A stretch of 64,000 nucleotides of DNA from Marinirhabdus gelatinilytica. Lineage in GTDB: Bacteria; Bacteroidota; Bacteroidia; Flavobacteriales; Flavobacteriaceae. The stretch lies in assembly GCF_003353425.1 (NCBI RefSeq), contig NZ_QRAO01000001.1, positions 62,001-126,000 on the forward strand, given 5' to 3'. The notes below the pieces were generated by a model. That model searched no databases. It saw only the letters and a program-made list of their open reading frames with translations, and had not been told where the DNA came from. Both the position numbers and the translations under genes were made by a program. Below, piece after piece: positions 1 to 64,000 of this stretch (the first letter of the stretch is position 1; each line of letters starts with the position of its first letter).

Positions 1-1
1 G

Positions 2-49
2 GACGAACTAGAAAAATTACAAGACAAGTTAGACGGCGGAAGAAAATAA
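2..49 (+). CDS. rplU: 50S ribosomal protein L21, C-terminal end (partial)
   Basis: Only the last 15 codons are present, in frame 2, ending in TAA; they read DELEKLQDKLDGGRK. Flavobacterial L21 proteins carry a C-terminal extension beyond the conserved ribosomal core that typically ends in a helix of this kind (a W-DEL-x-x-x-QDKLDGG pattern). The next gene, 38 bp downstream, is rpmA (L27), the near-universal partner of rplU in one operon. Family recognition and context agree, but the conserved L21 core lies outside the window, so this rests on recollection of the tail and on synteny. Confidence 0.7.
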   Translation, partial: DELEKLQDKLDGGRK

Positions 50-87
50 GCCTTCCACCAAAGTTAAACCTATAAAACCGAAACAAG

Positions 88-351
88 ATGGCTCATAAAA
101 AAGGAGTTGGTAGTTCTAAAAACGGTAGAGAATCAGAATCGAAACGCCTTGGTGTTAAGATTTTTGGTGGCCAAGAGGCAATTGCCGGGAACATCATCAT
201 AAGACAACGTGGTATGGAGCACCATCCTGCCGATAATGTATATGCTGGAAAAGACTATACATTGCACGCAAAAGTGGACGGTGTGGTAAAGTTTACCAAA
301 AAGAGAAATAACAAATCGTACGTTTCTATCGTGCCGCACGCAGAGGCGTAG
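88..351 (+). CDS. rpmA: 50S ribosomal protein L27
   Basis: An 87-residue protein of normal L27 length. It starts with the diagnostic [16 protein letters not shown] stretch, followed by the [12 protein letters not shown] and GNIIIRQRG motifs. L27 sits near the peptidyl-transferase centre of the 50S subunit, and its N-terminal arm helps position tRNA. It has no N-terminal cleavage extension of the Firmicutes type. It is cotranscribed with rplU immediately upstream and closed by a strong hairpin terminator about 25 bp after its stop. Nothing unusual. Confidence 0.97.
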
Positions 352-376
352 TTATTTTTAAGACCTTTGAATATTA

Positions 377-413
377 AAAAATCCAACTAATCTTAATTAG
401 TTGGATTTTTTTA
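377..413. terminator. Bidirectional intrinsic terminator between rpmA and a convergent gene
   Basis: An 11-bp perfect stem (AATCCAACTAA at 380-390, TTAGTTGGATT at 397-407) has a six-base loop. It is flanked by an A-run on the left and a T-run on the right, so it can work in both directions. It ends rplU-rpmA on the plus strand and the SH3-protein operon on the minus strand, overlapping the latter's stop codon. Confidence 0.85.
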
Positions 414-1106
414 TTGATTGGCAATCTCCATTTCAGAACCAAAAACCCAGCCATCTACTCTACAGCTCTCCATTTTGTACCAGTAGTAGCTTCCTACATT
501 TTTATAATACACTTTTTCAGTAGATCTTTGAGTCAATAAAACCTTTAAATCCTTTTTAAGGGTATCTTTTATCTTAGAGTTGATATCATTGCCAGAAAAA
601 ACAAAAGCATCACTTTTAAGCGTGGCGATAAGTGGACTATAATTTTTTGAGTTTGTATTTATACTACTAGTACAGGAATTATACACATATCCAATTTTGC
701 TGCCCACTATCACTTTGCTCCAATTCCCAGGCTTTAAGCTGTTTACTTCACCTCCTTTCACATTTCCGTTAAGTACATAAAGCCTAGTTCCAATGACTAG
801 GGTTTCAATTATTTCAGAAGAAAGATAGGGTCCCTTTCTTAAATTAACCCTTAAATTGTTTATATGGTAATATTCAAATACCTTTTCTCTCTCCTGAGCA
901 ATTTCAGTAGTAGTATGATCTATGTCCTTTTTGGGTGAGGTCTCTTCTTTAGTGTAATCAACAGTTTCTGGCTCTGTTTCATCTGTTTGCCCTTGGTCTT
1001 TAAGGGTGACTTTTGGTTTATAAGGTGTGCTTGGCTTTTTTTTGACAATTATTACGAAACCCCCAATAATAACTAATACGATTAATATGAAAAGAACTTT
1101 TTTCAT
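411..1106 (-). CDS. Membrane-anchored SH3-like domain protein
   Basis: A 231-residue protein with an N-terminal membrane segment (residues about 3-22) followed by Lys-rich residues, so probably a membrane anchor with an exported body. A low-complexity acidic/Thr linker (about 25-75) leads to a bacterial SH3-like domain: the stretch around residues 80-145 has the RVNLRKGPYLSSEIIETL and GxVY signature of SH3b folds, which usually bind peptidoglycan stems or proteins. A second SH3-like half is possible at 155-230 (repeated W/Y-G pattern). The start lies 6 bp after the stop of the upstream membrane protein gene, so the two form an operon. Function unknown; an envelope role is inferred. Confidence 0.65.
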   Translation of the reverse strand: MKKVLFILIVLVIIGGFVIIVKKKPSTPYKPKVTLKDQGQTDETEPETVDYTKEETSPKKDIDHTTTEIAQEREKVFEYYHINNLRVNLRKGPYLSSEIIETLVIGTRLYVLNGNVKGGEVNSLKPGNWSKVIVGSKIGYVYNSCTSSINTNSKNYSPLIATLKSDAFVFSGNDINSKIKDTLKKDLKVLLTQRSTEKVYYKNVGSYYWYKMESCRVDGWVFGSEMEIANQ

Positions 1107-1112
1107 GATACA

Positions 1113-1922
1113 TTAGTGATTGGAAAGTGTTTGTTTCTTAAAAAACAGAATATAGATCCAGATGAGCATCGATGAGCCCCAAAGAACCAGCAAAGAAATG
1201 TTGATTTGATAATAGCGCCCAGAAACCTCATCGAACGTTAATATATTATCGTACTTAGTTTGAATTTCCACCTCTTGCAATTTGGTTTTTTCATTTCTCT
1301 CTTTCAAAAATTCATCGACAACGTTTGGGATAGACCTATTAACAGCGTGCAAGTTATCTGCCCTTGGTTGATAATAAGCTTCTATATTATTATCGGAAAG
1401 GTTCAAATGTTCCCCAAAGTGATGGCTGTTTCTTGCAATACCAACCAATAGCGCTGAAGTGAGCAACGCTAGCTGAAGATAGCTTGGCACTTTCTGGAAT
1501 TGTTCAATAGTTGCTGAATCTCTTTTTGAGATTTCTTTTACTATCAAATAAATTGAAAAAACAACAACCTGGATTATAGCGGCAAAAATAATGAGCTGGA
1601 ATAAAAACGGATACCTAAGTGCTTCATCGCCTGCAAAGAGTATTGCAGCAATAGCCGCAACTATAGAGCCACTTCTAGATAACTTAATTTTTAAATCCTG
1701 ATTTTTCGTAATATGCTTTTGTCTCACCATGGTGAAAACAATTGTACTGAATAAAATAATTATGAAAATCGCGAAAAGTAGTTGCCACTGCATATTGGTG
1801 ACCTCGTAATTGGGCAACTTCAATAACGCAATAACAGCAGTGATACCAATTAAATATATTGGCGTATCCAGAGCAGATAAACCGCTCATGTTTTTGATAG
1901 AGTCACCTATTAGATTATCCAT
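1113..1922 (-). CDS. Multi-pass membrane protein of unknown function
   Basis: 269 residues. Hydrophobic stretches suggest about five or six transmembrane helices: roughly residues 20-38, 45-65, 85-100, 105-128, 148-162 and 240-262. A hydrophilic loop (about 165-238) contains HHFGEHLN and a charged KERNEKTKLQEVE segment that may form a short helix. No family was recognised. It is the first gene of a two-gene minus-strand operon with the SH3-domain protein (6-bp spacing), so the two products may act together in the envelope. ATG start. Confidence 0.6.
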   Translation of the reverse strand: MDNLIGDSIKNMSGLSALDTPIYLIGITAVIALLKLPNYEVTNMQWQLLFAIFIIILFSTIVFTMVRQKHITKNQDLKIKLSRSGSIVAAIAAILFAGDEALRYPFLFQLIIFAAIIQVVVFSIYLIVKEISKRDSATIEQFQKVPSYLQLALLTSALLVGIARNSHHFGEHLNLSDNNIEAYYQPRADNLHAVNRSIPNVVDEFLKERNEKTKLQEVEIQTKYDNILTFDEVSGRYYQINISLLVLWGSSMLIWIYILFFKKQTLSNH

Positions 1923-2074
1923 AAAGATTTATAATATCTTAATACTAGTTCAGCATATTCATAAATTTTGGGGATAAAAAATATATTGAGAATCGACAAT
2001 AGCTCCTAAGAGCAAATAGTATCTAAATTTAATGAAAAAATATATTATTTGACTGGTTATGAATTATTTTCAAT

Positions 2075-2713
2075 CTAGAATAAATCGCCATGGCCATTTT
2101 GAGGCACATGAGTTTTTTTGAAATCTGAAGGTTTTGTAGCATACCAAAACCATCTTGGCTTTCCAGGGCTGCCATGACTCACCGCCCAAGTGATATCGAG
2201 TAATTTCCATTCCCCATTGAGGTATACGGCATTCCACGTATGTTCGGGTTTTTGTGAAGTTTTGTGTATTGTATTTCCTTGCTTAGTAAACCCGTGAATC
2301 ACCTCAGCCTTAATGCCTATTGCCCCACATAGTTGCTTAAAGAGAAATGCATAGCCCCCGCAAAGTGCCTTTTTTCTCTTCAGGGCGTGGTACACAACGT
2401 TTTCTTCTGATGTGTATATTTCCTTTTGGAGTTTTCGGCTAAGGCGCAGTTCGTTATCGTATTCAATGTTTGTGGTGATCCACTGGAAAATGGCCTTGGC
2501 TTTTTCAGCATTGGTCTGCTTGCCTCGGGTAATCTCCAGGGCGAGTTTTTGGGTGTTGCTTTTTTTTGTTTTGATGCTATGGGTATCCCCTTTCGTAATG
2601 TGGTCCGATCTATAAATGGGTCGTTCACCAATAATGTTTCGATTTTGTGCAGAAATGTAGGGTGTGATTCCTACTACTATCGCAAGGAAGAACACGCAAG
2701 GAAAAAACTTCAT
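2075..2713 (-). CDS. Exported transglutaminase-like protein
   Basis: 212 residues from the chosen ATG; an ATG five codons upstream would put charged residues before the signal peptide. The N-terminus (MKFFPCVFFLAIVVG, then ISAQ) is a signal peptide. The body has the transglutaminase-like/papain-fold triad: Cys118 in ALCGGYA, His158 in EHTWNAV and Asp173 in WKLLDITW. An upstream FQWITTNIEYD motif is also typical of this superfamily. Bacterial members are usually peptidases or amidases rather than cross-linkers; the substrate is not evident. It is transcribed alone, with a divergent lipoprotein gene upstream. Confidence 0.8.
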   Translation of the reverse strand: MKFFPCVFFLAIVVGITPYISAQNRNIIGERPIYRSDHITKGDTHSIKTKKSNTQKLALEITRGKQTNAEKAKAIFQWITTNIEYDNELRLSRKLQKEIYTSEENVVYHALKRKKALCGGYAFLFKQLCGAIGIKAEVIHGFTKQGNTIHKTSQKPEHTWNAVYLNGEWKLLDITWAVSHGSPGKPRWFWYATKPSDFKKTHVPQNGHGDLF

Positions 2714-2830
2714 TATTCGGGGGTCCATTACTTTTTTAACGTAATATCCAGCATAAATATTTCAAAGGTAAATCTCGCACTATCTCAATTCGGAACAATA
2801 ATTGATGTTTCTTGCTAAAACAACCAACCC

Positions 2831-3382
2831 ATGAAATATCTTTCAGCAGCTTTACTCACTTTTCTTTTTGTATCCTGCATTCCTTTGCAGATAGCTCCCA
2901 ATTTTGAGGGCGGGAAGGTTTTTCCGCCAAAGAAATTCAAAAGACAACTTCCCTTTAACTACGTATATGCTTTTGAAGACCCCAAGGATGCCAATGAATT
3001 TTATAGCTATATGAATGCCAAGTTCCAGATTGTATACGATGATGACACTGGGAACATTCCTATTGAAATAGATGATAAAACCTATTACCTCACCTTTTAT
3101 GAAGTAGAACGAAGCACAAAAACCGTAAACCTGTTGCCTATGGCTGTGGATGCGGCCTTAGGAGAAAAGGGAGTGGATCCCGTAATGGAAAACGCCTACG
3201 AGAGCCGGAGCGGAAAATGGTATATCGCCCTAACCGTAACAGACGAGGACCTAAAAGATGCCCTAAATCCATTATATGAAAATCACATCGCAATATTGGA
3301 CTATGCGAACACCATGCGAAAAGAGTACCTCACCACTACTGAATATATTGAGGTGTACCTAAGAAGCAAACCCACCAAATAA
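2831..3382 (+). CDS. Conserved lipoprotein, function unknown
   Basis: 183 residues. MKYLSAALLTFLFVSC is a signal peptide ending in a lipobox, so the mature N-terminus would be lipidated Cys16. The mature part is a mixed alpha/beta protein rich in charged residues, without a motif I recognise. The residues after Cys (IPLQIAP) are not acidic, so by the flavobacterial rule it probably stays on the periplasmic face of the outer membrane. It is monocistronic and convergent with ahcY; the hairpin between them serves ahcY. Confidence 0.6.
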   Translation: MKYLSAALLTFLFVSCIPLQIAPNFEGGKVFPPKKFKRQLPFNYVYAFEDPKDANEFYSYMNAKFQIVYDDDTGNIPIEIDDKTYYLTFYEVERSTKTVNLLPMAVDAALGEKGVDPVMENAYESRSGKWYIALTVTDEDLKDALNPLYENHIAILDYANTMRKEYLTTTEYIEVYLRSKPTK

Positions 3383-3408
3383 AAAACCCCTGCATTCCTG
3401 CAAGGGTC
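3381..3408 (-). terminator. Intrinsic terminator downstream of ahcY
   Basis: On the minus strand CCCTTGCA and TGCAGGGG form an eight-pair stem with one mismatch and a GGAA loop, followed by six T (plus-strand A-run at 3381-3386). The plus side lacks a T-run, so it mainly ends ahcY transcription. Confidence 0.7.
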
Positions 3409-3432
3409 CTAAAATTCATTCGTACTTCGTAA

Positions 3433-4743
3433 TTAATACCTGTAGTACTCCGGCTTATAAGGCCCTTCTACGTCCACACCAATATAATCTGCTTGGTCTT
3501 TTTTAAGCTCGGTAAGCTCCACACCTATTTTTTCCAGGTGTAATTTTGCTACTTTTTCATCAAGGTGTTTTGGCAGCATATATACTTTGTTCTCGTATTT
3601 GTCTCCGTTGTTCCAAAGCTCGATCTGTGCCAAGGTTTGGTTCGTGAACGAATTACTCATCACAAAACTTGGGTGCCCTGTTGCGCAGCCAAGGTTTACC
3701 AAACGACCTTCAGCAAGTAAGATGATTTGCTTTCCGTTAAGGTCGTATCTATCTACTTGTGGCTTAATTTCGTCTTTGGTTGCATTGTTGTTCAACCATG
3801 CTACATCAATCTCATTGTCAAAATGGCCAATGTTACATACAATGGTCTTGTCCTTCATAGCAGAGAAGTGTTCTCCACGTACAATGTCTTTATTACCTGT
3901 GGTAGTAATCACAATATCGGCATTGCCCACTACTGTTTCCAGTTTCTTCACCTCAAAACCATCCATAGCGGCCTGTAGCGCACAAATTGGGTCGATCTCG
4001 GTCACGGTCACGATACTACCAGCTCCTTTAAAAGAGGCTGCGGTACCTTTTCCTACGTCACCATATCCACAAACAACAACACGTTTTCCTGCTAGCATTA
4101 CATCGGTAGCACGGCGAACGGCATCTACTGCACTTTCTTTACATCCGTATTTATTGTCGAACTTACTTTTGGTCACACTATCGTTCACGTTAATGGCCGG
4201 CATAGGCAGGGTTCCTTTGTTCATACGCTCGTAGAGACGGTGAACTCCCGTCGTGGTCTCTTCAGAAAGTCCTTTTATACCGTCTACCAACTCTGGGTAC
4301 TTGTCCAACACCATATTGGTAAGGTCTCCACCATCGTCCAAGATCATATTGAGCGGCTTGCGGTCTTCCCCAAAGAACAGGGTCTGCTCTATGCACCAGT
4401 CAAATTCCTCTTCGTTCATCCCTTTCCAAGCATATACAGGGATCCCAGCATCGGCTATGGCTGCTGCGGCTTGGTCCTGTGTAGAAAAAATGTTGCAAGA
4501 ACTCCACGTAACCTCTGCGCCAAGCGCGATCAAAGTTTCAATAAGTACGGCAGTTTGAATGGTCATGTGCAAGCATCCTGCTATACGCGCTCCTTTTAGG
4601 GGCTGCTCATTTTTGTACTCCTCGCGAAGGGACATCAATCCGGGCATTTCTGCTTCGGCTAGTTCAATTTCCTTTCGACCCCAAGCGGCCAGTGAAATAT
4701 CTTTTACTTTATACGCTGTGTAAGGCGCTGTGTTCGTAGACAT
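3433..4743 (-). CDS. ahcY: Adenosylhomocysteinase (S-adenosylhomocysteine hydrolase)
   Basis: 436 residues, normal for the family. The enzyme splits S-adenosylhomocysteine into adenosine and homocysteine with tightly bound NAD+, removing the product inhibitor of methyltransferases. Diagnostic motifs are all present: an N-terminal substrate domain with [17 protein letters not shown] and [19 protein letters not shown]; the NAD-binding loop [26 protein letters not shown]; and a C-terminal [14 protein letters not shown] followed by the usual KPEYYRY end. It appears monocistronic. A -7-like box lies about 55 bp upstream, next to the divergent phosphopantetheinyl transferase gene. Confidence 0.98.
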
Positions 4744-4798
4744 ATTATTATATTTGAATTATTAAATTACTTTTTCTTTCCGTTCAATTTTCGGACTG

Positions 4799-4806
4799 CA
4801 AAAATA
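4799..4806 (-). promoter_or_regulatory. Candidate -7 box for ahcY
   Basis: Minus-strand TATTTTTG fits the Bacteroidota -7 consensus TANNTTTG and lies 55 bp before the ahcY start. No TTG was found at the right distance for a -33 element, so the call rests on one box. Confidence 0.35.
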
Positions 4807-4826
4807 CACAATATCCTTGAGAAATA

Positions 4827-5462
4827 ATGCCACTTTACAAAACTATAACAGTAGGAAATGATGCTAAGGTGCTGATTTGGAAGATTGAAGAATCCTTCGG
4901 GCAACTTTCCAGTGGTATTTCGCTCACCAAAAACTGTGCGGCCAGGGTAGCAAACATGAAAAGCGACCTCCACCGTCGTGGTTTTATGAGCGTTCGCCAT
5001 CTATTGGCTGCTGAAGGGTATACAGACCACGACCTGTTTTATGATGAAAACGGCAAACCGCATTTAAAGGACGGAAAATGTATTTCTATTACCCACTCGT
5101 TTATATTTTCAGCAATCATAATTAGTGATATTGAAGTAGGTATAGATATTGAGAAACAACGGTCCAAGATCCTTAAAATAGCACATAAATTCACTCCAAT
5201 TGAAGAATATAGAACCCTTGCCAATGAAGACGCCATCATGCGAAAGCTCACCATGGTCTGGGGCGCAAAGGAAAGCCTGTATAAGAGTTTTGCAACCCCC
5301 GGAGTGAGCTTCCTGCAACATATTTACGTAGAAGATTTTAGGCTGGAAAATCTGCAAACAACCGCCCAAGTGGGATTTGAGGATGCTGAAGAAAATTACA
5401 GGGTTTGGTTCTTGGAGTTTGAAGGGTTTACTTGTGCCTATGCACTAAAAGCTGAAAATTGA
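4827..5462 (+). CDS. 4'-phosphopantetheinyl transferase superfamily protein
   Basis: 211 residues, Sfp/AcpT-like size. These enzymes move the phosphopantetheine arm of CoA to a conserved Ser of carrier proteins. The Mg-binding motif VGIDIEK (Asp107, Glu109) and the WGAKESLYK motif (Trp145, Lys148, Glu149, Lys153) are intact, as is HLKDGKCISITHS, which corresponds to the family's PxxSxSH region. No PKS/NRPS or ACP gene lies nearby, so it may serve fatty-acid synthesis or another carrier protein. It is followed 25 bp later by the GGGP synthase gene, and the two probably form an operon. Confidence 0.9.
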   Translation: MPLYKTITVGNDAKVLIWKIEESFGQLSSGISLTKNCAARVANMKSDLHRRGFMSVRHLLAAEGYTDHDLFYDENGKPHLKDGKCISITHSFIFSAIIISDIEVGIDIEKQRSKILKIAHKFTPIEEYRTLANEDAIMRKLTMVWGAKESLYKSFATPGVSFLQHIYVEDFRLENLQTTAQVGFEDAEENYRVWFLEFEGFTCAYALKAEN

Positions 5463-5487
5463 GCAGGATACGAAAATTGGCTTTTCC

Positions 5488-6201
5488 ATGAACACGGCAA
5501 CGACCCTTTACCAAGAACTACTATCTGCGTATAACGCAAAAGAACAGTTGCTAGCCGTCTTGATAGATCCCGAGGAATTCAACACCGGAATTACCACCCA
5601 ATTCCTAAAAAGTATCCCAGAACACACAAGCCATCTCTTCGTGGGCGGCAGTACCGTTTCTAAAGGAAAGACCGAAGCGGTTGTAACAGCACTTAAACGC
5701 CAGACAAACACCCCAATCATCATTTTTCCAGGGGATGTCTCGCAAATAACCACCAAGGCAAATGCACTGCTTTTTTTAAGTTTGCTCTCTGGTAACAATT
5801 CCGATTTTTTGATAGGCCAACAAGTAAAGGCAGTTTCAAAATTAAGAGGAACACAACTGGAAGTGATCCCTACGGGGTATTTGCTCATTGAGGGAGGCAA
5901 CCAATCTGCCGTGCAACGGGTTACGCAAACGCAGCCATTGCCCCAAGACAATATCCAGAAAATAGTAGACACCGCAAAAGCTGGCGAATTATTAGGGATG
6001 CAATTAATCTATCTTGAGGCGGGTAGCGGAGCCAAGACTCCTGTTTCAGAAACCATTATCACAGCAGTACAGCGAGAAATCAATATCCCCTTGCTCGTTG
6101 GTGGAGGCATCAGGACCGAAGCACAAAAAAATGCCGCCTACAACGCAGGGGCAACTATGGTCGTGATGGGCACCCATTTTGAAGAAAGGAAGACCCCTTA
6201 A
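5488..6201 (+). CDS. Geranylgeranylglyceryl phosphate synthase family protein (PcrB-like)
   Basis: 237 residues forming a TIM-barrel prenyltransferase. The family joins a polyprenyl diphosphate to sn-glycerol-1-phosphate by an ether bond, the first step of archaeal-type lipids; Bacteroidota have their own clade. Recognisable motifs: VLIDPEEF near the N-terminus, HLFVGGST, IIFPGDVSQI, VIPTGYLLIEGG, LIYLEAGSGA and the phosphate-binding LLVGGGIRTE. Whether the in vivo product is geranylgeranyl- or longer-chain glyceryl phosphate cannot be read here, and no glycerol-1-phosphate dehydrogenase gene is in the window. It is cotranscribed with the phosphopantetheinyl transferase upstream. Confidence 0.88.
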   Translation: MNTATTLYQELLSAYNAKEQLLAVLIDPEEFNTGITTQFLKSIPEHTSHLFVGGSTVSKGKTEAVVTALKRQTNTPIIIFPGDVSQITTKANALLFLSLLSGNNSDFLIGQQVKAVSKLRGTQLEVIPTGYLLIEGGNQSAVQRVTQTQPLPQDNIQKIVDTAKAGELLGMQLIYLEAGSGAKTPVSETIITAVQREINIPLLVGGGIRTEAQKNAAYNAGATMVVMGTHFEERKTP

Positions 6202-6267
6202 ATGGGGCACACCACTTTCTTCTGAAAGGTTTTAATGAAACAATCAACAAAATAGAACTTTCAACGT

Positions 6268-6275
6268 TACGTTTG
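6268..6275 (+). promoter_or_regulatory. Candidate -7 box for the large outer-membrane protein gene
   Basis: TACGTTTG fits TANNTTTG exactly and ends seven bases before the ATG at 6283, which would put the transcription start at or next to the start codon (a leaderless or near-leaderless message). No clear TTG at -33. Confidence 0.3.
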
Positions 6276-6282
6276 TACACCT

Positions 6283-9200
6283 ATGAAGTATTTGTTGTCC
6301 TTTTTATGCCTGTGTGCCGCTACCCTATCCGTAGCGCAAGAGACAACTACGTACCGTACCATTAAAAAAGCCGCAAGGGACACTATACAGGTAGACACCC
6401 TGGCCATAAATCCTGCCAGGTTCGAAATCCTCGATGCTTCAGGGAAAAAACTGGACAGCACCTTATATAGCATAGATTTCAAAAAAGGGATGCTGATGCT
6501 TTCTGAAGAAGCCAAAACCCTGGACACCATCACCATAAACTATCTGCAATACCCCAAATTCCTCACGCGGGAATATTACACATTCGACCCCTCTTTGATC
6601 GTTGAAAACACTGGTGCGATGGAACGGCTCTATTCACTGGAGCAAGGAAACAAGAAAAACACCTTCACTCCTTTTGATGGGCTTAACACCGTGGGAAGTA
6701 TTTCCAGGGGACTCACCATTGGCAACAACCAGAACGCAGTGGTAAACAGCGAGCTGGACCTTCAGATAACCGGGAAACTTAATGACAAGGTTTCCATCCG
6801 CGCATCCATTCAAGATGCCAATATCCCTACACAGCAAGGTGGATACTCCCAAAGCCTCGATGAATTTGACCAGATATTCATAGAGCTTTACAGCGACAAT
6901 TGGAACATACGCGCAGGAGATGTAGATTTACAGAACACCACCAGCTATTTTGCTAGGTTCATTAAAAAAGTACAGGGTATTTCTCTTGGGGGCACCCTGA
7001 ACCACGAAAGCGGTGCCAGCACCAGTGCCTTTGCAGCAGGAGCCTTGGTGCGCGGGGTCTTTCAGCGAAGCCAATTCACGGGGCAAGAGGGCAACCAAGG
7101 CCCTTATAAGCTGGTGGGCCCCAATGGGGAGCTTTTTATCCTTATTGTTTCTGGAAGTGAGCGTGTGTATGTAAACGGCTTGTTGCTACAACGTGGCGAG
7201 AATGCAGACTATGTGATAGACTACAACGCTGGTGAAATAAAGTTCAACCCAACCTACCCCATCACGGCCAATATGCGAATCACGGTAGAGTACCAATTCA
7301 CAGACCGAAATTACACGCGTTTCATAGGCTATGGTGGTGGAAACTACACCAGTGAGAAGCTAGATATTGGCGTATATGTGTATTCTGAAAGTGATGCAAA
7401 AAACCAGCCCCTTCAGCAAAATTTAACCGAAGAACAAGTAGCCATACTACAGAATGCTGGGGATGATATGGATGCTATGGTGGCCCCCTCGGCCGTTGAA
7501 GATACTTTTTCAGAAAATAAGATATTGTACAAAAAGGAACTGACCCTTAACGGAGAGGAAATCTTTGTGTTTTCAAATAATCCTGAAGACGAGCTGTTCA
7601 GTGTTCGGTTTTCGTTAGTGGGCGACAATATGGGAAACTACATTATAAGCGACCAGAGCGCTATTAGCACTATTTTTGAATACGTCCCGCCAGTAGATGG
7701 TGTACCACAGGGAAACTACGATCCCGTGATACGATTGAATGCACCCACCAAACTGCAGATAGGCGGCCTGAACGGCTCCTACCGTCCTACTGGAAAGACC
7801 CTCATAGATTTTGAGGTTGCAGGAAGCCAAAACGACCTCAACCTGTTCTCCAGTCTGGACGATGCCAACAACGACGGGTTTGCCGGAAGGTTTGCTGCTA
7901 GACAGAACATCATTACCACGGCAGACACCTTAAAACTCGATGCCATTGGTTCTCTGGATTATATAAACAAGGATTTCAGAACCATTGAGCGCCTGTACAA
8001 CATAGAGTTTAACCGCGATTGGAACCTGATAGACCCTGAGGGAGACCAGCGGTTTGCAATTGCTGGGCTTCAGTTCAGCTCGCCAAAAATGGGGACTGCA
8101 CAATATACGTTTCAGAATTTGGACTTTTCTGAAAACTTTTCAGGAACGCGCCACGTGATAAACGGTACTACCCGTTTTGGCAACCTAAGGAGTTATACCA
8201 ATGGAAGCATCCTGGACAGTGAGAGTGATAGCTTGCAATCTAAGTTTGCCAGATTGCACCATGCTTCGGTGTACGGTTTCAAAAAAGCGTGGGTAGGGGG
8301 AAAAATCAGTACCGAGGACAACCAAGTTATACAGACCCAAACCGACAGCCTGAGTCTAGTAAGTCAAGGTTTTGCCGAATATGAGGCATTTGCAGGTATT
8401 GGGGACAGTACAAATGTATATGTTGAAGCCGGGTATAGGTATAGGGTTACCGATAGCGTTCAGTTTAACCAATTGCTGAAAGTGAACACGGCAAACACCT
8501 ATTTCTTAAAATCGAAACTACTCAACACGGCAAACACCCAACTTTCGGTCTTTGCCAATTATAGGGAACTCACCCCATTTAACGACCCAGATAACAAAAC
8601 CACCGAAAAATCGTTGAACAGCAGAATATTGTACAACCAAAATATCTTGAAAAATGGGATCCGTTTCAATACCGTTCTGGAAGCGAATAACGGGGTGCTC
8701 CCCCAACAAGAATTTACCTATACCCAAGTAGATCCCGGACAGGGAATTTACACGTGGATAGATTACAACAACAACGGCATACAGGAATTGGACGAGTTTG
8801 AGATTGCACAGTTCCAGGACCAGGCAGATTATGTGCGCATATTACTCCCCAATAGGGTCTTTATTAAGGTTAGGGAGAATAAGTTGAGCCAGCTTATCAC
8901 CTTGGACCCTAAAAATTGGAACAACAAAAATGGTTTTTTGGGACTACTGTCCCGGTTTTACAACCAGACCTCGTACGTTCTCAACAGGAAAGTGCGCAGG
9001 GACAATGATGGTTTTAACCTGAATCCTTTCTTGGATGGAGGTGAGGACCAATTGGGACTCAATCTCAATTTTAGGAATGCACTTTTCTTCAACCGCGGAA
9101 AACAACATTATAGTACCAATTACACATTCGTGTCCAATAAAGGCAGTAATTTACTGGCAGTGGGCTTACAGGAAAATCAGTTGCTGAGCCACCAGGTAAA

Positions 9201-9702
9201 TTTCAACCATAAATTTTGGGAATCTTGGTTGCTCAACCTTCGCGGAGCTTCAAACACGAACGAAAGTACTTCGGAAAATTTTCCCAGCAGAAATTTTAAT
9301 CTGGAAAGTTACGAGGCCAATCCCAAGCTTTCCTATCTCTTCAGTCGTGCTACGAGGTTTGATGTTTTTTATCAATTTATGGACGAAGAGAATACCTTGG
9401 GCGCAAACGAACGTTTACAGCAGCAAAAACTAGGGGCTTCATTCAGTTATACCAATGCCCAAAAAATTTCACTCAATGGAGAGTTCACATATATTGACAA
9501 CAACTTTACAGGCAGCGCTATCTCTCCGGTAGCCTACCAAATGCTGGAGGGCCTACAGCCTGGCACCAATTTTACCTGGTCGCTGTTGTTGCAAAAAAGG
9601 ATTACTAAATATCTGGATGCAAACCTATCCTACTTTGGGAGAAAGAGCGAGAGCTCCAAGACCGTTCACACAGGGAGTATGCAGTTACGTGCTTATTTTT
9701 AG
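6283..9702 (+). CDS. Large outer-membrane beta-barrel-like protein, function unknown
   Basis: 1139 residues. MKYLLSFLCLCAATLSVAQ is a signal peptide. The N-terminal 110 residues include a possible Ig-like or plug module (ARFEILDASGKKLDSTLYSI). A long beta-rich region then alternates polar and aromatic residues, with repeated NYTF/RYR/YEYR hairpins and aromatic strands up to the end. The last residues (SMQLRAYF) form the C-terminal strand ending in Phe typical of outer-membrane barrels, so there is no T9SS sorting domain. A DYNNNGIQELDEFE segment (about 827-840) resembles a calcium-binding loop. I have seen proteins of this size conserved in Flavobacteriia without assigned function. It follows the GGGP synthase gene by 81 bp. 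Confidence 0.65.
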   Translation: MKYLLSFLCLCAATLSVAQETTTYRTIKKAARDTIQVDTLAINPARFEILDASGKKLDSTLYSIDFKKGMLMLSEEAKTLDTITINYLQYPKFLTREYYTFDPSLIVENTGAMERLYSLEQGNKKNTFTPFDGLNTVGSISRGLTIGNNQNAVVNSELDLQITGKLNDKVSIRASIQDANIPTQQGGYSQSLDEFDQIFIELYSDNWNIRAGDVDLQNTTSYFARFIKKVQGISLGGTLNHESGASTSAFAAGALVRGVFQRSQFTGQEGNQGPYKLVGPNGELFILIVSGSERVYVNGLLLQRGENADYVIDYNAGEIKFNPTYPITANMRITVEYQFTDRNYTRFIGYGGGNYTSEKLDIGVYVYSESDAKNQPLQQNLTEEQVAILQNAGDDMDAMVAPSAVEDTFSENKILYKKELTLNGEEIFVFSNNPEDELFSVRFSLVGDNMGNYIISDQSAISTIFEYVPPVDGVPQGNYDPVIRLNAPTKLQIGGLNGSYRPTGKTLIDFEVAGSQNDLNLFSSLDDANNDGFAGRFAARQNIITTADTLKLDAIGSLDYINKDFRTIERLYNIEFNRDWNLIDPEGDQRFAIAGLQFSSPKMGTAQYTFQNLDFSENFSGTRHVINGTTRFGNLRSYTNGSILDSESDSLQSKFARLHHASVYGFKKAWVGGKISTEDNQVIQTQTDSLSLVSQGFAEYEAFAGIGDSTNVYVEAGYRYRVTDSVQFNQLLKVNTANTYFLKSKLLNTANTQLSVFANYRELTPFNDPDNKTTEKSLNSRILYNQNILKNGIRFNTVLEANNGVLPQQEFTYTQVDPGQGIYTWIDYNNNGIQELDEFEIAQFQDQADYVRILLPNRVFIKVRENKLSQLITLDPKNWNNKNGFLGLLSRFYNQTSYVLNRKVRRDNDGFNLNPFLDGGEDQLGLNLNFRNALFFNRGKQHYSTNYTFVSNKGSNLLAVGLQENQLLSHQVNFNHKFWESWLLNLRGASNTNESTSENFPSRNFNLESYEANPKLSYLFSRATRFDVFYQFMDEENTLGANERLQQQKLGASFSYTNAQKISLNGEFTYIDNNFTGSAISPVAYQMLEGLQPGTNFTWSLLLQKRITKYLDANLSYFGRKSESSKTVHTGSMQLRAYF

Positions 9703-9725
9703 AAAAAGAATAGCTGTCATGTAAA

Positions 9726-9750
9726 AAAGGCTACCCGTTTGGGCAGCCTT
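9726..9750. terminator. Bidirectional intrinsic terminator between convergent genes
   Basis: AAGGCTACCC and GGGCAGCCTT form a ten-pair stem with one mismatch around a GTTT loop. An A-run lies on the left (T-run for the minus strand) and CTTTG on the right. It is stronger for the minus-strand T9SS gene. Confidence 0.7.
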
Positions 9751-9774
9751 CTTTGATAAAATATAGTGTATGGA

Positions 9775-12429
9775 CTATTCTACAATTATCTTTCCTGTTA
9801 CGAAAGATCTACTTCTCTCATCACCCATTTTTACAAGGTATAATCCAGAAGCTGCATAAGACATATCCAACTGGTACGTATAGGTGTTACCAGTTTTTGA
9901 AATGTTGTTAAACGTTACCATTTGTCCTAATGTGTTGTATACAGCTATTGCTGCTACACCATCAAAATCTGTAGTGGTAAGTGTAATCTCATACTGCTGG
10001 TTTCCTTTATGTAAGATCATAAAGTCTGAATCTGTAAACAAATTATCCTGTGTACCCAAAGACTCATCTATAACAACGGTATAATCCTGAACTTCACCAA
10101 AGTCGAAATCTGTACAAGGATCGTTAATGTCTCCACCTGCCGAGGTATCGATAGCCTTTGCTCTTAAAATATGGCTTCCAAGCGTAGCGCCTGTTGGGAT
10201 GGTCAGGATAAAATCTTCCAAAACGTTATCATCTTGAAAAAACTCTCCAGCGATCAATTGCTCACTTGGCTCGAAGGTTTCACTATCGTCAAAGTCTATC
10301 CATACCGAAAGTGCCTCAACACCAGGACCTCCGGTCCAGTTTTGTTGCGCTTGTAAGATATGTACGTTAGAGCCTGACAATCTGCTCAGGTTAGTAGAAA
10401 GATCTGTTCTATCTGCATAGCCCTGTGGACTTCCTGCGGGTTCAGTGTTACAGCCGTCTCCTCCATCATCGGCATCTATATCACCAAGGACAAATCTCTT
10501 TATTCCATCTACGTTACATCCTTCAATAGCCGTAGGCATACAAACTCCTACAACTTGCTCAACGGTCTTGGTAGCAGTATCGTTTGAAGGATCTGTATCT
10601 CCTGTTAACAATGTACTTGCCTCAATAACAAAAGGACCCACGCCAGAAAGATCTGCCTGTGTTGTAAACGTATATTGTGCAGTTGCTCCAGCTGCGATTG
10701 TACCTGTAGTAGCAGTTTCAACCACAGGAGTTCCTGTGTCTATTATGTATTGTACAGAGGGGTCTGTAATATCGTTACTTCCAAAGTTACGTATGGTTAT
10801 TACTATATCTTCGGTAGCTGTTAACACACCAGAGTTAGGTTCGTCTATGCTCACTACCCCTATATCATCTGGCATAGGTGGCTCAAGACTAAAATGTGCC
10901 ACTACATCACGACGTGATGGTTCAAAATATTCAGCAATGTGCCAGAACGTATCGTCAACAGGATCTACCGTACACTGTACGTAATCTGCCAAACGGTTGC
11001 TTGGGTTTGCTGCAGTACTCTGTGCAATTAACTCTTCAGCAACATTCATTACGTTGGGTGTATTTAGAGATGCTAATTGTCCCGTGTAACGTATTGAAAT
11101 TCTATCGGTTGAAGAAGAAGAGGTATATCCCATAGCAATATCCCCAACAGAGTTCATAACCATACTACCAGAGTATGCGTCACGACCGTCCGGTGCTTCA
11201 TACGTACCTTCTTGGTGTATGGTCCAAGGTTGTGTGTCTCCACCTACTTGGCGTAGCTCATACCAGCGAATGGCAGCTTTTTCGCCGCCACCGGCAACCA
11301 CATCTACCACAAAGTTGAAAACAACGCTGTTGTAGGTTGGGAACCGTCTATACTGTGCCTGGTTCATTATTGTTGCTTGTAAAATATCTATATCTATCCC
11401 TCCACCTTGCGGACGGTTAGAGAACGAACCTCCATCAAATACACTTACAAAATCTGCAGTTGTGATTTCCTGTGCGGCACTCATAGTTGCGCCTCCAGGG
11501 TTATTCCAGTCTATAGTAGCGTTCCAGACCTTTAAGTGGTCATCCGAAACGCCTCCCCAAGCATCATCCTGTAGGTATACAATAGGAGCTGGAGCATTAT
11601 TGGGTGCCAATACATCATCGGTTGTGTGGAAGGCTTGTGGGCTATAAAAACCACTTGTAGAAATTCCTGGCAATGGCAATGCCACAAATTGTGCAGGATT
11701 ACCATCTAGCATCTCGTTACGCTCTACGGCAAAAACCCTATTATTATTGGCAATGTTTGCCGTAACCATATACTTATCTCCAAATACCGAGAACTTGGTA
11801 TAATCTGGAAAACTTCCTGTACCAAAACCTGTGGTATATACGTGCCATCCAGAAGTTACCGGGTCGCTCCCTTGGGAAACGGCTACGTTAAAACCATTAG
11901 GGTTGTTATCAAACTCTGTAATTACAAAGCGATCTGCCTCAGCGTCATAAAATACTATAGGATCTCCAATTGTATTTCCAGGGAATAACGTCCCCAAACT
12001 AAGCTCATTGGTTAATGGGTTACCATTTTTGTCGAAAATCCTGAACGCAGAGTTCCATGCAGCGACGTAATGGTTAGGCCCAGCAGCTCCAGTAGGATCT
12101 GAAGGGGTTGCCTGTGAGATATCTGCCACAAAGGTCAGAATAGGTGGCTGCACGCGTTGTTGCTGTGCATTGCGCTGTAAGTTTACCAACGGATCATTCC
12201 CGTCGCTCCCCTTACCTGGAACTACGTTGTTCCCGTGCTTGCGCTTGGGCTGTCCCAACATAGGGGAATTATCTGCAGCGATAAGTATCCCACTAGCTTT
12301 TTGCTCTGCGATACTTGGAACATAGTAGGGACCTTCTAACATTCCAAAGTCGGTCGCCCCATAATTTTCCTGAGCTTGTATCCCAAAGACACAGGCCAAA
12401 AAGAAAATTGTAAAGATCTTAAATTTCAT
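9775..12429 (-). CDS. T9SS-secreted protein with CARDB-like and GEVED domains (type A sorting domain)
   Basis: 884 residues with a signal peptide ending at GIQAQ. A long N-terminal module (about 100-515) starts with the PTGAAGPNHYVAAWNS motif and reads as a propeller-like surface domain. Residues about 520-625 form a CARDB-like beta-sandwich, and about 640-790 a GEVED domain (WIDFDDSETF, then FGEVQDYTV). The last 85 residues are a type A sorting domain (AVYNTLGQMV, then SGLYLVKM, ending GKIIVE), which sends it through the type IX system to the cell surface or medium. No catalytic motif is evident; an adhesive or structural role is possible. Monocistronic. Confidence 0.82.
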   Translation of the reverse strand: MKFKIFTIFFLACVFGIQAQENYGATDFGMLEGPYYVPSIAEQKASGILIAADNSPMLGQPKRKHGNNVVPGKGSDGNDPLVNLQRNAQQQRVQPPILTFVADISQATPSDPTGAAGPNHYVAAWNSAFRIFDKNGNPLTNELSLGTLFPGNTIGDPIVFYDAEADRFVITEFDNNPNGFNVAVSQGSDPVTSGWHVYTTGFGTGSFPDYTKFSVFGDKYMVTANIANNNRVFAVERNEMLDGNPAQFVALPLPGISTSGFYSPQAFHTTDDVLAPNNAPAPIVYLQDDAWGGVSDDHLKVWNATIDWNNPGGATMSAAQEITTADFVSVFDGGSFSNRPQGGGIDIDILQATIMNQAQYRRFPTYNSVVFNFVVDVVAGGGEKAAIRWYELRQVGGDTQPWTIHQEGTYEAPDGRDAYSGSMVMNSVGDIAMGYTSSSSTDRISIRYTGQLASLNTPNVMNVAEELIAQSTAANPSNRLADYVQCTVDPVDDTFWHIAEYFEPSRRDVVAHFSLEPPMPDDIGVVSIDEPNSGVLTATEDIVITIRNFGSNDITDPSVQYIIDTGTPVVETATTGTIAAGATAQYTFTTQADLSGVGPFVIEASTLLTGDTDPSNDTATKTVEQVVGVCMPTAIEGCNVDGIKRFVLGDIDADDGGDGCNTEPAGSPQGYADRTDLSTNLSRLSGSNVHILQAQQNWTGGPGVEALSVWIDFDDSETFEPSEQLIAGEFFQDDNVLEDFILTIPTGATLGSHILRAKAIDTSAGGDINDPCTDFDFGEVQDYTVVIDESLGTQDNLFTDSDFMILHKGNQQYEITLTTTDFDGVAAIAVYNTLGQMVTFNNISKTGNTYTYQLDMSYAASGLYLVKMGDERSRSFVTGKIIVE

Positions 12430-12551
12430 AAAATAGGTATTAAGTTAAACTTTTGTAAAATAGATGTTAAAATTACTAAGAATTTCGCTGAATACCTCAC
12501 AAAAAACAATAATTAAACAGTCTAAGTATCAATAATTTAGAATATTAAAAT

Positions 12552-12566
12552 CTAGCAGCCTGCTAG
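12552..12566. repeat. Short perfect palindrome in a divergent intergenic region
   Basis: CTAGCAG-C-CTGCTAG, seven pairs around one central base, lies in the 243-bp gap between the divergent T9SS gene and the small lipoprotein gene. It has no T-run, so it is not a terminator; an operator is possible. The rest of the gap is AT-rich, without another gene. Confidence 0.4.
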
Positions 12567-12672
12567 GATACTATTAAAATATGCAGCAATAATTATAAAA
12601 GATATATGGATGCCCATTAAATAGGTACATATTTTGTAATTTACCCCAATAGAAATCTTAAAAAACCACCTA

Positions 12673-13023
12673 ATGACGTTTTTAAAAATAACAGTACTCG
12701 CTCTTACTTTTGCCGTGGCATCATGCTGCAGCTCCAGCAAGACCCAAAAAAATGACGCTATGGAAAACACTGCCAATGCCCAAACCATGGTCGCTAACGG
12801 TTTTACACAAGGCACCATTGTTGCCTCAAGCGGTGAAAGTGGCTGCCCGTATATCATTAGTTCTGAAATTGACGGCAACCAAGTTATGTACGACCCCATA
12901 AACCTAGAGGAAGCTTACAAAAAGGATGGGATGTCCGTATGGTACAAGTTTAGGCCCCTACGTATGATGAACCGCTGTGAGAATGCGAACCCCGTTGAGA
13001 TTTCGGAGATGAAGGAGATGTAA
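12673..13023 (+). CDS. Small lipoprotein, function unknown
   Basis: 116 residues. The signal peptide ends in a lipobox around VASCCSSS, with two adjacent Cys of which Cys19 is the more likely lipidation site. The mature part carries an 80-residue domain with a conserved-looking SSGESGCPYIIS segment, where the Cys could pair with the one in MNRCENANP, and YDPINLEEAYKKDG. I have seen similar small lipoproteins in flavobacteria but know no function. It is transcribed alone and ends at a very strong terminator shared with the convergent glycyl-tRNA synthetase gene. Confidence 0.6.
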   Translation: MTFLKITVLALTFAVASCCSSSKTQKNDAMENTANAQTMVANGFTQGTIVASSGESGCPYIISSEIDGNQVMYDPINLEEAYKKDGMSVWYKFRPLRMMNRCENANPVEISEMKEM

Positions 13024-13040
13024 CTAGGAATATATTATTC

Positions 13041-13086
13041 AAAAAAAAAGAAAGGCTGCATAATTGCAGCCTTTCTTTTTTTTTTA
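13041..13086. terminator. Strong bidirectional terminator
   Basis: GAAAGGCTGCA and TGCAGCCTTTC give an 11-bp perfect stem with a TAAT loop, extended by A:T pairs on both sides (nine A on the left, ten T on the right). It overlaps the stop codon of the convergent glycyl-tRNA synthetase gene and ends both transcripts. Confidence 0.9.
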
Positions 13087-14625
13087 TAAAACATTCTTTA
13101 GCCAATGTTCGTAGGAAATACTCTTTTTCAGTTTTTCCTTTAACTGGTCTATGTGTATTCGCACTTGTTCCATGGAATCCCTGTCGCGTAAGGTTACGGT
13201 CTGGTCCTCCTTGGTTTGATGGTCTACCGTGATGCAGTATGGCGTTCCCGCTGCATCTTGGCGTCTGTAACGCCTTCCTACAGCATCTTTTTCATCATAC
13301 ACTACGTTATAGTCCCATTGCAGGTTTTCTACAATCTCTTGGGCAATCTCAGGCAGGCCATCCCTTTTTATCAATGGCAATACGGCAGCCTTAATAGGTG
13401 CTACTATAGACGGTAGTTTAAGCACTACCCGAGAGCTTCCGTCCTCTAAAGTCTCATCCTGCAGGCTATGGCTCAATACGGCCAGGAACATCCTATCCAA
13501 GCCAATAGAGGTTTCTACCACATAGGGGACATAGTTCTTGTTCAGCTCTGGATCGAAAAACTGTAACTTTTTACCGCTATGTTCTTCGTGGGCCTTCAGG
13601 TCGAAATCTGTTCTGGAGTGGATCCCTTCCAGCTCCTTGAAACCGAAGGGAAAGTCAAATTCAATATCGGTCGCAGCATTGGCATAGTGCGCCAGTTTCT
13701 CATGGTCGTGAAAACGATAGTTCTCTTTCCCCATCCCTAGGGAAAGGTGCCAGTTAAGACGTGTTTCCTTCCAGTACTCATACCATTTCAGCTCCTCTCC
13801 AGGGCGCACAAAGAACTGCATTTCCATTTGTTCAAACTCTCGCATCCTAAAGATAAATTGCCGTGCTACTATCTCATTACGAAACGCTTTTCCCGTCTGG
13901 GCAATCCCGAACGGAATTTTCATCCTACCGGTTTTTTGCACGTTAAGGAAGTTCACGAAAATCCCCTGTGCGGTTTCTGGGCGTAGATACAGATTGGTAG
14001 CACTTTCGGCACTGGCACCCAACTTGGTCCCAAACATAAGATTGAACTGCTTTACATCGGTCCAGTTTCGGGAACCTGTTTCAGGGTCGGCGATCTCCAG
14101 TTCTTCTATAAGGGCTTTTACATCGGCAAGGTCTTCGGCTCCAAGAGATTTTGCCATCCTTCCCAAGATTTCCTTTTGCTGCTCACGGTAGCGCACCACA
14201 CGTGGATGGGTGCTTACAAACTGTTCCTCATCAAAAGCATCGCCAAAACGCTTCTTTGCCTTGGCAATTTCCTTTTGTGCCTTTTGCTCTAGTTTTTCAC
14301 AGTAATCCTCCAGTAGCACATCTGCCCTATACCTTTTTTTGGAATCCTTATTGTCTATAAGTGGATCGTTAAATGCATCTACGTGTCCAGAGGCTTTCCA
14401 GGTTGTAGGGTGCATGAGTATTGCGGCGTCTATCCCTACAATGTTTTGATGCATATATACCATGCTTCGCCACCAGTACTCACGAATATTCTTTTTTAAT
14501 TCTACCCCGTTCTGTGCATAGTCGTACACGGCGCTAAGGCCATCGTAGATTTCACTAGAACCAAATATGTAGCCGTACTCTTTTGCGTGCGAAACTACTT
14601 TTTTAAATTGATCGTCTTTTGCCAT
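13084..14625 (-). CDS. glyS: Glycine--tRNA ligase (homodimeric, class II)
   Basis: 513 residues from the ATG at 14625; an upstream in-frame ATG would add 13 residues (with FFYF) that overlap the likely promoter, so the shorter start MAKDDQFKKVV is chosen. It charges tRNA-Gly. This is the single-chain, archaeal/eukaryal-like alpha2 type, not the alpha/beta type of E. coli. Class II motifs are clear: YLRPETAQGIFVNFLNV, FRNEIVARQFIFRMREFEQMEMQFF (motif 2), and motif 3 around VVETSIGLDRMFLAVL. The anticodon-binding domain lies at the C-terminus (VLPLIKRDGLPE to DQTVTLRDRD). Monocistronic. Confidence 0.96.
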   Translation of the reverse strand: MAKDDQFKKVVSHAKEYGYIFGSSEIYDGLSAVYDYAQNGVELKKNIREYWWRSMVYMHQNIVGIDAAILMHPTTWKASGHVDAFNDPLIDNKDSKKRYRADVLLEDYCEKLEQKAQKEIAKAKKRFGDAFDEEQFVSTHPRVVRYREQQKEILGRMAKSLGAEDLADVKALIEELEIADPETGSRNWTDVKQFNLMFGTKLGASAESATNLYLRPETAQGIFVNFLNVQKTGRMKIPFGIAQTGKAFRNEIVARQFIFRMREFEQMEMQFFVRPGEELKWYEYWKETRLNWHLSLGMGKENYRFHDHEKLAHYANAATDIEFDFPFGFKELEGIHSRTDFDLKAHEEHSGKKLQFFDPELNKNYVPYVVETSIGLDRMFLAVLSHSLQDETLEDGSSRVVLKLPSIVAPIKAAVLPLIKRDGLPEIAQEIVENLQWDYNVVYDEKDAVGRRYRRQDAAGTPYCITVDHQTKEDQTVTLRDRDSMEQVRIHIDQLKEKLKKSISYEHWLKNVL

Positions 14626-14629
14626 GGCA

Positions 14630-14637
14630 CAAAAATA
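14630..14637 (-). promoter_or_regulatory. Candidate -7 box for glycyl-tRNA synthetase
   Basis: Minus-strand TATTTTTG fits the -7 consensus and ends four bases before the chosen ATG, implying a leaderless message. This supports the downstream start. No -33 TTG was seen at the usual spacing. Confidence 0.35.
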
Positions 14638-14683
14638 GAAAAAAGCCCCTTTACCATTACCCATAGCGCTTTACTTTTTACAA

Positions 14684-14712
14684 AGAAAAAACCCGTACTG
14701 GCAAGTACGGGT
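14684..14712 (-). terminator. Intrinsic terminator downstream of the coiled-coil protein gene
   Basis: ACCCGTACT and AGTACGGGT form a nine-bp perfect stem with a four-base loop. On the minus strand it is followed by TTTTTTC, matching transcription from the gene at 14737-15618. Confidence 0.8.
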
Positions 14713-14736
14713 TTTAAAATTGTTTATTGCGGTTTA

Positions 14737-15618
14737 TTATTTGAGCTCCATAGTGGTCGTGGCAATTTGCCTACCGCCGTCAAAAACGTTTATGGTATAC
14801 CTTCCCTCTACGAGGTCTTCTTCTTTTGCATCTACCAAGGCGCATACATCCAACTCTTCATTTTCATAGAACACGTTTACAGATTTGCTAAAATTAAGCA
14901 CACCGTTTTCATACTGGTGTATGCCTTTTTCTCCCAGTATGTTGTTTTTGGGGTTTATAACTTGCACAAAGAATATTCTGTCTCCAGCTTGTGCCACTGG
15001 GTTTGGAGCTAGCTGGAAGCAAGCCCTAATTTTATCGGCACGGCTGCTTCTTCTGGTGTCTACTATCTTACCGCTGTTCCGTACTATTACGGCTTCGCCC
15101 CTTAAATCGGTTGCATTTACAAGGGAGGCCAACTTAACGGTTTCAGAGAGTGCTTCATTTTCCATATTTACAGAATCTACCACTTTAATGGTCTTATTCA
15201 AGACACTACTGGTACTATCTCTTTCCACAACCAATCTATCATTGGCTGCAATTAGGCTATCGGCCTTACGGAACAATGCCTTGCGTTCCATTTTCAGCCT
15301 GCCCACTTCTGCTTTATATCGTTGTATAAGGGCAACATTGGCTTCGGCATCCTTAACCGAATCCAACAAAACCTCAATGCGTTCTCTGGCCGCTAACAGG
15401 TCGTTGTCTTTTAGCTCGTTCTCCTGTATTACCTCATCGTAGTTTGCAATAAGTTCTTCCAGTTCGGTTTCAATTTCAATTTTTTGTTGCTCTAGGTTAG
15501 ATACGGTACTTTTACTATCATTGTATAGGATTATAGTGTACACGGCAAGACCAATAAGCAAAACTGAAAGGACCCCAACCAGGACTTTAAATTTTGAACT
15601 ATTATTTTCGGGACTCAT
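14737..15618 (-). CDS. Single-pass membrane protein with a long coiled coil
   Basis: 293 residues: a short N-terminal tail, one transmembrane helix (about residues 10-30), a continuous coiled coil (about 36-165, rich in E/L/K heptads such as NLEQQKIEIETELEELI), and a C-terminal beta-rich domain (about 185-293) containing ACFQLAPNP and FFVQVINPKNNILGEKG. That C-terminal domain is familiar from Bacteroidota hypothetical proteins, but I know no function. The topology suggests an inner-membrane anchor with a periplasmic rod and head. Monocistronic; divergent from the ComF-type gene. Confidence 0.65.
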   Translation of the reverse strand: MSPENNSSKFKVLVGVLSVLLIGLAVYTIILYNDSKSTVSNLEQQKIEIETELEELIANYDEVIQENELKDNDLLAARERIEVLLDSVKDAEANVALIQRYKAEVGRLKMERKALFRKADSLIAANDRLVVERDSTSSVLNKTIKVVDSVNMENEALSETVKLASLVNATDLRGEAVIVRNSGKIVDTRRSSRADKIRACFQLAPNPVAQAGDRIFFVQVINPKNNILGEKGIHQYENGVLNFSKSVNVFYENEELDVCALVDAKEEDLVEGRYTINVFDGGRQIATTTMELK

Positions 15619-15704
15619 AATTTCTTGGGAATTAGGTTTAAACGGCTAAAGTAGTGAGCCATTTGCTAACCACTTGTTTATGAAATGGTAAAAATTCTTA
15701 AATT

Positions 15705-16367
15705 ATGTTAAATGTGTTGTTCCCTAAATGCTGCAATGGCTGTTCCGGTAAATTAGTGTCTGGGGAAATAGTACTGTGCACCAAGTGTTTACACGACTTG
15801 CCCTTGTTGGCACACCACAAAACGGGAAGTACGGCCATGAAAGATGTTTTCTTTGGAAGGGTCGCGGTAGAAAATGCCACGGCACTACTCAAATTCCACA
15901 AAAAAGGGCTCACACAACAACTATTGCACAACCTTAAGTATAGAGGGCGGGAGCAGATTGGGGTGTATTTTGGGAAATGGCTCGGTACCGAACTTGCTGA
16001 AACCAAACTTTACCAAAACGTTTCATGCATCATCCCGGTACCCATCCACAAGCTGAAGAAAAGAAAACGGGGCTACAACCAAGTAACGGGCTTTGCTCGA
16101 GAAATAGCAGAAGCTTTAGAAAAACCTTTTATTGAAGATGTATTGCTGAAAACCAACAAAACAACCTCCCAGGTTTTTAAACAGCGTCTTACACGTTTTG
16201 GGAACGAGGAACTATTCAGTGTTACGAACCAACAAAAAATAATGGGCAAACATATCTTATTGGTGGATGATATTGTTACAACCGGTGCTACGCTGGAAAA
16301 CTGCTCCAATAAACTACTGGCAGCAGGGGCTTCAAAAATTAGTCTTGCAACTATTGCAATGGCCTAG
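15705..16367 (+). CDS. ComF family phosphoribosyltransferase-like protein
   Basis: 220 residues. The N-terminus has a Cys cluster (FPKCCNGCSGKL, then LCTKCLHDLP), the zinc-ribbon-like start of ComF/GntX proteins. LKYRGREQIG and PVPIHKLKKRKRGYNQ are family hallmarks, and the PRPP-binding loop ILLVDDIVTTGAT lies at about residues 183-195. ComF is linked to DNA uptake in competent bacteria, but many family members have unknown substrates. The next gene (Ig-like lipoprotein) starts 111 bp downstream on the same strand, a neighbour pairing I associate with flavobacteria. Confidence 0.88.
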   Translation: MLNVLFPKCCNGCSGKLVSGEIVLCTKCLHDLPLLAHHKTGSTAMKDVFFGRVAVENATALLKFHKKGLTQQLLHNLKYRGREQIGVYFGKWLGTELAETKLYQNVSCIIPVPIHKLKKRKRGYNQVTGFAREIAEALEKPFIEDVLLKTNKTTSQVFKQRLTRFGNEELFSVTNQQKIMGKHILLVDDIVTTGATLENCSNKLLAAGASKISLATIAMA

Positions 16368-16478
16368 ACAAACTTGCAAATAACCCAACGTACCCTAAAA
16401 AATCTTGCTATTTTTACGGTCTTGAATAATTTCCTCAACATATTGAATCCCGTACGGCACAGGTTACTGTACATTCCT

Positions 16479-18065
16479 ATGGCACTGTTGTTTGCGCTAT
16501 CTTTTGTGGACTGTGCCAAGCGCGGCAGTCCTTCTGGAGGGGAAAGGGACTCTTTGCCTCCTGTGATAGTACGTAGTGTACCAGAAAATTATACCACCAA
16601 TTTTGAAGGCGACGAGATACGAATTTACTTTGATGAGTACATTAAATTGGTAGATGTACAAACAAACCTCATCGTGTCCCCGCCCTTGGAATACCAACCC
16701 ATCATCACCCCTTTGAACACATCAAAACAGCTACGGGTAAAAATCTTGGATACACTTAGGGAAAACACTACGTACTCTTTCAACTTTGGGAAGAGTATTG
16801 TAGATAATAACGAAGAAAACGAATTTCCGTACTTTAAGTATGTTTTTTCTACCGGGAGCTATATCGATAGTCTCCGGCTTAATGGAGCCGTGAAAGATGC
16901 CCTACTCCCCGAAGCCAAAAACCCAGTAGTGGTTTCGTTATACGAGTTGAATGAAAACTATACAGATTCGCTCCTTTTCAGCAAAAAACCCATGTACATC
17001 ACCACAACAACCGATAGTACCGGGACTTTTCAATTTACCAACTTGAAAGAGGGGAAATATCTATTAACGGCCCTCAAGGAAAAAACGAACGATTATACCT
17101 TCCAGCCCAAGACCGACAAGATTGGATTTGTTATGGACACCGTAACACTCCCAACCGATACTACCTACACCCTAACCCTTTTTAAGGAACAACTGGATTA
17201 TAATATGACGCGTCCCACCCACGTGAGCAAAAACCAGTTTTTGTTCGGGTTTGAGGGCAATATTGACAGTTTGCAATTAGAGCCGCTTTCCTCGGTGCCT
17301 GAAGGTTATGAATCGACAATGTATCGCGATGCCAAAAAGGATACAATACAGTATTGGTTTAAACCTGCATTTGACCATGAGGTGACCGATTCCTTGCTAT
17401 TCCTGGCCAAGAACAGACTGGCCATAGACACACTGGAAGTTCGTGTAAAGGACCTGTATGCAGATTCGCTGAAAGTTTCATCAGTTAAGAGCGGCACACT
17501 TACACCTAAAGATACGTTTCAGCTTCAGTTCAATACGCCTTTGGTCTCGATAGATAAAAACTTGATACAGGTGATGGATAAGGATTCGGCAGCTGTGGAA
17601 ATCAAGACGCAAAAAGATTCGGTTTACAATAGAGCGAAACTTCTGTTTGAAAAAAATACAGACCAACGCTATTTTATTACCGCACTTCCGGGCGCTTTTA
17701 CTGACTTTTTTGAAGAAACGAACGATACCCTTACCTACAATTTTAAAACAAAAGCAGAGGACGATTATGGGACCATTGCACTCAGTCTTCAAAATGCGAA
17801 CGACTTCCCGTATATTATAGAGCTGGTGAACTCAAAGTATGAAATTGTTGCCTCCACGTGGGTTTCTGAAAACCAGACCGTAGATTTCACATTTATAGAT
17901 CCTGGATTTTACTACATCCGTATCATTTTTGACGCTAACGAGAACCAAAGATGGGATACAGGTAATTTTTTAAAGCGCATACAACCTGAACGTATAGTCT
18001 ATTACCCTAAAAAAATTGAGGTGCGCGCCAACTGGAGTTTGCAGGAAACCTTTATTTTAAAGTAA
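16479..18065 (+). CDS. Ig-like domain lipoprotein
   Basis: 528 residues from ATG 16479, chosen because it starts a good lipoprotein signal (MALLFALSFVDC). A TTG 35 codons upstream, just after the ComF-type gene, is also open. After the lipid Cys comes an Arg/Gly/Ser linker, then a bacterial Ig-like domain (about 25-125: LPPVIVRSVPENYTTNF, then YIDEYIKL-type residues and NTTYSFNFGKSIVDNN). Further beta-rich domains follow, ending in a segment with FYYIRIIFDANENQRWDTGN. Likely an outer-membrane surface or periplasmic protein; no enzymatic motif. Its 3' end overlaps the convergent omega-amidase gene by 14 bp. Confidence 0.72.
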   Translation: MALLFALSFVDCAKRGSPSGGERDSLPPVIVRSVPENYTTNFEGDEIRIYFDEYIKLVDVQTNLIVSPPLEYQPIITPLNTSKQLRVKILDTLRENTTYSFNFGKSIVDNNEENEFPYFKYVFSTGSYIDSLRLNGAVKDALLPEAKNPVVVSLYELNENYTDSLLFSKKPMYITTTTDSTGTFQFTNLKEGKYLLTALKEKTNDYTFQPKTDKIGFVMDTVTLPTDTTYTLTLFKEQLDYNMTRPTHVSKNQFLFGFEGNIDSLQLEPLSSVPEGYESTMYRDAKKDTIQYWFKPAFDHEVTDSLLFLAKNRLAIDTLEVRVKDLYADSLKVSSVKSGTLTPKDTFQLQFNTPLVSIDKNLIQVMDKDSAAVEIKTQKDSVYNRAKLLFEKNTDQRYFITALPGAFTDFFEETNDTLTYNFKTKAEDDYGTIALSLQNANDFPYIIELVNSKYEIVASTWVSENQTVDFTFIDPGFYYIRIIFDANENQRWDTGNFLKRIQPERIVYYPKKIEVRANWSLQETFILK

Positions 18066-18834
18066 ATGCATCCCTATCGTTCAAAAACTGAAGGTGTTTT
18101 CGGTTGTCCTCGATGTGTTTTTTGGAGAGGGGAATGGTGGCTACAAATTCAGTTTCATACCCTTTTGTAGAAATATGCTCACCCAGCACATCGTACACCG
18201 CACTATGCCCCACGTAATTGTGGCCGTTACCGTCCAATCCAACTCGGTTTACACCAATACAATAACTCATATTTTCAATAGCTCGCGCTTTTAGCAGAGC
18301 ATCCCAAGCAGTGGTGCGTTTTTCGGGCCAATTTGCCACGTAGAGGAGTAGGTCGTATGCTTCAGTATTTCTGGCCCATACGGGGAAACGTAAGTCGTAA
18401 CAAATTAACGGGCATATTCGCCAACCCTTATATTCGACGATTTTTCTATTTCGACCTGCTTTATACACTTTGTGCTCGCCAGCCAGGGTAAACGTATGTT
18501 TTTTATTGTATTCCTCTACATCTCCCTCTGGAGTTACAAAATATAATCTATTGTAATACAAGCTATTGTCTTTTACAATAATACTTCCCGTAATGGCACA
18601 GTTTGTATCACTGGACAAACGTTTCAACCACAGCAAGGTTGCACCGTTCTCTTCTTCGGCGTAGGGCGAGGGATTCATGGTAAAGCCCGTTGTAAACATT
18701 TCGGGGAGGATCACCAGATCGGTTTCCTTAGAAATTCCCTTTATTTTCTTTTCGAACATGTCCCTATTTGCTTCTGGGTTTTCCCAATGCAGGTGTGATT
18801 GTATGATGGTTACGATGAGGGTTTTGTCTTTCAA
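18052..18834 (-). CDS. Carbon-nitrogen hydrolase, omega-amidase type (YafV/Nit2-like)
   Basis: 260 residues of the nitrilase superfamily, with the Glu-Lys-Cys triad: Glu45 in VILPEMFTTGF, Lys112 in NKKHTF and Cys145 in PLICYDLRFP. The FTTGFTMNP pattern and the WARNTEAYDLLLYVANWP stretch fit the omega-amidase branch, which hydrolyses alpha-ketoglutaramate or alpha-ketosuccinamate made by glutamine/asparagine-dependent transaminases. This fits with the methionine-type aminotransferase gene 3 kb away on the same strand (21822-22961), a partner that would release such ketoamides. The 3' end overlaps the convergent Ig-like lipoprotein gene by 14 bp. Confidence 0.88.
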   Translation of the reverse strand: MKDKTLIVTIIQSHLHWENPEANRDMFEKKIKGISKETDLVILPEMFTTGFTMNPSPYAEEENGATLLWLKRLSSDTNCAITGSIIVKDNSLYYNRLYFVTPEGDVEEYNKKHTFTLAGEHKVYKAGRNRKIVEYKGWRICPLICYDLRFPVWARNTEAYDLLLYVANWPEKRTTAWDALLKARAIENMSYCIGVNRVGLDGNGHNYVGHSAVYDVLGEHISTKGYETEFVATIPLSKKHIEDNRKHLQFLNDRDAFTLK

Positions 18835-18887
18835 GAATTTTGGTTTTTAAGGGTGTAAACTTGTTAGGGGTATTTTTAGGGTTAAGA

Positions 18888-19358
18888 CTATTCTTCCAAT
18901 AATGTTATCACTTCAGTGGCGCCCTGCATCTTGGCGTGATCCAGCGCGGTATTTCCACGGTCGTCTTTAATGGTGGTATCGGCTCCTTGTTCCAGCAACA
19001 TTTTTACAATATCCTTTTGTTTAAATGTTGTAGCAAAGATAAGTGCTGTCGCACCGTTAAAGTTGGTCACGTTTACATCGGCCCCGTGTTGTAGGAGCAA
19101 TTCCACGAGCGGAATATAGCCCTTAAAGCATACACCCATCAATGCAGTGTTTCCGCTGGCATCTTGTGCATTTATGTTTTGTGGGTGTTTTAAGATTTCT
19201 TCTGAAACATCCTCATACCCGTAGTAGGTGGCCAACAACAATGGCGTACTGCCACGGCTGTCCTTTTCATGTACCCAGTCTGGGTTTTGTGACAACAAAT
19301 TGCCTACTGTAGCTACGTCCTGTTCTCTAATTGCTGAAAATAATGCTGAAGTTTCCAT
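18888..19358 (-). CDS. Ankyrin repeat protein
   Basis: 156 residues, almost wholly ankyrin repeats: about four units with the G-x-TPLLLA / GNTALMGVC / GATALIFA / GNTALDHA consensus, each followed by VxxLLxxGAD-like helices. No signal peptide, so cytoplasmic. It lies just downstream of katG on the same strand with a hairpin between them. Ankyrin genes next to catalases are known elsewhere (for example the AnkB-KatB pair of Pseudomonas, where the ankyrin protein is needed for full catalase activity), so a helper role for KatG is inferred. Confidence 0.85.
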   Translation of the reverse strand: METSALFSAIREQDVATVGNLLSQNPDWVHEKDSRGSTPLLLATYYGYEDVSEEILKHPQNINAQDASGNTALMGVCFKGYIPLVELLLQHGADVNVTNFNGATALIFATTFKQKDIVKMLLEQGADTTIKDDRGNTALDHAKMQGATEVITLLEE

Positions 19359-19385
19359 AGGTTTTTTTTGTTACTATAAAGATAA

Positions 19386-19413
19386 AAAACAAAGCAACAC
19401 TCCATAGTGTTGC
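19386..19413 (-). terminator. Intrinsic terminator between katG and the ankyrin gene
   Basis: GCAACACT-CCAT-AGTGTTGC is an eight-bp perfect stem; on the minus strand it is followed by a T-rich tract (TTTGTTTTTT). It ends katG transcription, possibly allowing some read-through into the ankyrin gene. Confidence 0.7.
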
Positions 19414-19455
19414 CTTGCTATAAATTATGGTACTATAGGTTCTTTTTGTAGGCCA

Positions 19456-21690
<2,235 letters not shown>

Positions 21691-21821
21691 TTAAAGGTTG
21701 ATGTTTTATTTTCAGAAGCTTAAAATTACAAAATATTACAGCCAATATTTGGAAAAGCAATCGGTTGTACCCATTATACAATTGACAAAATTTATAGCAA
21801 CTACTCAACGTTATAGAACAT

Positions 21822-22961
21822 TTAAATAGATTTTAATATTTCAGCAGCTTTTTCGAGGGTCTCTTCGGTCTTTGCAAAACATACCCGCAATTGTTTGAAG
21901 TCTTTATTTTCGGTATTGAAAACCGAGGTTGGGATGGTGGCCACCCCATACTCCTTTGTAAGCCTTTCAGCAAAAGAAACATCAGCTTCCTGTGTTATTT
22001 CCGTATAGTCCAATAGCTGAAAATAGGTCCCCTTAGAGGGTTGTAACTTAAACCGGGAACCCTTCAGCAACGCTATAAGATAATCTCTTTTTTGTTGGTA
22101 AAAAGCACCTAGCCCATTGTAATGGGAAGCATCTTTAAGATAAGTAGCCAGCGCTTTTTGAATAGGATTGTTTACCGAAAATACATTGTACTGGTGTACT
22201 TTCCTAAACTCTGCCATTAAGTTTTCTGGAGCGGCGCAATAGCCCATTTTCCAGCCTGTGGCGTGAAAGGTCTTACCAAAAGAAGCAGTTATAAAAGTAC
22301 GCTTGGCCAAGGCAGAGAACCTTGCGGCACTCTGGTGTGTGGCGTCTTCAAAAATAATATGTTCGTACACCTCGTCGCTTAGCACCAAGAGATTATTCTT
22401 TTCAGCAATTTCTTGGAGCTGGAGCATATCATTTTCAGAAAAAAGCATGCCACTGGGATTGTGCGGGCTGTTAATGATAATCATTTTGGTTTTTTCAGAA
22501 ACGGAATTACGCACCGTCATCCAATCCGGGGAATACGAAGGGGGCTGTAATTGCACTGGCACCACCTTTCCTCCAAAAAGTGTAACCGATGGGGCATAAC
22601 AATCGTATGCGGGGGTAAAGAGAATCACCTCATCACCTTTGTGTATGGTAGCAGCAATAGCCGTAAAAATGGCCTGCGTCGCACCTGCGGTGATGGTTAT
22701 TTGGGTCTCGGGATTGTAAAAGGCGCCGTGTAGCGTTTCTATTTTTTGCGAAATACGCTCGCGCAACAAAATATCCCCCGGCATAGGTGCATACTGGTTG
22801 TGGCCCTCTTCCATGGCTTTGCTAACGAGTACGAGCAACTTTGGATCGCAATTAAAATTTGGGAACCCTTGGGAAAGATTAATGGCATTATACTTTGCAG
22901 CCATCAAGCTCATGGTAGTAAAGATGGTCGTAGTGTTATTGGGTAATTTACTTGTAATCAT
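21822..22961 (-). CDS. Methionine-type aminotransferase (YbdL-like, PLP-dependent class I)
   Basis: 379 residues from ATG 22961 (a TTG four codons earlier is also open). Fold-type I aminotransferase motifs: INLSQGFPNF, YAPMPGDILLRERI, TITAGATQAIF, INSPHNPSGM, LSDEVYEHIIF and the PLP lysine in SFGKTFHATGWKMGYC. The QGFPNF and HNPSGM variants are typical of the methionine/kynurenine aminotransferase branch related to E. coli YbdL. Such enzymes use glutamine or aromatic keto acids and often cooperate with an omega-amidase, which is encoded nearby at 18052-18834. Monocistronic; divergent from the hybrid kinase. Confidence 0.88.
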   Translation of the reverse strand: MITSKLPNNTTTIFTTMSLMAAKYNAINLSQGFPNFNCDPKLLVLVSKAMEEGHNQYAPMPGDILLRERISQKIETLHGAFYNPETQITITAGATQAIFTAIAATIHKGDEVILFTPAYDCYAPSVTLFGGKVVPVQLQPPSYSPDWMTVRNSVSEKTKMIIINSPHNPSGMLFSENDMLQLQEIAEKNNLLVLSDEVYEHIIFEDATHQSAARFSALAKRTFITASFGKTFHATGWKMGYCAAPENLMAEFRKVHQYNVFSVNNPIQKALATYLKDASHYNGLGAFYQQKRDYLIALLKGSRFKLQPSKGTYFQLLDYTEITQEADVSFAERLTKEYGVATIPTSVFNTENKDFKQLRVCFAKTEETLEKAAEILKSI

Positions 22962-23020
22962 ACTTAAGTTCAATTTTTTACGTTACTAGCTTGCAAGGGC
23001 AAAGACCATTATATATGCTA

Positions 23021-23028
23021 TAATTTTG
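23021..23028 (+). promoter_or_regulatory. Candidate -7 box for the hybrid histidine kinase gene
   Basis: TAATTTTG matches TANNTTTG and lies 38 bp before the chosen ATG. The nearest upstream TTG (22991) is 27 bp away, longer than the usual 17-23, so the promoter is uncertain. Confidence 0.35.
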
Positions 23029-23065
23029 TATCTTGCGCGCCCCAAACAAACCTACTTTACAATCC

Positions 23066-25294
23066 ATGAAGAAATTATATTTTTTCTTCCTTTTCACACT
23101 TTCCCTGCAGTGTGCCACAGTCTTGGCACAGGCAGACTCCTTAACCCATAGCGGAAAACTCAAGATACAACAATTAATAGATTCTTCGGAAACATACTAT
23201 ATCTCCGGAAACTACAAAAAGTCTATGGAGGTAAATGTAAAAATCCTGAACAAGGCATTTGAACTTGGGGACGCAAACCTTATCCATAAGGGCTATAGGT
23301 TTTTGGGATACGATTTTCTGGCCTTGGAGGATATTGAAATGGCCAAGGAAAATTTTTTAAAGTCCGAACGGTACGCTACCGAGTCGAAAAACGATACCGC
23401 TATTGCGATTACCTATATGGACCTTGCAAATTTATATTCTTTTGAAGAGGATGGTTATGAAAAATCCATGAGGTACCATAAAAAGTCCATCAAGGGTTTC
23501 AAAAAAATAAAAGACACCGCCAGCTTGGCCAAAGCCCACTACAACACGGTTGTTACAGCGTTTAGCTTTGAGCGCTATAAGAGCGGGCTCTACCATTTAA
23601 TAAAAGCCGAATTTTTAGAAAGACACAACCCATCGCCCTCGTTTAAAGCTGGAATAAAAAACCTCTATGGGGATTATTACAAACAAAAAGGAGCGCATGA
23701 AAAAGCTGAAAAGGCATTCTTAAAAGCAATTGCACTAGGCAAAGAACACAAACTTACTGCAGAGCTGGAGATTAGTTATCGTGGGTATAGTGATGTGCTC
23801 TTTACTACTGGACGCTTTGAAGAGGCCTATAACACAAGAGAAAAATACGAAGAGTACCTGCTCGAAAACCGCGAAATAGCCAAATCTGCTGCTTCTGGAA
23901 GTGCAGCTTCAAAATTCCAGCTTGCCGAATACCAAAAAATTGCTGAAGATGCCCGGCTTAAAAATGTATTGCAGGCTGAGCTTATGGAAACCAACAGACG
24001 CACCAATAAGTTTCTGTGGGTGGCCACCTGTCTTGGTTTGCTAGTAACATTGTACTTGTGGTACGCCTACCGTAGGAGGAAAGCATTGGTTAGGGAACTA
24101 CGGGTAAAAAATAAGGAATACCTCCGTGCAAAGCAAAAAAGTGACCAACTGGCAAAATCTAAGGCTAAGTTTTTCTCTACCGTTAGCCACGAACTACGAA
24201 CACCACTATATGGTGTAATAGGATTGAGTACTATTTTATTGGAAAATGAAGAATTAAAAAAGCACGAAAAAGACCTTAAATCGCTCAAGTTCTCGGCAGA
24301 CTATCTTTTGGCATTGATAAACGATGTATTGCAAATGAACAAGATTGAAAATGATTCCCATACATCCGATGCCGCCGCTTTTAACCTCAGGGAACTTATA
24401 GACACCATAGTATCTTCTTTTGAATATATGCGCATTCAACATAAAAACGAAATAAACGTACACATCTCAAAAGATATCCCACAATTATTGAAAGGCAGCT
24501 CTGTGAGGCTCTCACAGGTACTTATGAACCTTATTGGCAACGCCTGCAAGTTTACCGAAGAAGGAGTGATAGACGTAATAGCCTCTGTAAGTAATGCAAG
24601 CGAAAAAACAATACTCGTAACCTTTACTGTTAAGGATACAGGTTCTGGAATTGAAGGAAGCAAACTGGAAACCATTTTTGATGAATTTTCGCAAATTGAA
24701 TCTGGCAATAAGGATTTTCAAGGTACGGGGCTTGGGCTGCCCATAGTTAAAAAATTATTGGAACAGTCCAACAGCGACATAACCGTAACCAGTGAATTGG
24801 GGAAAGGGACTAAGTTTCAATTCAACCTATTGTTCGATATAGCACAATTAGGAACAGCAAACAACTTGTCGCCAGTTGTGGATACATCAATGCTATCACA
24901 AAAAAGTATTTTAGTTGTTGAGGATAACCGCATCAATCAAATGGTAACCAAGAAGATCCTCGAAAAAGAAAAGGTACAGTGCGATATAGCAAAAAATGGT
25001 AAAGAGGCCATTACCATGGTGAAACAAAACAATTACGACCTTGTGCTCATGGATATAAACATGCCCGTGATGAATGGGATTGATGCCACTAAAAAAATAA
25101 GGGAATTCAACAACACTATACCCATAATAGCCCTTACTGCTGTTGAAGTTGACGAAATTCGCTTTAGAATATTCGATAGCGGCATGAACGACATTATAGT
25201 AAAACCATACGATGTGGAAAAATTCCGTCAAACCATTGCGAAGAATTTACTCACAGGCAATGTACCCAACAAGATAAGCCTGAAAGCTATTTAA
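23066..25294 (+). CDS. Hybrid sensor histidine kinase/response regulator with TPR sensor domain
   Basis: 742 residues from ATG 23066, which begins the signal peptide (MKKLYFFFLFTLSLQC, then LAQ); an upstream TTG is less likely. A periplasmic TPR-type helical sensor (about 30-300) is followed by one transmembrane helix (about 315-335) and a short coiled coil. Next come HisKA with the phospho-acceptor His375 (in STVSHELRTP), HATPase (N box LIGNACKF, DTGSGIE, GTGLGLPIV) and a C-terminal receiver domain (about 612-730) with the phospho-Asp663 in LMDINMPVMNG and the conserved Lys in IVKPYD. No output or DNA-binding domain is attached, so signalling must pass to another partner. Its stop overlaps the convergent Vsr-like gene by 4 bp. 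Confidence 0.92.
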   Translation: MKKLYFFFLFTLSLQCATVLAQADSLTHSGKLKIQQLIDSSETYYISGNYKKSMEVNVKILNKAFELGDANLIHKGYRFLGYDFLALEDIEMAKENFLKSERYATESKNDTAIAITYMDLANLYSFEEDGYEKSMRYHKKSIKGFKKIKDTASLAKAHYNTVVTAFSFERYKSGLYHLIKAEFLERHNPSPSFKAGIKNLYGDYYKQKGAHEKAEKAFLKAIALGKEHKLTAELEISYRGYSDVLFTTGRFEEAYNTREKYEEYLLENREIAKSAASGSAASKFQLAEYQKIAEDARLKNVLQAELMETNRRTNKFLWVATCLGLLVTLYLWYAYRRRKALVRELRVKNKEYLRAKQKSDQLAKSKAKFFSTVSHELRTPLYGVIGLSTILLENEELKKHEKDLKSLKFSADYLLALINDVLQMNKIENDSHTSDAAAFNLRELIDTIVSSFEYMRIQHKNEINVHISKDIPQLLKGSSVRLSQVLMNLIGNACKFTEEGVIDVIASVSNASEKTILVTFTVKDTGSGIEGSKLETIFDEFSQIESGNKDFQGTGLGLPIVKKLLEQSNSDITVTSELGKGTKFQFNLLFDIAQLGTANNLSPVVDTSMLSQKSILVVEDNRINQMVTKKILEKEKVQCDIAKNGKEAITMVKQNNYDLVLMDINMPVMNGIDATKKIREFNNTIPIIALTAVEVDEIRFRIFDSGMNDIIVKPYDVEKFRQTIAKNLLTGNVPNKISLKAI

Positions 25295-25785
25295 GGCAGC
25301 CCCCTTTCATTAAAATAAGGGAAAGACCTAATGTAGCCTACCACATCGTTTACACATCGCTCTACATCTTTCTTTACCTCACTCTCCCAAAACCTGAATA
25401 CGGTATACCCCAATTCTCGTAGCGCAATATTTACCTCGGTATCTTTTTGCATGTTGCGCTCAATCTTGGCGATCCAAAATTCTCGGTTTGTTTTTAGGGT
25501 TTCCCTACGCTGGTCCCAATTGTAACCATGCCAAAATTCGCCATCTATAAAAACGGCCAATCTAAATTTTTTAATTGAAATATCTGGCGTGCCCGGCAAT
25601 TGTTTGTTGTTTACACGGTATCTTATATTTCTTGCCCACAACGCTTTTCTGAAGGTGAGCTCTGGTTTTGTATTCTTCCCACGAATCCTGCTCATGATCC
25701 TAGAGCGTTTCTTTGTAGTATAAAAACCGTTTTCCTCGTTAAATCGAGGCACTATAATTTTCCCTGCTTTATCATATTTGACCAT
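25291..25785 (-). CDS. vsr: Very short patch repair endonuclease family protein (Vsr-like)
   Basis: 164 residues. The family nicks next to T:G mismatches that arise by deamination of 5-methylcytosine. Motifs: RSRIMSRIRGKNTKPELTFRKALW, the catalytic-site PGTPDIS with its Asp, FIDGEFWHGYNW and WIAKIERNMQKD, then GYTVFRFWE. Compared with E. coli Vsr (FVHGCFWH), the zinc-binding His and Cys positions read Asp and Glu here, so the structural zinc site may be absent; other family members show the same variant. No cytosine methyltransferase gene lies in the window, which is unusual for a canonical vsr. Confidence 0.85.
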   Translation of the reverse strand: MVKYDKAGKIIVPRFNEENGFYTTKKRSRIMSRIRGKNTKPELTFRKALWARNIRYRVNNKQLPGTPDISIKKFRLAVFIDGEFWHGYNWDQRRETLKTNREFWIAKIERNMQKDTEVNIALRELGYTVFRFWESEVKKDVERCVNDVVGYIRSFPYFNERGLP

Positions 25786-25847
25786 TGTTATAAAAATAAC
25801 AACTCTTGTTTACAATGATTGTTAAGGGAATGGGAAGTTTCCAAAAC

Positions 25848-25886
25848 AAAAAAATCCCAAACCTAAAAAGATTTGGGATTTTTATA
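25848..25886. terminator. Bidirectional terminator after the sdh operon
   Basis: AAATCCCAAA (25852-25861) and TTTGGGATTT (25872-25881) form a ten-bp perfect stem with a ten-base loop, with A- and T-runs outside. It ends sdhB transcription on the minus strand. Confidence 0.85.
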
Positions 25887-25904
25887 AATTTTAATTTGAA
25901 TTGC

Positions 25905-26651
25905 TTATCCCTCCAAACTTGCTGAAAGATACTCGCGGTTCATACGGGCAATATTTTCAAGGGAAATACCTTTAGGACATTCTATTTCGCAGGCTCCCGT
26001 GTTGGTGCAGTTTCCGAAGCCCTCCTTGTCCATTTGCTCTACCATATTGAGTACCCTCGTGGTAGCTTCTACCTGTCCTTGTGGCAAGAGTGCATATTGC
26101 GAAATCTTAGCCGATGTAAACAACATCGCACTTGCGTTTTTACAAGCTGCTACACACGCTCCGCAGCCAATACAGGTCGCTGCGTAGAAAGAATCGTCTG
26201 CATCTTCTTTTTCTACTGGGATGGCATTTGCGTCTATGGTATTTCCAGAGGTATTTACTGATATGTAACCACCTGCTTGTTGTATTCTATCGAATGAGCT
26301 TCTATCTACCATCAAATCCTTAATAACGGGAAATGCTTTGGCTCTAAAGGGCTCGATCACTATTTCGTCACCATCGTTAAACATGCGCATATGCAACTGG
26401 CAGGTAGTAACCAGCCTATCTGGACCGTGGGGTTCGCCATTGATTTGCAAGGAGCAGCTTCCACAAATTCCCTCACGGCAATCATGGTCAAAAACAACGG
26501 GTTCTTCTCCTTTATTGATCAAGTCTTCATTTAACACGTCCAACATTTCCAAGAAAGACATGTCACCTTCAATTCCATCAATGGGATAGGTCACCATTTG
26601 TCCTTTGGCTTGTGCGTTGGCTTGGCGCCATATTTTAAGTGTGAGTTTCAT
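25905..26651 (-). CDS. sdhB: Succinate dehydrogenase/fumarate reductase iron-sulfur subunit
   Basis: 248 residues. It carries electrons from the flavin to the quinone site. The [2Fe-2S] motif is [12 protein letters not shown] with a later Cys in LVTTCQLHM; the second cluster set is [15 protein letters not shown] and [15 protein letters not shown], giving the [4Fe-4S] and [3Fe-4S] ligands. The Bacteroidota type (epsilonproteobacteria-like type B complex) is suggested by the single cytochrome b subunit at 29180-29872. It is the last gene of the operon and is separated from sdhA by a 500-bp insertion with a decayed four-helix-bundle gene. Confidence 0.96.
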
Positions 26652-26667
26652 AATGTGGGTATTGTGT

Positions 26668-26716
26668 TGTTGGGTTACTCGGTTTCTGGGCTATTGGGTT
26701 GTTGGTTATTCAATAG
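26668..26716. repeat. Low-complexity GTT/ATT-rich flank of the inserted element (right arm)
   Basis: A run of TGGGTTACT, TTTCTGGGC and TATTGGGTTGTTGG-type units. The core TGGGTTGTT (26695-26703) recurs inverted at 27109-27117 on the other side of the S23-like gene. Together they look like imperfect terminal inverted repeats of a small mobile cassette. Confidence 0.5.
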
Positions 26717-26718
26717 TA

Positions 26719-27092
26719 TTAACGTTTACTTTTTTGTAGGTGCTTGATGTATCCATTTAATATTTTTAAAGTTTTATCGTGCGTCCTATGTAGTTCATTT
26801 AAAGTCTCTTGCGAGATATATGCTTCATCTAATGCAATTATTGCGTGGTCTAACGTTTGGGCAAGAGATCCTCTTGCTATTCTACAAAACTGAATGTTCT
26901 CTTGAAAATGATATCTTCCAAAACCTTCAGCTATATTGTTTCCTACCGAACGTGATGAACGTATAATTTGAGATGTCAAACTGAACCTTTCATCTTTCGG
27001 AAATTTTGGAACCACATTCTCCTTAACAAAATTTCGAAGATTTCTTGCTTCTTTCCAGCAAGCTAACTCTTCAAAACTTTCAAACTTGCCAT
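26719..27092 (-). pseudogene. Four-helix-bundle (S23/IVP-like) protein gene, frameshifted near its start
   Basis: The open part starts with GTG at 27015 and gives 98 residues (SSRSVGNNIAEGFGRY, then CRIARGSLAQTLDHAI), matching the four-helix-bundle family linked to 23S rRNA intervening sequences and to Avd proteins of diversity-generating retroelements. The normal first helix (KFESFEELACWKEARNLR) is still encoded upstream in the same frame (27016-27096) but has no start codon. An ATG at 27092 would fit if one A were restored in the AA run just after GCA, giving MAKFESFEEL. So one base appears lost, by mutation or sequencing error. It sits between sdhA and sdhB, flanked by inverted low-complexity repeats. 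Confidence 0.7.
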
Positions 27093-27100
27093 TTGCTCAC

Positions 27101-27126
27101 TATTACTTAACAACCCAGTAACTCAG
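27101..27126. repeat. Low-complexity GTT/ATT-rich flank of the inserted element (left arm)
   Basis: On the minus strand it reads GAGTTACTGGGTTGTTAAGT and so on, directly after the sdhA stop. It shares TGGGTTGTT and a following TAATAG/CAATAG end with the inverted arm at 26668-26716. Confidence 0.45.
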
Positions 27127-27151
27127 TCAACTTTATTATTCAATTTCTTAG

Positions 27152-29167
27152 TTACTTATAACTCCTCGTCTTCAATTCAATATTCTTAAAAATCAAATTC
27201 TCTTTATGCAATACGGCATCCTTTGGCTCTCCTTTGTATTCCCAAGCGGCTACGTACTTAAAGTTTTCATCGTCTCGCAGGGCTTCTCCTTTTTGTTCGC
27301 CGCTGGTCTCCACACTTTCTACGCGGTAATGGCCTCCAGCACTTTCGTTACGGTGCAGAGCATCTTTTGCGAAAAGCTCTCCAAGTTCCAAGAAATCTGC
27401 CACACGACCTGCTTTTTCTAATTCTGGATTCATCCCATCTGCTGTCCCGGGTACTTTCACGTTGCTCCAAAATTCTTTACGTAGTTCAGCAATTTCAGTA
27501 ATAGCGCTTTCCAGATCTTTGGCGTTACGGGACATCCCGCACTTATTCCACATGATCTTTCCTAATTTTTTGTGATAATAATCTACCGAATGCTCCCCAG
27601 ACCCGCTCATCAGTTTATGTATCCTGTCCTTTACATCTTTTTCAACGGCATCGAATTCTGGAGTATCGGTTGGGATTTTGCCAGTTCTAATATCGTTGCT
27701 CAAGTAATCCCCTATAGTGTACGGCAGTACAAAATATCCATCTGCCAGTCCTTGCATAAGTGCACTTGCACCAAGACGGTTGGCACCGTGGTCGCTGAAG
27801 TTTGCTTCTCCGGTGGCATATAATCCCTCAACAGTGGTCATAAGATTATAATCTACCCAAATTCCTCCCATAGTGTAATGTACCGCGGGATAGATCATCA
27901 TTGGGGTTTTATAAGGGTTTTGATCTACGATTTTCTCGTACATCTGGAAGAGGTTTCCGTATTTGTTCTCTACCACCTTGGCTCCTAGTTCATATATTTC
28001 AGCATCGGTTGGGTTTTTATTTCCTTGTACCAACGCCTCTTCTTTTCCATATCTTTTTATAGCGCTTGCAAAATCGAGATATACGGCCTCTCCTGTTTTG
28101 TTCACTCCAAAACCGGCATCGCAACGTTCCTTTGCTGCTCGCGAAGCCACGTCACGCGGCACGAGGTTTCCAAAGGCTGGATAACGGCGCTCCAGATAGT
28201 AATCTCTATCCTGTTCATTAAGATCGGTAGGCTTCAGTTTTCCGGCTCGAATTGCTTCGGCATCTTCTTTTTTCTTGGGTACCCAAATGCGGCCGTCGTT
28301 ACGCAAACTTTCGGACATCAACGTTAACTTAGACTGGTGATCGCCCGAAACTGGGATGCACGTAGGGTGGATTTGCGTATAACAAGGATTAGCAAAAAAG
28401 GCACCTCTGCGGTGTGCTTTCCAAGCCGCCGTCACATTACTTCCCATAGCGTTTGTTGAAAGGTAGAACACGTTTCCGTAGCCACCACTTGCCAAAACTA
28501 CTGCGTGGGCTGAGTGTCGCTGGATCTCTCCGGTTACCAAATCACGTGCAATAATACCACGTGCCTTTCCGTCGACTTTTACGATATCCAGCATTTCGTG
28601 ACGGTTGAATGGCTGGATCTTACCACGGTTTATCTGGCGGTTCATGGCCGAATACGCTCCCAAAAGCAACTGCTGCCCTGTTTGCCCTTTGGCATAAAAA
28701 GTTCTTGAAACCAGCACTCCTCCAAAAGAACGGTTGTCCAACAACCCACCGTATTCACGGGCAAAGGGAACCCCTTGTGCTACGCATTGGTCTATAATAT
28801 TTGCTGAAACTTCGGCAAGGCGGTATACGTTTGCTTCACGGCTTCGGTAATCGCCACCTTTTACGGTATCGTAGAAAAGGCGGTAATTACTATCGCCATC
28901 TCCTTGATAGTTTTTTGCCGCATTAATTCCTCCCTGGGCTGCAATAGAGTGCGCACGGCGAGGTGAATCTTGATAGCAGAATGTTTTTACGTTGTACCCC
29001 AGCTCTGCCAAGGTAGCAGCAGCACTTCCTCCTGCGAGTCCTGTACCAATCACGATCACGTCTATATTACGCTTGTTGGCAGGGTTAACAAGGTTGATGG
29101 TGTTTTTATGGTTGGTCCACTTTTCGGCTAAGGGGCCTTCGGGTATTTTGGCATCTAATATTGACAT
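27152..29167 (-). CDS. sdhA: Succinate dehydrogenase/fumarate reductase flavoprotein subunit
   Basis: 671 residues, the long form usual in Bacteroidota. It oxidises succinate to fumarate with covalently bound FAD. Evidence: the N-terminal dinucleotide fold [21 protein letters not shown]; the flavin-attachment region [18 protein letters not shown] (His is the FAD link); the FAD/substrate motifs [10 protein letters not shown] and [10 protein letters not shown]; and [29 protein letters not shown]. The C-terminal domain has [11 protein letters not shown]. It lies 12 bp downstream of sdhC in the operon sdhC-sdhA-(insertion)-sdhB. Confidence 0.97.
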
Positions 29168-29179
29168 AGCTGAACAGTT

Positions 29180-29872
29180 TTAGTGAGGGAGTTGATTAAA
29201 ATGAAGGTACAGGGCAATAAAAATGAACCCTAACGGGATTGCCACAGCATAAAATTTCGTAAACCCCTTCAATGCTTTTGAATATTTATTGTTGAACCCA
29301 ACACTCTGGAAGGAGGAGGCGAAGCCGTGCCAAAGGTGAACAGCCAGCAGGATGAATGCCAAACAATAAATTCCAACTCTAATAGGGCTTTCAAACTTAT
29401 GGACCAATTCTTCATAATATCTGAAACCACTGTTTACATCATCCGGATCCAGCAGGCCACTCATATCGCCCTTGAAATATTTTATATTCATCTCTGGGGC
29501 CCAAAAGTCGTAAAAGTGCAATCCTAGAAATGCTAGTATTACCAGACCAGAGATGATCATGTTCCTTGAAGCCCAAGTAGAATTTGTGTTCCCTTTATAT
29601 GATTTATATTTAATGGCCCGGGCGTTTCGATTTCTAATTTCTAGGATAAAGCCCATTACAAAGTGAAAAATCACTCCAAAAATCAAAATAGGCTGTAATA
29701 CTGCCTGAACCAAAAGATTGGTTCCCATGAAGTGGGACCATTCGTTAAAGGTATCTGGGCTAATCACAGAGGTTACGTTGATGGTAAAATGTTGTCCTAA
29801 AAAGAAAACTAAGAACAAGCCAGAAAGTGCCATAGCGACTTTACGGGCTATGGAAGAGGATAGTATTCCCAT
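29180..29872 (-). CDS. sdhC: Succinate dehydrogenase cytochrome b subunit
   Basis: 230 residues with five transmembrane helices: about residues 10-30, 55-80, 102-122, 165-185 and 205-225. It is the single membrane anchor of a type B succinate:quinone reductase, expected to bind two hemes and the menaquinone site. Candidate heme His residues sit in GQHFTINV, FHFVMGFIL, GLHFYDFW and AVHLWHGFASSFQ, one per helix as the family requires. It is the first gene of the sdh operon and is preceded by a near-perfect Bacteroidota promoter. Confidence 0.94.
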   Translation of the reverse strand: MGILSSSIARKVAMALSGLFLVFFLGQHFTINVTSVISPDTFNEWSHFMGTNLLVQAVLQPILIFGVIFHFVMGFILEIRNRNARAIKYKSYKGNTNSTWASRNMIISGLVILAFLGLHFYDFWAPEMNIKYFKGDMSGLLDPDDVNSGFRYYEELVHKFESPIRVGIYCLAFILLAVHLWHGFASSFQSVGFNNKYSKALKGFTKFYAVAIPLGFIFIALYLHFNQLPH

Positions 29873-29900
29873 TATGGTTGTGTTTCAAAATTTGAATACA

Positions 29901-29932
29901 CAAAAATACGGCTCAAATTGCTTTTGGACAAA
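29901..29932 (-). promoter_or_regulatory. sdh operon promoter (Bacteroidota -33/-7 type)
   Basis: Minus strand: TTTG (29932-29929), 20-bp spacer, TATTTTTG (29908-29901). This fits the consensus TTTG-N(17-23)-TANNTTTG exactly. The -7 box ends 28 bp before the sdhC ATG, giving a short leader. Confidence 0.75.
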
Positions 29933-29990
29933 CATTGCGTGGCGTTTTATGCCAATTTAGAACTATTATAGCAAAATATCATTTTTAAAA

Positions 29991-30021
29991 GTAAAAAGCC
30001 CAGTATAGATATACTGGGCCT
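29991..30021 (-). terminator. Intrinsic terminator of the T9SS gene at 30046
   Basis: GCCCAGTATA-GA-TATACTGGGC, a ten-bp perfect stem; on the minus strand it is followed by TTTTTAC, so it ends the gene at 30046-31176. Confidence 0.8.
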
Positions 30022-30045
30022 TGTAAATTAGTATACCAACAAACG

Positions 30046-31176
30046 TTAGTTCACTATAAGCTTTTTGGTTACGGAAACCTCATTCTGGTTGATCCTTACC
30101 ATATATACCCCAGCAGACAGGCTTGAAATATCCAAGTCTCTATCTACATTGGTCTGTATTACTTTTTTACCAGTAACATCAAACACCTCAACATTCATTG
30201 CTCCCTCTAATTTTGAGGTTATGGCTACCGTATTTCCAGAAGCTGGGTTAGGCGCCATGGTGAAGTTTTGGGATTGGTTTTCGTCAACTCCAAGAGATCC
30301 TATTAGCTCAATACCAAAGATAAGGTTTGAAGGACTGCACTGGCACAGGCCAATTAGAACTGCATCAGCAGTAGCTTCACCTGCAGGAGATATAGCTATA
30401 CCGCCTCCAACAACTTCGGTAGTGCCTGCTGGGGCATCATCGAAAAAGTCGTAAACAACACCCGTAGGCAATGCATCTGGCAAAGACAGTTGCACGATTT
30501 GGTCTCTGTCAGGATCACCAACAGCACCAGGCAAATGGTGCACCCAAAGATATGGTCCACCTGGCGATAATACATCAACCACACCACCATATAGGTTTTG
30601 CCCGTGTTCAGCCTGTGTTACAACGGACAATTCATTACCATCCATATCTACACTAGCTATATCACTACTAAAGCTCCCAATCCAGAAGCCTCCGTTTCCA
30701 CCATCAAGATTTGGATCGTAAGCCGCCATTCTTGCAGTAGCATCGGAAGTTGTAGTTACGTTAATTGTATTTATTACGGTTCTTGCTACTGGATCGATTT
30801 CAAAAATCTCAAGAGTTGCCGCACCTATCCAAAGTCTAGTACCATCGGTAGTAAAACCTCGTGTACCAGAAACGCCAGGTATTGTAAATGTCTCAACGAA
30901 ACCTCCAAATTCGTCCAATATGTGAATCGTGTCTGCATTCCAAGTAGACACCCAATATTGGTCATTAAAGAAGATAACACCTGCTTGCGACTGTGCTCCA
31001 ATAGATCCAGTTACACCAACATCGTAGATAAATTCTACGTCAAATAGCGCATTGGAATTTTCAACCTGGGGGCCAGGAGCCACACCGTCTGCTGGGCCCT
31101 GTTCAGCAAGTTGAGCCTGAGATGCAAATGCAGTAAATAGTGCTGCAAGTGCAATTAAATGTAGTTTTTTCATCAT
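30046..31176 (-). CDS. T9SS-secreted protein, YVTN-like propeller (type A sorting domain)
   Basis: 376 residues. Signal peptide to ASQA; two adjacent Met codons make the exact start uncertain by one residue. The middle (about 45-290) has repeating blades such as YWVSTWNADTIHILDEFGG, RLWIGAATLEIFEIDP and GFWIGSFSSDIASVDMDG, typical of a WD40/YVTN-type propeller. A short Cys pair (GLCQCSPS) follows. The last 75 residues are a type A sorting domain (FTMAPNPASGN, VEVFDVTGKKV, then LSAGVYMVRI, ending KKLIVN). The protein is expected to be exported by the type IX system and attached to the surface or released. Ligand unknown. Confidence 0.8.
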   Translation of the reverse strand: MMKKLHLIALAALFTAFASQAQLAEQGPADGVAPGPQVENSNALFDVEFIYDVGVTGSIGAQSQAGVIFFNDQYWVSTWNADTIHILDEFGGFVETFTIPGVSGTRGFTTDGTRLWIGAATLEIFEIDPVARTVINTINVTTTSDATARMAAYDPNLDGGNGGFWIGSFSSDIASVDMDGNELSVVTQAEHGQNLYGGVVDVLSPGGPYLWVHHLPGAVGDPDRDQIVQLSLPDALPTGVVYDFFDDAPAGTTEVVGGGIAISPAGEATADAVLIGLCQCSPSNLIFGIELIGSLGVDENQSQNFTMAPNPASGNTVAITSKLEGAMNVEVFDVTGKKVIQTNVDRDLDISSLSAGVYMVRINQNEVSVTKKLIVN

Positions 31177-31247
31177 TTTTTAAGATTTAGATTAATTACT
31201 ACTAATATAGCGTTAATTTCTTAAACTTTCTAAGATTTCCATTGTAA

Positions 31248-34094
31248 TTATTTAATCTCCAACATTTCAGAAATCTGTAAATTACCCAAAGAAACCTGTA
31301 CAGAATAGTTGCCTTTTGGCAAGTAGAACTTCCCATTATCTGCTTCCTTTAGTGCTATATTTTTTTTCTCCATTGTTTTCTTTCCCTTTTCCGAAACACT
31401 TACATCATATTCTACAATGTTGACTCCTTTTTCAACTTCGGAGTTAAAGGAATGTATTTCGGTACCATCTTCGGCTTTGATTGAAACTTCAGCAGTACCG
31501 CTCGAAGGAGCATACACCTGAAGCAGTACCGATGGTTCATAAAAATCGCCAAATTGATTGAAACCCGTACTCCCCCATCGTCTCGAAGCTCGTAGAGGTG
31601 GGATTTCAGCAAGAACCAAAGCATTCATCTTTTCAGAAGAAAGTTGTTGCAACAACCCAACATCCGCTACATATATGGAACGGCCGTGTGTCCCAACCAC
31701 CAAATCCTTTTCACGCTCCTGTACCACCAAGTCGTGCACCGCTACATTGGGAAGGCCTTCGGCAAAAATCTCCCAGCTTTCTCCTTGATTGAAAGAGACG
31801 TAGGCTCCATTGTCGGTACCCAAATAGAGGATGTTCTCATTCTCGGGATCTTCCCGAATTACATTTACTGGAGAGGAGGGAAGGTTGTTGGAAATGTCCC
31901 TCCAAGTGACCCCAAAATTGTCGCTTATATATACATAAGGTTTAAAATCGTCCCAGCGGTACCCATTCAGGGTGACATATACCCGTTCCTTTTTATGTTC
32001 TGAAGCCACCACACGGCTTACCCACAAATCTTTAGGGAAGGTTGCTGAGATCTGTTGCCAATCGCCACCTCCGTTCTTGGAAGCATATACTAATCCGTCA
32101 TCGCTTCCGGTGTATAGCAGGCCAAACTGGAACGGACTTTCAGCAATACTGGTAATGGTTCCGTAGGCCACGTTTCCTTTTTTTCCACCGTTGGTCAAGT
32201 CTGGCGAAATGGCGGTCCAGTCGTTCCCCTGATTCATGGAGCGCATCAATTTGTTTCCGCCCAGATAGAGGATATCTTGATTGTGCGGACTCAACAAAAT
32301 AGGCGTTTGCCAATTGAAACGGTAAGGGTTTTCCCCTAGCTCGTGCTTGGGCTGGATGTAGGTTTGCTCCCCCGTTTCACGATTGAGCCTGAAATAGTTT
32401 CCAAACTGAAACCCGGTATACACAATATCACTGTTTCGACTATCCACCTGAATCTGCATCCCATCGCCTCCCATAATGAACTCGTAAGGGTACTTTCCAT
32501 TCTGTCGCCATCCGGGGCTTGGCTCGTAGGTATGGGCACCTACCCAAACACCATTGTCCTGTAAGCCCCCGTATACATGGTAAGGCTCTTCGTTATCTAC
32601 CTGTATAGCATAAAACTGCCCCACTGAAGGAGCGTTGTTCTTTATCCAGTTTTCCCCATCGTCGTAGGAAATGTTAACGCCTCCATCGTTTCCGTCGATC
32701 AAGTGACCGGGCATATTGGGGTTTATCCACAGCGCATGATGGTCGGCATGCACATTAGGGGCCGAAATACTCTTGAATGTCTTCCCGCCGTCCTTACTCT
32801 TTAAGATTGGGACTCCGTATATATAGATTCCGTCTTCATTATTGGGATCCACATGTATTTTCCCGAAGTAATAGCCGTAACTATAGTACAGCCCATCCAA
32901 AAACCCATCGTGGGTTTTCTTCCAGGTCTTTCCACCATTGGTACTCTTATATACCTCAGCACCAATCACCGGGGTGTCGAACAGCATGGTGTTGGCATCT
33001 TCTAGATATTTGGCCAGATCGGCTGGTCGTACAGTGCCGCCACGCACCATATTCTTTACGTTATCGGCCCTGTATTTTTCCTGGAATCCATTTTCCTTGA
33101 GGTAGGCGTTCAGTTTTTCGTCCTCTAATTGTAAAAATTGCGAGGACGTCATGGTCTTGAATTGTTCCTTGGTAAGCCCATCCCCTTTTTTGGCCACGGG
33201 GCTTTCGTCTCTTCGGAATTGGTTATCGTGAATGGCATATACTGTATTCTCGTCAAACACCGCAAGACCAATCCTACCCACACCTTCGCCCGTAGGAAAA
33301 CCACTTCCAGCACCCGAAACCTTGGTCCACGAGCTACCTCCATCGGTACTTTTATAAATGGAGCTTCCCTCGCCACTTCCGCGGAAATTCCAGGCCTTTC
33401 GATCCTTATCCCAAGAGGAGGCATACATTATATTGAAATTGGTAGGGTGTGCATCCATCTCAATAATTCCGCTTTGGTTATTCACAAACAGGGTCTTGTT
33501 CCATGTTTTTCCACCATCGAAGGTCTTGAATACGCCACGCTCGTCGTTTTTTGAATACAGATGTCCCACGGCAGCTACCACCACTTCATCAGCATTGGCA
33601 GGATTGATAATAATTTTTGAAATATGGTGACTGTCCTTCAGCCCCATGTTTTGCCAAGTTTTTCCGTTATCGCTGGATTTCAGCAAGCCGATACCTGCAT
33701 AACTGGAGCGGGAAGCGTTCACTTCGCCAGTCCCCACCCAAATGGTTCGGGTTTCCCAATCCACGGCAAGGCTCCCCACATTTTGTGTTGGGCTGCTATC
33801 GAGGATAGGCTCAAAGGTGGTCCCATTATTTTTGGTGTGCCAAACGCCTCCTGAAGCATAACCCACGTAAAACTCGGTAGGATTCTCCGGGTTCACGGCA
33901 AAATCTACCACACGGCCACTCATGATGGTGGGACCAATATTTTTGAACGGTAGGTTTTTAACGATGGAATTTTCGGCAAGTTGTGCTTTTTGCTGCAATC
34001 CACTCTCCACCTGTTGGGCGGTGGTTGCAGGTTGTTGGGCCAATATGTTTCCGAAGAAAAGAAGTATGGATAAAGTAGAAAGAAACTGTTTCAT
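31248..34094 (-). CDS. Large exported BNR/sortilin-like beta-propeller protein
   Basis: 948 residues from ATG 34094 (a TTG nine codons earlier is less likely). Signal peptide MKQFLSTLSILLFFGNILAQ. The body carries many BNR/VPS10-type blades with the S-x-D-G-G-x-TW motif: SSDNGKTWQNM, TFDGGKTWNK, STDGGSSWTKV, STNGGKTWKK, SKDGGKTFKSI, YDDGENWIKN and NQGNDWTA. That pattern suggests two propellers. The C-terminal about 80 residues form a beta-sandwich with EYDVSVSEKGKKTMEKK. Family members are often labelled glycosyl hydrolase, but no catalytic motif of a true sialidase (RIP, paired Asp boxes with Arg triad) is convincing. No T9SS sorting domain. Function unknown. Confidence 0.78.
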   Translation of the reverse strand: MKQFLSTLSILLFFGNILAQQPATTAQQVESGLQQKAQLAENSIVKNLPFKNIGPTIMSGRVVDFAVNPENPTEFYVGYASGGVWHTKNNGTTFEPILDSSPTQNVGSLAVDWETRTIWVGTGEVNASRSSYAGIGLLKSSDNGKTWQNMGLKDSHHISKIIINPANADEVVVAAVGHLYSKNDERGVFKTFDGGKTWNKTLFVNNQSGIIEMDAHPTNFNIMYASSWDKDRKAWNFRGSGEGSSIYKSTDGGSSWTKVSGAGSGFPTGEGVGRIGLAVFDENTVYAIHDNQFRRDESPVAKKGDGLTKEQFKTMTSSQFLQLEDEKLNAYLKENGFQEKYRADNVKNMVRGGTVRPADLAKYLEDANTMLFDTPVIGAEVYKSTNGGKTWKKTHDGFLDGLYYSYGYYFGKIHVDPNNEDGIYIYGVPILKSKDGGKTFKSISAPNVHADHHALWINPNMPGHLIDGNDGGVNISYDDGENWIKNNAPSVGQFYAIQVDNEEPYHVYGGLQDNGVWVGAHTYEPSPGWRQNGKYPYEFIMGGDGMQIQVDSRNSDIVYTGFQFGNYFRLNRETGEQTYIQPKHELGENPYRFNWQTPILLSPHNQDILYLGGNKLMRSMNQGNDWTAISPDLTNGGKKGNVAYGTITSIAESPFQFGLLYTGSDDGLVYASKNGGGDWQQISATFPKDLWVSRVVASEHKKERVYVTLNGYRWDDFKPYVYISDNFGVTWRDISNNLPSSPVNVIREDPENENILYLGTDNGAYVSFNQGESWEIFAEGLPNVAVHDLVVQEREKDLVVGTHGRSIYVADVGLLQQLSSEKMNALVLAEIPPLRASRRWGSTGFNQFGDFYEPSVLLQVYAPSSGTAEVSIKAEDGTEIHSFNSEVEKGVNIVEYDVSVSEKGKKTMEKKNIALKEADNGKFYLPKGNYSVQVSLGNLQISEMLEIK

Positions 34095-34297
34095 TAGTGG
34101 TGTTTTGAATAGGGAAAGCAAGTTACGGAAAAAAATATCCTATACAACTTCTTCATGGATGGTGACACGTTGAAAAGGGCACTATCGGTTTAAAACCAAC
34201 CTTTTCAAAACACTGGTCGCCTTTCCACTATATTTTCAGTAATTTTGAAGCAATAAATACTAAAAATAGTTTCGCTCCGGCGGAAAATATATACAAT

Positions 34298-35590
34298 ATG
34301 AAATATCACCCAATCTCTTCAGACCTTTACATCAAGAACCGCAAAAACTTTATGGCGCAGATGAAACCTTCCAGCCTGGCCGTTTTTAATTCCAACGATA
34401 TCTACCCCATTGGTGCAGATAGCACCATGCCGTTCCAACAGGCGCGTGATATTTTATACCTCAGCGGTGTGGACCAAGAAGAGAGTATCTTGGTATTGTT
34501 CCCGGATGCGCCTGAAGAGAAACACCGTGAAATACTGTTCCTGAAAGAGACCAACGAGCACATTGCCGTTTGGGAAGGCGAAAAGCTCACCAAGGAAAAG
34601 GCGTTTGAGACCAGCGGCATCAAGACCGTGTATTGGCTAAAAGAGTTCGACAAGGTTTTTTACGAAGTAATGACCCAATGCGACACGGTATATTTTAACA
34701 CCAACGAGCATTACCGCGCCAATGTGGAGACCGAAACCCGGGAGGCCCGTTTTATAAAGACCGTAAAAAATAAATTCCCCGCACATAATTGGGCAAAGAG
34801 CAATCCTATCCTGCAGCGATTGCGATCGGTTAAAGACCAAATTGAACTGGACCTCATGCAACAGGCCTGCGATATTACCGAAAAAGGCTTTCGCCGTGTA
34901 CTGGATTTTGTAAAGCCCGGTGTTTGGGAGTTTGAGATTGAAGCCGAATATATGCACGAGTTCCTTAGAAATCGTTCGAGAGGCTTTGCCTACACGCCCA
35001 TAATTGCCAGTGGCAACAACGCAAACGTGCTACATTACATTGAGAACAACCAGCAGTGCAAGGAGGGCGACCTCATTCTTATGGACGTAGGTGCCGAATA
35101 CGCAAACTATAGCAGCGATATGAGCCGTACCATTCCCGTTTCGGGTAAATTCACCAAGCGCCAACGCGAGGTGTACGACGCCGTAAACCGTGTAAAGAAC
35201 GATGCTACCAATATGCTGGTTCCAGGAACCTTGTGGAAGGAATACCACGTAGAAGTGGGCAAACTAATGACCAGTGAATTGATGGGGCTCGGGCTACTGG
35301 ACAAAGCCGACGTACAGAACGAAGACCCAGATTGGCCCGCCTATAAAAAATACTTTATGCACGGCACCAGCCACCACATAGGGTTGGACACCCACGACTA
35401 CGGAATTTTATGGGAGCCCATGACGGCCGATATGGTGTTTACCGTAGAACCCGGCATCTATATCCCAGAAGAAGGCTTTGGGATACGCCTTGAGGACGAT
35501 GTAGTGATACAGGAAAGTGGGTCTCCTTTTAACTTGATGCAAAACATCCCGATTGAAGCTGAGGAGATTGAGGATATAATGAATTCCTAA
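34298..35590 (+). CDS. pepP: Xaa-Pro aminopeptidase (M24B family)
   Basis: 430 residues, the length of E. coli PepP. It removes N-terminal residues before proline. The N-terminal creatinase-like domain (1-170) precedes a pita-bread catalytic domain with the five metal ligands: Asp263 in ILMDVGAEY, Asp274 in SSDMSRTIP, His359 in HGTSHHIGLDTHD, Glu384 in FTVEPGIYIP and Glu399 in IRLEDDVVI. No signal peptide, so cytoplasmic. A TAATTTTG box (34240-34247) 50 bp upstream may be the -7 element. It borders the AT-rich accessory patch. Confidence 0.93.
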   Translation: MKYHPISSDLYIKNRKNFMAQMKPSSLAVFNSNDIYPIGADSTMPFQQARDILYLSGVDQEESILVLFPDAPEEKHREILFLKETNEHIAVWEGEKLTKEKAFETSGIKTVYWLKEFDKVFYEVMTQCDTVYFNTNEHYRANVETETREARFIKTVKNKFPAHNWAKSNPILQRLRSVKDQIELDLMQQACDITEKGFRRVLDFVKPGVWEFEIEAEYMHEFLRNRSRGFAYTPIIASGNNANVLHYIENNQQCKEGDLILMDVGAEYANYSSDMSRTIPVSGKFTKRQREVYDAVNRVKNDATNMLVPGTLWKEYHVEVGKLMTSELMGLGLLDKADVQNEDPDWPAYKKYFMHGTSHHIGLDTHDYGILWEPMTADMVFTVEPGIYIPEEGFGIRLEDDVVIQESGSPFNLMQNIPIEAEEIEDIMNS

Positions 35591-35657
35591 AACGGGATAA
35601 TGACTATAAAATATATTATATAATGAGTTACCTGCAAGCAATAAATATTATTAAACA

Positions 35658-36077
35658 TTGAAGTTCTACAGTCCTTATCTTTCTATAACTATAATAGTCA
35701 TTCAATTGATTTTGTTGCTAATAGGTCATTTGCAATATTTAGAATGGGTAGAAGAAATGGAAAAGCAAAACCCTGAACTAATAGGACTTATTTCACCTAG
35801 CAGAACATATGGCACTCTTTCCATATTTGTCATATTGATTGGTTTTTACGAAATGACGACTAAACCTACTTGGATTAAAATCATAATTCGAATATTTTTA
35901 GTTTGCATAGTTTTAGGAGCTACCTTTTCGGGCTTAATTCCAATTGACGGGTTTTACGATGGCGTTTATAACACAGCTTGGTTCTCAGCAACAATTGCGC
36001 TATTTTTACTCATCATTAGATTTGGAAAATATATAAAAAATAGAGAAACTGATAAACATAAGAAAGCCAGCAGGTAA
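35658..36077 (+). CDS. Small membrane protein, function unknown
   Basis: 139 residues starting with TTG. Four hydrophobic segments: about residues 8-24, 50-64, 75-95 and 106-124. It has a basic C-terminus (RETDKHKKASR). Codon use is more AT-rich than in neighbouring housekeeping genes, as in the next two small genes. Its stop codon lies inside the left arm of a long fold-back repeat (36075-36233), like a gene cassette with its recombination site. No family was recognised; the TTG start is assumed because no ATG lies near the N-terminus of the first helix. Confidence 0.5.
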   Translation: MKFYSPYLSITIIVIQLILLLIGHLQYLEWVEEMEKQNPELIGLISPSRTYGTLSIFVILIGFYEMTTKPTWIKIIIRIFLVCIVLGATFSGLIPIDGFYDGVYNTAWFSATIALFLLIIRFGKYIKNRETDKHKKASR

Positions 36078-36233
36078 CAACGCATATAATACAGCGGATT
36101 ACATTTGGCTTTAATTAAATTCCCTAACTTATCAAAACAATAGTCAAGTGGAGAGAAACGTTGCGGCAGCAACCAGTGGTTGATTATTACGCTTGAACTC
36201 AAGACCAGCCGTATCATATGCAAATTTGTTAGC
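36075..36233. repeat. Long imperfect fold-back repeat (attC-like or MITE-like) between two small genes
   Basis: The left end TAACAA-CGCATATAATACAGCGG (36075-36097) pairs with the right end CCGTATCATATGCAAATTTGTTA (36209-36231): TAACAA, then GCATAT(A/G)ATAC, then GG, with small bulges. The interior holds the palindrome CAACCA-G-TGGTTG near 36170-36182. The upstream gene's stop codon is the first three bases of the left arm and the next gene starts 22 bp after the right arm. Such an arrangement recalls integron attC sites or non-autonomous fold-back elements; consensus attC core bases are not clearly met. Confidence 0.5.
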
Positions 36234-36255
36234 AAATGTTGAAGAAATCTAGTCC

Positions 36256-36639
36256 TTGAAACTCACGAAAATAAATTTGGTTATCACCTTTTCTATTATT
36301 AGTTTTCTAATTATTGGATGGATAATCTTATCAAAATTTATTTCAAGTGTTTATGAAATGAGTCCTAATAAGAAAGCTTCTGAATACTACAAAGAATATA
36401 CATATAGCGGATTAGTCACCAATAAATTTATTGATTCAAAGCAACATAATTATCAAACAGTTATAATTCAGAATGGTGAGGAAAAGGATATATTACTTCT
36501 TGATTTTGAAACAAGTGGACTGTTTGATTTTATTGAGGTAGGGGATTCAATTTTTAAAAAGAAAAGCTCATTAAAACTTCGGTTAATTCGATCTGAATTA
36601 GATACAATCATTGAAATGCAAATTTTTGATAAAAACTAA
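36256..36639 (+). CDS. Small membrane-anchored protein, function unknown
   Basis: 127 residues from a TTG start. One N-terminal transmembrane helix (about residues 7-30, LVITFSIISFLIIGWIIL) is followed by an about 95-residue extracytoplasmic domain with SGLVTNKFIDSKQHNYQTV, DFIEVGDSIFKKKSS and KLRLIRSELDTIIEMQIFDKN. This looks like a small beta-rich domain found in Bacteroidota hypothetical proteins. AT-rich codon use. It directly follows the fold-back repeat, which makes it a candidate mobile-cassette gene. Confidence 0.5.
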   Translation: MKLTKINLVITFSIISFLIIGWIILSKFISSVYEMSPNKKASEYYKEYTYSGLVTNKFIDSKQHNYQTVIIQNGEEKDILLLDFETSGLFDFIEVGDSIFKKKSSLKLRLIRSELDTIIEMQIFDKN

Positions 36640-36803
36640 CTAATTCAAATCAACGTTAGCCAAAACTGTATATTTTATATCTAATTCCGAGTCAATTTAA
36701 ATCTCAATTAATTGTAAATTGCACTAACGGATAAATACGAAGTGGCACTGCTCAGGAAAAACTGATCAACAAGCAATTAAATTTCTGTCTAAGGTTTTTA
36801 GTT

Positions 36804-36820
36804 GGAGCTGATACAGCTCC
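36804..36820 (+). other. Leader hairpin in the 36640-36844 gap
   Basis: GGAGCTG-ATA-CAGCTCC, a seven-bp perfect stem 24 bp before the lipocalin-like gene, flanked by further complementary pieces (GTCT at 36787, AGAC at 36823; GTTTTT and AAAAAC). There is no T-run, so it is not a usual terminator. The rest of the 205-bp gap is AT-rich with no gene; a GTTAGCC at 36655 resembles the GTTAGCA ending the fold-back repeat. Confidence 0.4.
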
Positions 36821-36844
36821 TGCAGACAAAAAACTTAAAAATAA

Positions 36845-37360
36845 ATGAAAAAAACATTCTATTTTTTGCTCTCAATTTTAGTGTTAATTTCTTGTTCTAA
36901 AAATGATGACTCTAATACTCCTGAAAATGAAATGGAGATGGAAATGGAAGCAGATCTGATTATTGGAAGCTGGAAACCAATTAAACAGGTTAATTTTTAT
37001 GAAGATGGCACTTCTGACACCTATAACTATTCATCGTGCCAACAACAGAGTCGATATATTTTTGAGATAAATAGTAATTATGATTTCTACAATTATAATC
37101 CTGATGGAAATGGAGATTGTGTGATAACAGAAGTTAATCCAGAATTTATAGAAGGAGTATGGGAAAAACTATCGGAGGGTGTTTATAAATTAACGAGTAC
37201 TTATTTCAACAACGTCACTCAAGAAAATGAAACCCAAATATACATTACCGATGAGATCTTGTTCCCCAACTCAAACAAAATGAGATGGAGAGTAAATACA
37301 AATGATGTCTACAATGGCAATAATCGTGATTATTACTATACCGAGTTTAATAAAGATTAA
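36845..37360 (+). CDS. Lipocalin-like lipoprotein
   Basis: 171 residues. Signal peptide with lipobox at LISC; after the Cys comes SKNDDSN, an acidic patch of the kind that exports flavobacterial lipoproteins to the cell surface, and then an EMEMEMEA linker. The mature part begins IIGSWKPIKQVNFYEDG and ends with RWRVNTNDV-type strands, the pattern of lipocalin-like domains common in Bacteroidota (GxW near the N-terminus). Ligand unknown. It lies in the AT-rich patch and is transcribed alone, convergent with brnQ. Confidence 0.65.
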   Translation: MKKTFYFLLSILVLISCSKNDDSNTPENEMEMEMEADLIIGSWKPIKQVNFYEDGTSDTYNYSSCQQQSRYIFEINSNYDFYNYNPDGNGDCVITEVNPEFIEGVWEKLSEGVYKLTSTYFNNVTQENETQIYITDEILFPNSNKMRWRVNTNDVYNGNNRDYYYTEFNKD

Positions 37361-37401
37361 AACCCCTTTTTGTAAAGTGTATGGCACAAACTAAAAGCCT
37401 C

Positions 37402-38697
37402 CTAGCCACGACCCTTCAACTCATCTTTCCTTCCACCTACTAATGAATACAAATTAAACCCAACAAAGGCAACCAAAGCCGGTAACACCCAACCCATACT
37501 CTCGGCGGAAAGGGGGATGTAGTTTTTTATTCCGTCCAGGGAACCCTCAGCAACAAAAAACTGGAGAAAATCTGGAATACTAAAAATAATAGTGGTTATG
37601 ACCACACTACGAAACACCTGTTTACTCGCAAACCTTTCGGGGAGCACATTCAGCAAGATAAGTACTATGGTAATAGGGTAAATAAACATCAAGGCCGGCA
37701 GTGCAATGTCTATAATATAATGTACATCAAACTGGCCCACGGCAACACCAATGATGCAACCCACCACCGCAGTTATAGTATATGCACGTTGGGAGTTTCC
37801 AGCCAGTTTTTTTACAAAATCGGCTGTTCCCGTCACAATACCCACAGCCGTTGTAAAGCACGCCAAAGCTACCAAGACAGCCAAAAATGCCGTACCAATA
37901 CTACCCAAAGTATTTGTAGAAAGTAGCGTGAGCAATTCGGTCCTATTTTCTATTTGCAAACTATCGCTATAGGTAGCGCCCAAGACTATGAGTCCGCCGT
38001 AGATTACAAACAGCCCAATCCCTGCCAACAGACCGGAGCGGGCGATCATCTTCTTTTTTTCGCCATAATTGAATTTCCCTTGCAACGCCAGTGAGATTAC
38101 GATAACCGCACCTACTACCACTCCCCCAATGGCATCGAAGGTTTGGTATCCCTCTAAAATTCCGCCGGTAAAAGAGTTTTCAAAAACAGCGTTGCGCATG
38201 GGTTCCGTTTCAGCAAACAGGCCAATGCCAATAATGCACAAGAGGATAGCTATAATCAATGGCGTTAGGAATTTACCGATGAGACTGAGGATTTTCGTTC
38301 GGTTTAAGGCAAAGACCAGCACCACTACAAAATAGACCGAACTCAACCAAAGGGAAGAAATTTCGAAATAGGGCTGTATGGCCATTTCATAGGTAACCGA
38401 AGCAGTACGTGGCGAGGGCAAACTAATGGAGATTGCATACACGATCACCGCATAAACAACCGCAAACACTGGCGATACCTTATTTGCAAAATCCAACATG
38501 GTACCCTGCAGGCGTGCGTGCCCATAAATTGCCAAAATGGGGATGACCACTGCCGAGAGGGCAAAGCCCACGGTAACCAGCAACCAATCCTCGCCAGCAT
38601 TGTACCCCAAAAACGGCGGCAAGATTAAATTTCCCGCTCCAAAGAAAAGTGAGAAAAGAGCAAAGGCTATGACGAAAGTCTGTTTAACGGAATTCAA
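37402..38697 (-). CDS. brnQ: Branched-chain amino acid transport system II carrier protein
   Basis: 431 residues with about 12 transmembrane helices. The signature FALFSLFFGAGNLILPPFLGY stands at the N-terminus, and ISLPSPRTASVTYEMAIQP plus FDAIGGVVVGAVIV further in, all hallmarks of BrnQ (LIVCS family) symporters that import Leu, Ile and Val with Na+ or H+. The start is TTG: this places the family's N-terminal motif correctly and no ATG is in frame upstream. Divergent from the alpha/beta hydrolase gene with only 41 bp between the starts, so their promoters overlap. Confidence 0.93.
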   Translation of the reverse strand: MNSVKQTFVIAFALFSLFFGAGNLILPPFLGYNAGEDWLLVTVGFALSAVVIPILAIYGHARLQGTMLDFANKVSPVFAVVYAVIVYAISISLPSPRTASVTYEMAIQPYFEISSLWLSSVYFVVVLVFALNRTKILSLIGKFLTPLIIAILLCIIGIGLFAETEPMRNAVFENSFTGGILEGYQTFDAIGGVVVGAVIVISLALQGKFNYGEKKKMIARSGLLAGIGLFVIYGGLIVLGATYSDSLQIENRTELLTLLSTNTLGSIGTAFLAVLVALACFTTAVGIVTGTADFVKKLAGNSQRAYTITAVVGCIIGVAVGQFDVHYIIDIALPALMFIYPITIVLILLNVLPERFASKQVFRSVVITTIIFSIPDFLQFFVAEGSLDGIKNYIPLSAESMGWVLPALVAFVGFNLYSLVGGRKDELKGRG

Positions 38698-38738
38698 AAA
38701 GTGTAGTTTTGCTATAATTAGCTTCCGAAGATATAAAA

Positions 38739-39527
38739 ATGATTTTCCACTACAACAATTCTAGCATTTATTACACCGCACAAGGTTCAGGCCCCACTAT
38801 AGTATTATTGCACGGTTTCCTGGAAAGCAGCACTATGTGGGAGCAGATAGTACCAACATTGGTAAGCAAAAGAAAAATTATTACCATAGACTTTCCCGGC
38901 CACGGAGCAAGTGATGCTATTGCTGAAGAACACACCATGGAGCTGTTTGCCGAAGTTGTCTTTACGCTCTTGGACCATTTGCAAATTTCTACAGTAACCT
39001 TAATAGGACACTCCATGGGTGGTTACGTGGCCATGGCCATGGCAGAGGCGCATCCAGAAAGGATTGAGAAACTGGTATTGCTCAACTCCACTCCTGCGGC
39101 AGATAGCGAGGAACGTAAACTGAATCGTGCACGGGCCCTAAAGCTAGTCCCTAAAGCAAAGGAGGCATTTGTGAGTATGGCCATAACCAATCTTTTTACC
39201 GAAGTGTCTCGCCAAAAACTTCAGCCTGAAATTGAATCCCTAAAAACTGAAGCACTGCAAATGACAGCACAAGGGATCACTGCAGCAATCGCAGGGATGA
39301 AAAACCGAAAAGACAGGACAGAGGTATTGAAAAGCTTTACAAGCCCAAAATTTATGATTTGTGGTACTGAAGACCCCATATTGACCTTCCAAGAATGCAA
39401 AAGCATTGCCAATACCAGTGATTGCAGGCTATTCGAGCTAGAGAGTGGACATATGAGCCATCTTGAAAAATTTCAGGAAATTGTTAAAATTTTGCATTTC
39501 GTCGAAAATATTTGCATTTCGTCGTAA
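38739..39527 (+). CDS. Alpha/beta-fold hydrolase (MenH/BioH-like)
   Basis: 262 residues. The oxyanion HGFLESSTMW motif and nucleophile elbow GHSMGGYVAM (Ser about 89) are intact. The acid is Asp in CGTEDPILTF and the His is in ESGHMSHLEKF, so the catalytic triad is complete. Sequence-wise it resembles the MenH/BioH type of small hydrolases, but the substrate cannot be read. No menaquinone genes lie nearby. The last 35 bp contain a 14-bp direct repeat, so the C-terminal tail (ENICISS) may be a recent extension. Confidence 0.88.
   Translation: MIFHYNNSSIYYTAQGSGPTIVLLHGFLESSTMWEQIVPTLVSKRKIITIDFPGHGASDAIAEEHTMELFAEVVFTLLDHLQISTVTLIGHSMGGYVAMAMAEAHPERIEKLVLLNSTPAADSEERKLNRARALKLVPKAKEAFVSMAITNLFTEVSRQKLQPEIESLKTEALQMTAQGITAAIAGMKNRKDRTEVLKSFTSPKFMICGTEDPILTFQECKSIANTSDCRLFELESGHMSHLEKFQEIVKILHFVENICISS
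39491..39524 (+). repeat. Two-copy direct repeat at the end of the hydrolase gene
   Basis: TTTGCATTTCGTCG occurs at 39491-39504 and 39511-39524, period 20 bp. Because 20 is not a multiple of three the two copies are read in different frames, and the second encodes the last residues of the protein. Confidence 0.6.
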
Positions 39528-39589
39528 TTGTTTAAAAAATTAATTTACATTTATCACTTCAAAACAAAAAAACCTAAACCCTAAAAACC

Positions 39590-39832
39590 ATGGAAAAATT
39601 CCCCACTTCTCCATTTTCACTGTTGAGCATTGTATGCGCAACCTTTGGCCATGACTATATTGTGAGCCGAAAAATAACAAACCATATCAACGAATATACC
39701 TGCGCCCACTGTGGCAAGGAAGTAACCGACAATATGCAGGGCACGGTTGAGATTCTTACTGCCAGGATACGCAAAGCTAATAGTGCATTAGCTTCATTCT
39801 ACATTAAGAAAACCCAAAAAATTCCTGCTTAA
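39590..39832 (+). CDS. Small Cys/His zinc-ribbon-like protein, copy 1
   Basis: 80 residues. Metal-site candidates: CATFGHDY near residue 16 (Cys, then His five residues later) and YTCAHCGKEVT (CxxC). This C-x4-H plus CxxC pattern is like DUF1660-type small zinc proteins. A Lys/Arg-rich C-terminus follows. The gene starts 7 bp upstream of a second gene with the same pattern, so the two form a tandem pair. No signal peptide; likely cytoplasmic. Function unknown. Confidence 0.65.
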   Translation: MEKFPTSPFSLLSIVCATFGHDYIVSRKITNHINEYTCAHCGKEVTDNMQGTVEILTARIRKANSALASFYIKKTQKIPA

Positions 39833-39839
39833 GCTATCC

Positions 39840-40031
39840 ATGAAAATCTTTTCCTGTAAAATAACCGGGCACAACCTTAACGAGCTTACAAACAATGCGC
39901 TGTACGTAAAAGAGTACGAGTGTGCCAAATGCAAGCAACAGTTCACAACCGATGGATATGGAAGACTGGTAAAACTTACCCGTTACTGGAAAGAGAACAA
40001 TAAGTATTTTGCCACTTTTATAAAAAGCTAG
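39840..40031 (+). CDS. Small Cys/His zinc-ribbon-like protein, copy 2
   Basis: 63 residues, with the same layout as the gene 7 bp upstream: SCKITGHNLNEL (C-x4-H) then EYECAKCKQQFT (CxxC), followed by a basic tail with LVKLTRYWKENN. The spacing of the four ligands is similar in both (about 27-33 residues between the halves), so they are paralogs despite low overall identity. The 3' end nearly touches the convergent thiL stop. Function unknown; a zinc-stabilised RNA- or protein-binding module is one guess. Confidence 0.6.
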   Translation: MKIFSCKITGHNLNELTNNALYVKEYECAKCKQQFTTDGYGRLVKLTRYWKENNKYFATFIKS

Positions 40032-40036
40032 ATCTT

Positions 40037-41098
40037 TTAGCCATCTGCTTCATCCTCTAGTGCATTCCAGCCCCTAGCGATCAATTCAATTTTTGTGTTG
40101 GCACGGGTAATAAGATGCATTCCCTCATTTTCCTTGGTTATATGGCCTATAACAGATAAGTGTGGATTGCCTTTTATTTTTGGGAAATCTTCAGTAGCAA
40201 CGGTAAAGAGCAATTCATAATCCTCCCCACCACTCAACGCTATAGTGGTACTGTCCATATTAAATTCCTCACAGGTTGAAATCACCTGGGGATCTAACGG
40301 TATTTTATCTTCATAAAGGTTACAGCCCACCATGGAGCTCTTACAAATATGGATTATCTCACTAGAAAGGCCGTCGCTAATATCTATCATAGCTGTGGGT
40401 TGCACCTCTAGTTCTGCCAGTAAGCCTGGGATGTCTCTTCTTGCTTCGGGCTTCAATTGCCGCTCTACCAAGTAACTGTACTTCTCAAGATCTGGTTGTG
40501 CATTGGGGTTAACTTTAAAAACCTCTTTTTCTCGCTCCAAAACCTGTAATCCTAGATAAGCAGCACCCAGATCGCCCGTCACCACGAGCAAATCATTTTC
40601 CTTGGCACCAGATCTATAGGTTATTTTTTTGGCCTCTGCTTCGCCTAGGGCTGTCACGCTTATAATCAACCCCGAAGTTGAAGAAGTAGTGTCGCCTCCA
40701 ATAACGTCTATTTTATATAGTTCGGCAGCAGTTTGTATCCCTGCGTACAGTTCTTCCATAGCTTCAACGGGAAACCTATTGGAAATAGCTACCGAAACAG
40801 TGATCTGTTTTGCTGTGGCATTCATTGCGTAAACGTCAGAAAGGTTTACCATCACAGCCTTGTAGCCCAAATGCTTTAATGGCATGTACGAAAGATCAAA
40901 ATGTACCCCTTCTACCAACATATCTGTAGTGACCACCAGTTGCGTGTTCTTTTCAGCAGCAATAACAGCAGCATCATCTCCAATTCCCTTTACAGTGGTT
41001 GTATGCTGAATTTTAAAATGCTTGGTGAGATGGTCTATGAGGCCAAACTCTCCCAGAGCCGAAATTGGGGTGGTTGCATTGTCTTTATTTTCAAACAT
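40037..41098 (-). CDS. thiL: Thiamine-monophosphate kinase
   Basis: 353 residues from ATG 41098 (an upstream ATG would add 14 residues lying over the -7 box). It converts thiamine phosphate to thiamine diphosphate with ATP. Motifs of the PurM-like family: LGEFGLIDHL at the start, KGIGDDAAVI, TTDMLVEGVHFDL, LGYKAVMVNLSDVYAM, DVIGGDTTSS, AMIDISDGLSSEIIHICK and SGGEDYELLF. No other thiamine genes and no TPP riboswitch were seen nearby. Confidence 0.95.
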   Translation of the reverse strand: MFENKDNATTPISALGEFGLIDHLTKHFKIQHTTTVKGIGDDAAVIAAEKNTQLVVTTDMLVEGVHFDLSYMPLKHLGYKAVMVNLSDVYAMNATAKQITVSVAISNRFPVEAMEELYAGIQTAAELYKIDVIGGDTTSSTSGLIISVTALGEAEAKKITYRSGAKENDLLVVTGDLGAAYLGLQVLEREKEVFKVNPNAQPDLEKYSYLVERQLKPEARRDIPGLLAELEVQPTAMIDISDGLSSEIIHICKSSMVGCNLYEDKIPLDPQVISTCEEFNMDSTTIALSGGEDYELLFTVATEDFPKIKGNPHLSVIGHITKENEGMHLITRANTKIELIARGWNALEDEADG

Positions 41099-41123
41099 AG
41101 TGCTTTCTTTGTGAGTGGAATTG

Positions 41124-41131
41124 CAAAAATA
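41124..41131 (-). promoter_or_regulatory. Candidate -7 box for thiL
   Basis: Minus-strand TATTTTTG, 25 bp before the chosen thiL ATG. No TTG was found at -33 spacing, so one-box support only; it favours the shorter start. Confidence 0.4.
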
Positions 41132-41163
41132 CGGCTTCATTTATAAACCACGACCGCTTGTTG

Positions 41164-41194
41164 TTGTATTTTCAAGTAAGGTTGTCTATCTTGG
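41164..41194 (+). promoter_or_regulatory. Candidate promoter of the choice-of-anchor-B lipoprotein gene
   Basis: TTG (41164-41166), 20-bp spacer, TATCTTGG (41187-41194), one base off TANNTTTG. It ends 19 bp before the chosen ATG at 41214 and supports that start. Confidence 0.5.
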
Positions 41195-41213
41195 GAAGAC
41201 AAAGCAAGCGTCC

Positions 41214-42473
41214 ATGAAAAAAATTGTACTCTTTTGTCTGGCGAGTTTTATCCTAATTGGATGTTCCGAAGACGATGACAACCCCATAGCTACACTTCCC
41301 GAAGACCCAATGGAAGACCCCCTTCAAGATCCACCTCCCCCACCCCCTCCTCTAACATTTCCAGCCCCTTGTGACTCAGGACTTGCCGGCGGTATTTTTC
41401 CCTGTAATGGCATTGACCTTGTTTATCACATAGACCTAGATGAACTGGACGCGGAAAAAGGCAACGATAGCTGGGGATGGACAGACCCCATTACCGGCAA
41501 GGAATATGCGCTTATGGGACTGGATAATGGCACCGCTTTTATAGACATCTCTAACCCATCGGCCCCTATTTATTTAGGAAAGCTGGAAACAGAAACCTCT
41601 GCCAGCTCTTGGAGGGATATAAAAGTTTTTAAGGACCACGCATTTGTTGTGAGCGAAGCACAGGGCCACGGGATGCAAGTGTTCGACCTTACAAGGTTGC
41701 GGGATGTAACAAATCCTCCACAAAATTTTTCTACGGATGCCGAATACACCGGTTTTGGCAGCGCCCACAATATTGTTATCAATGAAGACTCTGGCTTTGC
41801 GTATGCAGTGGGCACACAAACATTTGATGGAGGCCCTCATTTTATAGACATTAACGATCCTACAAACCCACAAGGAGCAGGCGGATATGCCATGGGCTCC
41901 TATAGTCATGACGCACAAGTGGTCACTTATAACGGTCCCGACACAGAGTATACGGGAAGGGAAATCCTTATAGGCAGCAACGAGAATGAAGTGGTTCTTG
42001 TTGATATCACGGACAAAGCCAATCCAGTTCCCGTATCCACTATTTCCTACGACCAAGTGGGTTACACCCACCAAGGATGGTTTACTGAAGACCAATCCTA
42101 TTTTTTGTTGGGCGACGAGCTGGATGAACTTAATTTTGGCTTTGGCTCCAGAACTATTGTTTTCGATTTTACAGATCTGGACAATCCAATGCTTCATTTT
42201 GAGTACGATGGCCCTACTGCTGCCATAGACCACAATGGGTACGTAAATGGGGATAGGTATTATCTTGCAAACTATACTGCTGGCTTGCGAATTATAGATG
42301 TTTCAGGAATAGGGAATGGCTCTATTTCCGAAATGGGATCCTTCGATTCGTTTACACAAAACAACAACCCGTCATTTAACGGTGCTTGGAGCGTATTTCC
42401 TTATTTTGATAGCGGACATATCATCATAAGCGATATTGACAGTGGTTTCTATCTTGTTAAGCCCACGTTTTAG
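41214..42473 (+). CDS. Choice-of-anchor B family lipoprotein (LVIVD-type beta-propeller)
   Basis: 419 residues from ATG 41214 (an earlier in-frame ATG would bury the signal peptide). The lipobox ILIGC is followed by SEDDDNP, an acidic surface-export-like patch, and an Asp/Pro-rich linker with a run of seven Pro. The rest is a propeller with blades such as FIDISNPSAPIYLGKLE, VFDLTRLRDV and LVDITDKANPVPVS. Six histidines (142, 152, 185, 232, 286, 340; motifs GHGMQVF, SAHNIVIN, YSHDAQ, YTHQGW, DHNGY) recur at roughly blade length and are all kept in the paralog downstream. No known activity. It starts the cluster that ends with MbnP/MbnH; metal binding is my inference. Confidence 0.82.
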   Translation: MKKIVLFCLASFILIGCSEDDDNPIATLPEDPMEDPLQDPPPPPPPLTFPAPCDSGLAGGIFPCNGIDLVYHIDLDELDAEKGNDSWGWTDPITGKEYALMGLDNGTAFIDISNPSAPIYLGKLETETSASSWRDIKVFKDHAFVVSEAQGHGMQVFDLTRLRDVTNPPQNFSTDAEYTGFGSAHNIVINEDSGFAYAVGTQTFDGGPHFIDINDPTNPQGAGGYAMGSYSHDAQVVTYNGPDTEYTGREILIGSNENEVVLVDITDKANPVPVSTISYDQVGYTHQGWFTEDQSYFLLGDELDELNFGFGSRTIVFDFTDLDNPMLHFEYDGPTAAIDHNGYVNGDRYYLANYTAGLRIIDVSGIGNGSISEMGSFDSFTQNNNPSFNGAWSVFPYFDSGHIIISDIDSGFYLVKPTF

Positions 42474-42481
42474 TATATTTG
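42454..42481 (+). promoter_or_regulatory. Candidate promoter of the second propeller gene
   Basis: TTG (42454-42456), 17-bp spacer, TATATTTG (42474-42481, an exact TANNTTTG), directly after the stop of the first propeller gene and 130 bp before the next ATG. It suggests separate expression of the two paralogs, with a long leader. Confidence 0.5.
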
Positions 42482-42611
42482 CAAATCTTTTGATGTAATG
42501 CACCTTTTAATTGCTAAAATTTTAGCGATTTTTAAAATCTATTGCGCAATTTTTAAAAAAACATTTCGTTTCACCAATACTCATTTACTCATAAAACTTG
42601 AAACACTACTT

Positions 42612-44534
42612 ATGAAAAAAACACTACTTACGTTAGCTTTTTCCCTAACATCTACCATCGCACTTCTAGCCCAAACGCCCTGTACTGGTGGAAATGCGGG
42701 ACCATATCCATGTAATGGGTACGATTTGCAATCCCAATTCGATCTAAATGTACTTAACGCTGGAGCTGGAAACGACTCTTGGGGATGGACAGACCCTACC
42801 AATGGAGATGAGTATGCCATTGTGGGGCTATCCAACGGAACGGTTTTTATAGATATCACCAACCCAACAAATCCCACATACCTTGGTAAGCTCCCCACAC
42901 ACACCTCAAACAGTACTTGGAGAGATATAAAAGTGTACAACAATCACGCTTTCATAGTAAGCGAAGCTGGGGGACACGGAATGCAGGTGTTCGATCTTAC
43001 AAGACTTAGAAACGTACCTTCACCACCAACCACATTTACTGAAGATGCCCACTTCAATGGCTTTGGAAGTGCACACAACATTGTTATTAACGAAGATACC
43101 GGCTATGCGTATCCCGTGGGTGCAGCTCCTTTTAACGGAGGCCCCATTTTTATAAATATTCAAGACCCTCTTAATCCAGTTGAGGAAGGCGGGTACAGTA
43201 TGGACGCCTATAGTCACGATGCACAGATTGTAACCTACTGTGGTCCAGATCAAGATTATAATGGCAGGGAAATATTGATTGGAAGCAATGAGGATGAAGT
43301 CATTATTGCCGACATTACAGACAAAGCTAACCCCGTGAATATTTCCAGCATTTCATATTCAGATGTTGGATACACCCACCAAGGATGGTTTACCGAAGAC
43401 CAGCGCTTCTTCATCCTAGGAGACGAAACAGACGAACTTAACCTTGGTTTCAATACAAGGACCGTGGTTTTCGATTTTAACGACTTGGACAATCCTTCAT
43501 TGGCTTTTGAATATTCTGGGCCTTCTTCCGCAATAGACCATAACGGCTATACAAAGGGTGAGAAGTTTTACCTATCTAGCTACAGGGCTGGATTGCGTGT
43601 ATTGGATGTATCTGATATTGAAAATGGTAATATGACCGAAGAAGGTTTCTTCGACTCCTACCCCAATAACGACAATGCAAGTTTTAGTGGTGCTTGGAGT
43701 GTATACCCTTATTTTGAAAGTGGTAACATAGTAATAAGCGATATTAATAGAGGCTTCTTACTGGTGAAAGCACAAAATGGAGACACCACAAAACCAGTAG
43801 CAAGCTGTGTGACCACAACAGTAGAGTTAGATGCAGCTGGAAACGGTGAACTGAACCCACAAGAAGCTGCTAATGGTTCCACTGATGATGTAGGAATTGC
43901 AGGATATTTGGCCTGTGATAGGTTTTTTGATTGTACAGACATAGGCACCACAACAGTAGAAATTGAAGTATACGATGCCTTTGGGAACAGAGACACCTGT
44001 ACCGCCACTGTTGAAGTTGTAGATAATTTAGCTCCCGCAATCACTTGTCCGGCAGATGAAGAGGTGATGTACGACGCTGGACAAACCTTCTATACTGTGC
44101 CCGATTACATTGCTGCGGGCGAAGTTACTGCAACGGACAATTGTACAACAAGTTTGACCATTACCCAGGATCCACCTGCAGGCACACAACTTACAGCCGG
44201 TAATTATAATATTGTTTTTGAAAGTACGGATAACTCTTCCAACGTAGGCTCTTGTAGTTTTCAATTGGCCGTGGAAGTACCACTTTCGGTAGCCGAAAAC
44301 ACCTTGGAAGCTGGGCTGGATGTGTTTCCAAACCCAACAGCAGATTTATTGAACATCACTTCAAAGAATAGTGATATGCATACCATTTCAGTAGTGGATA
44401 TTACCGGTAAAACAGTTTATTTACAAGAAACTGCAGCCATAACTACTGCTACATTGGATGTTTCAACTTACTCAAAAGGAGTGTATTTTGTAACCATTAA
44501 CAATACGGTTACCAAGAAAATCATTAAAAAGTAA
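42612..44534 (+). CDS. Choice-of-anchor B family protein, T9SS-secreted paralog with HYR-like domains
   Basis: 640 residues from ATG 42612 with signal peptide to LLAQ. Residues about 20-395 are a close paralog of the lipoprotein propeller upstream: the same blade motifs (GNDSWGWTDP, WRDIKV, GHGMQVFDLTRLR, YTHQGWFTEDQ) and the same six His. Instead of a lipid anchor it carries two Cys-containing HYR-like beta-sandwiches (about 400-555: ASCVTTTVELDAAG, DNLAPAITCPADEE) and a type A sorting domain (FPNPTADLLN, VVDITGKTV, then KGVYFVTI, ending KKIIKK). So one propeller is tethered and the other exported by the type IX system. Confidence 0.85.
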   Translation: MKKTLLTLAFSLTSTIALLAQTPCTGGNAGPYPCNGYDLQSQFDLNVLNAGAGNDSWGWTDPTNGDEYAIVGLSNGTVFIDITNPTNPTYLGKLPTHTSNSTWRDIKVYNNHAFIVSEAGGHGMQVFDLTRLRNVPSPPTTFTEDAHFNGFGSAHNIVINEDTGYAYPVGAAPFNGGPIFINIQDPLNPVEEGGYSMDAYSHDAQIVTYCGPDQDYNGREILIGSNEDEVIIADITDKANPVNISSISYSDVGYTHQGWFTEDQRFFILGDETDELNLGFNTRTVVFDFNDLDNPSLAFEYSGPSSAIDHNGYTKGEKFYLSSYRAGLRVLDVSDIENGNMTEEGFFDSYPNNDNASFSGAWSVYPYFESGNIVISDINRGFLLVKAQNGDTTKPVASCVTTTVELDAAGNGELNPQEAANGSTDDVGIAGYLACDRFFDCTDIGTTTVEIEVYDAFGNRDTCTATVEVVDNLAPAITCPADEEVMYDAGQTFYTVPDYIAAGEVTATDNCTTSLTITQDPPAGTQLTAGNYNIVFESTDNSSNVGSCSFQLAVEVPLSVAENTLEAGLDVFPNPTADLLNITSKNSDMHTISVVDITGKTVYLQETAAITTATLDVSTYSKGVYFVTINNTVTKKIIKK

Positions 44535-44555
44535 GCATACAGCCTATAATACGAC

Positions 44556-44612
44556 ATAAAACTGGCATTGTAGATGGTTCTTAGGTGCCTAATACAGCCA
44601 GTTTTATTTTTA
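44556..44612 (+). terminator. Terminator-like hairpin after the second propeller gene
   Basis: ATAAAACTGGC (44556-44566) and GCCAGTTTTAT (44597-44607) are an 11-bp perfect stem; the 30-base loop holds the small palindrome TAGGTGCCTA. TTTTA follows. The large loop makes it less typical, but the stem is exact. Confidence 0.55.
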
Positions 44613-44648
44613 GCAAACACATTAAATGACCTAAACAATCCAACAGCT

Positions 44649-46025
44649 ATGAAAAAAATACCACTTCTTATACTAGTTTGTATACTCTTGGCAGGGCTTC
44701 ACGCATGTTCTAGTGACGATGCGACCACACCAGAAGAAGAACAGGAAGAGGAGGTTGAAGACCCCCCGGCTCTTTCTGGTAGTTTCGAGTATGTCCTCAA
44801 TATAGGAGGGTCTGACAATGATTCTGCCGCTTCCATAGTACCAACCAACGATGGCGGCTATGTCTTTGCAGGTGCTACACAAAGCACCAATGGTGATGTT
44901 ACGGACAAAACTGGAGATGACAGGGATGTCTGGGTGGTTAAGACCAACAGCAGCGGCGCCATACAATGGAGCAAAACGTATGGTGGTAGTGATGATGATG
45001 AAGGCACCAGCATTTCACCTACAAGTGATGGTGGGTACATAGTGTCAGGGTTCACCCGAAGTGACGATGGTGACGTGAGCACCAACGCAGGTTTTAACGA
45101 TCTATGGATTATTAAGCTTTCTGCAACAGGAGAACTGCAATGGGAGAAAACCTTTGGCTACTCTGGTAACGACAGGGCTTTCAATGTAAAACAGACCAAG
45201 GACGGTGGCTATTTAGCCTTGGGCGTGCTGGATGTAACCGCAAGTGGCGGCCAAGGAAATATAAACAGAGCATCGGCCAGTCACGCAGGTGGGGATTATT
45301 GGGTGCTTAAACTAGACCCAACCGGAGAAATAAACTGGGCCCGATATTACGGAGGTAGCTTTACAGATAGCGCTTTCGATTTTGTTGAAACAGATAACGG
45401 TAATTACATTATCACGGGCTGGTCAGACAGCAGTGATGTGGATATTACGAACAATAAAGGAGAATACGATTTCTGGATCTTGAACATTTCAGCAAACGGG
45501 AGCATAAACTGGAAGAAGAACTATGGAGGGACTGAAATAGACTTGGCATACAGTATGACCACAACAACCGATGGCAATTTCATCATTGTAGGCGATACTA
45601 GAAGTGCCGATACGGACATTAGCAACTTTATAGGGAACGCAGATGTCTGGGCCATAAAAATAGACAGCAACGGCTCGATTATTTGGGAAAAAACCTATGG
45701 TGGCACTCAATTCGACTCTGCAAGGGGTGTTGCCTCCCTTCCCAATGGTCGCTACGCAATAGTAGCCTCGTCACGAAGTAACGATGTAAACGTAACCACC
45801 AACAACGGTCTTAACGACGGTTGGTTTGTAGTGATTGATGAAGAAGGCACCCTGTTGTTTGAAGAGAGTATTGGCGGCAGCCAGTTAGACTTTGCCGAGG
45901 GTATTACAAGCAATGCTACTGGCGAAATTTATATTGTAGGAAATACCGAGAGTAACGACGGAAACTTTACCCAGAACAAAGGGGGGAAAGACGCATTTCT
46001 CGCTAAATTTAAATTTGAAAATTAA
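44649..46025 (+). CDS. Seven-repeat propeller-like lipoprotein
   Basis: 458 residues from ATG 44649, beginning a lipoprotein signal with lipobox LHAC; next come SSDDATTP and an EEEQEEEVED stretch, an acidic surface-export-like patch. The mature part is seven repeats of about 50-60 residues with the pattern W-x-K-x-YGGS-x-x-D-x-A-x-S-x-x-x-T-x-DGGY-x-x-x-G-x-T-x-S-x-DGD. The YGGS position reads GGSDNDSA, GGSDDDEG, YSGNDRA, GGSFTDSA, GGTEIDLA, GGTQFDSA and GGSQLDFA. This predicts a seven-bladed propeller, perhaps with Ca-binding Asp loops. It is first of a tight three-gene run with mbnP (17 bp) and mbnH (7 bp). Confidence 0.75.
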   Translation: MKKIPLLILVCILLAGLHACSSDDATTPEEEQEEEVEDPPALSGSFEYVLNIGGSDNDSAASIVPTNDGGYVFAGATQSTNGDVTDKTGDDRDVWVVKTNSSGAIQWSKTYGGSDDDEGTSISPTSDGGYIVSGFTRSDDGDVSTNAGFNDLWIIKLSATGELQWEKTFGYSGNDRAFNVKQTKDGGYLALGVLDVTASGGQGNINRASASHAGGDYWVLKLDPTGEINWARYYGGSFTDSAFDFVETDNGNYIITGWSDSSDVDITNNKGEYDFWILNISANGSINWKKNYGGTEIDLAYSMTTTTDGNFIIVGDTRSADTDISNFIGNADVWAIKIDSNGSIIWEKTYGGTQFDSARGVASLPNGRYAIVASSRSNDVNVTTNNGLNDGWFVVIDEEGTLLFEESIGGSQLDFAEGITSNATGEIYIVGNTESNDGNFTQNKGGKDAFLAKFKFEN

Positions 46026-46042
46026 TTTCTAACATACACAAA

Positions 46043-46852
46043 ATGATAAAAAAAATTGCCCTTATTTGCTTCACAGTAGGTTTATTTATTGCCTGTAACA
46101 GTGATGACGACGCACCCGTAATCCAGGATGACCCTGTAAATGTAGATTTTACATTTACTGAAAACTGGGATGGAGATGACATCACGAACGCAGATTACGA
46201 AACAACAACATATACTACAGCAAACGGGGTAGACTTAAAATTATTTAAGTTGAATTATTTAATCTCAGATATTACGTTCACCGCCCAAGACGGAACTGAG
46301 TATGGTGCAGGAGACTACAATTTGATCACCGCGCGCACAGGGGACAATGCAAACTTTACCCCAGACATCCAAATCCCAGAGGGAACGTACAATGTTTCTT
46401 TCACTTTTGGATTTAATGACGAAGATAACGATAAGGAAGGCGGTTATGCAGATCTTAACTCGGCAGACGGTACTTGGTCCGTTCCAGAAATGCTTGGTGG
46501 CGGTTACCACTACATGCGTATGGAAGGAACTTTTGAAAACACAACAGGCGATACCGAAACTTTCCAATACCATACCATCAGAGCCAACAAACACAGTTCC
46601 TTACCGCCAGATATGACCACATTGGAACTTGTTGAAGACACTTCATTTGTAGTGGACCTAGGAGATATAAGTATAGGAAATAACACCAATATCACGGTGG
46701 GTATGAACGTAGCCGAATGGTTCAAAAACCCTAATACTTGGGATCTCAACGAAGAATCTTCGGTAATGATGCCAAGGTACGACCTCCAGATTGCTATGAA
46801 CCAAAATGGCAGCAATGGAGTTTTTTCTCGTGAAACTTCCTTAATTGAATAA
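46043..46852 (+). CDS. mbnP: MbnP family copper-binding lipoprotein
   Basis: 269 residues. Lipobox LFIAC (Cys18) followed by NSDDDAP, a surface-export-like patch. The MbnP family pattern is clear: VDFTFTENWDGDDITNADYET, LKLFKLNYLISDITFT, YNVSFTFGFNDEDND, VPEMLGGGYHYMRMEG and MNVAEWFKNPNTWDL. In methanotrophs MbnP binds copper after its partner MbnH oxidises a Trp to kynurenine. Trp candidates here are 42, 145, 226 and 233; metal-ligand candidates are His156, His177, His184 and the Met residues nearby. The mbnH gene follows 7 bp later, the usual pair. There is no methanobactin gene, as in most carriers of this pair. Confidence 0.88.
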   Translation: MIKKIALICFTVGLFIACNSDDDAPVIQDDPVNVDFTFTENWDGDDITNADYETTTYTTANGVDLKLFKLNYLISDITFTAQDGTEYGAGDYNLITARTGDNANFTPDIQIPEGTYNVSFTFGFNDEDNDKEGGYADLNSADGTWSVPEMLGGGYHYMRMEGTFENTTGDTETFQYHTIRANKHSSLPPDMTTLELVEDTSFVVDLGDISIGNNTNITVGMNVAEWFKNPNTWDLNEESSVMMPRYDLQIAMNQNGSNGVFSRETSLIE

Positions 46853-46859
46853 ATCACAA

Positions 46860-47933
46860 ATGAAAAAGGTTGGAATTTTAAGTTGTTTGGTAACTTCACT
46901 GCTGTTGTTCACATCCTGTGAGGACAGTGATGATACTGCGATACAATATATGGCAACCCCTGCACCGCTTGAAGTCCCCACTATTTTTCAAGACCAAATT
47001 CTACCTCCGGTTATCCCTGAGGACAATCCCCAAACGGCCGAAGGTATCGCATTGGGAAAAAAATTATTTTTTGACAGGAACCTCTCTGCGGACGGCTCCA
47101 TCTCTTGTGCCTCCTGCCACGCCCCTCAAGCCGCATTTTCAGACAATCGTCAATTCAGTATAGGAATTACGGGAGAAGAAGGGTTCAGGAACTCTATGCC
47201 ACTACAAAATCTAGTCTTCAATTACGACGAAAAGTTTAATTGGGACGGCAGCGCCAACTCCTTGGAATCGCAAATGTTCGAGCCAGTTGTCAATCCCATT
47301 GAAATGGCAAACACTTGGGCCAATGTAGAAAGCACATTGCAGGACTCAAACGAATACCCACAACTTTTTGAAGAGGCTTTCGGCACACAAATTATAGACT
47401 CTACCCTTGTAACCAAAGCATTGGCACAGTTTGTAAGAACTCTGGTTACGGCCAACTCAAGGTTCGATCAAGCCCAATTGGGACTTATAGAATTAACTCC
47501 ACAGGAGCAAAATGGTCTCAATGTCTTTTTGGACGAGAGCCGAGGCGATTGTTTCCATTGCCACGGGCTACCAGCAAATCCGCTATGGACGGACAACGCA
47601 TTTCACAACAATGGACTAGACGAGGAGTTTGACGATCTTGGCCTCGGGAACATAACCGGGGACCCAAGGGATTTTGGACTTTTCAGGACACCTTCGCTTC
47701 GTAATTTAAAATTTACCGCTCCCTATATGCACGATGGGCGTTTTGCCACCTTGGACGAGGTAATAGACCACTATAGTGAGGGACTGGTCTTTTCTCCAAC
47801 AATAGATCCGCTCATGAAAGCCATTAGCGAAGGAGGCGTTCAACTTTCTGAAGAGGACAAGGCAGATCTTAAAGCTTTCCTGCTATCGCTTTCGGATGAT
47901 TCTTTCATCAACAATCCAGATTTTAGACAATAG
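46860..47933 (+). CDS. mbnH: Di-heme cytochrome c peroxidase family lipoprotein (MbnH/MauG-like)
   Basis: 357 residues from ATG 46860 (a TTG five codons earlier overlaps mbnP). Lipobox LFTSC (Cys20), then EDSDDTA. Two heme c sites: C83-x-x-C86-H87 (SCASCHAPQ) and C231-x-x-C234-H235 (DCFHCHG). Other family motifs: GKKLFFDRNLSADGSISCASCH, RNSMPLQNLVFN and FRTPSLRNLKFTAPYMHDGRFATLDEV. Such enzymes use hydrogen peroxide to reduce it or, in the MauG/MbnH branch, to oxidise residues of a partner protein. The adjacent mbnP makes protein modification the likely role. Surface or outer-membrane location inferred from the lipoprotein signal. Confidence 0.9.
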   Translation: MKKVGILSCLVTSLLLFTSCEDSDDTAIQYMATPAPLEVPTIFQDQILPPVIPEDNPQTAEGIALGKKLFFDRNLSADGSISCASCHAPQAAFSDNRQFSIGITGEEGFRNSMPLQNLVFNYDEKFNWDGSANSLESQMFEPVVNPIEMANTWANVESTLQDSNEYPQLFEEAFGTQIIDSTLVTKALAQFVRTLVTANSRFDQAQLGLIELTPQEQNGLNVFLDESRGDCFHCHGLPANPLWTDNAFHNNGLDEEFDDLGLGNITGDPRDFGLFRTPSLRNLKFTAPYMHDGRFATLDEVIDHYSEGLVFSPTIDPLMKAISEGGVQLSEEDKADLKAFLLSLSDDSFINNPDFRQ

Positions 47934-48046
47934 TTTTTTAGGTGCTGCAACCAGCTTAAAAAACTTTCAGCAACTACCATTAACAATACCTATAACGGCA
48001 TAAGATTATTTAAAATCCCTGCTATGGTAAAACGCTGTAATTAACG

Positions 48047-48054
48047 TATCTTTG
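48047..48054 (+). promoter_or_regulatory. Candidate -7 box of the SUF cluster
   Basis: TATCTTTG, an exact TANNTTTG, 27 bp before the first SUF ATG. No clear TTG at -33. The 47934-48081 gap shows no other gene. Confidence 0.45.
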
Positions 48055-48081
48055 CAGTCTAATTTAGAATAATTCTAAGCC

Positions 48082-48411
48082 ATGATAAAAGTTAGCGATA
48101 CCGCAAAGACAAAGCTCGAACAGCTAATGAGTGAGGAAGGGTTTAATGTGACCAGCGACTTTGTGCGCGTGGGGGTGAAGAGTGGTGGTTGTTCCGGACT
48201 TTCGTACGAATTGAATTTTGACAAACAACTCGGGGAGAACGACAAGCTATTCGAGGACAACCTTGTCAAGATAGCCGTGGACAAAAAGAGCTTTTTGTAT
48301 TTGGTAGGAACTACACTGGAATACAGCGGCGGCCTAAACGGAAAGGGATTTGTGTTCAACAACCCAAATGCCAATAGGACCTGCGGGTGTGGGGAGTCTT
48401 TCTCTTTATAA
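48082..48411 (+). CDS. sufA: A-type iron-sulfur carrier (HesB/IscA/SufA family)
   Basis: 109 residues. The three conserved Cys are present: Cys37 in GGCSGLSYEL and Cys101/Cys103 in RTCGCGESF. It accepts and delivers [Fe-S] clusters. First gene of the SUF cluster, followed 101 bp later by sufB. The family motif KSGGCSGLSY and the C-terminal CGCGESF make the assignment secure; IscA or SufA naming is by context (a SUF, not an ISC, cluster). Cytoplasmic. Confidence 0.93.
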   Translation: MIKVSDTAKTKLEQLMSEEGFNVTSDFVRVGVKSGGCSGLSYELNFDKQLGENDKLFEDNLVKIAVDKKSFLYLVGTTLEYSGGLNGKGFVFNNPNANRTCGCGESFSL

Positions 48412-48512
48412 TTGAAAGTCACCTTGAACCAACGTACAGACGCGATCGAAAACCATATGGATTCAACTCCAAGTTCAAATTGCGTTCAACAAAAATTTAG
48501 AAAGATTACATT

Positions 48513-49961
48513 ATGTCGAAATACACTGAAGACGATTTAAAAAAAGAACTCGAGACCAAAGAGTACGAATACGGATTTTATACCGATATAGAGTCTGATA
48601 CGTTCCCCGTGGGTCTTAATGAGGATATAGTTCGTGCTATCTCGCAGAAAAAGGAGGAGCCCGAATGGATGACAGAGTGGCGCTTGGAGGCTTTTCGGTA
48701 CTGGAAAGAAATGGTAGAGCCAGAATGGGCCAACGTACATTACGAAAAGCCTGATTTCCAAAATATCTCTTACTATTCTGCACCCAACAAAAAACCGAAA
48801 TACGAAAGCCTGGACGAAGTAGATCCAGAATTGCTGGAAACCTTCAACAAACTGGGGATTTCTCTGGACGAGCAGAAAAAACTCGCTGGAGTAGCCGTAG
48901 ATATTGTTATGGACTCGGTTTCCGTAGCAACTACGTTCAAAGATACCCTTGCTGAAAAAGGAATCATTTTCTGTTCCATTTCTGAAGCTATCAAGAAGCA
49001 CCCAGAATTGGTAAAAAAATATATAGGAACCGTAGTCCCGCAGCGCGATAACTTTTATGCAGCCTTGAACAGTGCTGTATTTAGTGACGGTTCGTTCTGC
49101 TATATCCCCAAAGGAGTACGTTGCCCCATGGAGCTTTCAACCTATTTCCGTATAAACCAAGCAGGAACAGGACAGTTTGAAAGAACCCTTGTTATTGCGG
49201 AGGAAGGCAGTTACGTAAGTTATCTAGAAGGTTGTACGGCACCAAGCCGTGACGAAAACCAGTTGCATGCCGCGGTGGTAGAACTTATCGCCCTTGACGA
49301 TGCAGAGATCAAATACTCTACCGTACAAAACTGGTTCCCCGGGAATAAAGAAGGAAAAGGTGGTGTTTACAATTTTGTGACCAAAAGAGGATTGTGCGAG
49401 ACCAATGCGAAAATCTCTTGGACCCAAGTAGAAACGGGAAGTGCCGTAACCTGGAAATACCCAAGTTGTATCCTAAAAGGAGATAACAGCATAGGGGAGT
49501 TCTATTCCATTGCCGTTACCAACAATTTTCAGCAAGCAGATACGGGCACCAAGATGGTCCATTTGGGGAAAAATACCCGAAGCACTATTATTTCCAAAGG
49601 AATTTCAGCTGGGAAATCACAAAACAGCTACCGTGGTTTGGTACAGATAAATTCACGGGCCGAAAATGCCCGCAACTTTTCGCAGTGCGATTCATTGCTA
49701 ATGGGGAATGATTGCGGCGCCCATACCTTCCCGTACATTGAAGCCAAGAACAAATCGGCAAGGGTAGAGCATGAGGCCACTACCAGCAAAATTGGTGAGG
49801 ATCAGATATTTTACTGCAACCAACGCGGTATCGATACCGAAAAGGCCATAGCGCTCATCGTAAACGGGTTCAGCAAGGAAGTACTTAATAAGCTCCCCAT
49901 GGAATTCGCTGTAGAAGCACAAAAATTATTGGAAATCTCTTTGGAAGGTTCCGTAGGATAA
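48513..49961 (+). CDS. sufB: Fe-S cluster assembly protein SufB
   Basis: 482 residues. Core scaffold subunit of the SufBC2D complex on which new Fe-S clusters are built. Motifs: [70 protein letters not shown] (with Cys), [17 protein letters not shown], the [18 protein letters not shown] segment with a conserved Cys, and a C-terminal [16 protein letters not shown]. Followed by a small lipoprotein gene and sufC on the same strand. Confidence 0.97.
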
Positions 49962-49996
49962 ACAACGAAACAATCAAAAAATAAATCTGTATAAAA

Positions 49997-50377
49997 ATGA
50001 AAAAACTGATTTTGCTCTTAGTGATCACAACAAGTGTATTTGCCTGTAAAGAAGACCTAGGCGAAAGAACGAGTAACGACCCACAGTACGAAGGAGAATT
50101 TATTTATGTAGATGGCGGAGCAGTGCTCAAGGGGGACAATTTTATCTATGGAGTAACCATAGACGAAATGTCCAACTACCTTAAAGAACGGGTAGGCACC
50201 ATTAAGAAAGATGATTTTGATATGGTACCCGTTGTGGTAAAAGGCTCCCTAAAAAACAAACCCCAAGGTGCCGAGGGCTGGGACGAGATCCTCACCATTA
50301 CACAGGTAGTAAGCGTGAGCGAAACCCCATCTGAAGCAGATATTAAAATTGAAGACAAGAAAGAGACGACAAACTAA
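49997..50377 (+). CDS. Small lipoprotein inside the SUF cluster, function unknown
   Basis: 126 residues. Lipobox SVFAC (Cys17), then KEDLGERTSND. The body has EFIYVDGGAVLKGDNFIYGVTIDE and MVPVVVKGSLKNKPQG, a short beta-rich domain of no recognised family, with an acidic/Lys tail. It sits 35 bp after sufB and 55 bp before sufC in the same orientation. An envelope lipoprotein among cytoplasmic Fe-S assembly genes is odd; it may be a passenger in the operon. Confidence 0.65.
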   Translation: MKKLILLLVITTSVFACKEDLGERTSNDPQYEGEFIYVDGGAVLKGDNFIYGVTIDEMSNYLKERVGTIKKDDFDMVPVVVKGSLKNKPQGAEGWDEILTITQVVSVSETPSEADIKIEDKKETTN

Positions 50378-50432
50378 AGTAACGTACTGAAATACCCCTT
50401 GTGGTTTTCAGCAATCACCCAGAAATTAAATT

Positions 50433-51182
50433 ATGCTACATATAAAAGACCTGCACGCAGGAGTTGAAGAAAAAGAAATCCTAAAGGGAATTGACCTGGA
50501 CGTAAAACCCGGCGAAGTACACGCGATCATGGGACCGAACGGTTCAGGAAAAAGTACTTTGGCTTCGGTCATTGCCGGAAAAGAGGAGTTTGAGATTATC
50601 AAGGGAGATCTAGAGTTTGAAGGAGAAGATATTTCAGAACTGGATCCAGAAGAACGCGCCCACAAAGGGTTGTTCCTATCGTTTCAATATCCTGTGGAAA
50701 TCCCAGGGGTTTCGGTGACCAATTTTGTAAAGACGGCCATCAACGAAACCCGAAAGGCAAAAGGCCAGAAAGATATGCCCGCTGGCGAGATGCTCAAAAA
50801 AATAAAGGAAAAAGCAGACCTTCTTGAAATAGATCGGAAGTTTCTTTCCCGCTCCCTTAACGAAGGATTCTCGGGAGGAGAAAAGAAACGCAACGAGATT
50901 TTTCAGCTCGCTATGCTGGAGCCCAAATTGGCAATTCTAGATGAAACCGACTCCGGACTGGACATTGACGCCCTTAAAGTGGTCGCCAACGGTGTGAACA
51001 AACTGAAGAGCAAGGACAACGCCGTAATTGTAATTACCCACTACCAGCGTTTACTGGATTATATCGTACCCGATTATGTACATGTACTTATGGGCGGTAA
51101 AATCGTGAAATCCGGCAACAAAGAGTTGGCCAAAGAGCTGGAAGCAAAAGGGTACGACTGGATTAAAGAAGAATTGGTATAG
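50433..51182 (+). CDS. sufC: Fe-S cluster assembly ATPase SufC
   Basis: 249 residues. ABC-type ATPase of the SufBCD scaffold. Walker A GPNGSGKST (residues about 33-41), SufC-specific LSFQYPVEIPGVSVTNF (Q-loop region), signature LNEGFSGGEKKRNEIFQ, Walker B LAILDETDSGLDIDAL and H-loop IVITHYQRLLDY. It differs from transport ABC proteins by the salt-bridge-type D-loop. Operon member; sufD follows 100 bp downstream. Confidence 0.97.
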   Translation: MLHIKDLHAGVEEKEILKGIDLDVKPGEVHAIMGPNGSGKSTLASVIAGKEEFEIIKGDLEFEGEDISELDPEERAHKGLFLSFQYPVEIPGVSVTNFVKTAINETRKAKGQKDMPAGEMLKKIKEKADLLEIDRKFLSRSLNEGFSGGEKKRNEIFQLAMLEPKLAILDETDSGLDIDALKVVANGVNKLKSKDNAVIVITHYQRLLDYIVPDYVHVLMGGKIVKSGNKELAKELEAKGYDWIKEELV

Positions 51183-51282
51183 CTTCGGTACATTCCTGAT
51201 ATACTATCGGGACCACCCAGCTACCTATATCCTAGGTTTTCTTTGAGATTTGGGATTTGAATTTTTTTGAATTTGAAAAAAC

Positions 51283-52596
51283 ATGAGTTTAAAAGATAAA
51301 TTAGTATCATCATACATCGCTTTCGAGGATCACTTGGAGGACGACTCTCCTATCCACGACCTTCGCAACGATGCCATAAAGGTGTTTGAAGAAAAAGGAT
51401 TTCCATCAAAAAAAGAAGAAGCCTGGAAATACACTTCGTTGAATGCACTGCTAAAAAACGATTACAGTGTCTTCCCCAGCAACAAGAGTTCTTTGGAACT
51501 CAAGGACGTAAGGAAGTATTTCCTGCACGAGATAGACACCTACAAATTGGTTTTTGTAGACGGTGTATACAATTCGTTCCTTTCGGAAACCACCCATGAT
51601 TCCTTGGATGTTTGCTTGCTTTCTTCAGCATTGAACAAAACCAAGTACAAAGCGGTTATAGACGCTTATTTCAACAAAACCGCCGTTAAGGAAAGCCTTA
51701 CTTCTTTAAACACGGCTTTTGCCAAGGAAGGGGCCTACATACACATTCCTAAAAACAAGGAAGTTGAAAAACCCATTGAGATCATAAATTTTTCAACGGG
51801 TAGTGAAGCAGCCGTCCTGCTCCAACCCCGTAACTTGGTCGTAGTTGGCGAAAATGCACACGTACAGATCATTGAGCGCCACCAGAGTTTAAACGGGAAC
51901 CAAGTGTTGACCAACAGCGTTACTGAGATTTTTGCCGAAAAGAGAGCGTATGTAGATTTCTATAAAATACAGAACGATGCCCATACGGCTTCATTGATAG
52001 ACAGCACCTACGTTTCACAGGAACAGGAGAGCCATTGCCGGGTGCATACCTTTTCCTTTGGCGGGAAACTCACGAGGAACAACCTTAACTTTTATCAAAA
52101 AGGCGAACGTTGTGATAGCACCCTGAACGGAATTACAATTATTGAAGGTAAGCAACACGTAGACCACAATACCCTTGTACATCACATTGCTCCCAACTGT
52201 GAGAGCCACCAAGACTACAAAGGTATTTTTGATGAGAATGCAACAGGCGTATTCAACGGAAAAGTGTACGTAGAAAAAGATGCCCAAAAACTGGACGCTT
52301 TCCAACAGAACAATAATATCTTGGTTAGCGATAAAGCCAGTATCAACTCCAAACCTCAACTGGAGATCTTTGCAGACGATGTGCGTTGTTCCCACGGTTG
52401 TACCATTGGGCAATTGGACGAGGACGCAATGTTCTACCTGCAATCTCGTGGGATTGGTAAAAAAGAAGCCCGAGCACTGTTGATGTATGCTTTTGCCAAC
52501 AACGTGTTGGAAGGTGTAAAGATTCCAGAGCTTAAAGCCCGTATCAACAAATTGATTGCCAATAAGATTGGGGTTAGTTTGGGGTTTGCGTTGTAA
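51283..52596 (+). CDS. sufD: Fe-S cluster assembly protein SufD
   Basis: 437 residues. SufB paralog that completes the scaffold. Helical N-terminus with FPSKKEEAWKYTSLNALL, then the parallel beta-helix core: LLQPRNLVVVGENAHVQIIER, DHNTLVHHIAPNCESHQDYKG, ATGVFNGKVYVEKDAQKLDAFQQN, and the C-terminal DDVRCSHGCTIGQLDEDAMFYLQSRG with the HGCT signature. The next gene, sufS, starts 13 bp after its stop. Confidence 0.96.
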   Translation: MSLKDKLVSSYIAFEDHLEDDSPIHDLRNDAIKVFEEKGFPSKKEEAWKYTSLNALLKNDYSVFPSNKSSLELKDVRKYFLHEIDTYKLVFVDGVYNSFLSETTHDSLDVCLLSSALNKTKYKAVIDAYFNKTAVKESLTSLNTAFAKEGAYIHIPKNKEVEKPIEIINFSTGSEAAVLLQPRNLVVVGENAHVQIIERHQSLNGNQVLTNSVTEIFAEKRAYVDFYKIQNDAHTASLIDSTYVSQEQESHCRVHTFSFGGKLTRNNLNFYQKGERCDSTLNGITIIEGKQHVDHNTLVHHIAPNCESHQDYKGIFDENATGVFNGKVYVEKDAQKLDAFQQNNNILVSDKASINSKPQLEIFADDVRCSHGCTIGQLDEDAMFYLQSRGIGKKEARALLMYAFANNVLEGVKIPELKARINKLIANKIGVSLGFAL

Positions 52597-52609
52597 AATT
52601 TCAGAAAAC

Positions 52610-53827
52610 ATGGCTTTCAACATAGAAAGTATTAGAGCAGATTTCCCCATACTGCAGCGGCAAGTAAATGGCAAGCCCTTGGTATACCTGGACAATGCGG
52701 CCACCTCGCAAAAACCGCAGCTGGTGATAGATGCTATCGTAGATTACTATTCAAACTACAATGCGAACATACACCGTGGGGTACATTCGCTCTCACAAGA
52801 AGCAACCGATAGATACGAAGAGGCACGACAAAAAATTCGGCAGCATTTCAATATCGCAAAAGCACACGAGGTAATTTTTACGTCGGGTACCACACATGGC
52901 ATCAACTTGGTGGCCAATGGATTTGCAACAATCTTAGGACAAGGAGACGAGGTAATTGTTTCAGCATTGGAGCACCACAGCAATATTGTACCGTGGCAAA
53001 TGCTCTGCGAAAAAACAGGCGCCGAGTTAAAGGTGATCCCAATGACGCAAGAGGGAACGCTGGACATGGCGGCCTATTCGGCATTACTTTCAGGAAATAC
53101 AAAACTGGTCTTTGTAAACCATATTTCCAATGCTTTGGGCACCATAAACCCTATAGAGGATATTATTTTTAAAGCACATCAAGTAGGCGCAGCAGTATTG
53201 ATAGATGGAGCGCAGGCATGTTCTCACATAAAACCAGACCTGCAAGCGTTGAATGTAGATTTTTATGTAACCTCAGCCCATAAAATGTGCGGGCCCACGG
53301 GCGTTGGTATATTGTATGGTAAAGAGGAGTGGCTCAACAAACTACCTCCTTATCAGGGCGGTGGCGAGATGATAGCCGAAGTGAGTTTCGAGAAAACTAC
53401 CTACGCAGATCTCCCCCACAAATTTGAAGCCGGGACTCCCAACATTTGTGGAGGTATCGCTTTTGGCACTGCTATAGACTACCTTAACCAAATAGGTTTC
53501 CATGCCATTGAAAAACACGAGCACGAACTGTTGGAATACGCCACGAAAGAATTACTAAAGATCGAAGGCTTAAAGATCTACGGGACAGGGACCGAGAAAA
53601 CATCGGTTATTTCATTTAATTTGGAAGGTATACACCCCTACGATGTGGGCACCATCCTGGACAAAATGGGCATTGCCGTACGCACGGGACACCACTGCGC
53701 CCAACCTATAATGACCTTTTTTAACATTCCTGGCACAGTACGTGCATCCTTAGCCTTCTACAACACAAAAGAAGAAGTAGACGCGCTTGTAGCAGGGGTG
53801 AGAAAAGCCCAACAAATGCTGCGTTAA
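52610..53827 (+). CDS. sufS: Cysteine desulfurase SufS
   Basis: 405 residues from ATG 52610; an earlier in-frame ATG lies inside sufD and is rejected. PLP enzyme that takes sulfur from cysteine. N-terminus FPILQRQVNGKPLVYLDNAATSQKP; the PLP Lys225 in TSAHKMCGPTGVG; the active Cys363 in RTGHHCAQPIMTFF; and RVRASLAFYNTKEEVD-like end. It passes persulfide to SufE, encoded two genes on. Confidence 0.97.
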   Translation: MAFNIESIRADFPILQRQVNGKPLVYLDNAATSQKPQLVIDAIVDYYSNYNANIHRGVHSLSQEATDRYEEARQKIRQHFNIAKAHEVIFTSGTTHGINLVANGFATILGQGDEVIVSALEHHSNIVPWQMLCEKTGAELKVIPMTQEGTLDMAAYSALLSGNTKLVFVNHISNALGTINPIEDIIFKAHQVGAAVLIDGAQACSHIKPDLQALNVDFYVTSAHKMCGPTGVGILYGKEEWLNKLPPYQGGGEMIAEVSFEKTTYADLPHKFEAGTPNICGGIAFGTAIDYLNQIGFHAIEKHEHELLEYATKELLKIEGLKIYGTGTEKTSVISFNLEGIHPYDVGTILDKMGIAVRTGHHCAQPIMTFFNIPGTVRASLAFYNTKEEVDALVAGVRKAQQMLR

Positions 53828-53893
53828 CATTCCTTTAAACCCCTGTGGCAAAGAATTGTAGTATCTTGCAAGGAACACTTAAAACGAAACACT

Positions 53894-54328
53894 ATGAAAT
53901 TTTTGATGAGCTTTTTACTATTGGGAACCTTTCTTTTTACTGGCTGCGACGAAACCAAAAAGGTGATAGACACCGCAGGAAGTGTACAACTCTCCGGCAA
54001 CTATAACATTGTATCAGCAGACGGTAAATCTATAAACGACGAGGATATAAACATCACATTTACCGCCTTGGACAAATCGGTTAGAGGAAATGCGGGCTGT
54101 AACTCATTCTTCGGAAATTATAGTTTGGATCTATATGCCCTAAGTTTCAGTGAAATTGCGGCAACCGAAAAATACTGTGACGAGCCAACAATGATCGTCG
54201 AACGAGCCATTATGGACGCGATCAACAATACAGGTTCCTATACACTGGAGAGCGGTACGCTTACACTACTCTCAAAAAATGACCGAAGTGTGTTGCTCAC
54301 CGCAAACAAGATAAAAACCAACAATTAG
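53894..54328 (+). CDS. META domain lipoprotein
   Basis: 144 residues. Lipobox LFTGC (Cys19), then DETKKVID. The body is a META/HslJ-type domain: LSGNYNIVSADGKSI, GNAGCNSFFGNYSL (the conserved CNxxxG motif) and EIAATEKYCDEPTMIVER with a second Cys that probably pairs with the first. HslJ-type proteins are envelope proteins of unclear function, some linked to heat or novobiocin response. It lies between sufS and sufE, and sufE starts one base after its stop, so it is cotranscribed with the SUF genes. Confidence 0.82.
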   Translation: MKFLMSFLLLGTFLFTGCDETKKVIDTAGSVQLSGNYNIVSADGKSINDEDINITFTALDKSVRGNAGCNSFFGNYSLDLYALSFSEIAATEKYCDEPTMIVERAIMDAINNTGSYTLESGTLTLLSKNDRSVLLTANKIKTNN

Positions 54329-54329
54329 A

Positions 54330-54758
54330 TTGAAAGACATACAAAGCATACAAGAAGAATTGATAGATGAGTTCAGTTTGTTTGACGACTGGATGGAGCG
54401 TTATGAACATATGATATCGCTGGGTAAGAACCTCCCGTTGATAGACCCATCCCTAAAAACCGATGACAAGCTCATAAAAGGCTGCCAGAGCAAAGTGTGG
54501 CTGCATAGTGAACTAAAGGACGGCAAGGTAGTTTTTACGGCCGATAGCGATGCCATTATCACCAAGGGAATCGTAGCAATTTTGGTTCGGGTATTCTCCA
54601 ACCAAAAGCCCGAGGATATCGTGGAGGCGGACACCAAATTTATAGATGAAATTGGGCTGAAGGAACACCTGTCCCCCACACGTGCCAATGGATTGGTCTC
54701 CATGTTAAAGCAAATGAAGCTCTACGCCGTTGCCTATCAAGCACAACTGAAACAATAA
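54330..54758 (+). CDS. sufE: SufE family sulfur acceptor
   Basis: 142 residues from a TTG start one base after the META gene stop; the sequence MKDIQSIQEELIDEFSLFDDWMERYEHMI aligns well with SufE N-termini and no ATG is available before the domain. The active Cys52 stands in IKGCQSKVWLH. It accepts persulfide from SufS. TTG plus near-zero spacing suggests translational coupling with the META lipoprotein gene. Confidence 0.94.
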   Translation: MKDIQSIQEELIDEFSLFDDWMERYEHMISLGKNLPLIDPSLKTDDKLIKGCQSKVWLHSELKDGKVVFTADSDAIITKGIVAILVRVFSNQKPEDIVEADTKFIDEIGLKEHLSPTRANGLVSMLKQMKLYAVAYQAQLKQ

Positions 54759-54790
54759 TTAAAAGTTACCCGCCTGCGCGGGCAATAGAT

Positions 54791-55117
54791 ATGAGTACTA
54801 CTGAAATAGACACCACCGAACTGGGAGAGAAAATCGTAAAAGTGCTGAAAACCATTTACGACCCCGAAATACCCGTAGACATATACGAGCTAGGCCTTAT
54901 TTATGATGTTTTTGTAAACGAGGACCGTGAGGTAAAGATTTTAATGACCCTTACCACACCCAATTGTCCCGTAGCCGAAACATTGCCCGTTGAAGTGGAG
55001 GATAAGGTAAAAAGTCTCAAAATGGTAAAGGACGCCGAAGTTGAGATAACCTTCGACCCCCCCTGGACTCAAGATTTAATGAGCGAAGAGGCAAAGTTGG
55101 AACTAGGAATGCTTTAA
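54791..55117 (+). CDS. sufT: SufT-type Fe-S assembly protein (MIP18/DUF59 family)
   Basis: 108 residues. Motifs DPEIPVDIYELGLIYDV, LTTPNCPVAETLP with its conserved Cys, and VEITFDPPWTQDLMSEEAKLELGML, all typical of SufT/PaaD-like MIP18 proteins that help mature Fe-S enzymes. The gene closes the SUF core. Its last 13 codons are the start of a 153-bp segment duplicated in tandem downstream, so truncated copies of its 3' end occur in the gap. Confidence 0.93.
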   Translation: MSTTEIDTTELGEKIVKVLKTIYDPEIPVDIYELGLIYDVFVNEDREVKILMTLTTPNCPVAETLPVEVEDKVKSLKMVKDAEVEITFDPPWTQDLMSEEAKLELGML

Positions 55118-55401
55118 GTTTCTAAAATAAAATCCCTAGCAACGTCCAGGGTGTTCTTGGTGGCTCACTTTTAGTTTTTCCGTACCTTTTTTCTGTACGG
55201 AAAAAGTAAACTTGAGACACTCGCAAAAACTATGAGCGAAGAGGCAAAGTTGGAACTAGGAATGCTTTAAGTTTCTAAAATAAAATCCCTAGCAACGTCC
55301 AGGGTGTTCCTGGTGGCTCACTTTTAGTTTTTCCGTGCCTTTTTTCTGTACGGAAAAAGTAAACTTGAGACACTCGCAAAAACTATGAGCGAAGAGGCAA
55401 A
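55079..55401 (+). repeat. 153-bp tandem duplication (two full copies plus a partial third)
   Basis: Copy 1 55079-55231, copy 2 55232-55384, partial copy 3 55385-55401. The unit begins with the last 13 codons of sufT (ATGAGCGAAGAGGCAAA...) and includes the palindrome TTTTTCCGTAC-CTTTTTTCT-GTACGGAAAAA (11-bp stem, 55175-55205). The two full copies differ at only two places I could see (TTCTTGG/TTCCTGG and CCGTAC/CCGTGC; the second makes a G:T pair in the stem at 55328-55358). The unit is 51 codons long. This fills nearly all of the 314-bp gap 55118-55431, which holds no other gene. Confidence 0.9.
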
Positions 55402-55431
55402 ACAGAAATCGGGGAGATAATAACAATAGCA

Positions 55432-55938
55432 ATGCAAAACGAAATCATAAACAGAGTTGCCAACAGCAAGTTGGTCACGATAGACCTGGAGGAGCACTAT
55501 CCCGAGGGCAAACGCATACTTTTTGATATTTCGCAATGGTTGCTGGAGGGTATTGTTCTTAAAGAGCAGGACTTCAGGAAAGCTGTGAAGGAGCACGACT
55601 GGTCGCAATACCAAGATTGCTATGTAGCCCTGCACTGCAGTACCGATGCTATTGTTCCGGGCTGGGCCTTTTTATTCGTTTCACTTCAGTTGGCGCCGTA
55701 TGCCTCAAAAACGGTTGTGGGCACCCTGGACACCTTGGAATCGATCCTATTTGCTGAAATTATACCCACCATTAATCTTTCAGAAGCCGAAGGAAAACCC
55801 GTCATTATAAAGGGTTGCGCCCATAAACCCATCCCACAGAACGCTTATGTATTGTTGGCCAAGAGATTGCAACCCATTGCAAAGAGCATTATGTACGGGG
55901 AAGCGTGTTCGGCTGTGCCGCTCTTCAAAAAAAAGTAA
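55432..55938 (+). CDS. DUF2480 family protein
   Basis: 168 residues, no signal peptide. The sequence ILFDISQWLLEGIVLKEQDFRKAVKEHDWSQY, then YVALHCSTDAIVPGWAFLF and VIIKGCAHKPIPQNAYVLL, is the DUF2480 pattern, a Bacteroidota-only family that I associate with SUF clusters. Two conserved-looking Cys (in LHCST and KGCAH). The function is unknown; context suggests a role in Fe-S metabolism. It is separated from sufT by the 153-bp tandem repeat, which contains a strong palindrome that may reduce read-through. Confidence 0.82.
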   Translation: MQNEIINRVANSKLVTIDLEEHYPEGKRILFDISQWLLEGIVLKEQDFRKAVKEHDWSQYQDCYVALHCSTDAIVPGWAFLFVSLQLAPYASKTVVGTLDTLESILFAEIIPTINLSEAEGKPVIIKGCAHKPIPQNAYVLLAKRLQPIAKSIMYGEACSAVPLFKKK

Positions 55939-56023
55939 GACGCTTGTCCTATTTTTAGAGCTTTCCATCGAAAACAGTATGTAGATTTTCAGAATTCATT
56001 TTTAAAAACCCCAAAAGTTGAAG

Positions 56024-56031
56024 TACATTTG
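56024..56031 (+). promoter_or_regulatory. Candidate -7 box of the DUF3078 gene
   Basis: TACATTTG, an exact TANNTTTG, 22 bp before the chosen ATG. No TTG at -33. Confidence 0.35.
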
Positions 56032-56053
56032 TTGTAACATAAACCTTACAACT

Positions 56054-56992
56054 ATGAAAAAACTAATTCTTATCACAGCGCTCTTAGCATTACCCATAGC
56101 AACTTGGGCGCAGACCAAAGAAGAACTTAAGGCCCAAAAAGCTGAAAAACAAGCAGAGGCAGATGCCGCACAAGCTGAAGCAAATGCGATACAAGCAAAA
56201 ATTGACGCCCTTCCAGGGTGGAGAATTGGTGCATTTGGAACCGTTGGGGTAAACTTGGCGAGTTTCAATAACTGGTATGCACAAGGAACACCCAACGTAA
56301 ACTCTGGGAACATTGGCGTAACCGTAAACAGTTTTGCAAACCTTAAACAGGAAAAGTTCTTTTGGAGAAACTCACTCAACGTAAATCTGGGCTGGGTTAA
56401 GTTTGACGATAAGGACGATCCCACAGATGATGATAGTTTTAGAGAAGCGACCGATGTTTTTAATATTTCATCTCTATACGGTAGAAATATCTTTAAAAAC
56501 GTTGCCGCCTCTGCATTGGCCGAGTACCGCACTACCATATTGAACAACTTTAACGATCCAGGCTATCTGGATGTGGGTGTGGGTGCCACGTGGACACCAT
56601 TGGAAAATCTTGTAGTGGTAGTACATCCACTAAATTATAACTTCGTATTTGCTGACGACGATACCATATTTGAATCTTCACTAGGCGCCAAGATCTTGGT
56701 GGACTACACAAGAGAGATCGGTAAGATTAGTTTTAAGTCAAACCTGTCTGCCTTCCAAAGCTATGAGTCTTCAGATCTGTCCAACTGGACGTGGATAAAC
56801 TCCTTTGGTTATAAAGTATGGAAAAGCTTAGGGGTAGGATTTGAGTTTGGCCTACGTGGCAACAAACAGGAAGCACTCAACTTTGCCACTACCAATTTTG
56901 TTCCCGAGAGTGGCGAGCCTGTGCCAACCTTCGAGAATGTGGACAACGAAGTACAGAGCTACTGGCTATTGGGTCTTACCTATGCTTTTTAA
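56054..56992 (+). CDS. DUF3078 domain protein (outer-membrane barrel-like)
   Basis: 312 residues from ATG 56054 (an earlier in-frame ATG gives a poor signal peptide). Signal peptide to TWAQ, then a short charged coiled coil (residues about 20-55, KEELKAQKAEKQAEADAAQ). The rest is beta-rich: GWRIGAFGTVGVNLASFNNWYAQG, FFWRNSLNVNLGWVKFDD, LLNYNFVF-type strands and SLGVGFEFGLRGNKQE, ending in the aromatic YWLLGLTYAF typical of an outer-membrane barrel. DUF3078 is a Bacteroidota family without known function. Confidence 0.82.
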   Translation: MKKLILITALLALPIATWAQTKEELKAQKAEKQAEADAAQAEANAIQAKIDALPGWRIGAFGTVGVNLASFNNWYAQGTPNVNSGNIGVTVNSFANLKQEKFFWRNSLNVNLGWVKFDDKDDPTDDDSFREATDVFNISSLYGRNIFKNVAASALAEYRTTILNNFNDPGYLDVGVGATWTPLENLVVVVHPLNYNFVFADDDTIFESSLGAKILVDYTREIGKISFKSNLSAFQSYESSDLSNWTWINSFGYKVWKSLGVGFEFGLRGNKQEALNFATTNFVPESGEPVPTFENVDNEVQSYWLLGLTYAF

Positions 56993-57017
56993 GGTATAGT
57001 ATTTTAAAAATTTTAGG

Positions 57018-57047
57018 AAAACCGTTCACGATGTGGGCGGTTTTTTT
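57018..57047 (+). terminator. Intrinsic terminator after the DUF3078 gene
   Basis: AAAACCG (57018-57024) and CGGTTTT (57038-57044) pair, with a further CAC/GTG pairing inside, followed by a T-run to 57047. Confidence 0.75.
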
Positions 57048-57158
57048 GTATAAAGCAATAATTTACAACTTAAAAAAATAGCCTACCCAGAGCTTACGGG
57101 TTGCCCCACACCGTCCAAAGAAACCCGCCAGGTCATTCCACCATTCACGGCTCACCAC

Positions 57159-58367
57159 TTATTCCACATACTCCTCCGGATACAAAAAGTTATTATACGG
57201 AAAGCGTGTTACGTGTATGTCCCGTACAGCATCATAGACCGTTTTGCGGAACTCCTCCAGGTTCTCCTTGTTCAAGGCCGAGATAAAAATCGCGTCCACA
57301 TTTTCACGCTGCATCCAGGTTTGTTTCCATTCCTTTAGGGTGAAGTGGGCCTTGGTTTTTTCGGTAATGAGGTCGTCTTCATCTATAGTTTCGGGCTCGT
57401 AGGCATCTATTTTATTGAACACCATGAGTGTTGGTTTATCGGCACTCTTAATTTCATCCAGAATTTGGTTCACTGAGGCAATATGGTCCTCAAAACTGGA
57501 ATGGCTTATATCTACCACGTGCAGGAGCAAATCTGCTTCTCGCACCTCATCCAGGGTGCTTTTAAAACTTTCAACCAATTGCGTGGGGAGCTTGCGTATA
57601 AACCCTACGGTATCGCTCAACAAGAATGGCAGGTTCCCAATCACCACTTTACGCACAGTGGTGTCCAAGGTTGCAAACAGTTTATTTTCAGCAAATACTT
57701 CGCTTTTACTTATCACGTTCATCAACGTACTTTTGCCCACATTGGTGTACCCTACCAATGCCACACGCACCAAGGCACCACGATTACCACGCTGCACCTC
57801 CATTTGTTTGTCTATTTTTTTAATTTTCTTTTTCAGCAAGGAGATACGGTCACGTACGATACGGCGGTCTGTTTCAATCTCGGTCTCACCGGGACCACGC
57901 ATCCCAATACCACCACGTTGACGCTCCAAGTGGGTCCATAGCCCTGTTAACCGCGGCAACAGGTATTCGTATTGTGCCAGTTCCACTTGTGTACGGGCGT
58001 AGCTGGTCTGGGCACGCTGCGCAAAAATATCGAGGATGAGATAGGTACGGTCCACCACCTTACATTTCAGGATGCGCTCAATGTTCTTTTGTTGTGCGGG
58101 CGAGAGTTCATCATCAAAGATAGCGGTACCCACATCGTTGGCCTCCACAAACTCACGAACCTCTTCCATTTTTCCCGAACCTATAAATGTCTTGGAATCG
58201 GGCTTTTCCATTTTTTGCACAAACCGCTTTAGCACCTCTCCACCTGCGGTGTACGCTAAAAATTCCAATTCGTCCAGATATTCCTGTGACTTATCTTCAT
58301 CCTGTTGTTGTGTAATGAGACCAATGAGAACGGCCTTTTCGTATTCGATAGTATTTTTTTCTAACAT
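57159..58367 (-). CDS. hflX: GTPase HflX
   Basis: 402 residues. Ribosome-associated GTPase that rescues stalled or stress-damaged ribosomes. N-terminal HflX domain with GSGKMEEVREFVEAND and DELSPAQQKNIERIL, then DLIFAQRAQTSYART-like region and WTHLERQRGGIGMRGPGETEIETDRR (family hallmark). The GTPase domain has G1 GYTNVGKST (about residue 205), G3 DTVGFIRKLP and G4 FNKID. Cytoplasmic. On the minus strand a T-run (57070-57076) after its stop follows a weak stem. Confidence 0.95.
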   Translation of the reverse strand: MLEKNTIEYEKAVLIGLITQQQDEDKSQEYLDELEFLAYTAGGEVLKRFVQKMEKPDSKTFIGSGKMEEVREFVEANDVGTAIFDDELSPAQQKNIERILKCKVVDRTYLILDIFAQRAQTSYARTQVELAQYEYLLPRLTGLWTHLERQRGGIGMRGPGETEIETDRRIVRDRISLLKKKIKKIDKQMEVQRGNRGALVRVALVGYTNVGKSTLMNVISKSEVFAENKLFATLDTTVRKVVIGNLPFLLSDTVGFIRKLPTQLVESFKSTLDEVREADLLLHVVDISHSSFEDHIASVNQILDEIKSADKPTLMVFNKIDAYEPETIDEDDLITEKTKAHFTLKEWKQTWMQRENVDAIFISALNKENLEEFRKTVYDAVRDIHVTRFPYNNFLYPEEYVE

Positions 58368-58456
58368 ACTTTAATTTTAAAGGCACCCCCTATAATGTGT
58401 TCATTATTAAAACACTGGCATCCCACTTTGTTTTGCTTCCAACGAAAGATTTACCA

Positions 58457-58488
58457 TTGAGAGAAACATAGTTTTAGGGGTATTTTTG
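58457..58488 (+). promoter_or_regulatory. Candidate promoter of the nuclease-family gene
   Basis: TTG (58457-58459), 21-bp spacer, TATTTTTG (58481-58488), an exact match to TTG-N(17-23)-TANNTTTG. It lies 155 bp before the chosen ATG and 80 bp before an alternative ATG at 58569. Confidence 0.55.
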
Positions 58489-58643
58489 CGATGCTATACT
58501 GCAATAATTTCTAACACCCTTCTAACCTGCCTGCAGCTAGGCTCCCACTCGTGGATTAAATTCACAGGATGGTACCAAAGCCAAAGGTACAAAAGCTTTT
58601 GCTGGATTATTTTGTAATTTACAAGGCTTTAACACCTGTTTTT

Positions 58644-59597
58644 ATGGATACTTCTACTGAACGGCACTACACCTTCGCTTTTTACAACCTTGAAAATCTG
58701 TTTGATACGGTAGATGATCCACATACCCTGGACGATGATTTTACGGAAACTTCAGATAGAAAATGGAATGAGAAACGTTTCAGAAAAAAGATAAAGAAGT
58801 TGGGAAGTGTCATACAGCAAATCGGGTACGAGGAGATTGGCTTCCCCCCAGTGCTGGTTGGTGTTGCCGAAGTAGAGAACAACTATGTATTGGAGCAATT
58901 GGTACACTCCAAGTTCCTTAAACAGAAAGAGTACGGCATCGTTCATTTTGAGTCCCCTGACGAACGCGGGATAGACACAGCCCTGCTCTACCGAAAAAAA
59001 TATTGCACCGTTCTGAACGCCAAAGCACATCCCGTATATCTTGAAACCGAAACGGGCGAACGTGATTATACACGGGACATCCTGTGTGCGAAGCTAGAGC
59101 TGGAAGGACATCCATTTTACGTATTGGTGAACCATTGGCCCTCCAGAAGAGCAGGTGTGAAGGAAACCGCGCCAAAGCGAATGGTAGTAGCCAAAAAAAA
59201 TATAGCGATCGTTAAAAATATTACTGCTGAGAACCCTGATGCAAGAATTGTGCTCATGGGCGATTTCAACGACGACCCGGAGAGTGAAAGCGTACAACAT
59301 TTGGTAGCCAATGGCTTTTACAACCCTATGGAATTATTACTTACCCACGAGAGCGGGAGCCTATCACATAAAGGAGCTTGGAATTTGTTCGACCAGCTAT
59401 TGGTTTCCCATAATTTTATGAAACCCTACAAAAATCCTTTTGCTTTTGAAGAGGCTAGTATATTCAACAAGAGACATTTAACCGAATATGAAGGCAGACG
59501 AAAAGGCAATCCTTTCCGTACATTTTTGGGGAGGCGGTATGCTGGAGGATTTAGCGACCATTTTCCTATATTTGTAAGGTTTTCGATGAACGGTTAG
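58644..59597 (+). CDS. Endonuclease/exonuclease/phosphatase family protein
   Basis: 317 residues from ATG 58644 (MDTSTERHYTFAFYNLENLFD); an ATG at 58569 is also open and closer to the promoter, so the start is uncertain. Motifs of the EEP superfamily: NLENLFD (Asn), VGVAEVENN (Glu), VNHWPSRRAG (Asn/His), VLMGDFNDDPESESV (Asp/Asn) and a terminal FSDHFPIFVRF (Asp-His). All the catalytic positions are thus present. No signal peptide from the chosen start, so probably cytoplasmic. The substrate (DNA, RNA or phosphoester) is not determined. Confidence 0.87.
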   Translation: MDTSTERHYTFAFYNLENLFDTVDDPHTLDDDFTETSDRKWNEKRFRKKIKKLGSVIQQIGYEEIGFPPVLVGVAEVENNYVLEQLVHSKFLKQKEYGIVHFESPDERGIDTALLYRKKYCTVLNAKAHPVYLETETGERDYTRDILCAKLELEGHPFYVLVNHWPSRRAGVKETAPKRMVVAKKNIAIVKNITAENPDARIVLMGDFNDDPESESVQHLVANGFYNPMELLLTHESGSLSHKGAWNLFDQLLVSHNFMKPYKNPFAFEEASIFNKRHLTEYEGRRKGNPFRTFLGRRYAGGFSDHFPIFVRFSMNG

Positions 59598-59724
59598 AAA
59601 TATTCTTTAACAAGTCTTTTATCGGTAATTTCCTACGGTTCATCTAATAAAGAAAAAGACCTCTTTTTAAGACTAAAATTTATTTATTTTAGTACTTTAA
59701 AATAACACTATCACAACCTAAAAT

Positions 59725-62700
59725 ATGGATATAAAATTACCCTCAGTTACATTCCCAACATACCATATACTTCCAAAAAAAACATGCCTGTTCGTGGCAA
59801 TAGCATCACTTTTGTTAACAGGTGTTGTTAGCGCACAAGGCCCCGGAAATCCTTTTGTGGACGCAGGACCAGACCAAACTATAGATTGTGCCTCTGGCGG
59901 CTGTACCGATATTACCGCAACATTTTTGGATATTGGTGAGACAGACACCTATAACGTAAGTTCTATACCCTACAACCCACCTTTCGCTTTTGATGGATTG
60001 GCAAACTCGCTGAACCCAGATTTCGATGATAGATGGTCTATCGTAGAGGATTTACCTTTCGATTTGTGTTATTTCACGAATACCGAAACACAGTTCCAAG
60101 TTGGTTCCAACGGGGTAGTACGCTTTGAGGTTGATCCAGGAGATATTTCGAACGGGTGGTCTTTTTCTGAAGACCTACCCAACAATACAAATGCAACACT
60201 CGCTGAAGCAAATGTATTTACCCCGGGACATGATATAGACCCTTCCGTTTCTTCAACCGAAGAAATAGGATACGAAGTAATTGGGACTGCACCAAACAGA
60301 GTGTTGGTAGTAGCGTATTTTGAAGTGCCTATGTTCTCTGGATCTTGTAACTCCTTGCTGGCTACACAAATGGTAGTTTTCTACGAAACTACAAATGTAA
60401 TAGACATATATATACAGGATAAACCCTCTTGTCCTTCTTGGAATAGCGGGAACGCAGCCTTGGGTATACAAAACAACGATGGAGACTTGGCATTTGTACC
60501 ACCCGGCCGAAACACCAGCGACTCTCCCTGGACCGCCACAAATGAAGCTTGGCGTTTTACTCCTGCTGGAGACAGTGTGATAGAATTTTCCTGGTTGGAT
60601 GCCGACGGAAACACAATAGGAACCACCCCAACCTTGAATGTATGTCCTACAGACCCAGTAACCACCTATACAGCACAGGTAATATATACCAACTGTAATG
60701 GAGACACCGTGACCGTGACCGACGATGTGGAAGTTACCCTAGATGGCACTACCGATTTAGAAGTTGATCTAGGCGAGGACCTAACATTTTGTGATACACC
60801 AAGCTATGAAATTGTTCCAGAAATCACGGGAGATCCTACAGGAGCAACTTATTTATGGACACCCAATGGCGAGACCACACCTACTATTACCGTAAGCACA
60901 ACCGACACCTACGGAGTAACAGTAACCAAGGATGGTTGTTCCGTTTCGGACGAAGTTGATATAACATTCTTAACAGCTCCCTGTGACATTGAACCACTTT
61001 GTGGCATGACAGACTTTAGTGAAGATTTTGGAACTGGTACAGGAAGGGAATGTATAGACCCCGCCGTAGCTACTACAACATATACATGTAACCTAGGGGG
61101 GCAGATTGAAGATGGCGAATATGTATTGACCAATATTTCTGATGGATTGAACACTGGCTGGCACACGGGAATGGAAGACCACACCCCTGGAGATGTTGAC
61201 GGACGTGCATTTTTTGTAAATGCAGACTTTACCGTAGGTGAATTTTATAGAAGAACCATCACCCTGGACGCCGACACAAACTACAGCTTTGGCGCGTGGA
61301 TTACCACTATGTACGATACCGACACTACTATTTGCGGTGGGAACAGCATCCCCTCAAACGTGATTTTTAGGATTGAAGATCCTACAGGAACAATGATTGC
61401 TGAAACCAACACGGGTGATATACCAAACGGTCCCGAGCCCAATTGGCAGCAGTTCTTCATCAACTTTAACACAGGAAACAATACCGATATTCAATTGGTG
61501 CTCATAAACAATTCCATTGGGGGTTGTGGAAACGATCTTGCATTGGATGATATAACGCTAGAACTCGCTACTGACATACCTGTTATTGTTACACCGGACG
61601 ATTTGAGCGTGTGCGACGAAAACAACGATGGTGTTGAAGTGTTTGATCTTACCGTTCAAATTCCAACAATTTTAGATGGTCAGGATCCGGCAGATTTCAA
61701 CATTACCTTCCACAATACATTATTGGATGCTGAAGCAGGACAACTTGCAATCGACGATCCAACAGCGTACAGCAATACTGTAAATCCAGAAACTATTTAT
61801 GTAAGAGTGGAGCGTGTAGAACAGGAAACATGTTTTAGCACAGTAGCATTCGACTTAATTTTAAATGCCATCATAGATCTTACAACCGATCTCCCTACAG
61901 AAGTGAACCTTTGTGATGATGAAGTGATCCCAGCCTTGGACGCTTCCCCCACCAATCAAGGTATAGATCTCACTCAAGTTATGTATGAATGGACTGATGA
62001 AGATGGCGTGGTTGTTTCTACAAATCCAATATTCACACCTGCTACAAGCGGCACGTATACGGTAGTGGTTACACTCCCTCCTTGTAGTGAAAACACGTTT
62101 ACGGTGGTAGTCGATATAACCGAAAAACCAACGCTGGATTTAGGAGCAGACCAAGTACTTTGCGATGGCGGCGCATACGAGATTGTTCCTATGATTACAG
62201 GAAACACCACTGGCATTACATATGATTGGAGCACAGGGGAAACCACTCCAACCATTATTGCAGATGCTACAGGAACTTATGAATTGACCATTACTGTGGG
62301 TAATTGTACCGTAAGTGACTCGGTGGATGTGTTCATCTCAGACCCTATTGAAGCATCCATTGGTGAAGATTTTGAAACCTGTCCAGAAGAAATACAAGTA
62401 TTAACAGTTACTACTTCGGCGCAAGACCCCACCTTCCAATGGTTCTTAAATGGTGATATCCTAACGGGAGAAACCAACGCTACTCTAGAAATTGAGTTGC
62501 CAGCCGAAACTATGGGCACACAAATTTATAGTGTAGTGGTAACAGAAGGTGAATGTACTGGAGAAGCAGAGATAGGCGTAACCCTTTACGATGTGGGCAA
62601 CTGCACCATTTCGCAAGGAATCTCTCCCAATAACGATGGCTTTAACGACATCCTGGACCTTACGTTCCTCAATGACAGGACAGGCATAACAAACCTCCAG

Positions 62701-62889
62701 ATTTTTAACAGGCTAGGAACCCTTGTTTATGAAAAAACAAATTACATAAACGAATGGCAAGGCCAAACAACCGATAACGAAGAACTACCAACCGGAACAT
62801 ATTTTTATGTTTTGGATCTTGCGGGCGATGACTCAGTGTATGGCACCCAAGCATCTGGTTGGATATATTTAAATAGAGAAGCAAACTAA
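59725..62889 (+). CDS. T9SS-secreted adhesin-like protein (type B sorting domain)
   Basis: 1054 residues. N-terminal signal-like stretch (residues about 18-38, CLFVAIASLLLTGVVSAQ) followed by DAGPDQTIDCASGGCTDITA. A first Cys-rich beta domain (about 45-290) is followed by several Ig/PKD-like sandwiches with the DLGEDLTFCD and DLGADQVLCDGG start motif and W-x-x-G-E-TTPTI repeats. The last about 90 residues are a type B sorting (CHU_C-like) domain: SPNNDGFNDILDL, LQIFNRLGTLVYE and LPTGTYFYVLDL. The protein is thus exported through the type IX system, like the gliding adhesin family. The next gene begins 6 bp later. Confidence 0.85.
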   Translation: MDIKLPSVTFPTYHILPKKTCLFVAIASLLLTGVVSAQGPGNPFVDAGPDQTIDCASGGCTDITATFLDIGETDTYNVSSIPYNPPFAFDGLANSLNPDFDDRWSIVEDLPFDLCYFTNTETQFQVGSNGVVRFEVDPGDISNGWSFSEDLPNNTNATLAEANVFTPGHDIDPSVSSTEEIGYEVIGTAPNRVLVVAYFEVPMFSGSCNSLLATQMVVFYETTNVIDIYIQDKPSCPSWNSGNAALGIQNNDGDLAFVPPGRNTSDSPWTATNEAWRFTPAGDSVIEFSWLDADGNTIGTTPTLNVCPTDPVTTYTAQVIYTNCNGDTVTVTDDVEVTLDGTTDLEVDLGEDLTFCDTPSYEIVPEITGDPTGATYLWTPNGETTPTITVSTTDTYGVTVTKDGCSVSDEVDITFLTAPCDIEPLCGMTDFSEDFGTGTGRECIDPAVATTTYTCNLGGQIEDGEYVLTNISDGLNTGWHTGMEDHTPGDVDGRAFFVNADFTVGEFYRRTITLDADTNYSFGAWITTMYDTDTTICGGNSIPSNVIFRIEDPTGTMIAETNTGDIPNGPEPNWQQFFINFNTGNNTDIQLVLINNSIGGCGNDLALDDITLELATDIPVIVTPDDLSVCDENNDGVEVFDLTVQIPTILDGQDPADFNITFHNTLLDAEAGQLAIDDPTAYSNTVNPETIYVRVERVEQETCFSTVAFDLILNAIIDLTTDLPTEVNLCDDEVIPALDASPTNQGIDLTQVMYEWTDEDGVVVSTNPIFTPATSGTYTVVVTLPPCSENTFTVVVDITEKPTLDLGADQVLCDGGAYEIVPMITGNTTGITYDWSTGETTPTIIADATGTYELTITVGNCTVSDSVDVFISDPIEASIGEDFETCPEEIQVLTVTTSAQDPTFQWFLNGDILTGETNATLEIELPAETMGTQIYSVVVTEGECTGEAEIGVTLYDVGNCTISQGISPNNDGFNDILDLTFLNDRTGITNLQIFNRLGTLVYEKTNYINEWQGQTTDNEELPTGTYFYVLDLAGDDSVYGTQASGWIYLNREAN

Positions 62890-62895
62890 ACAATT

Positions 62896-64000
62896 ATGAA
62901 AAAAAACGTACTCCTCTTTTTCTCAATAATTGCTGTAACGGTTTCGTTTGCCCAGATAACGGTAGATGAAACCCTTACAACACAACAATTGGTTGAAGAT
63001 ATTTTAATTAACAGCCCATGTGCAGAAGTATCAAACTTTTCACAGAGCACCGGAACAGATTTTGGACAGGGCAACGGAATTGGCGCTTTTAACGCCAATG
63101 GATCTACTTTCCCTTTTAATGAAGGGGTTATATTGAGTTCTGGGTTTATAAGTAATGCCCCAGGACCTAACAACTCACTACACAGTGATGGAACATTTAC
63201 GTGGCCTGGCGATGCAGACCTAGAAGCAAACACAACTGCAACCAGTACCAACAATGCCTCTTGGATCCAGTTCGATTTTGTACCCTTTTTGGAAGAAATC
63301 AGCTTTAACTTCATTATGGCTTCTGAAGAATACAACCAAAATTTTGAATGTTCCTTTTCAGATGCATTCGCATTTATCCTTACTGACCAAACAACCGGAA
63401 CAGTACAAAACTTGGCCGTATTACCAGGCACTACCACACCCATTGAAGTAACCAATATTCGGTACGAGGTTAGTGGGCAATGTCCCGCAATAAACGAGCA
63501 GTTTTTTGGGCAATACAATTTCCAACCTATTGCAAATCCTTTAGCACCTTCTATTCCAGCAGCAGATTCCCCCATAGATTTCAATGGCCAGACTGTTTCT
63601 CTTACGGCAGTGGGAACCGTTACGCCAGGAAATGATTACACTATAAAACTGGTCGTAGCAGATGAGACAGATACCGCTTACGATATCTCAGTATATCTCG
63701 AAGCCGGTAGTTTTGACCTTGGTAACGTGAACCTTGGGGACGACATTACACTTGGAGATCCTGAAGCACAATGCGAAGGAGATATTTTAACTTTAGATTC
63801 AATGATAGATCCTGCCGATGCTACATTCAAGTGGTTTGCAGATGGAACTGAAATCATTGGTGAAACAGGACCTACACTGGATGTATCCATTACGGCGCTC
63901 TATGCCGTTGAAGTAACCTACACCCAAGGGAGCAATTGTGTTGCTACCGACGAAATCTTGGTTGAGTTTTTCGCACCCCCAGCTTTCGATTTAGGAGCAG
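62896..64000 (+). CDS. Choice-of-anchor L domain protein (partial, runs off the window)
   Basis: 368 codons are present, with an ATG at 62896, six bp after the previous stop, and the frame open to 64000. Signal peptide MKKNVLLFFSIIAVTVSFAQ, then ITVDETLTTQQLVEDILINSP, the start of a choice-of-anchor L domain (GIGAFNANGSTFPFNEGVILSSG, IQFDFVPFLEEISFNFIMASEEY). The region then becomes Ig/PKD-like (NLGDDITLGDPEAQCEGD, WFADGTEI). Flavobacterial proteins of this kind usually end in a type B sorting domain; that end is outside. Likely cotranscribed with the preceding T9SS gene as an adhesin pair. Confidence 0.85.
   Translation, partial: MKKNVLLFFSIIAVTVSFAQITVDETLTTQQLVEDILINSPCAEVSNFSQSTGTDFGQGNGIGAFNANGSTFPFNEGVILSSGFISNAPGPNNSLHSDGTFTWPGDADLEANTTATSTNNASWIQFDFVPFLEEISFNFIMASEEYNQNFECSFSDAFAFILTDQTTGTVQNLAVLPGTTTPIEVTNIRYEVSGQCPAINEQFFGQYNFQPIANPLAPSIPAADSPIDFNGQTVSLTAVGTVTPGNDYTIKLVVADETDTAYDISVYLEAGSFDLGNVNLGDDITLGDPEAQCEGDILTLDSMIDPADATFKWFADGTEIIGETGPTLDVSITALYAVEVTYTQGSNCVATDEILVEFFAPPAFDLGA

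Follow-up and report, generated by a model that had tools for sequence, protein, structure and literature searches.

A conserved flavobacterial gene set that joins two propeller proteins to a variant MbnP-MbnH pair, with a possible role in metal handling

We have analyzed a gene cluster in a 64,000-nucleotide stretch of DNA from Marinirhabdus gelatinilytica (Flavobacteriaceae), referred to here as the window. An earlier note on this DNA claimed that five genes for exported proteins lie together on one strand, and all five were read at their places on the plus strand. The gaps of 17 and 7 bp claimed for rep7-mbnP-mbnH are also correct on reading the sequence. The bordering genes are presumably thiL and sufA (suf), names that we assigned from the sequence. 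The features are as follows.

40037..41140, minus strand: thiL, divergently oriented, marks the left edge of the conserved slot and lies outside the system; upstream in relatives' loci
41214..42473, plus strand: chB1, choice-of-anchor-B seven-bladed propeller, lipoprotein by its lipobox (C17, CSEDDDN); full-length TIGR04312 match, 561 bits (cut-off 100)
42474..42481, plus strand: TATATTTG, -7-like promoter motif ahead of chB2, from a pattern scan of the gap
42612..44534, plus strand: chB2, tandem paralog with a chB domain (full-length TIGR04312 match, 570.5 bits), HYR (28.2 bits) and a T9SS sorting tail by two models (48.8 bits, TIGR04183, and 55.9 bits)
44556-44566 and 44597-44607, plus strand: arms of an 11-bp perfect inverted repeat with a T-rich tail, possible terminator, read by eye in the 114-bp chB2-rep7 gap
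44649..46025, plus strand: rep7, seven-repeat lipoprotein, CylK-like seven-bladed propeller of the form without the HxH cluster, by model, Foldseek and residues
46043..46852, plus strand: MbnP of a variant class (WxV, not WxW), PF20243 100.7 bits (cut-off 27), by comparison of 87 with 29 sequences
46860..47933, plus strand: MbnH-like di-heme MauG/CCP lipoprotein, TIGR04039 256.7 bits (below the equivalog cut-off of 362.85), PF03150 183.5 bits, PDB 6e1c E 3.2e-53
48082..48411, plus strand: sufA-like gene, right border (suf cluster), suf being downstream in relatives' loci

The 138-bp chB1-chB2 gap opens with TATATTTG at 42474, which resembles the -7 promoter motif of Bacteroidota. A pattern scan of the 73-bp gap before chB1 found no -7-like motif on the plus strand, and therefore the earlier claim that both chB genes have their own promoters is half supported, standing for chB2 but not for chB1. 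Because an inverted repeat and then T-rich sequence precede rep7, rep7-mbnP-mbnH may be a separate unit in the window; the repeat is absent from the list of a terminator scan that takes loops of 3-8 only. Sigma-70 and terminator counts were near chance (19 vs 16.7 and 10 vs 7.3, respectively). The chB-rep7 gap, 114 bp in the window, is short in relatives (median 10 bp in 79 loci), where the median gaps within the set are 10, 4.5 and 5.5 bp. The promoter-like motif TATCTTTG at 48047 suggests that sufA has its own promoter, and the gap before suf has a median of 162 bp in relatives (73 loci). A regulatory motif upstream of chB was looked for and rejected, the enriched k-mers looking like thiL's own promoter region.

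The model of chB1 is a seven-bladed propeller (pLDDT 90.6). Residues H185, H232, H286, H340, D135 and W392 of chB are invariant in 134 of 134 near relatives and lie, in the model, at or near the start of the innermost strand of a blade. The four histidines are predicted to line the pore as a cluster whose geometry is deduced from strand order. A metal-binding or catalytic propeller would have such invariant pore residues, and to that extent the suggestion in the earlier note that the propellers handle metal gains ground. The best NCBIfam match of rep7 is to the delta-60 repeat, at 25.8 bits below the 76.5 cut-off, and its model is also a seven-bladed propeller, with 28 strands and pLDDT 91.9. 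Foldseek matches this model to CylK (7fh8; E 1e-24, TM 0.83, 24% identity), and there is a generic fold match to the BtuG-type structures 8bai and 8okv (E about 1e-7).

MbnP of the window has no NCBIfam match at E 0.01, and so none to TIGR04052, the four-Cys motif; no Cys follows the lipobox Cys in its sequence. Its WxW motif is replaced by WSV. Across the class 86 of 87 sequences have V for the second W and 10 of 87 have F for the first, while classical MbnPs have the first W in 29 of 29 and WxW in all seven that stand beside chB-rep7. In the studied MbnP the first Trp of WxW reportedly becomes kynurenine, in a Cu(I) site. Since this motif is lost in the class, copper chemistry of the kind studied need not hold here and is not simply transferable. 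Residues H156, H177, M243, W226 and W233 are invariant in the class, H156 being a His new to it. Both H177 and M243 are kept in 87 of 87 sequences, and in 29 and 23, respectively, of the 29 classical ones; His and Met are reported as copper ligands of MbnP, and these two are candidates for that role. A weak match to 7l6g (E 0.058) stops short of M243. The two CxxCH heme motifs of MbnH are conserved (C83, H87, C231, C234 and H235 in 85 of 85, C86 in 84 of 85), as is Y305 (85 of 85, and 29 of 29 classical), a candidate counterpart of the axial Tyr294 of MauG, judging by where the match to 3l4m ends.

The N termini of the lipoproteins point to the cell surface as their probable location. In the four lipoproteins of the window the sequences after the lipobox (CSEDDDN, CSSDDAT, CNSDDDA and CEDSDDT) are polar and then acidic; the available text of PMC5080379 gives a lipoprotein export signal consensus of SDDFE/SDDDD. 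At least two acidic residues occur at +2 to +6 after the lipid Cys in 72 of 80 MbnP, 61 of 80 rep7 and 44 of 77 MbnH sequences, against 45 of 147 for other lipobox genes; for chB the figure is 32 of 58 detected lipoboxes. Support for the export signal is weak for MbnH and chB.

Eighty loci were retrieved by MbnP of the window's type, and the order and neighbours were read in each. These loci span 24 named genera, with 31 loci without a genus. rep7 lies directly upstream of MbnP and chB is present in all 80, MbnH follows MbnP in 78 (the contigs end in the other two), and 77 have the perfect four-gene order. chB occurs in 2-5 reading frames in 25 of the 80. The slot is bordered by thiL upstream in 69 loci, several others being short contigs, and by suf downstream in 74.

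The family sample comprised 299 genomes of the Flavobacteriaceae, 159 of them with chB. Of 91 genomes carrying window-type MbnP, 90 have chB, and the distance between the two genes is within 6 kb in 65 of the 68 genomes with both coordinates listed. Wherever they share a contig, the nearest chB is upstream of MbnP on the same strand. Fisher's test gives p 5e-31 for this co-occurrence, which is overstated because the genomes are related. The one genome of the 91 without chB (G866) has an orphan MbnP, its slot lacking chB, rep7 and MbnH; by eye, H156 is replaced by Y and M243 by T in this MbnP, both residues being otherwise invariant. The link between the propellers and MbnP-MbnH proposed earlier holds for one type of the pair, and in these loci and genomes the association of chB, rep7, MbnP and MbnH is not accidental. 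The conserved grouping of surface-protein genes in many flavobacteria is real, and a function for it is proposed below.

The dependence is one-sided: window-type MbnP almost always comes with chB, and chB often occurs without MbnP. MbnP and MbnH follow rep7 in about 97 of the 159 chB genomes, while 57 have no MbnP over the cut-off (absence of the pair being scored genome-wide by MbnP alone). rep7 is kept in 60 of 69 chB genomes without window-type MbnP. A classical WxW MbnP-MbnH follows chB-rep7 in seven further genomes, and one of these seven cassettes (L155) stands at another chromosomal site, beside atpDC and not thiL/suf. The propeller link belongs to an MbnP subtype and not to all MbnPs, since only 8 of 22 genomes with classical-type matches alone have chB and 14 lack it. 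Of six neighbour proteins examined for a copper context of classical pairs, one had a Pfam match, to a T9SS tail. In 13 genomes of other families, rep7, MbnP and MbnH were not found in 20 chB regions (chB recovered in 16). TIGR04312 matches are bimodal in a 296-genome sample of the order: 18 matches, from 15 genomes, score over 490 bits, and none of the remaining matches listed exceeds 236 bits.

An HxH cluster is present in rep7 in 50 of 50 genomes without an adjacent MbnP-MbnH pair and in 0 of 106 with one, so that in 156 of 156 rows the form of rep7 goes with having or lacking the pair. Two of the 50 (G812 and G850) have a classical MbnP elsewhere in the genome. The two forms may go back to one event, because the HxH form is one clade in the rep7 tree (support 97, in a tree from which the trait columns were not removed). 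On the chB tree only 4 switches are supported (p 0.125), and neighbouring genes may be transferred together. sufA comes next after rep7 in 18 of 20 loci without MbnP-MbnH that were fetched later.

We tentatively read these genes, at a little short of an even chance, as a metal-handling and probably surface-exposed set of the Flavobacteriaceae in which MbnP-MbnH serves the propeller pair, copper being the likely metal. The gene linkage, the one-sided dependence, the two exclusive rep7 forms, the propeller folds of the models and the conserved residues are observed, and on them we build a proposal for the identity of the metal, the roles of ligands, location, docking, direction of transfer and chB chemistry. 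The core would consist of the propeller chB, either a lipoprotein or secreted by T9SS, and the propeller lipoprotein rep7, with MbnP and MbnH, encoded after rep7, as accessory. MbnH, di-heme with a MauG-type Tyr, would oxidise MbnP using outside peroxide. MbnP would hold a metal, most likely Cu(I), through the candidate ligands H177 and M243 common to other MbnPs, with H156 as an added candidate in the variant class, and, docked on rep7, would pass or present it to the two propellers. Within its His-lined pore chB would use the metal either for catalysis or for binding at high affinity. rep7 has its own His cluster where the adjacent pair is missing. A more specific version, which is rather unlikely, has a change of metal carrier: the chB-rep7 pair would need metal, which in one lineage rep7 would bind via H150, H174, H176 and H212, while the other lineage would have lost this site, its role passing to MbnP-MbnH; the copper site of the new-class MbnP would need no kynurenine, H156 replacing it, and MbnH would act instead on a Trp pair specific to the class, W226/W233.

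The likeliest alternative, itself rather unlikely, keeps the same assembly in a role other than copper supply. chB would be a surface metallo-hydrolase, an LVIVD propeller like the Sphingobium phosphotriesterase (Sb-PTE, whose propeller fold has binuclear metal ligands), and MbnP-MbnH a peroxide-consuming or redox accessory. The best PDB match of chB in Foldseek is indeed a phosphotriesterase (5hrm, E 8e-13; next, a WD40 protein, E 3e-9), the 5hrm protein gives a weak profile match (E 0.011), and the loss of the first Trp in some MbnPs also fits. However, identity is 16%, and the 50 chB matches listed by VIA are WD40-type propellers (Z about 30) without 5hrm among them, so kinship with Sb-PTE was set aside; the retention of the candidate MbnP ligands H177 and M243 throughout the class argues against this alternative as well.

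The earlier suggestion that MbnH also acts on chB and rep7 as substrates is improbable, and service of the propeller pair by MbnP-MbnH is the best reading. The propeller genes adjoin mbnH and carry lipoprotein or T9SS signals, but the idea is weakened because so many chB genomes lack MbnP and because no propeller Trp or Tyr tracks the pair at the thresholds used (conserved in over 85% beside the new pair and over 80% beside the classical one, but in under 40% where there is no pair); rep7 is also mostly kept where the new MbnP is missing. It is improbable too that the genes form no separate system and work with the adjacent suf cluster (Fe-S repair) in a metal or stress role: suf is the usual downstream neighbour, also directly after rep7 where the pair is absent, but it has its own promoter-like motif in the window and a wide gap in front of it in relatives, and the L155 cassette stands away from it. 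The idea that unrelated genes simply sit together between thiL and suf, in a nearly constant slot that vertical descent alone could maintain, is highly improbable and was rejected on the 80-locus order, the genome co-occurrence, two distinct MbnP-MbnH types after chB-rep7 with one cassette elsewhere, the orphan MbnP altered at candidate ligands and the rep7 form that tracks the pair.

Searches of a limited literature library gave no match for 'choice-of-anchor B' or 'metallo-mystery pair'. Among the matches listed, none on LVIVD looks related to copper proteins, those for MauG, Bacteroidetes, lipoprotein and copper look unrelated, and two on choice-of-anchor concern, in the parts examined, choice-of-anchor J. 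No TonB-dependent receptor was recognised, by reading and not by profile search, among the genes printed beside the set. MbnP-MbnH pairs are widespread, and to our knowledge little has been reported on their partners where there is no methanobactin operon. The set thus offers a fixed partner set for the pair in a large bacterial family, and an MbnP class that breaks the kynurenine motif yet keeps its enzyme. rep7 with and without the His cluster is a natural contrast by which the role of the pair can be tested in genera that are named and culturable.

Several known systems bear comparison. chB1 and chB2 are full-length members of the choice-of-anchor-B family (TIGR04312, LVIVD), and a lipoprotein start or T9SS tail on one domain fits its name; among the loci read, rep7 and MbnP-MbnH stand beside chB in the window's family alone. 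The rep7 model is similar in fold to the propeller domain of CylK, a Friedel-Crafts alkylating enzyme that is longer (653 vs 417 residues), while its match to BtuG-type proteins, surface lipoprotein propellers of Bacteroides, is generic. MbnP-MbnH pairs occur in methanotrophs and other bacteria, according to the available text of PMC3621798, and share with the window the order of PF20243 and then a di-heme MauG-like enzyme (GenProp0940). The His and Met positions of its MbnP are also those of classical Bacteroidota MbnPs, and the heme motifs and Tyr305 of MbnH are shared as well. The window pair differs in having no four-Cys motif, WxV for WxW and extra invariant H156, W226 and W233, in an MbnH below the TIGR04039 cut-off, and in its partners chB and rep7. 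In MopE/SACCP and CorA/CorB a surface Cu(I) protein with a kynurenine site is found beside a di-heme CCP-like protein; SACCP is surface-located with MopE and these proteins are copper-repressed in methanotrophs (available text of PMC3912023). The window set would work in a like manner, and that text names no propeller partners.

The earlier note placed five genes on one strand in the window, and their coordinates and gaps were confirmed by reading and by profile matches:

41214-42473 (+), choice-of-anchor-B propeller (chB1; TIGR04312)
42612-44534 (+), second choice-of-anchor-B propeller (chB2)
44649-46025 (+), seven-repeat lipoprotein (rep7)
46043-46852 (+), MbnP (PF20243)
46860-47933 (+), di-heme MauG/CCP-like MbnH

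Because MbnH scored under the cut-off of its top NCBIfam match, TIGR04039, and MbnP had no match to TIGR04052 among the NCBIfam profiles, these two are divergent members of their pairs.

A search with the window's MbnP type, one genome per species, gave 318 relatives, of which the best 80 were used. These loci were picked by MbnP sequence and not by their neighbours, with a seven-row seed alignment drawn from chB-bearing loci. Among these best 80 of 318, every locus has chB, and every one has rep7 immediately upstream of mbnP on the same strand; MbnH is immediately downstream in 78, the remaining two being at a contig end. The order chB-rep7-mbnP-mbnH is perfect in 77, the third departure being L142, which has several broken frames. 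The 80 loci include 24 named genera, and 31 loci have no genus. One chB reading frame is found in 55 loci, two in 13, three in 7, four in 3 and five in 2 (counts that include a few gene pieces, as in L142); given this variation, the second propeller of the window is a local tandem copy. In the complete genome that holds L142 (Lacinutrix neustonica, CP113088), thiL, chB, rep7 and sufB are all in broken frames, a pattern that points to sequencing errors more than to gene decay. One contig (L084), assigned to Candidatus Rokubacteria by its label, carries a typical Flavobacteriaceae thiL-chB-rep7-mbnP-mbnH-suf locus and is probably mislabelled or from a mixed bin.

The dependence between these genes was read from 299 genomes of the window's family (Flavobacteriaceae, by its named relatives). 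MbnP model scores are bimodal, with 91 genomes above 250 bits and the other listed matches at or below about 80 bits, save for a contig-split piece belonging to one of the 91. chB was found at E 1e-100 or better in 159 of the 299. New-type MbnP, with WxV for the classical WxW, occurs together with chB in 90 of 91 genomes. In the sole exception, G866, the slot between thiL and suf holds mbnP only, without chB, rep7 or MbnH, and this orphan has, as read by eye, Y at the invariant H156 and T at the invariant M243. Its 259-aa frame is open, and the stop counted by the genome search is apparently where the gene itself ends. Of 69 chB genomes without new-type MbnP, 57 have no MbnP that passes the cut-off (in one of them, G813, a match below threshold lies far from chB), and 60 have rep7 at E 1e-80. 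From these counts chB-rep7 is the constant unit, on which new-type MbnP-MbnH depends, and the dependence does not run the other way.

The other 12 of the 69 have another MbnP over the cut-off: in seven (L152-L156, L158, L163) a classical-type mbnP follows chB-rep7 and precedes MbnH, and in five it lies elsewhere or on a separate contig. All seven adjoining proteins have WxW, so chB-rep7 goes with both kinds of MbnP and the link is to the function of the pair rather than to one gene lineage. Classical MbnPs are mostly without a chB partner, chB being present in 8 of 22 genomes with classical-type matches only. At L155 (G801) the whole cassette adjoins atpDC and is not within the thiL-suf slot (neighbours named by their sequence). 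L156 has two genes (929 and 227 aa) between mbnP and mbnH, which may encode a sensor protein and a response regulator. In L018, L024 and L026-L029, classical mbnP is preceded by a small gene whose product (about 121-124 aa) has a CNGKCH motif; the three small upstream genes searched (L024, L030, L032) had no Pfam match. In other families, 20 chB regions from 13 genomes (chB recovered by the gene finder in 16) contained no rep7, MbnP or MbnH; among the loci read, the window's family is the only one to show the linkage.

The rep7 model is a seven-bladed propeller of 28 strands (pLDDT 91.9), closest in structure to CylK (E 1e-24). We compared 156 rep7 sequences, 106 with an adjacent MbnP-MbnH pair (99 new-type, 7 classical) and 50 without. 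H150, H174 and H176 are all present in 50/50 without the pair; HxH occurs in 0/106 with it, where H150 alone is found in 28/99 and 1/7. H212 is universal (156/156); R318 occurs in 98/99 and 7/7 of the sequences that have the pair, against at most 1/50 of those that lack it. A classical MbnP is encoded elsewhere in two of the 50 HxH genomes (G812 and G850). By strand order, the histidines should lie on one face, in blades 2-3. The HxH form is a single clade in the rep7 tree (support 97, trait columns left in); in 4/4 supported pairs of the chB tree, MbnP-MbnH and the form of rep7 switch together (p 0.125). These sequence comparisons show a strong linkage but do not prove repeated independent replacement. 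In L043, from a genome without MbnP-MbnH, thiL and chB are separated by a gene (9700-12624) for a 974-aa protein that starts like a lipoprotein and has a single CxxCH.

The chB model is also a seven-bladed propeller (pLDDT 90.6). Residues invariant in 134/134 near relatives (D85/W87, W133-D135, H185, H232, H286, H340, W392; model numbering is 45 lower) map, blade after blade, to the beginning of the innermost strand or close to it, and so should line the pore, where the candidate residues look as a metal site or an active site would. Its top Foldseek match was a phosphotriesterase, which we take to be metal-dependent; this was absent among the 50 matches listed in a second structure search. 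The window's own genome has two further chB genes (472 and 479 aa; L049 and L050, at G000:C3 and G000:C1, about 735 kb) with no rep7 or MbnP nearby, one of them directly before an atpD-like gene in a neighbourhood like that of the G801 cassette.

Most likely, these genes encode an assembly that handles metal at the cell surface: MbnH would mature MbnP, and MbnP would serve the propeller pair chB and rep7. By analogy with the family, the metal would be copper; we infer both the handover from MbnP to rep7 or chB and the role of chB. In 87 new-class MbnPs compared with 29 classical ones, H177 is kept throughout (87/87, 29/29) and M243 in 87/87 and 23/29; H156, W226 and W233 are added invariants of the new class. 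The second W of WxW is V in 86/87 and the first is F in 10/87, a W/F state needing at least five changes on the MbnH FastTree, in which new-class MbnHs form one side of a branch from the classical ones (support 100). Since the heme Cys and His, like Y305, are conserved in 85/85 MbnH rows, save one with R at C86, MbnH is retained even where its MbnP has F. In the studied MbnP the first Trp reportedly becomes kynurenine; with F there in 10/87 and MbnH still kept, this product cannot be that of every new-class MbnP.

At least two acidic residues at +2 to +6 were counted in 72/80 MbnP, 61/80 rep7, 44/77 MbnH and 32 of the 58 chB in which a lipobox was detected, against 45/147 other lipobox genes; the lipobox finder is crude, and at least two chB that are evidently lipoproteins escaped it. 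Of the 66 remaining chB, in which no lipobox was detected, most look like the secreted kind. The lipoproteins of the window start CSEDDDN, CSSDDAT, CNSDDDA and CEDSDDT, similar to the Bacteroidetes lipoprotein export signal (PMC5080379).
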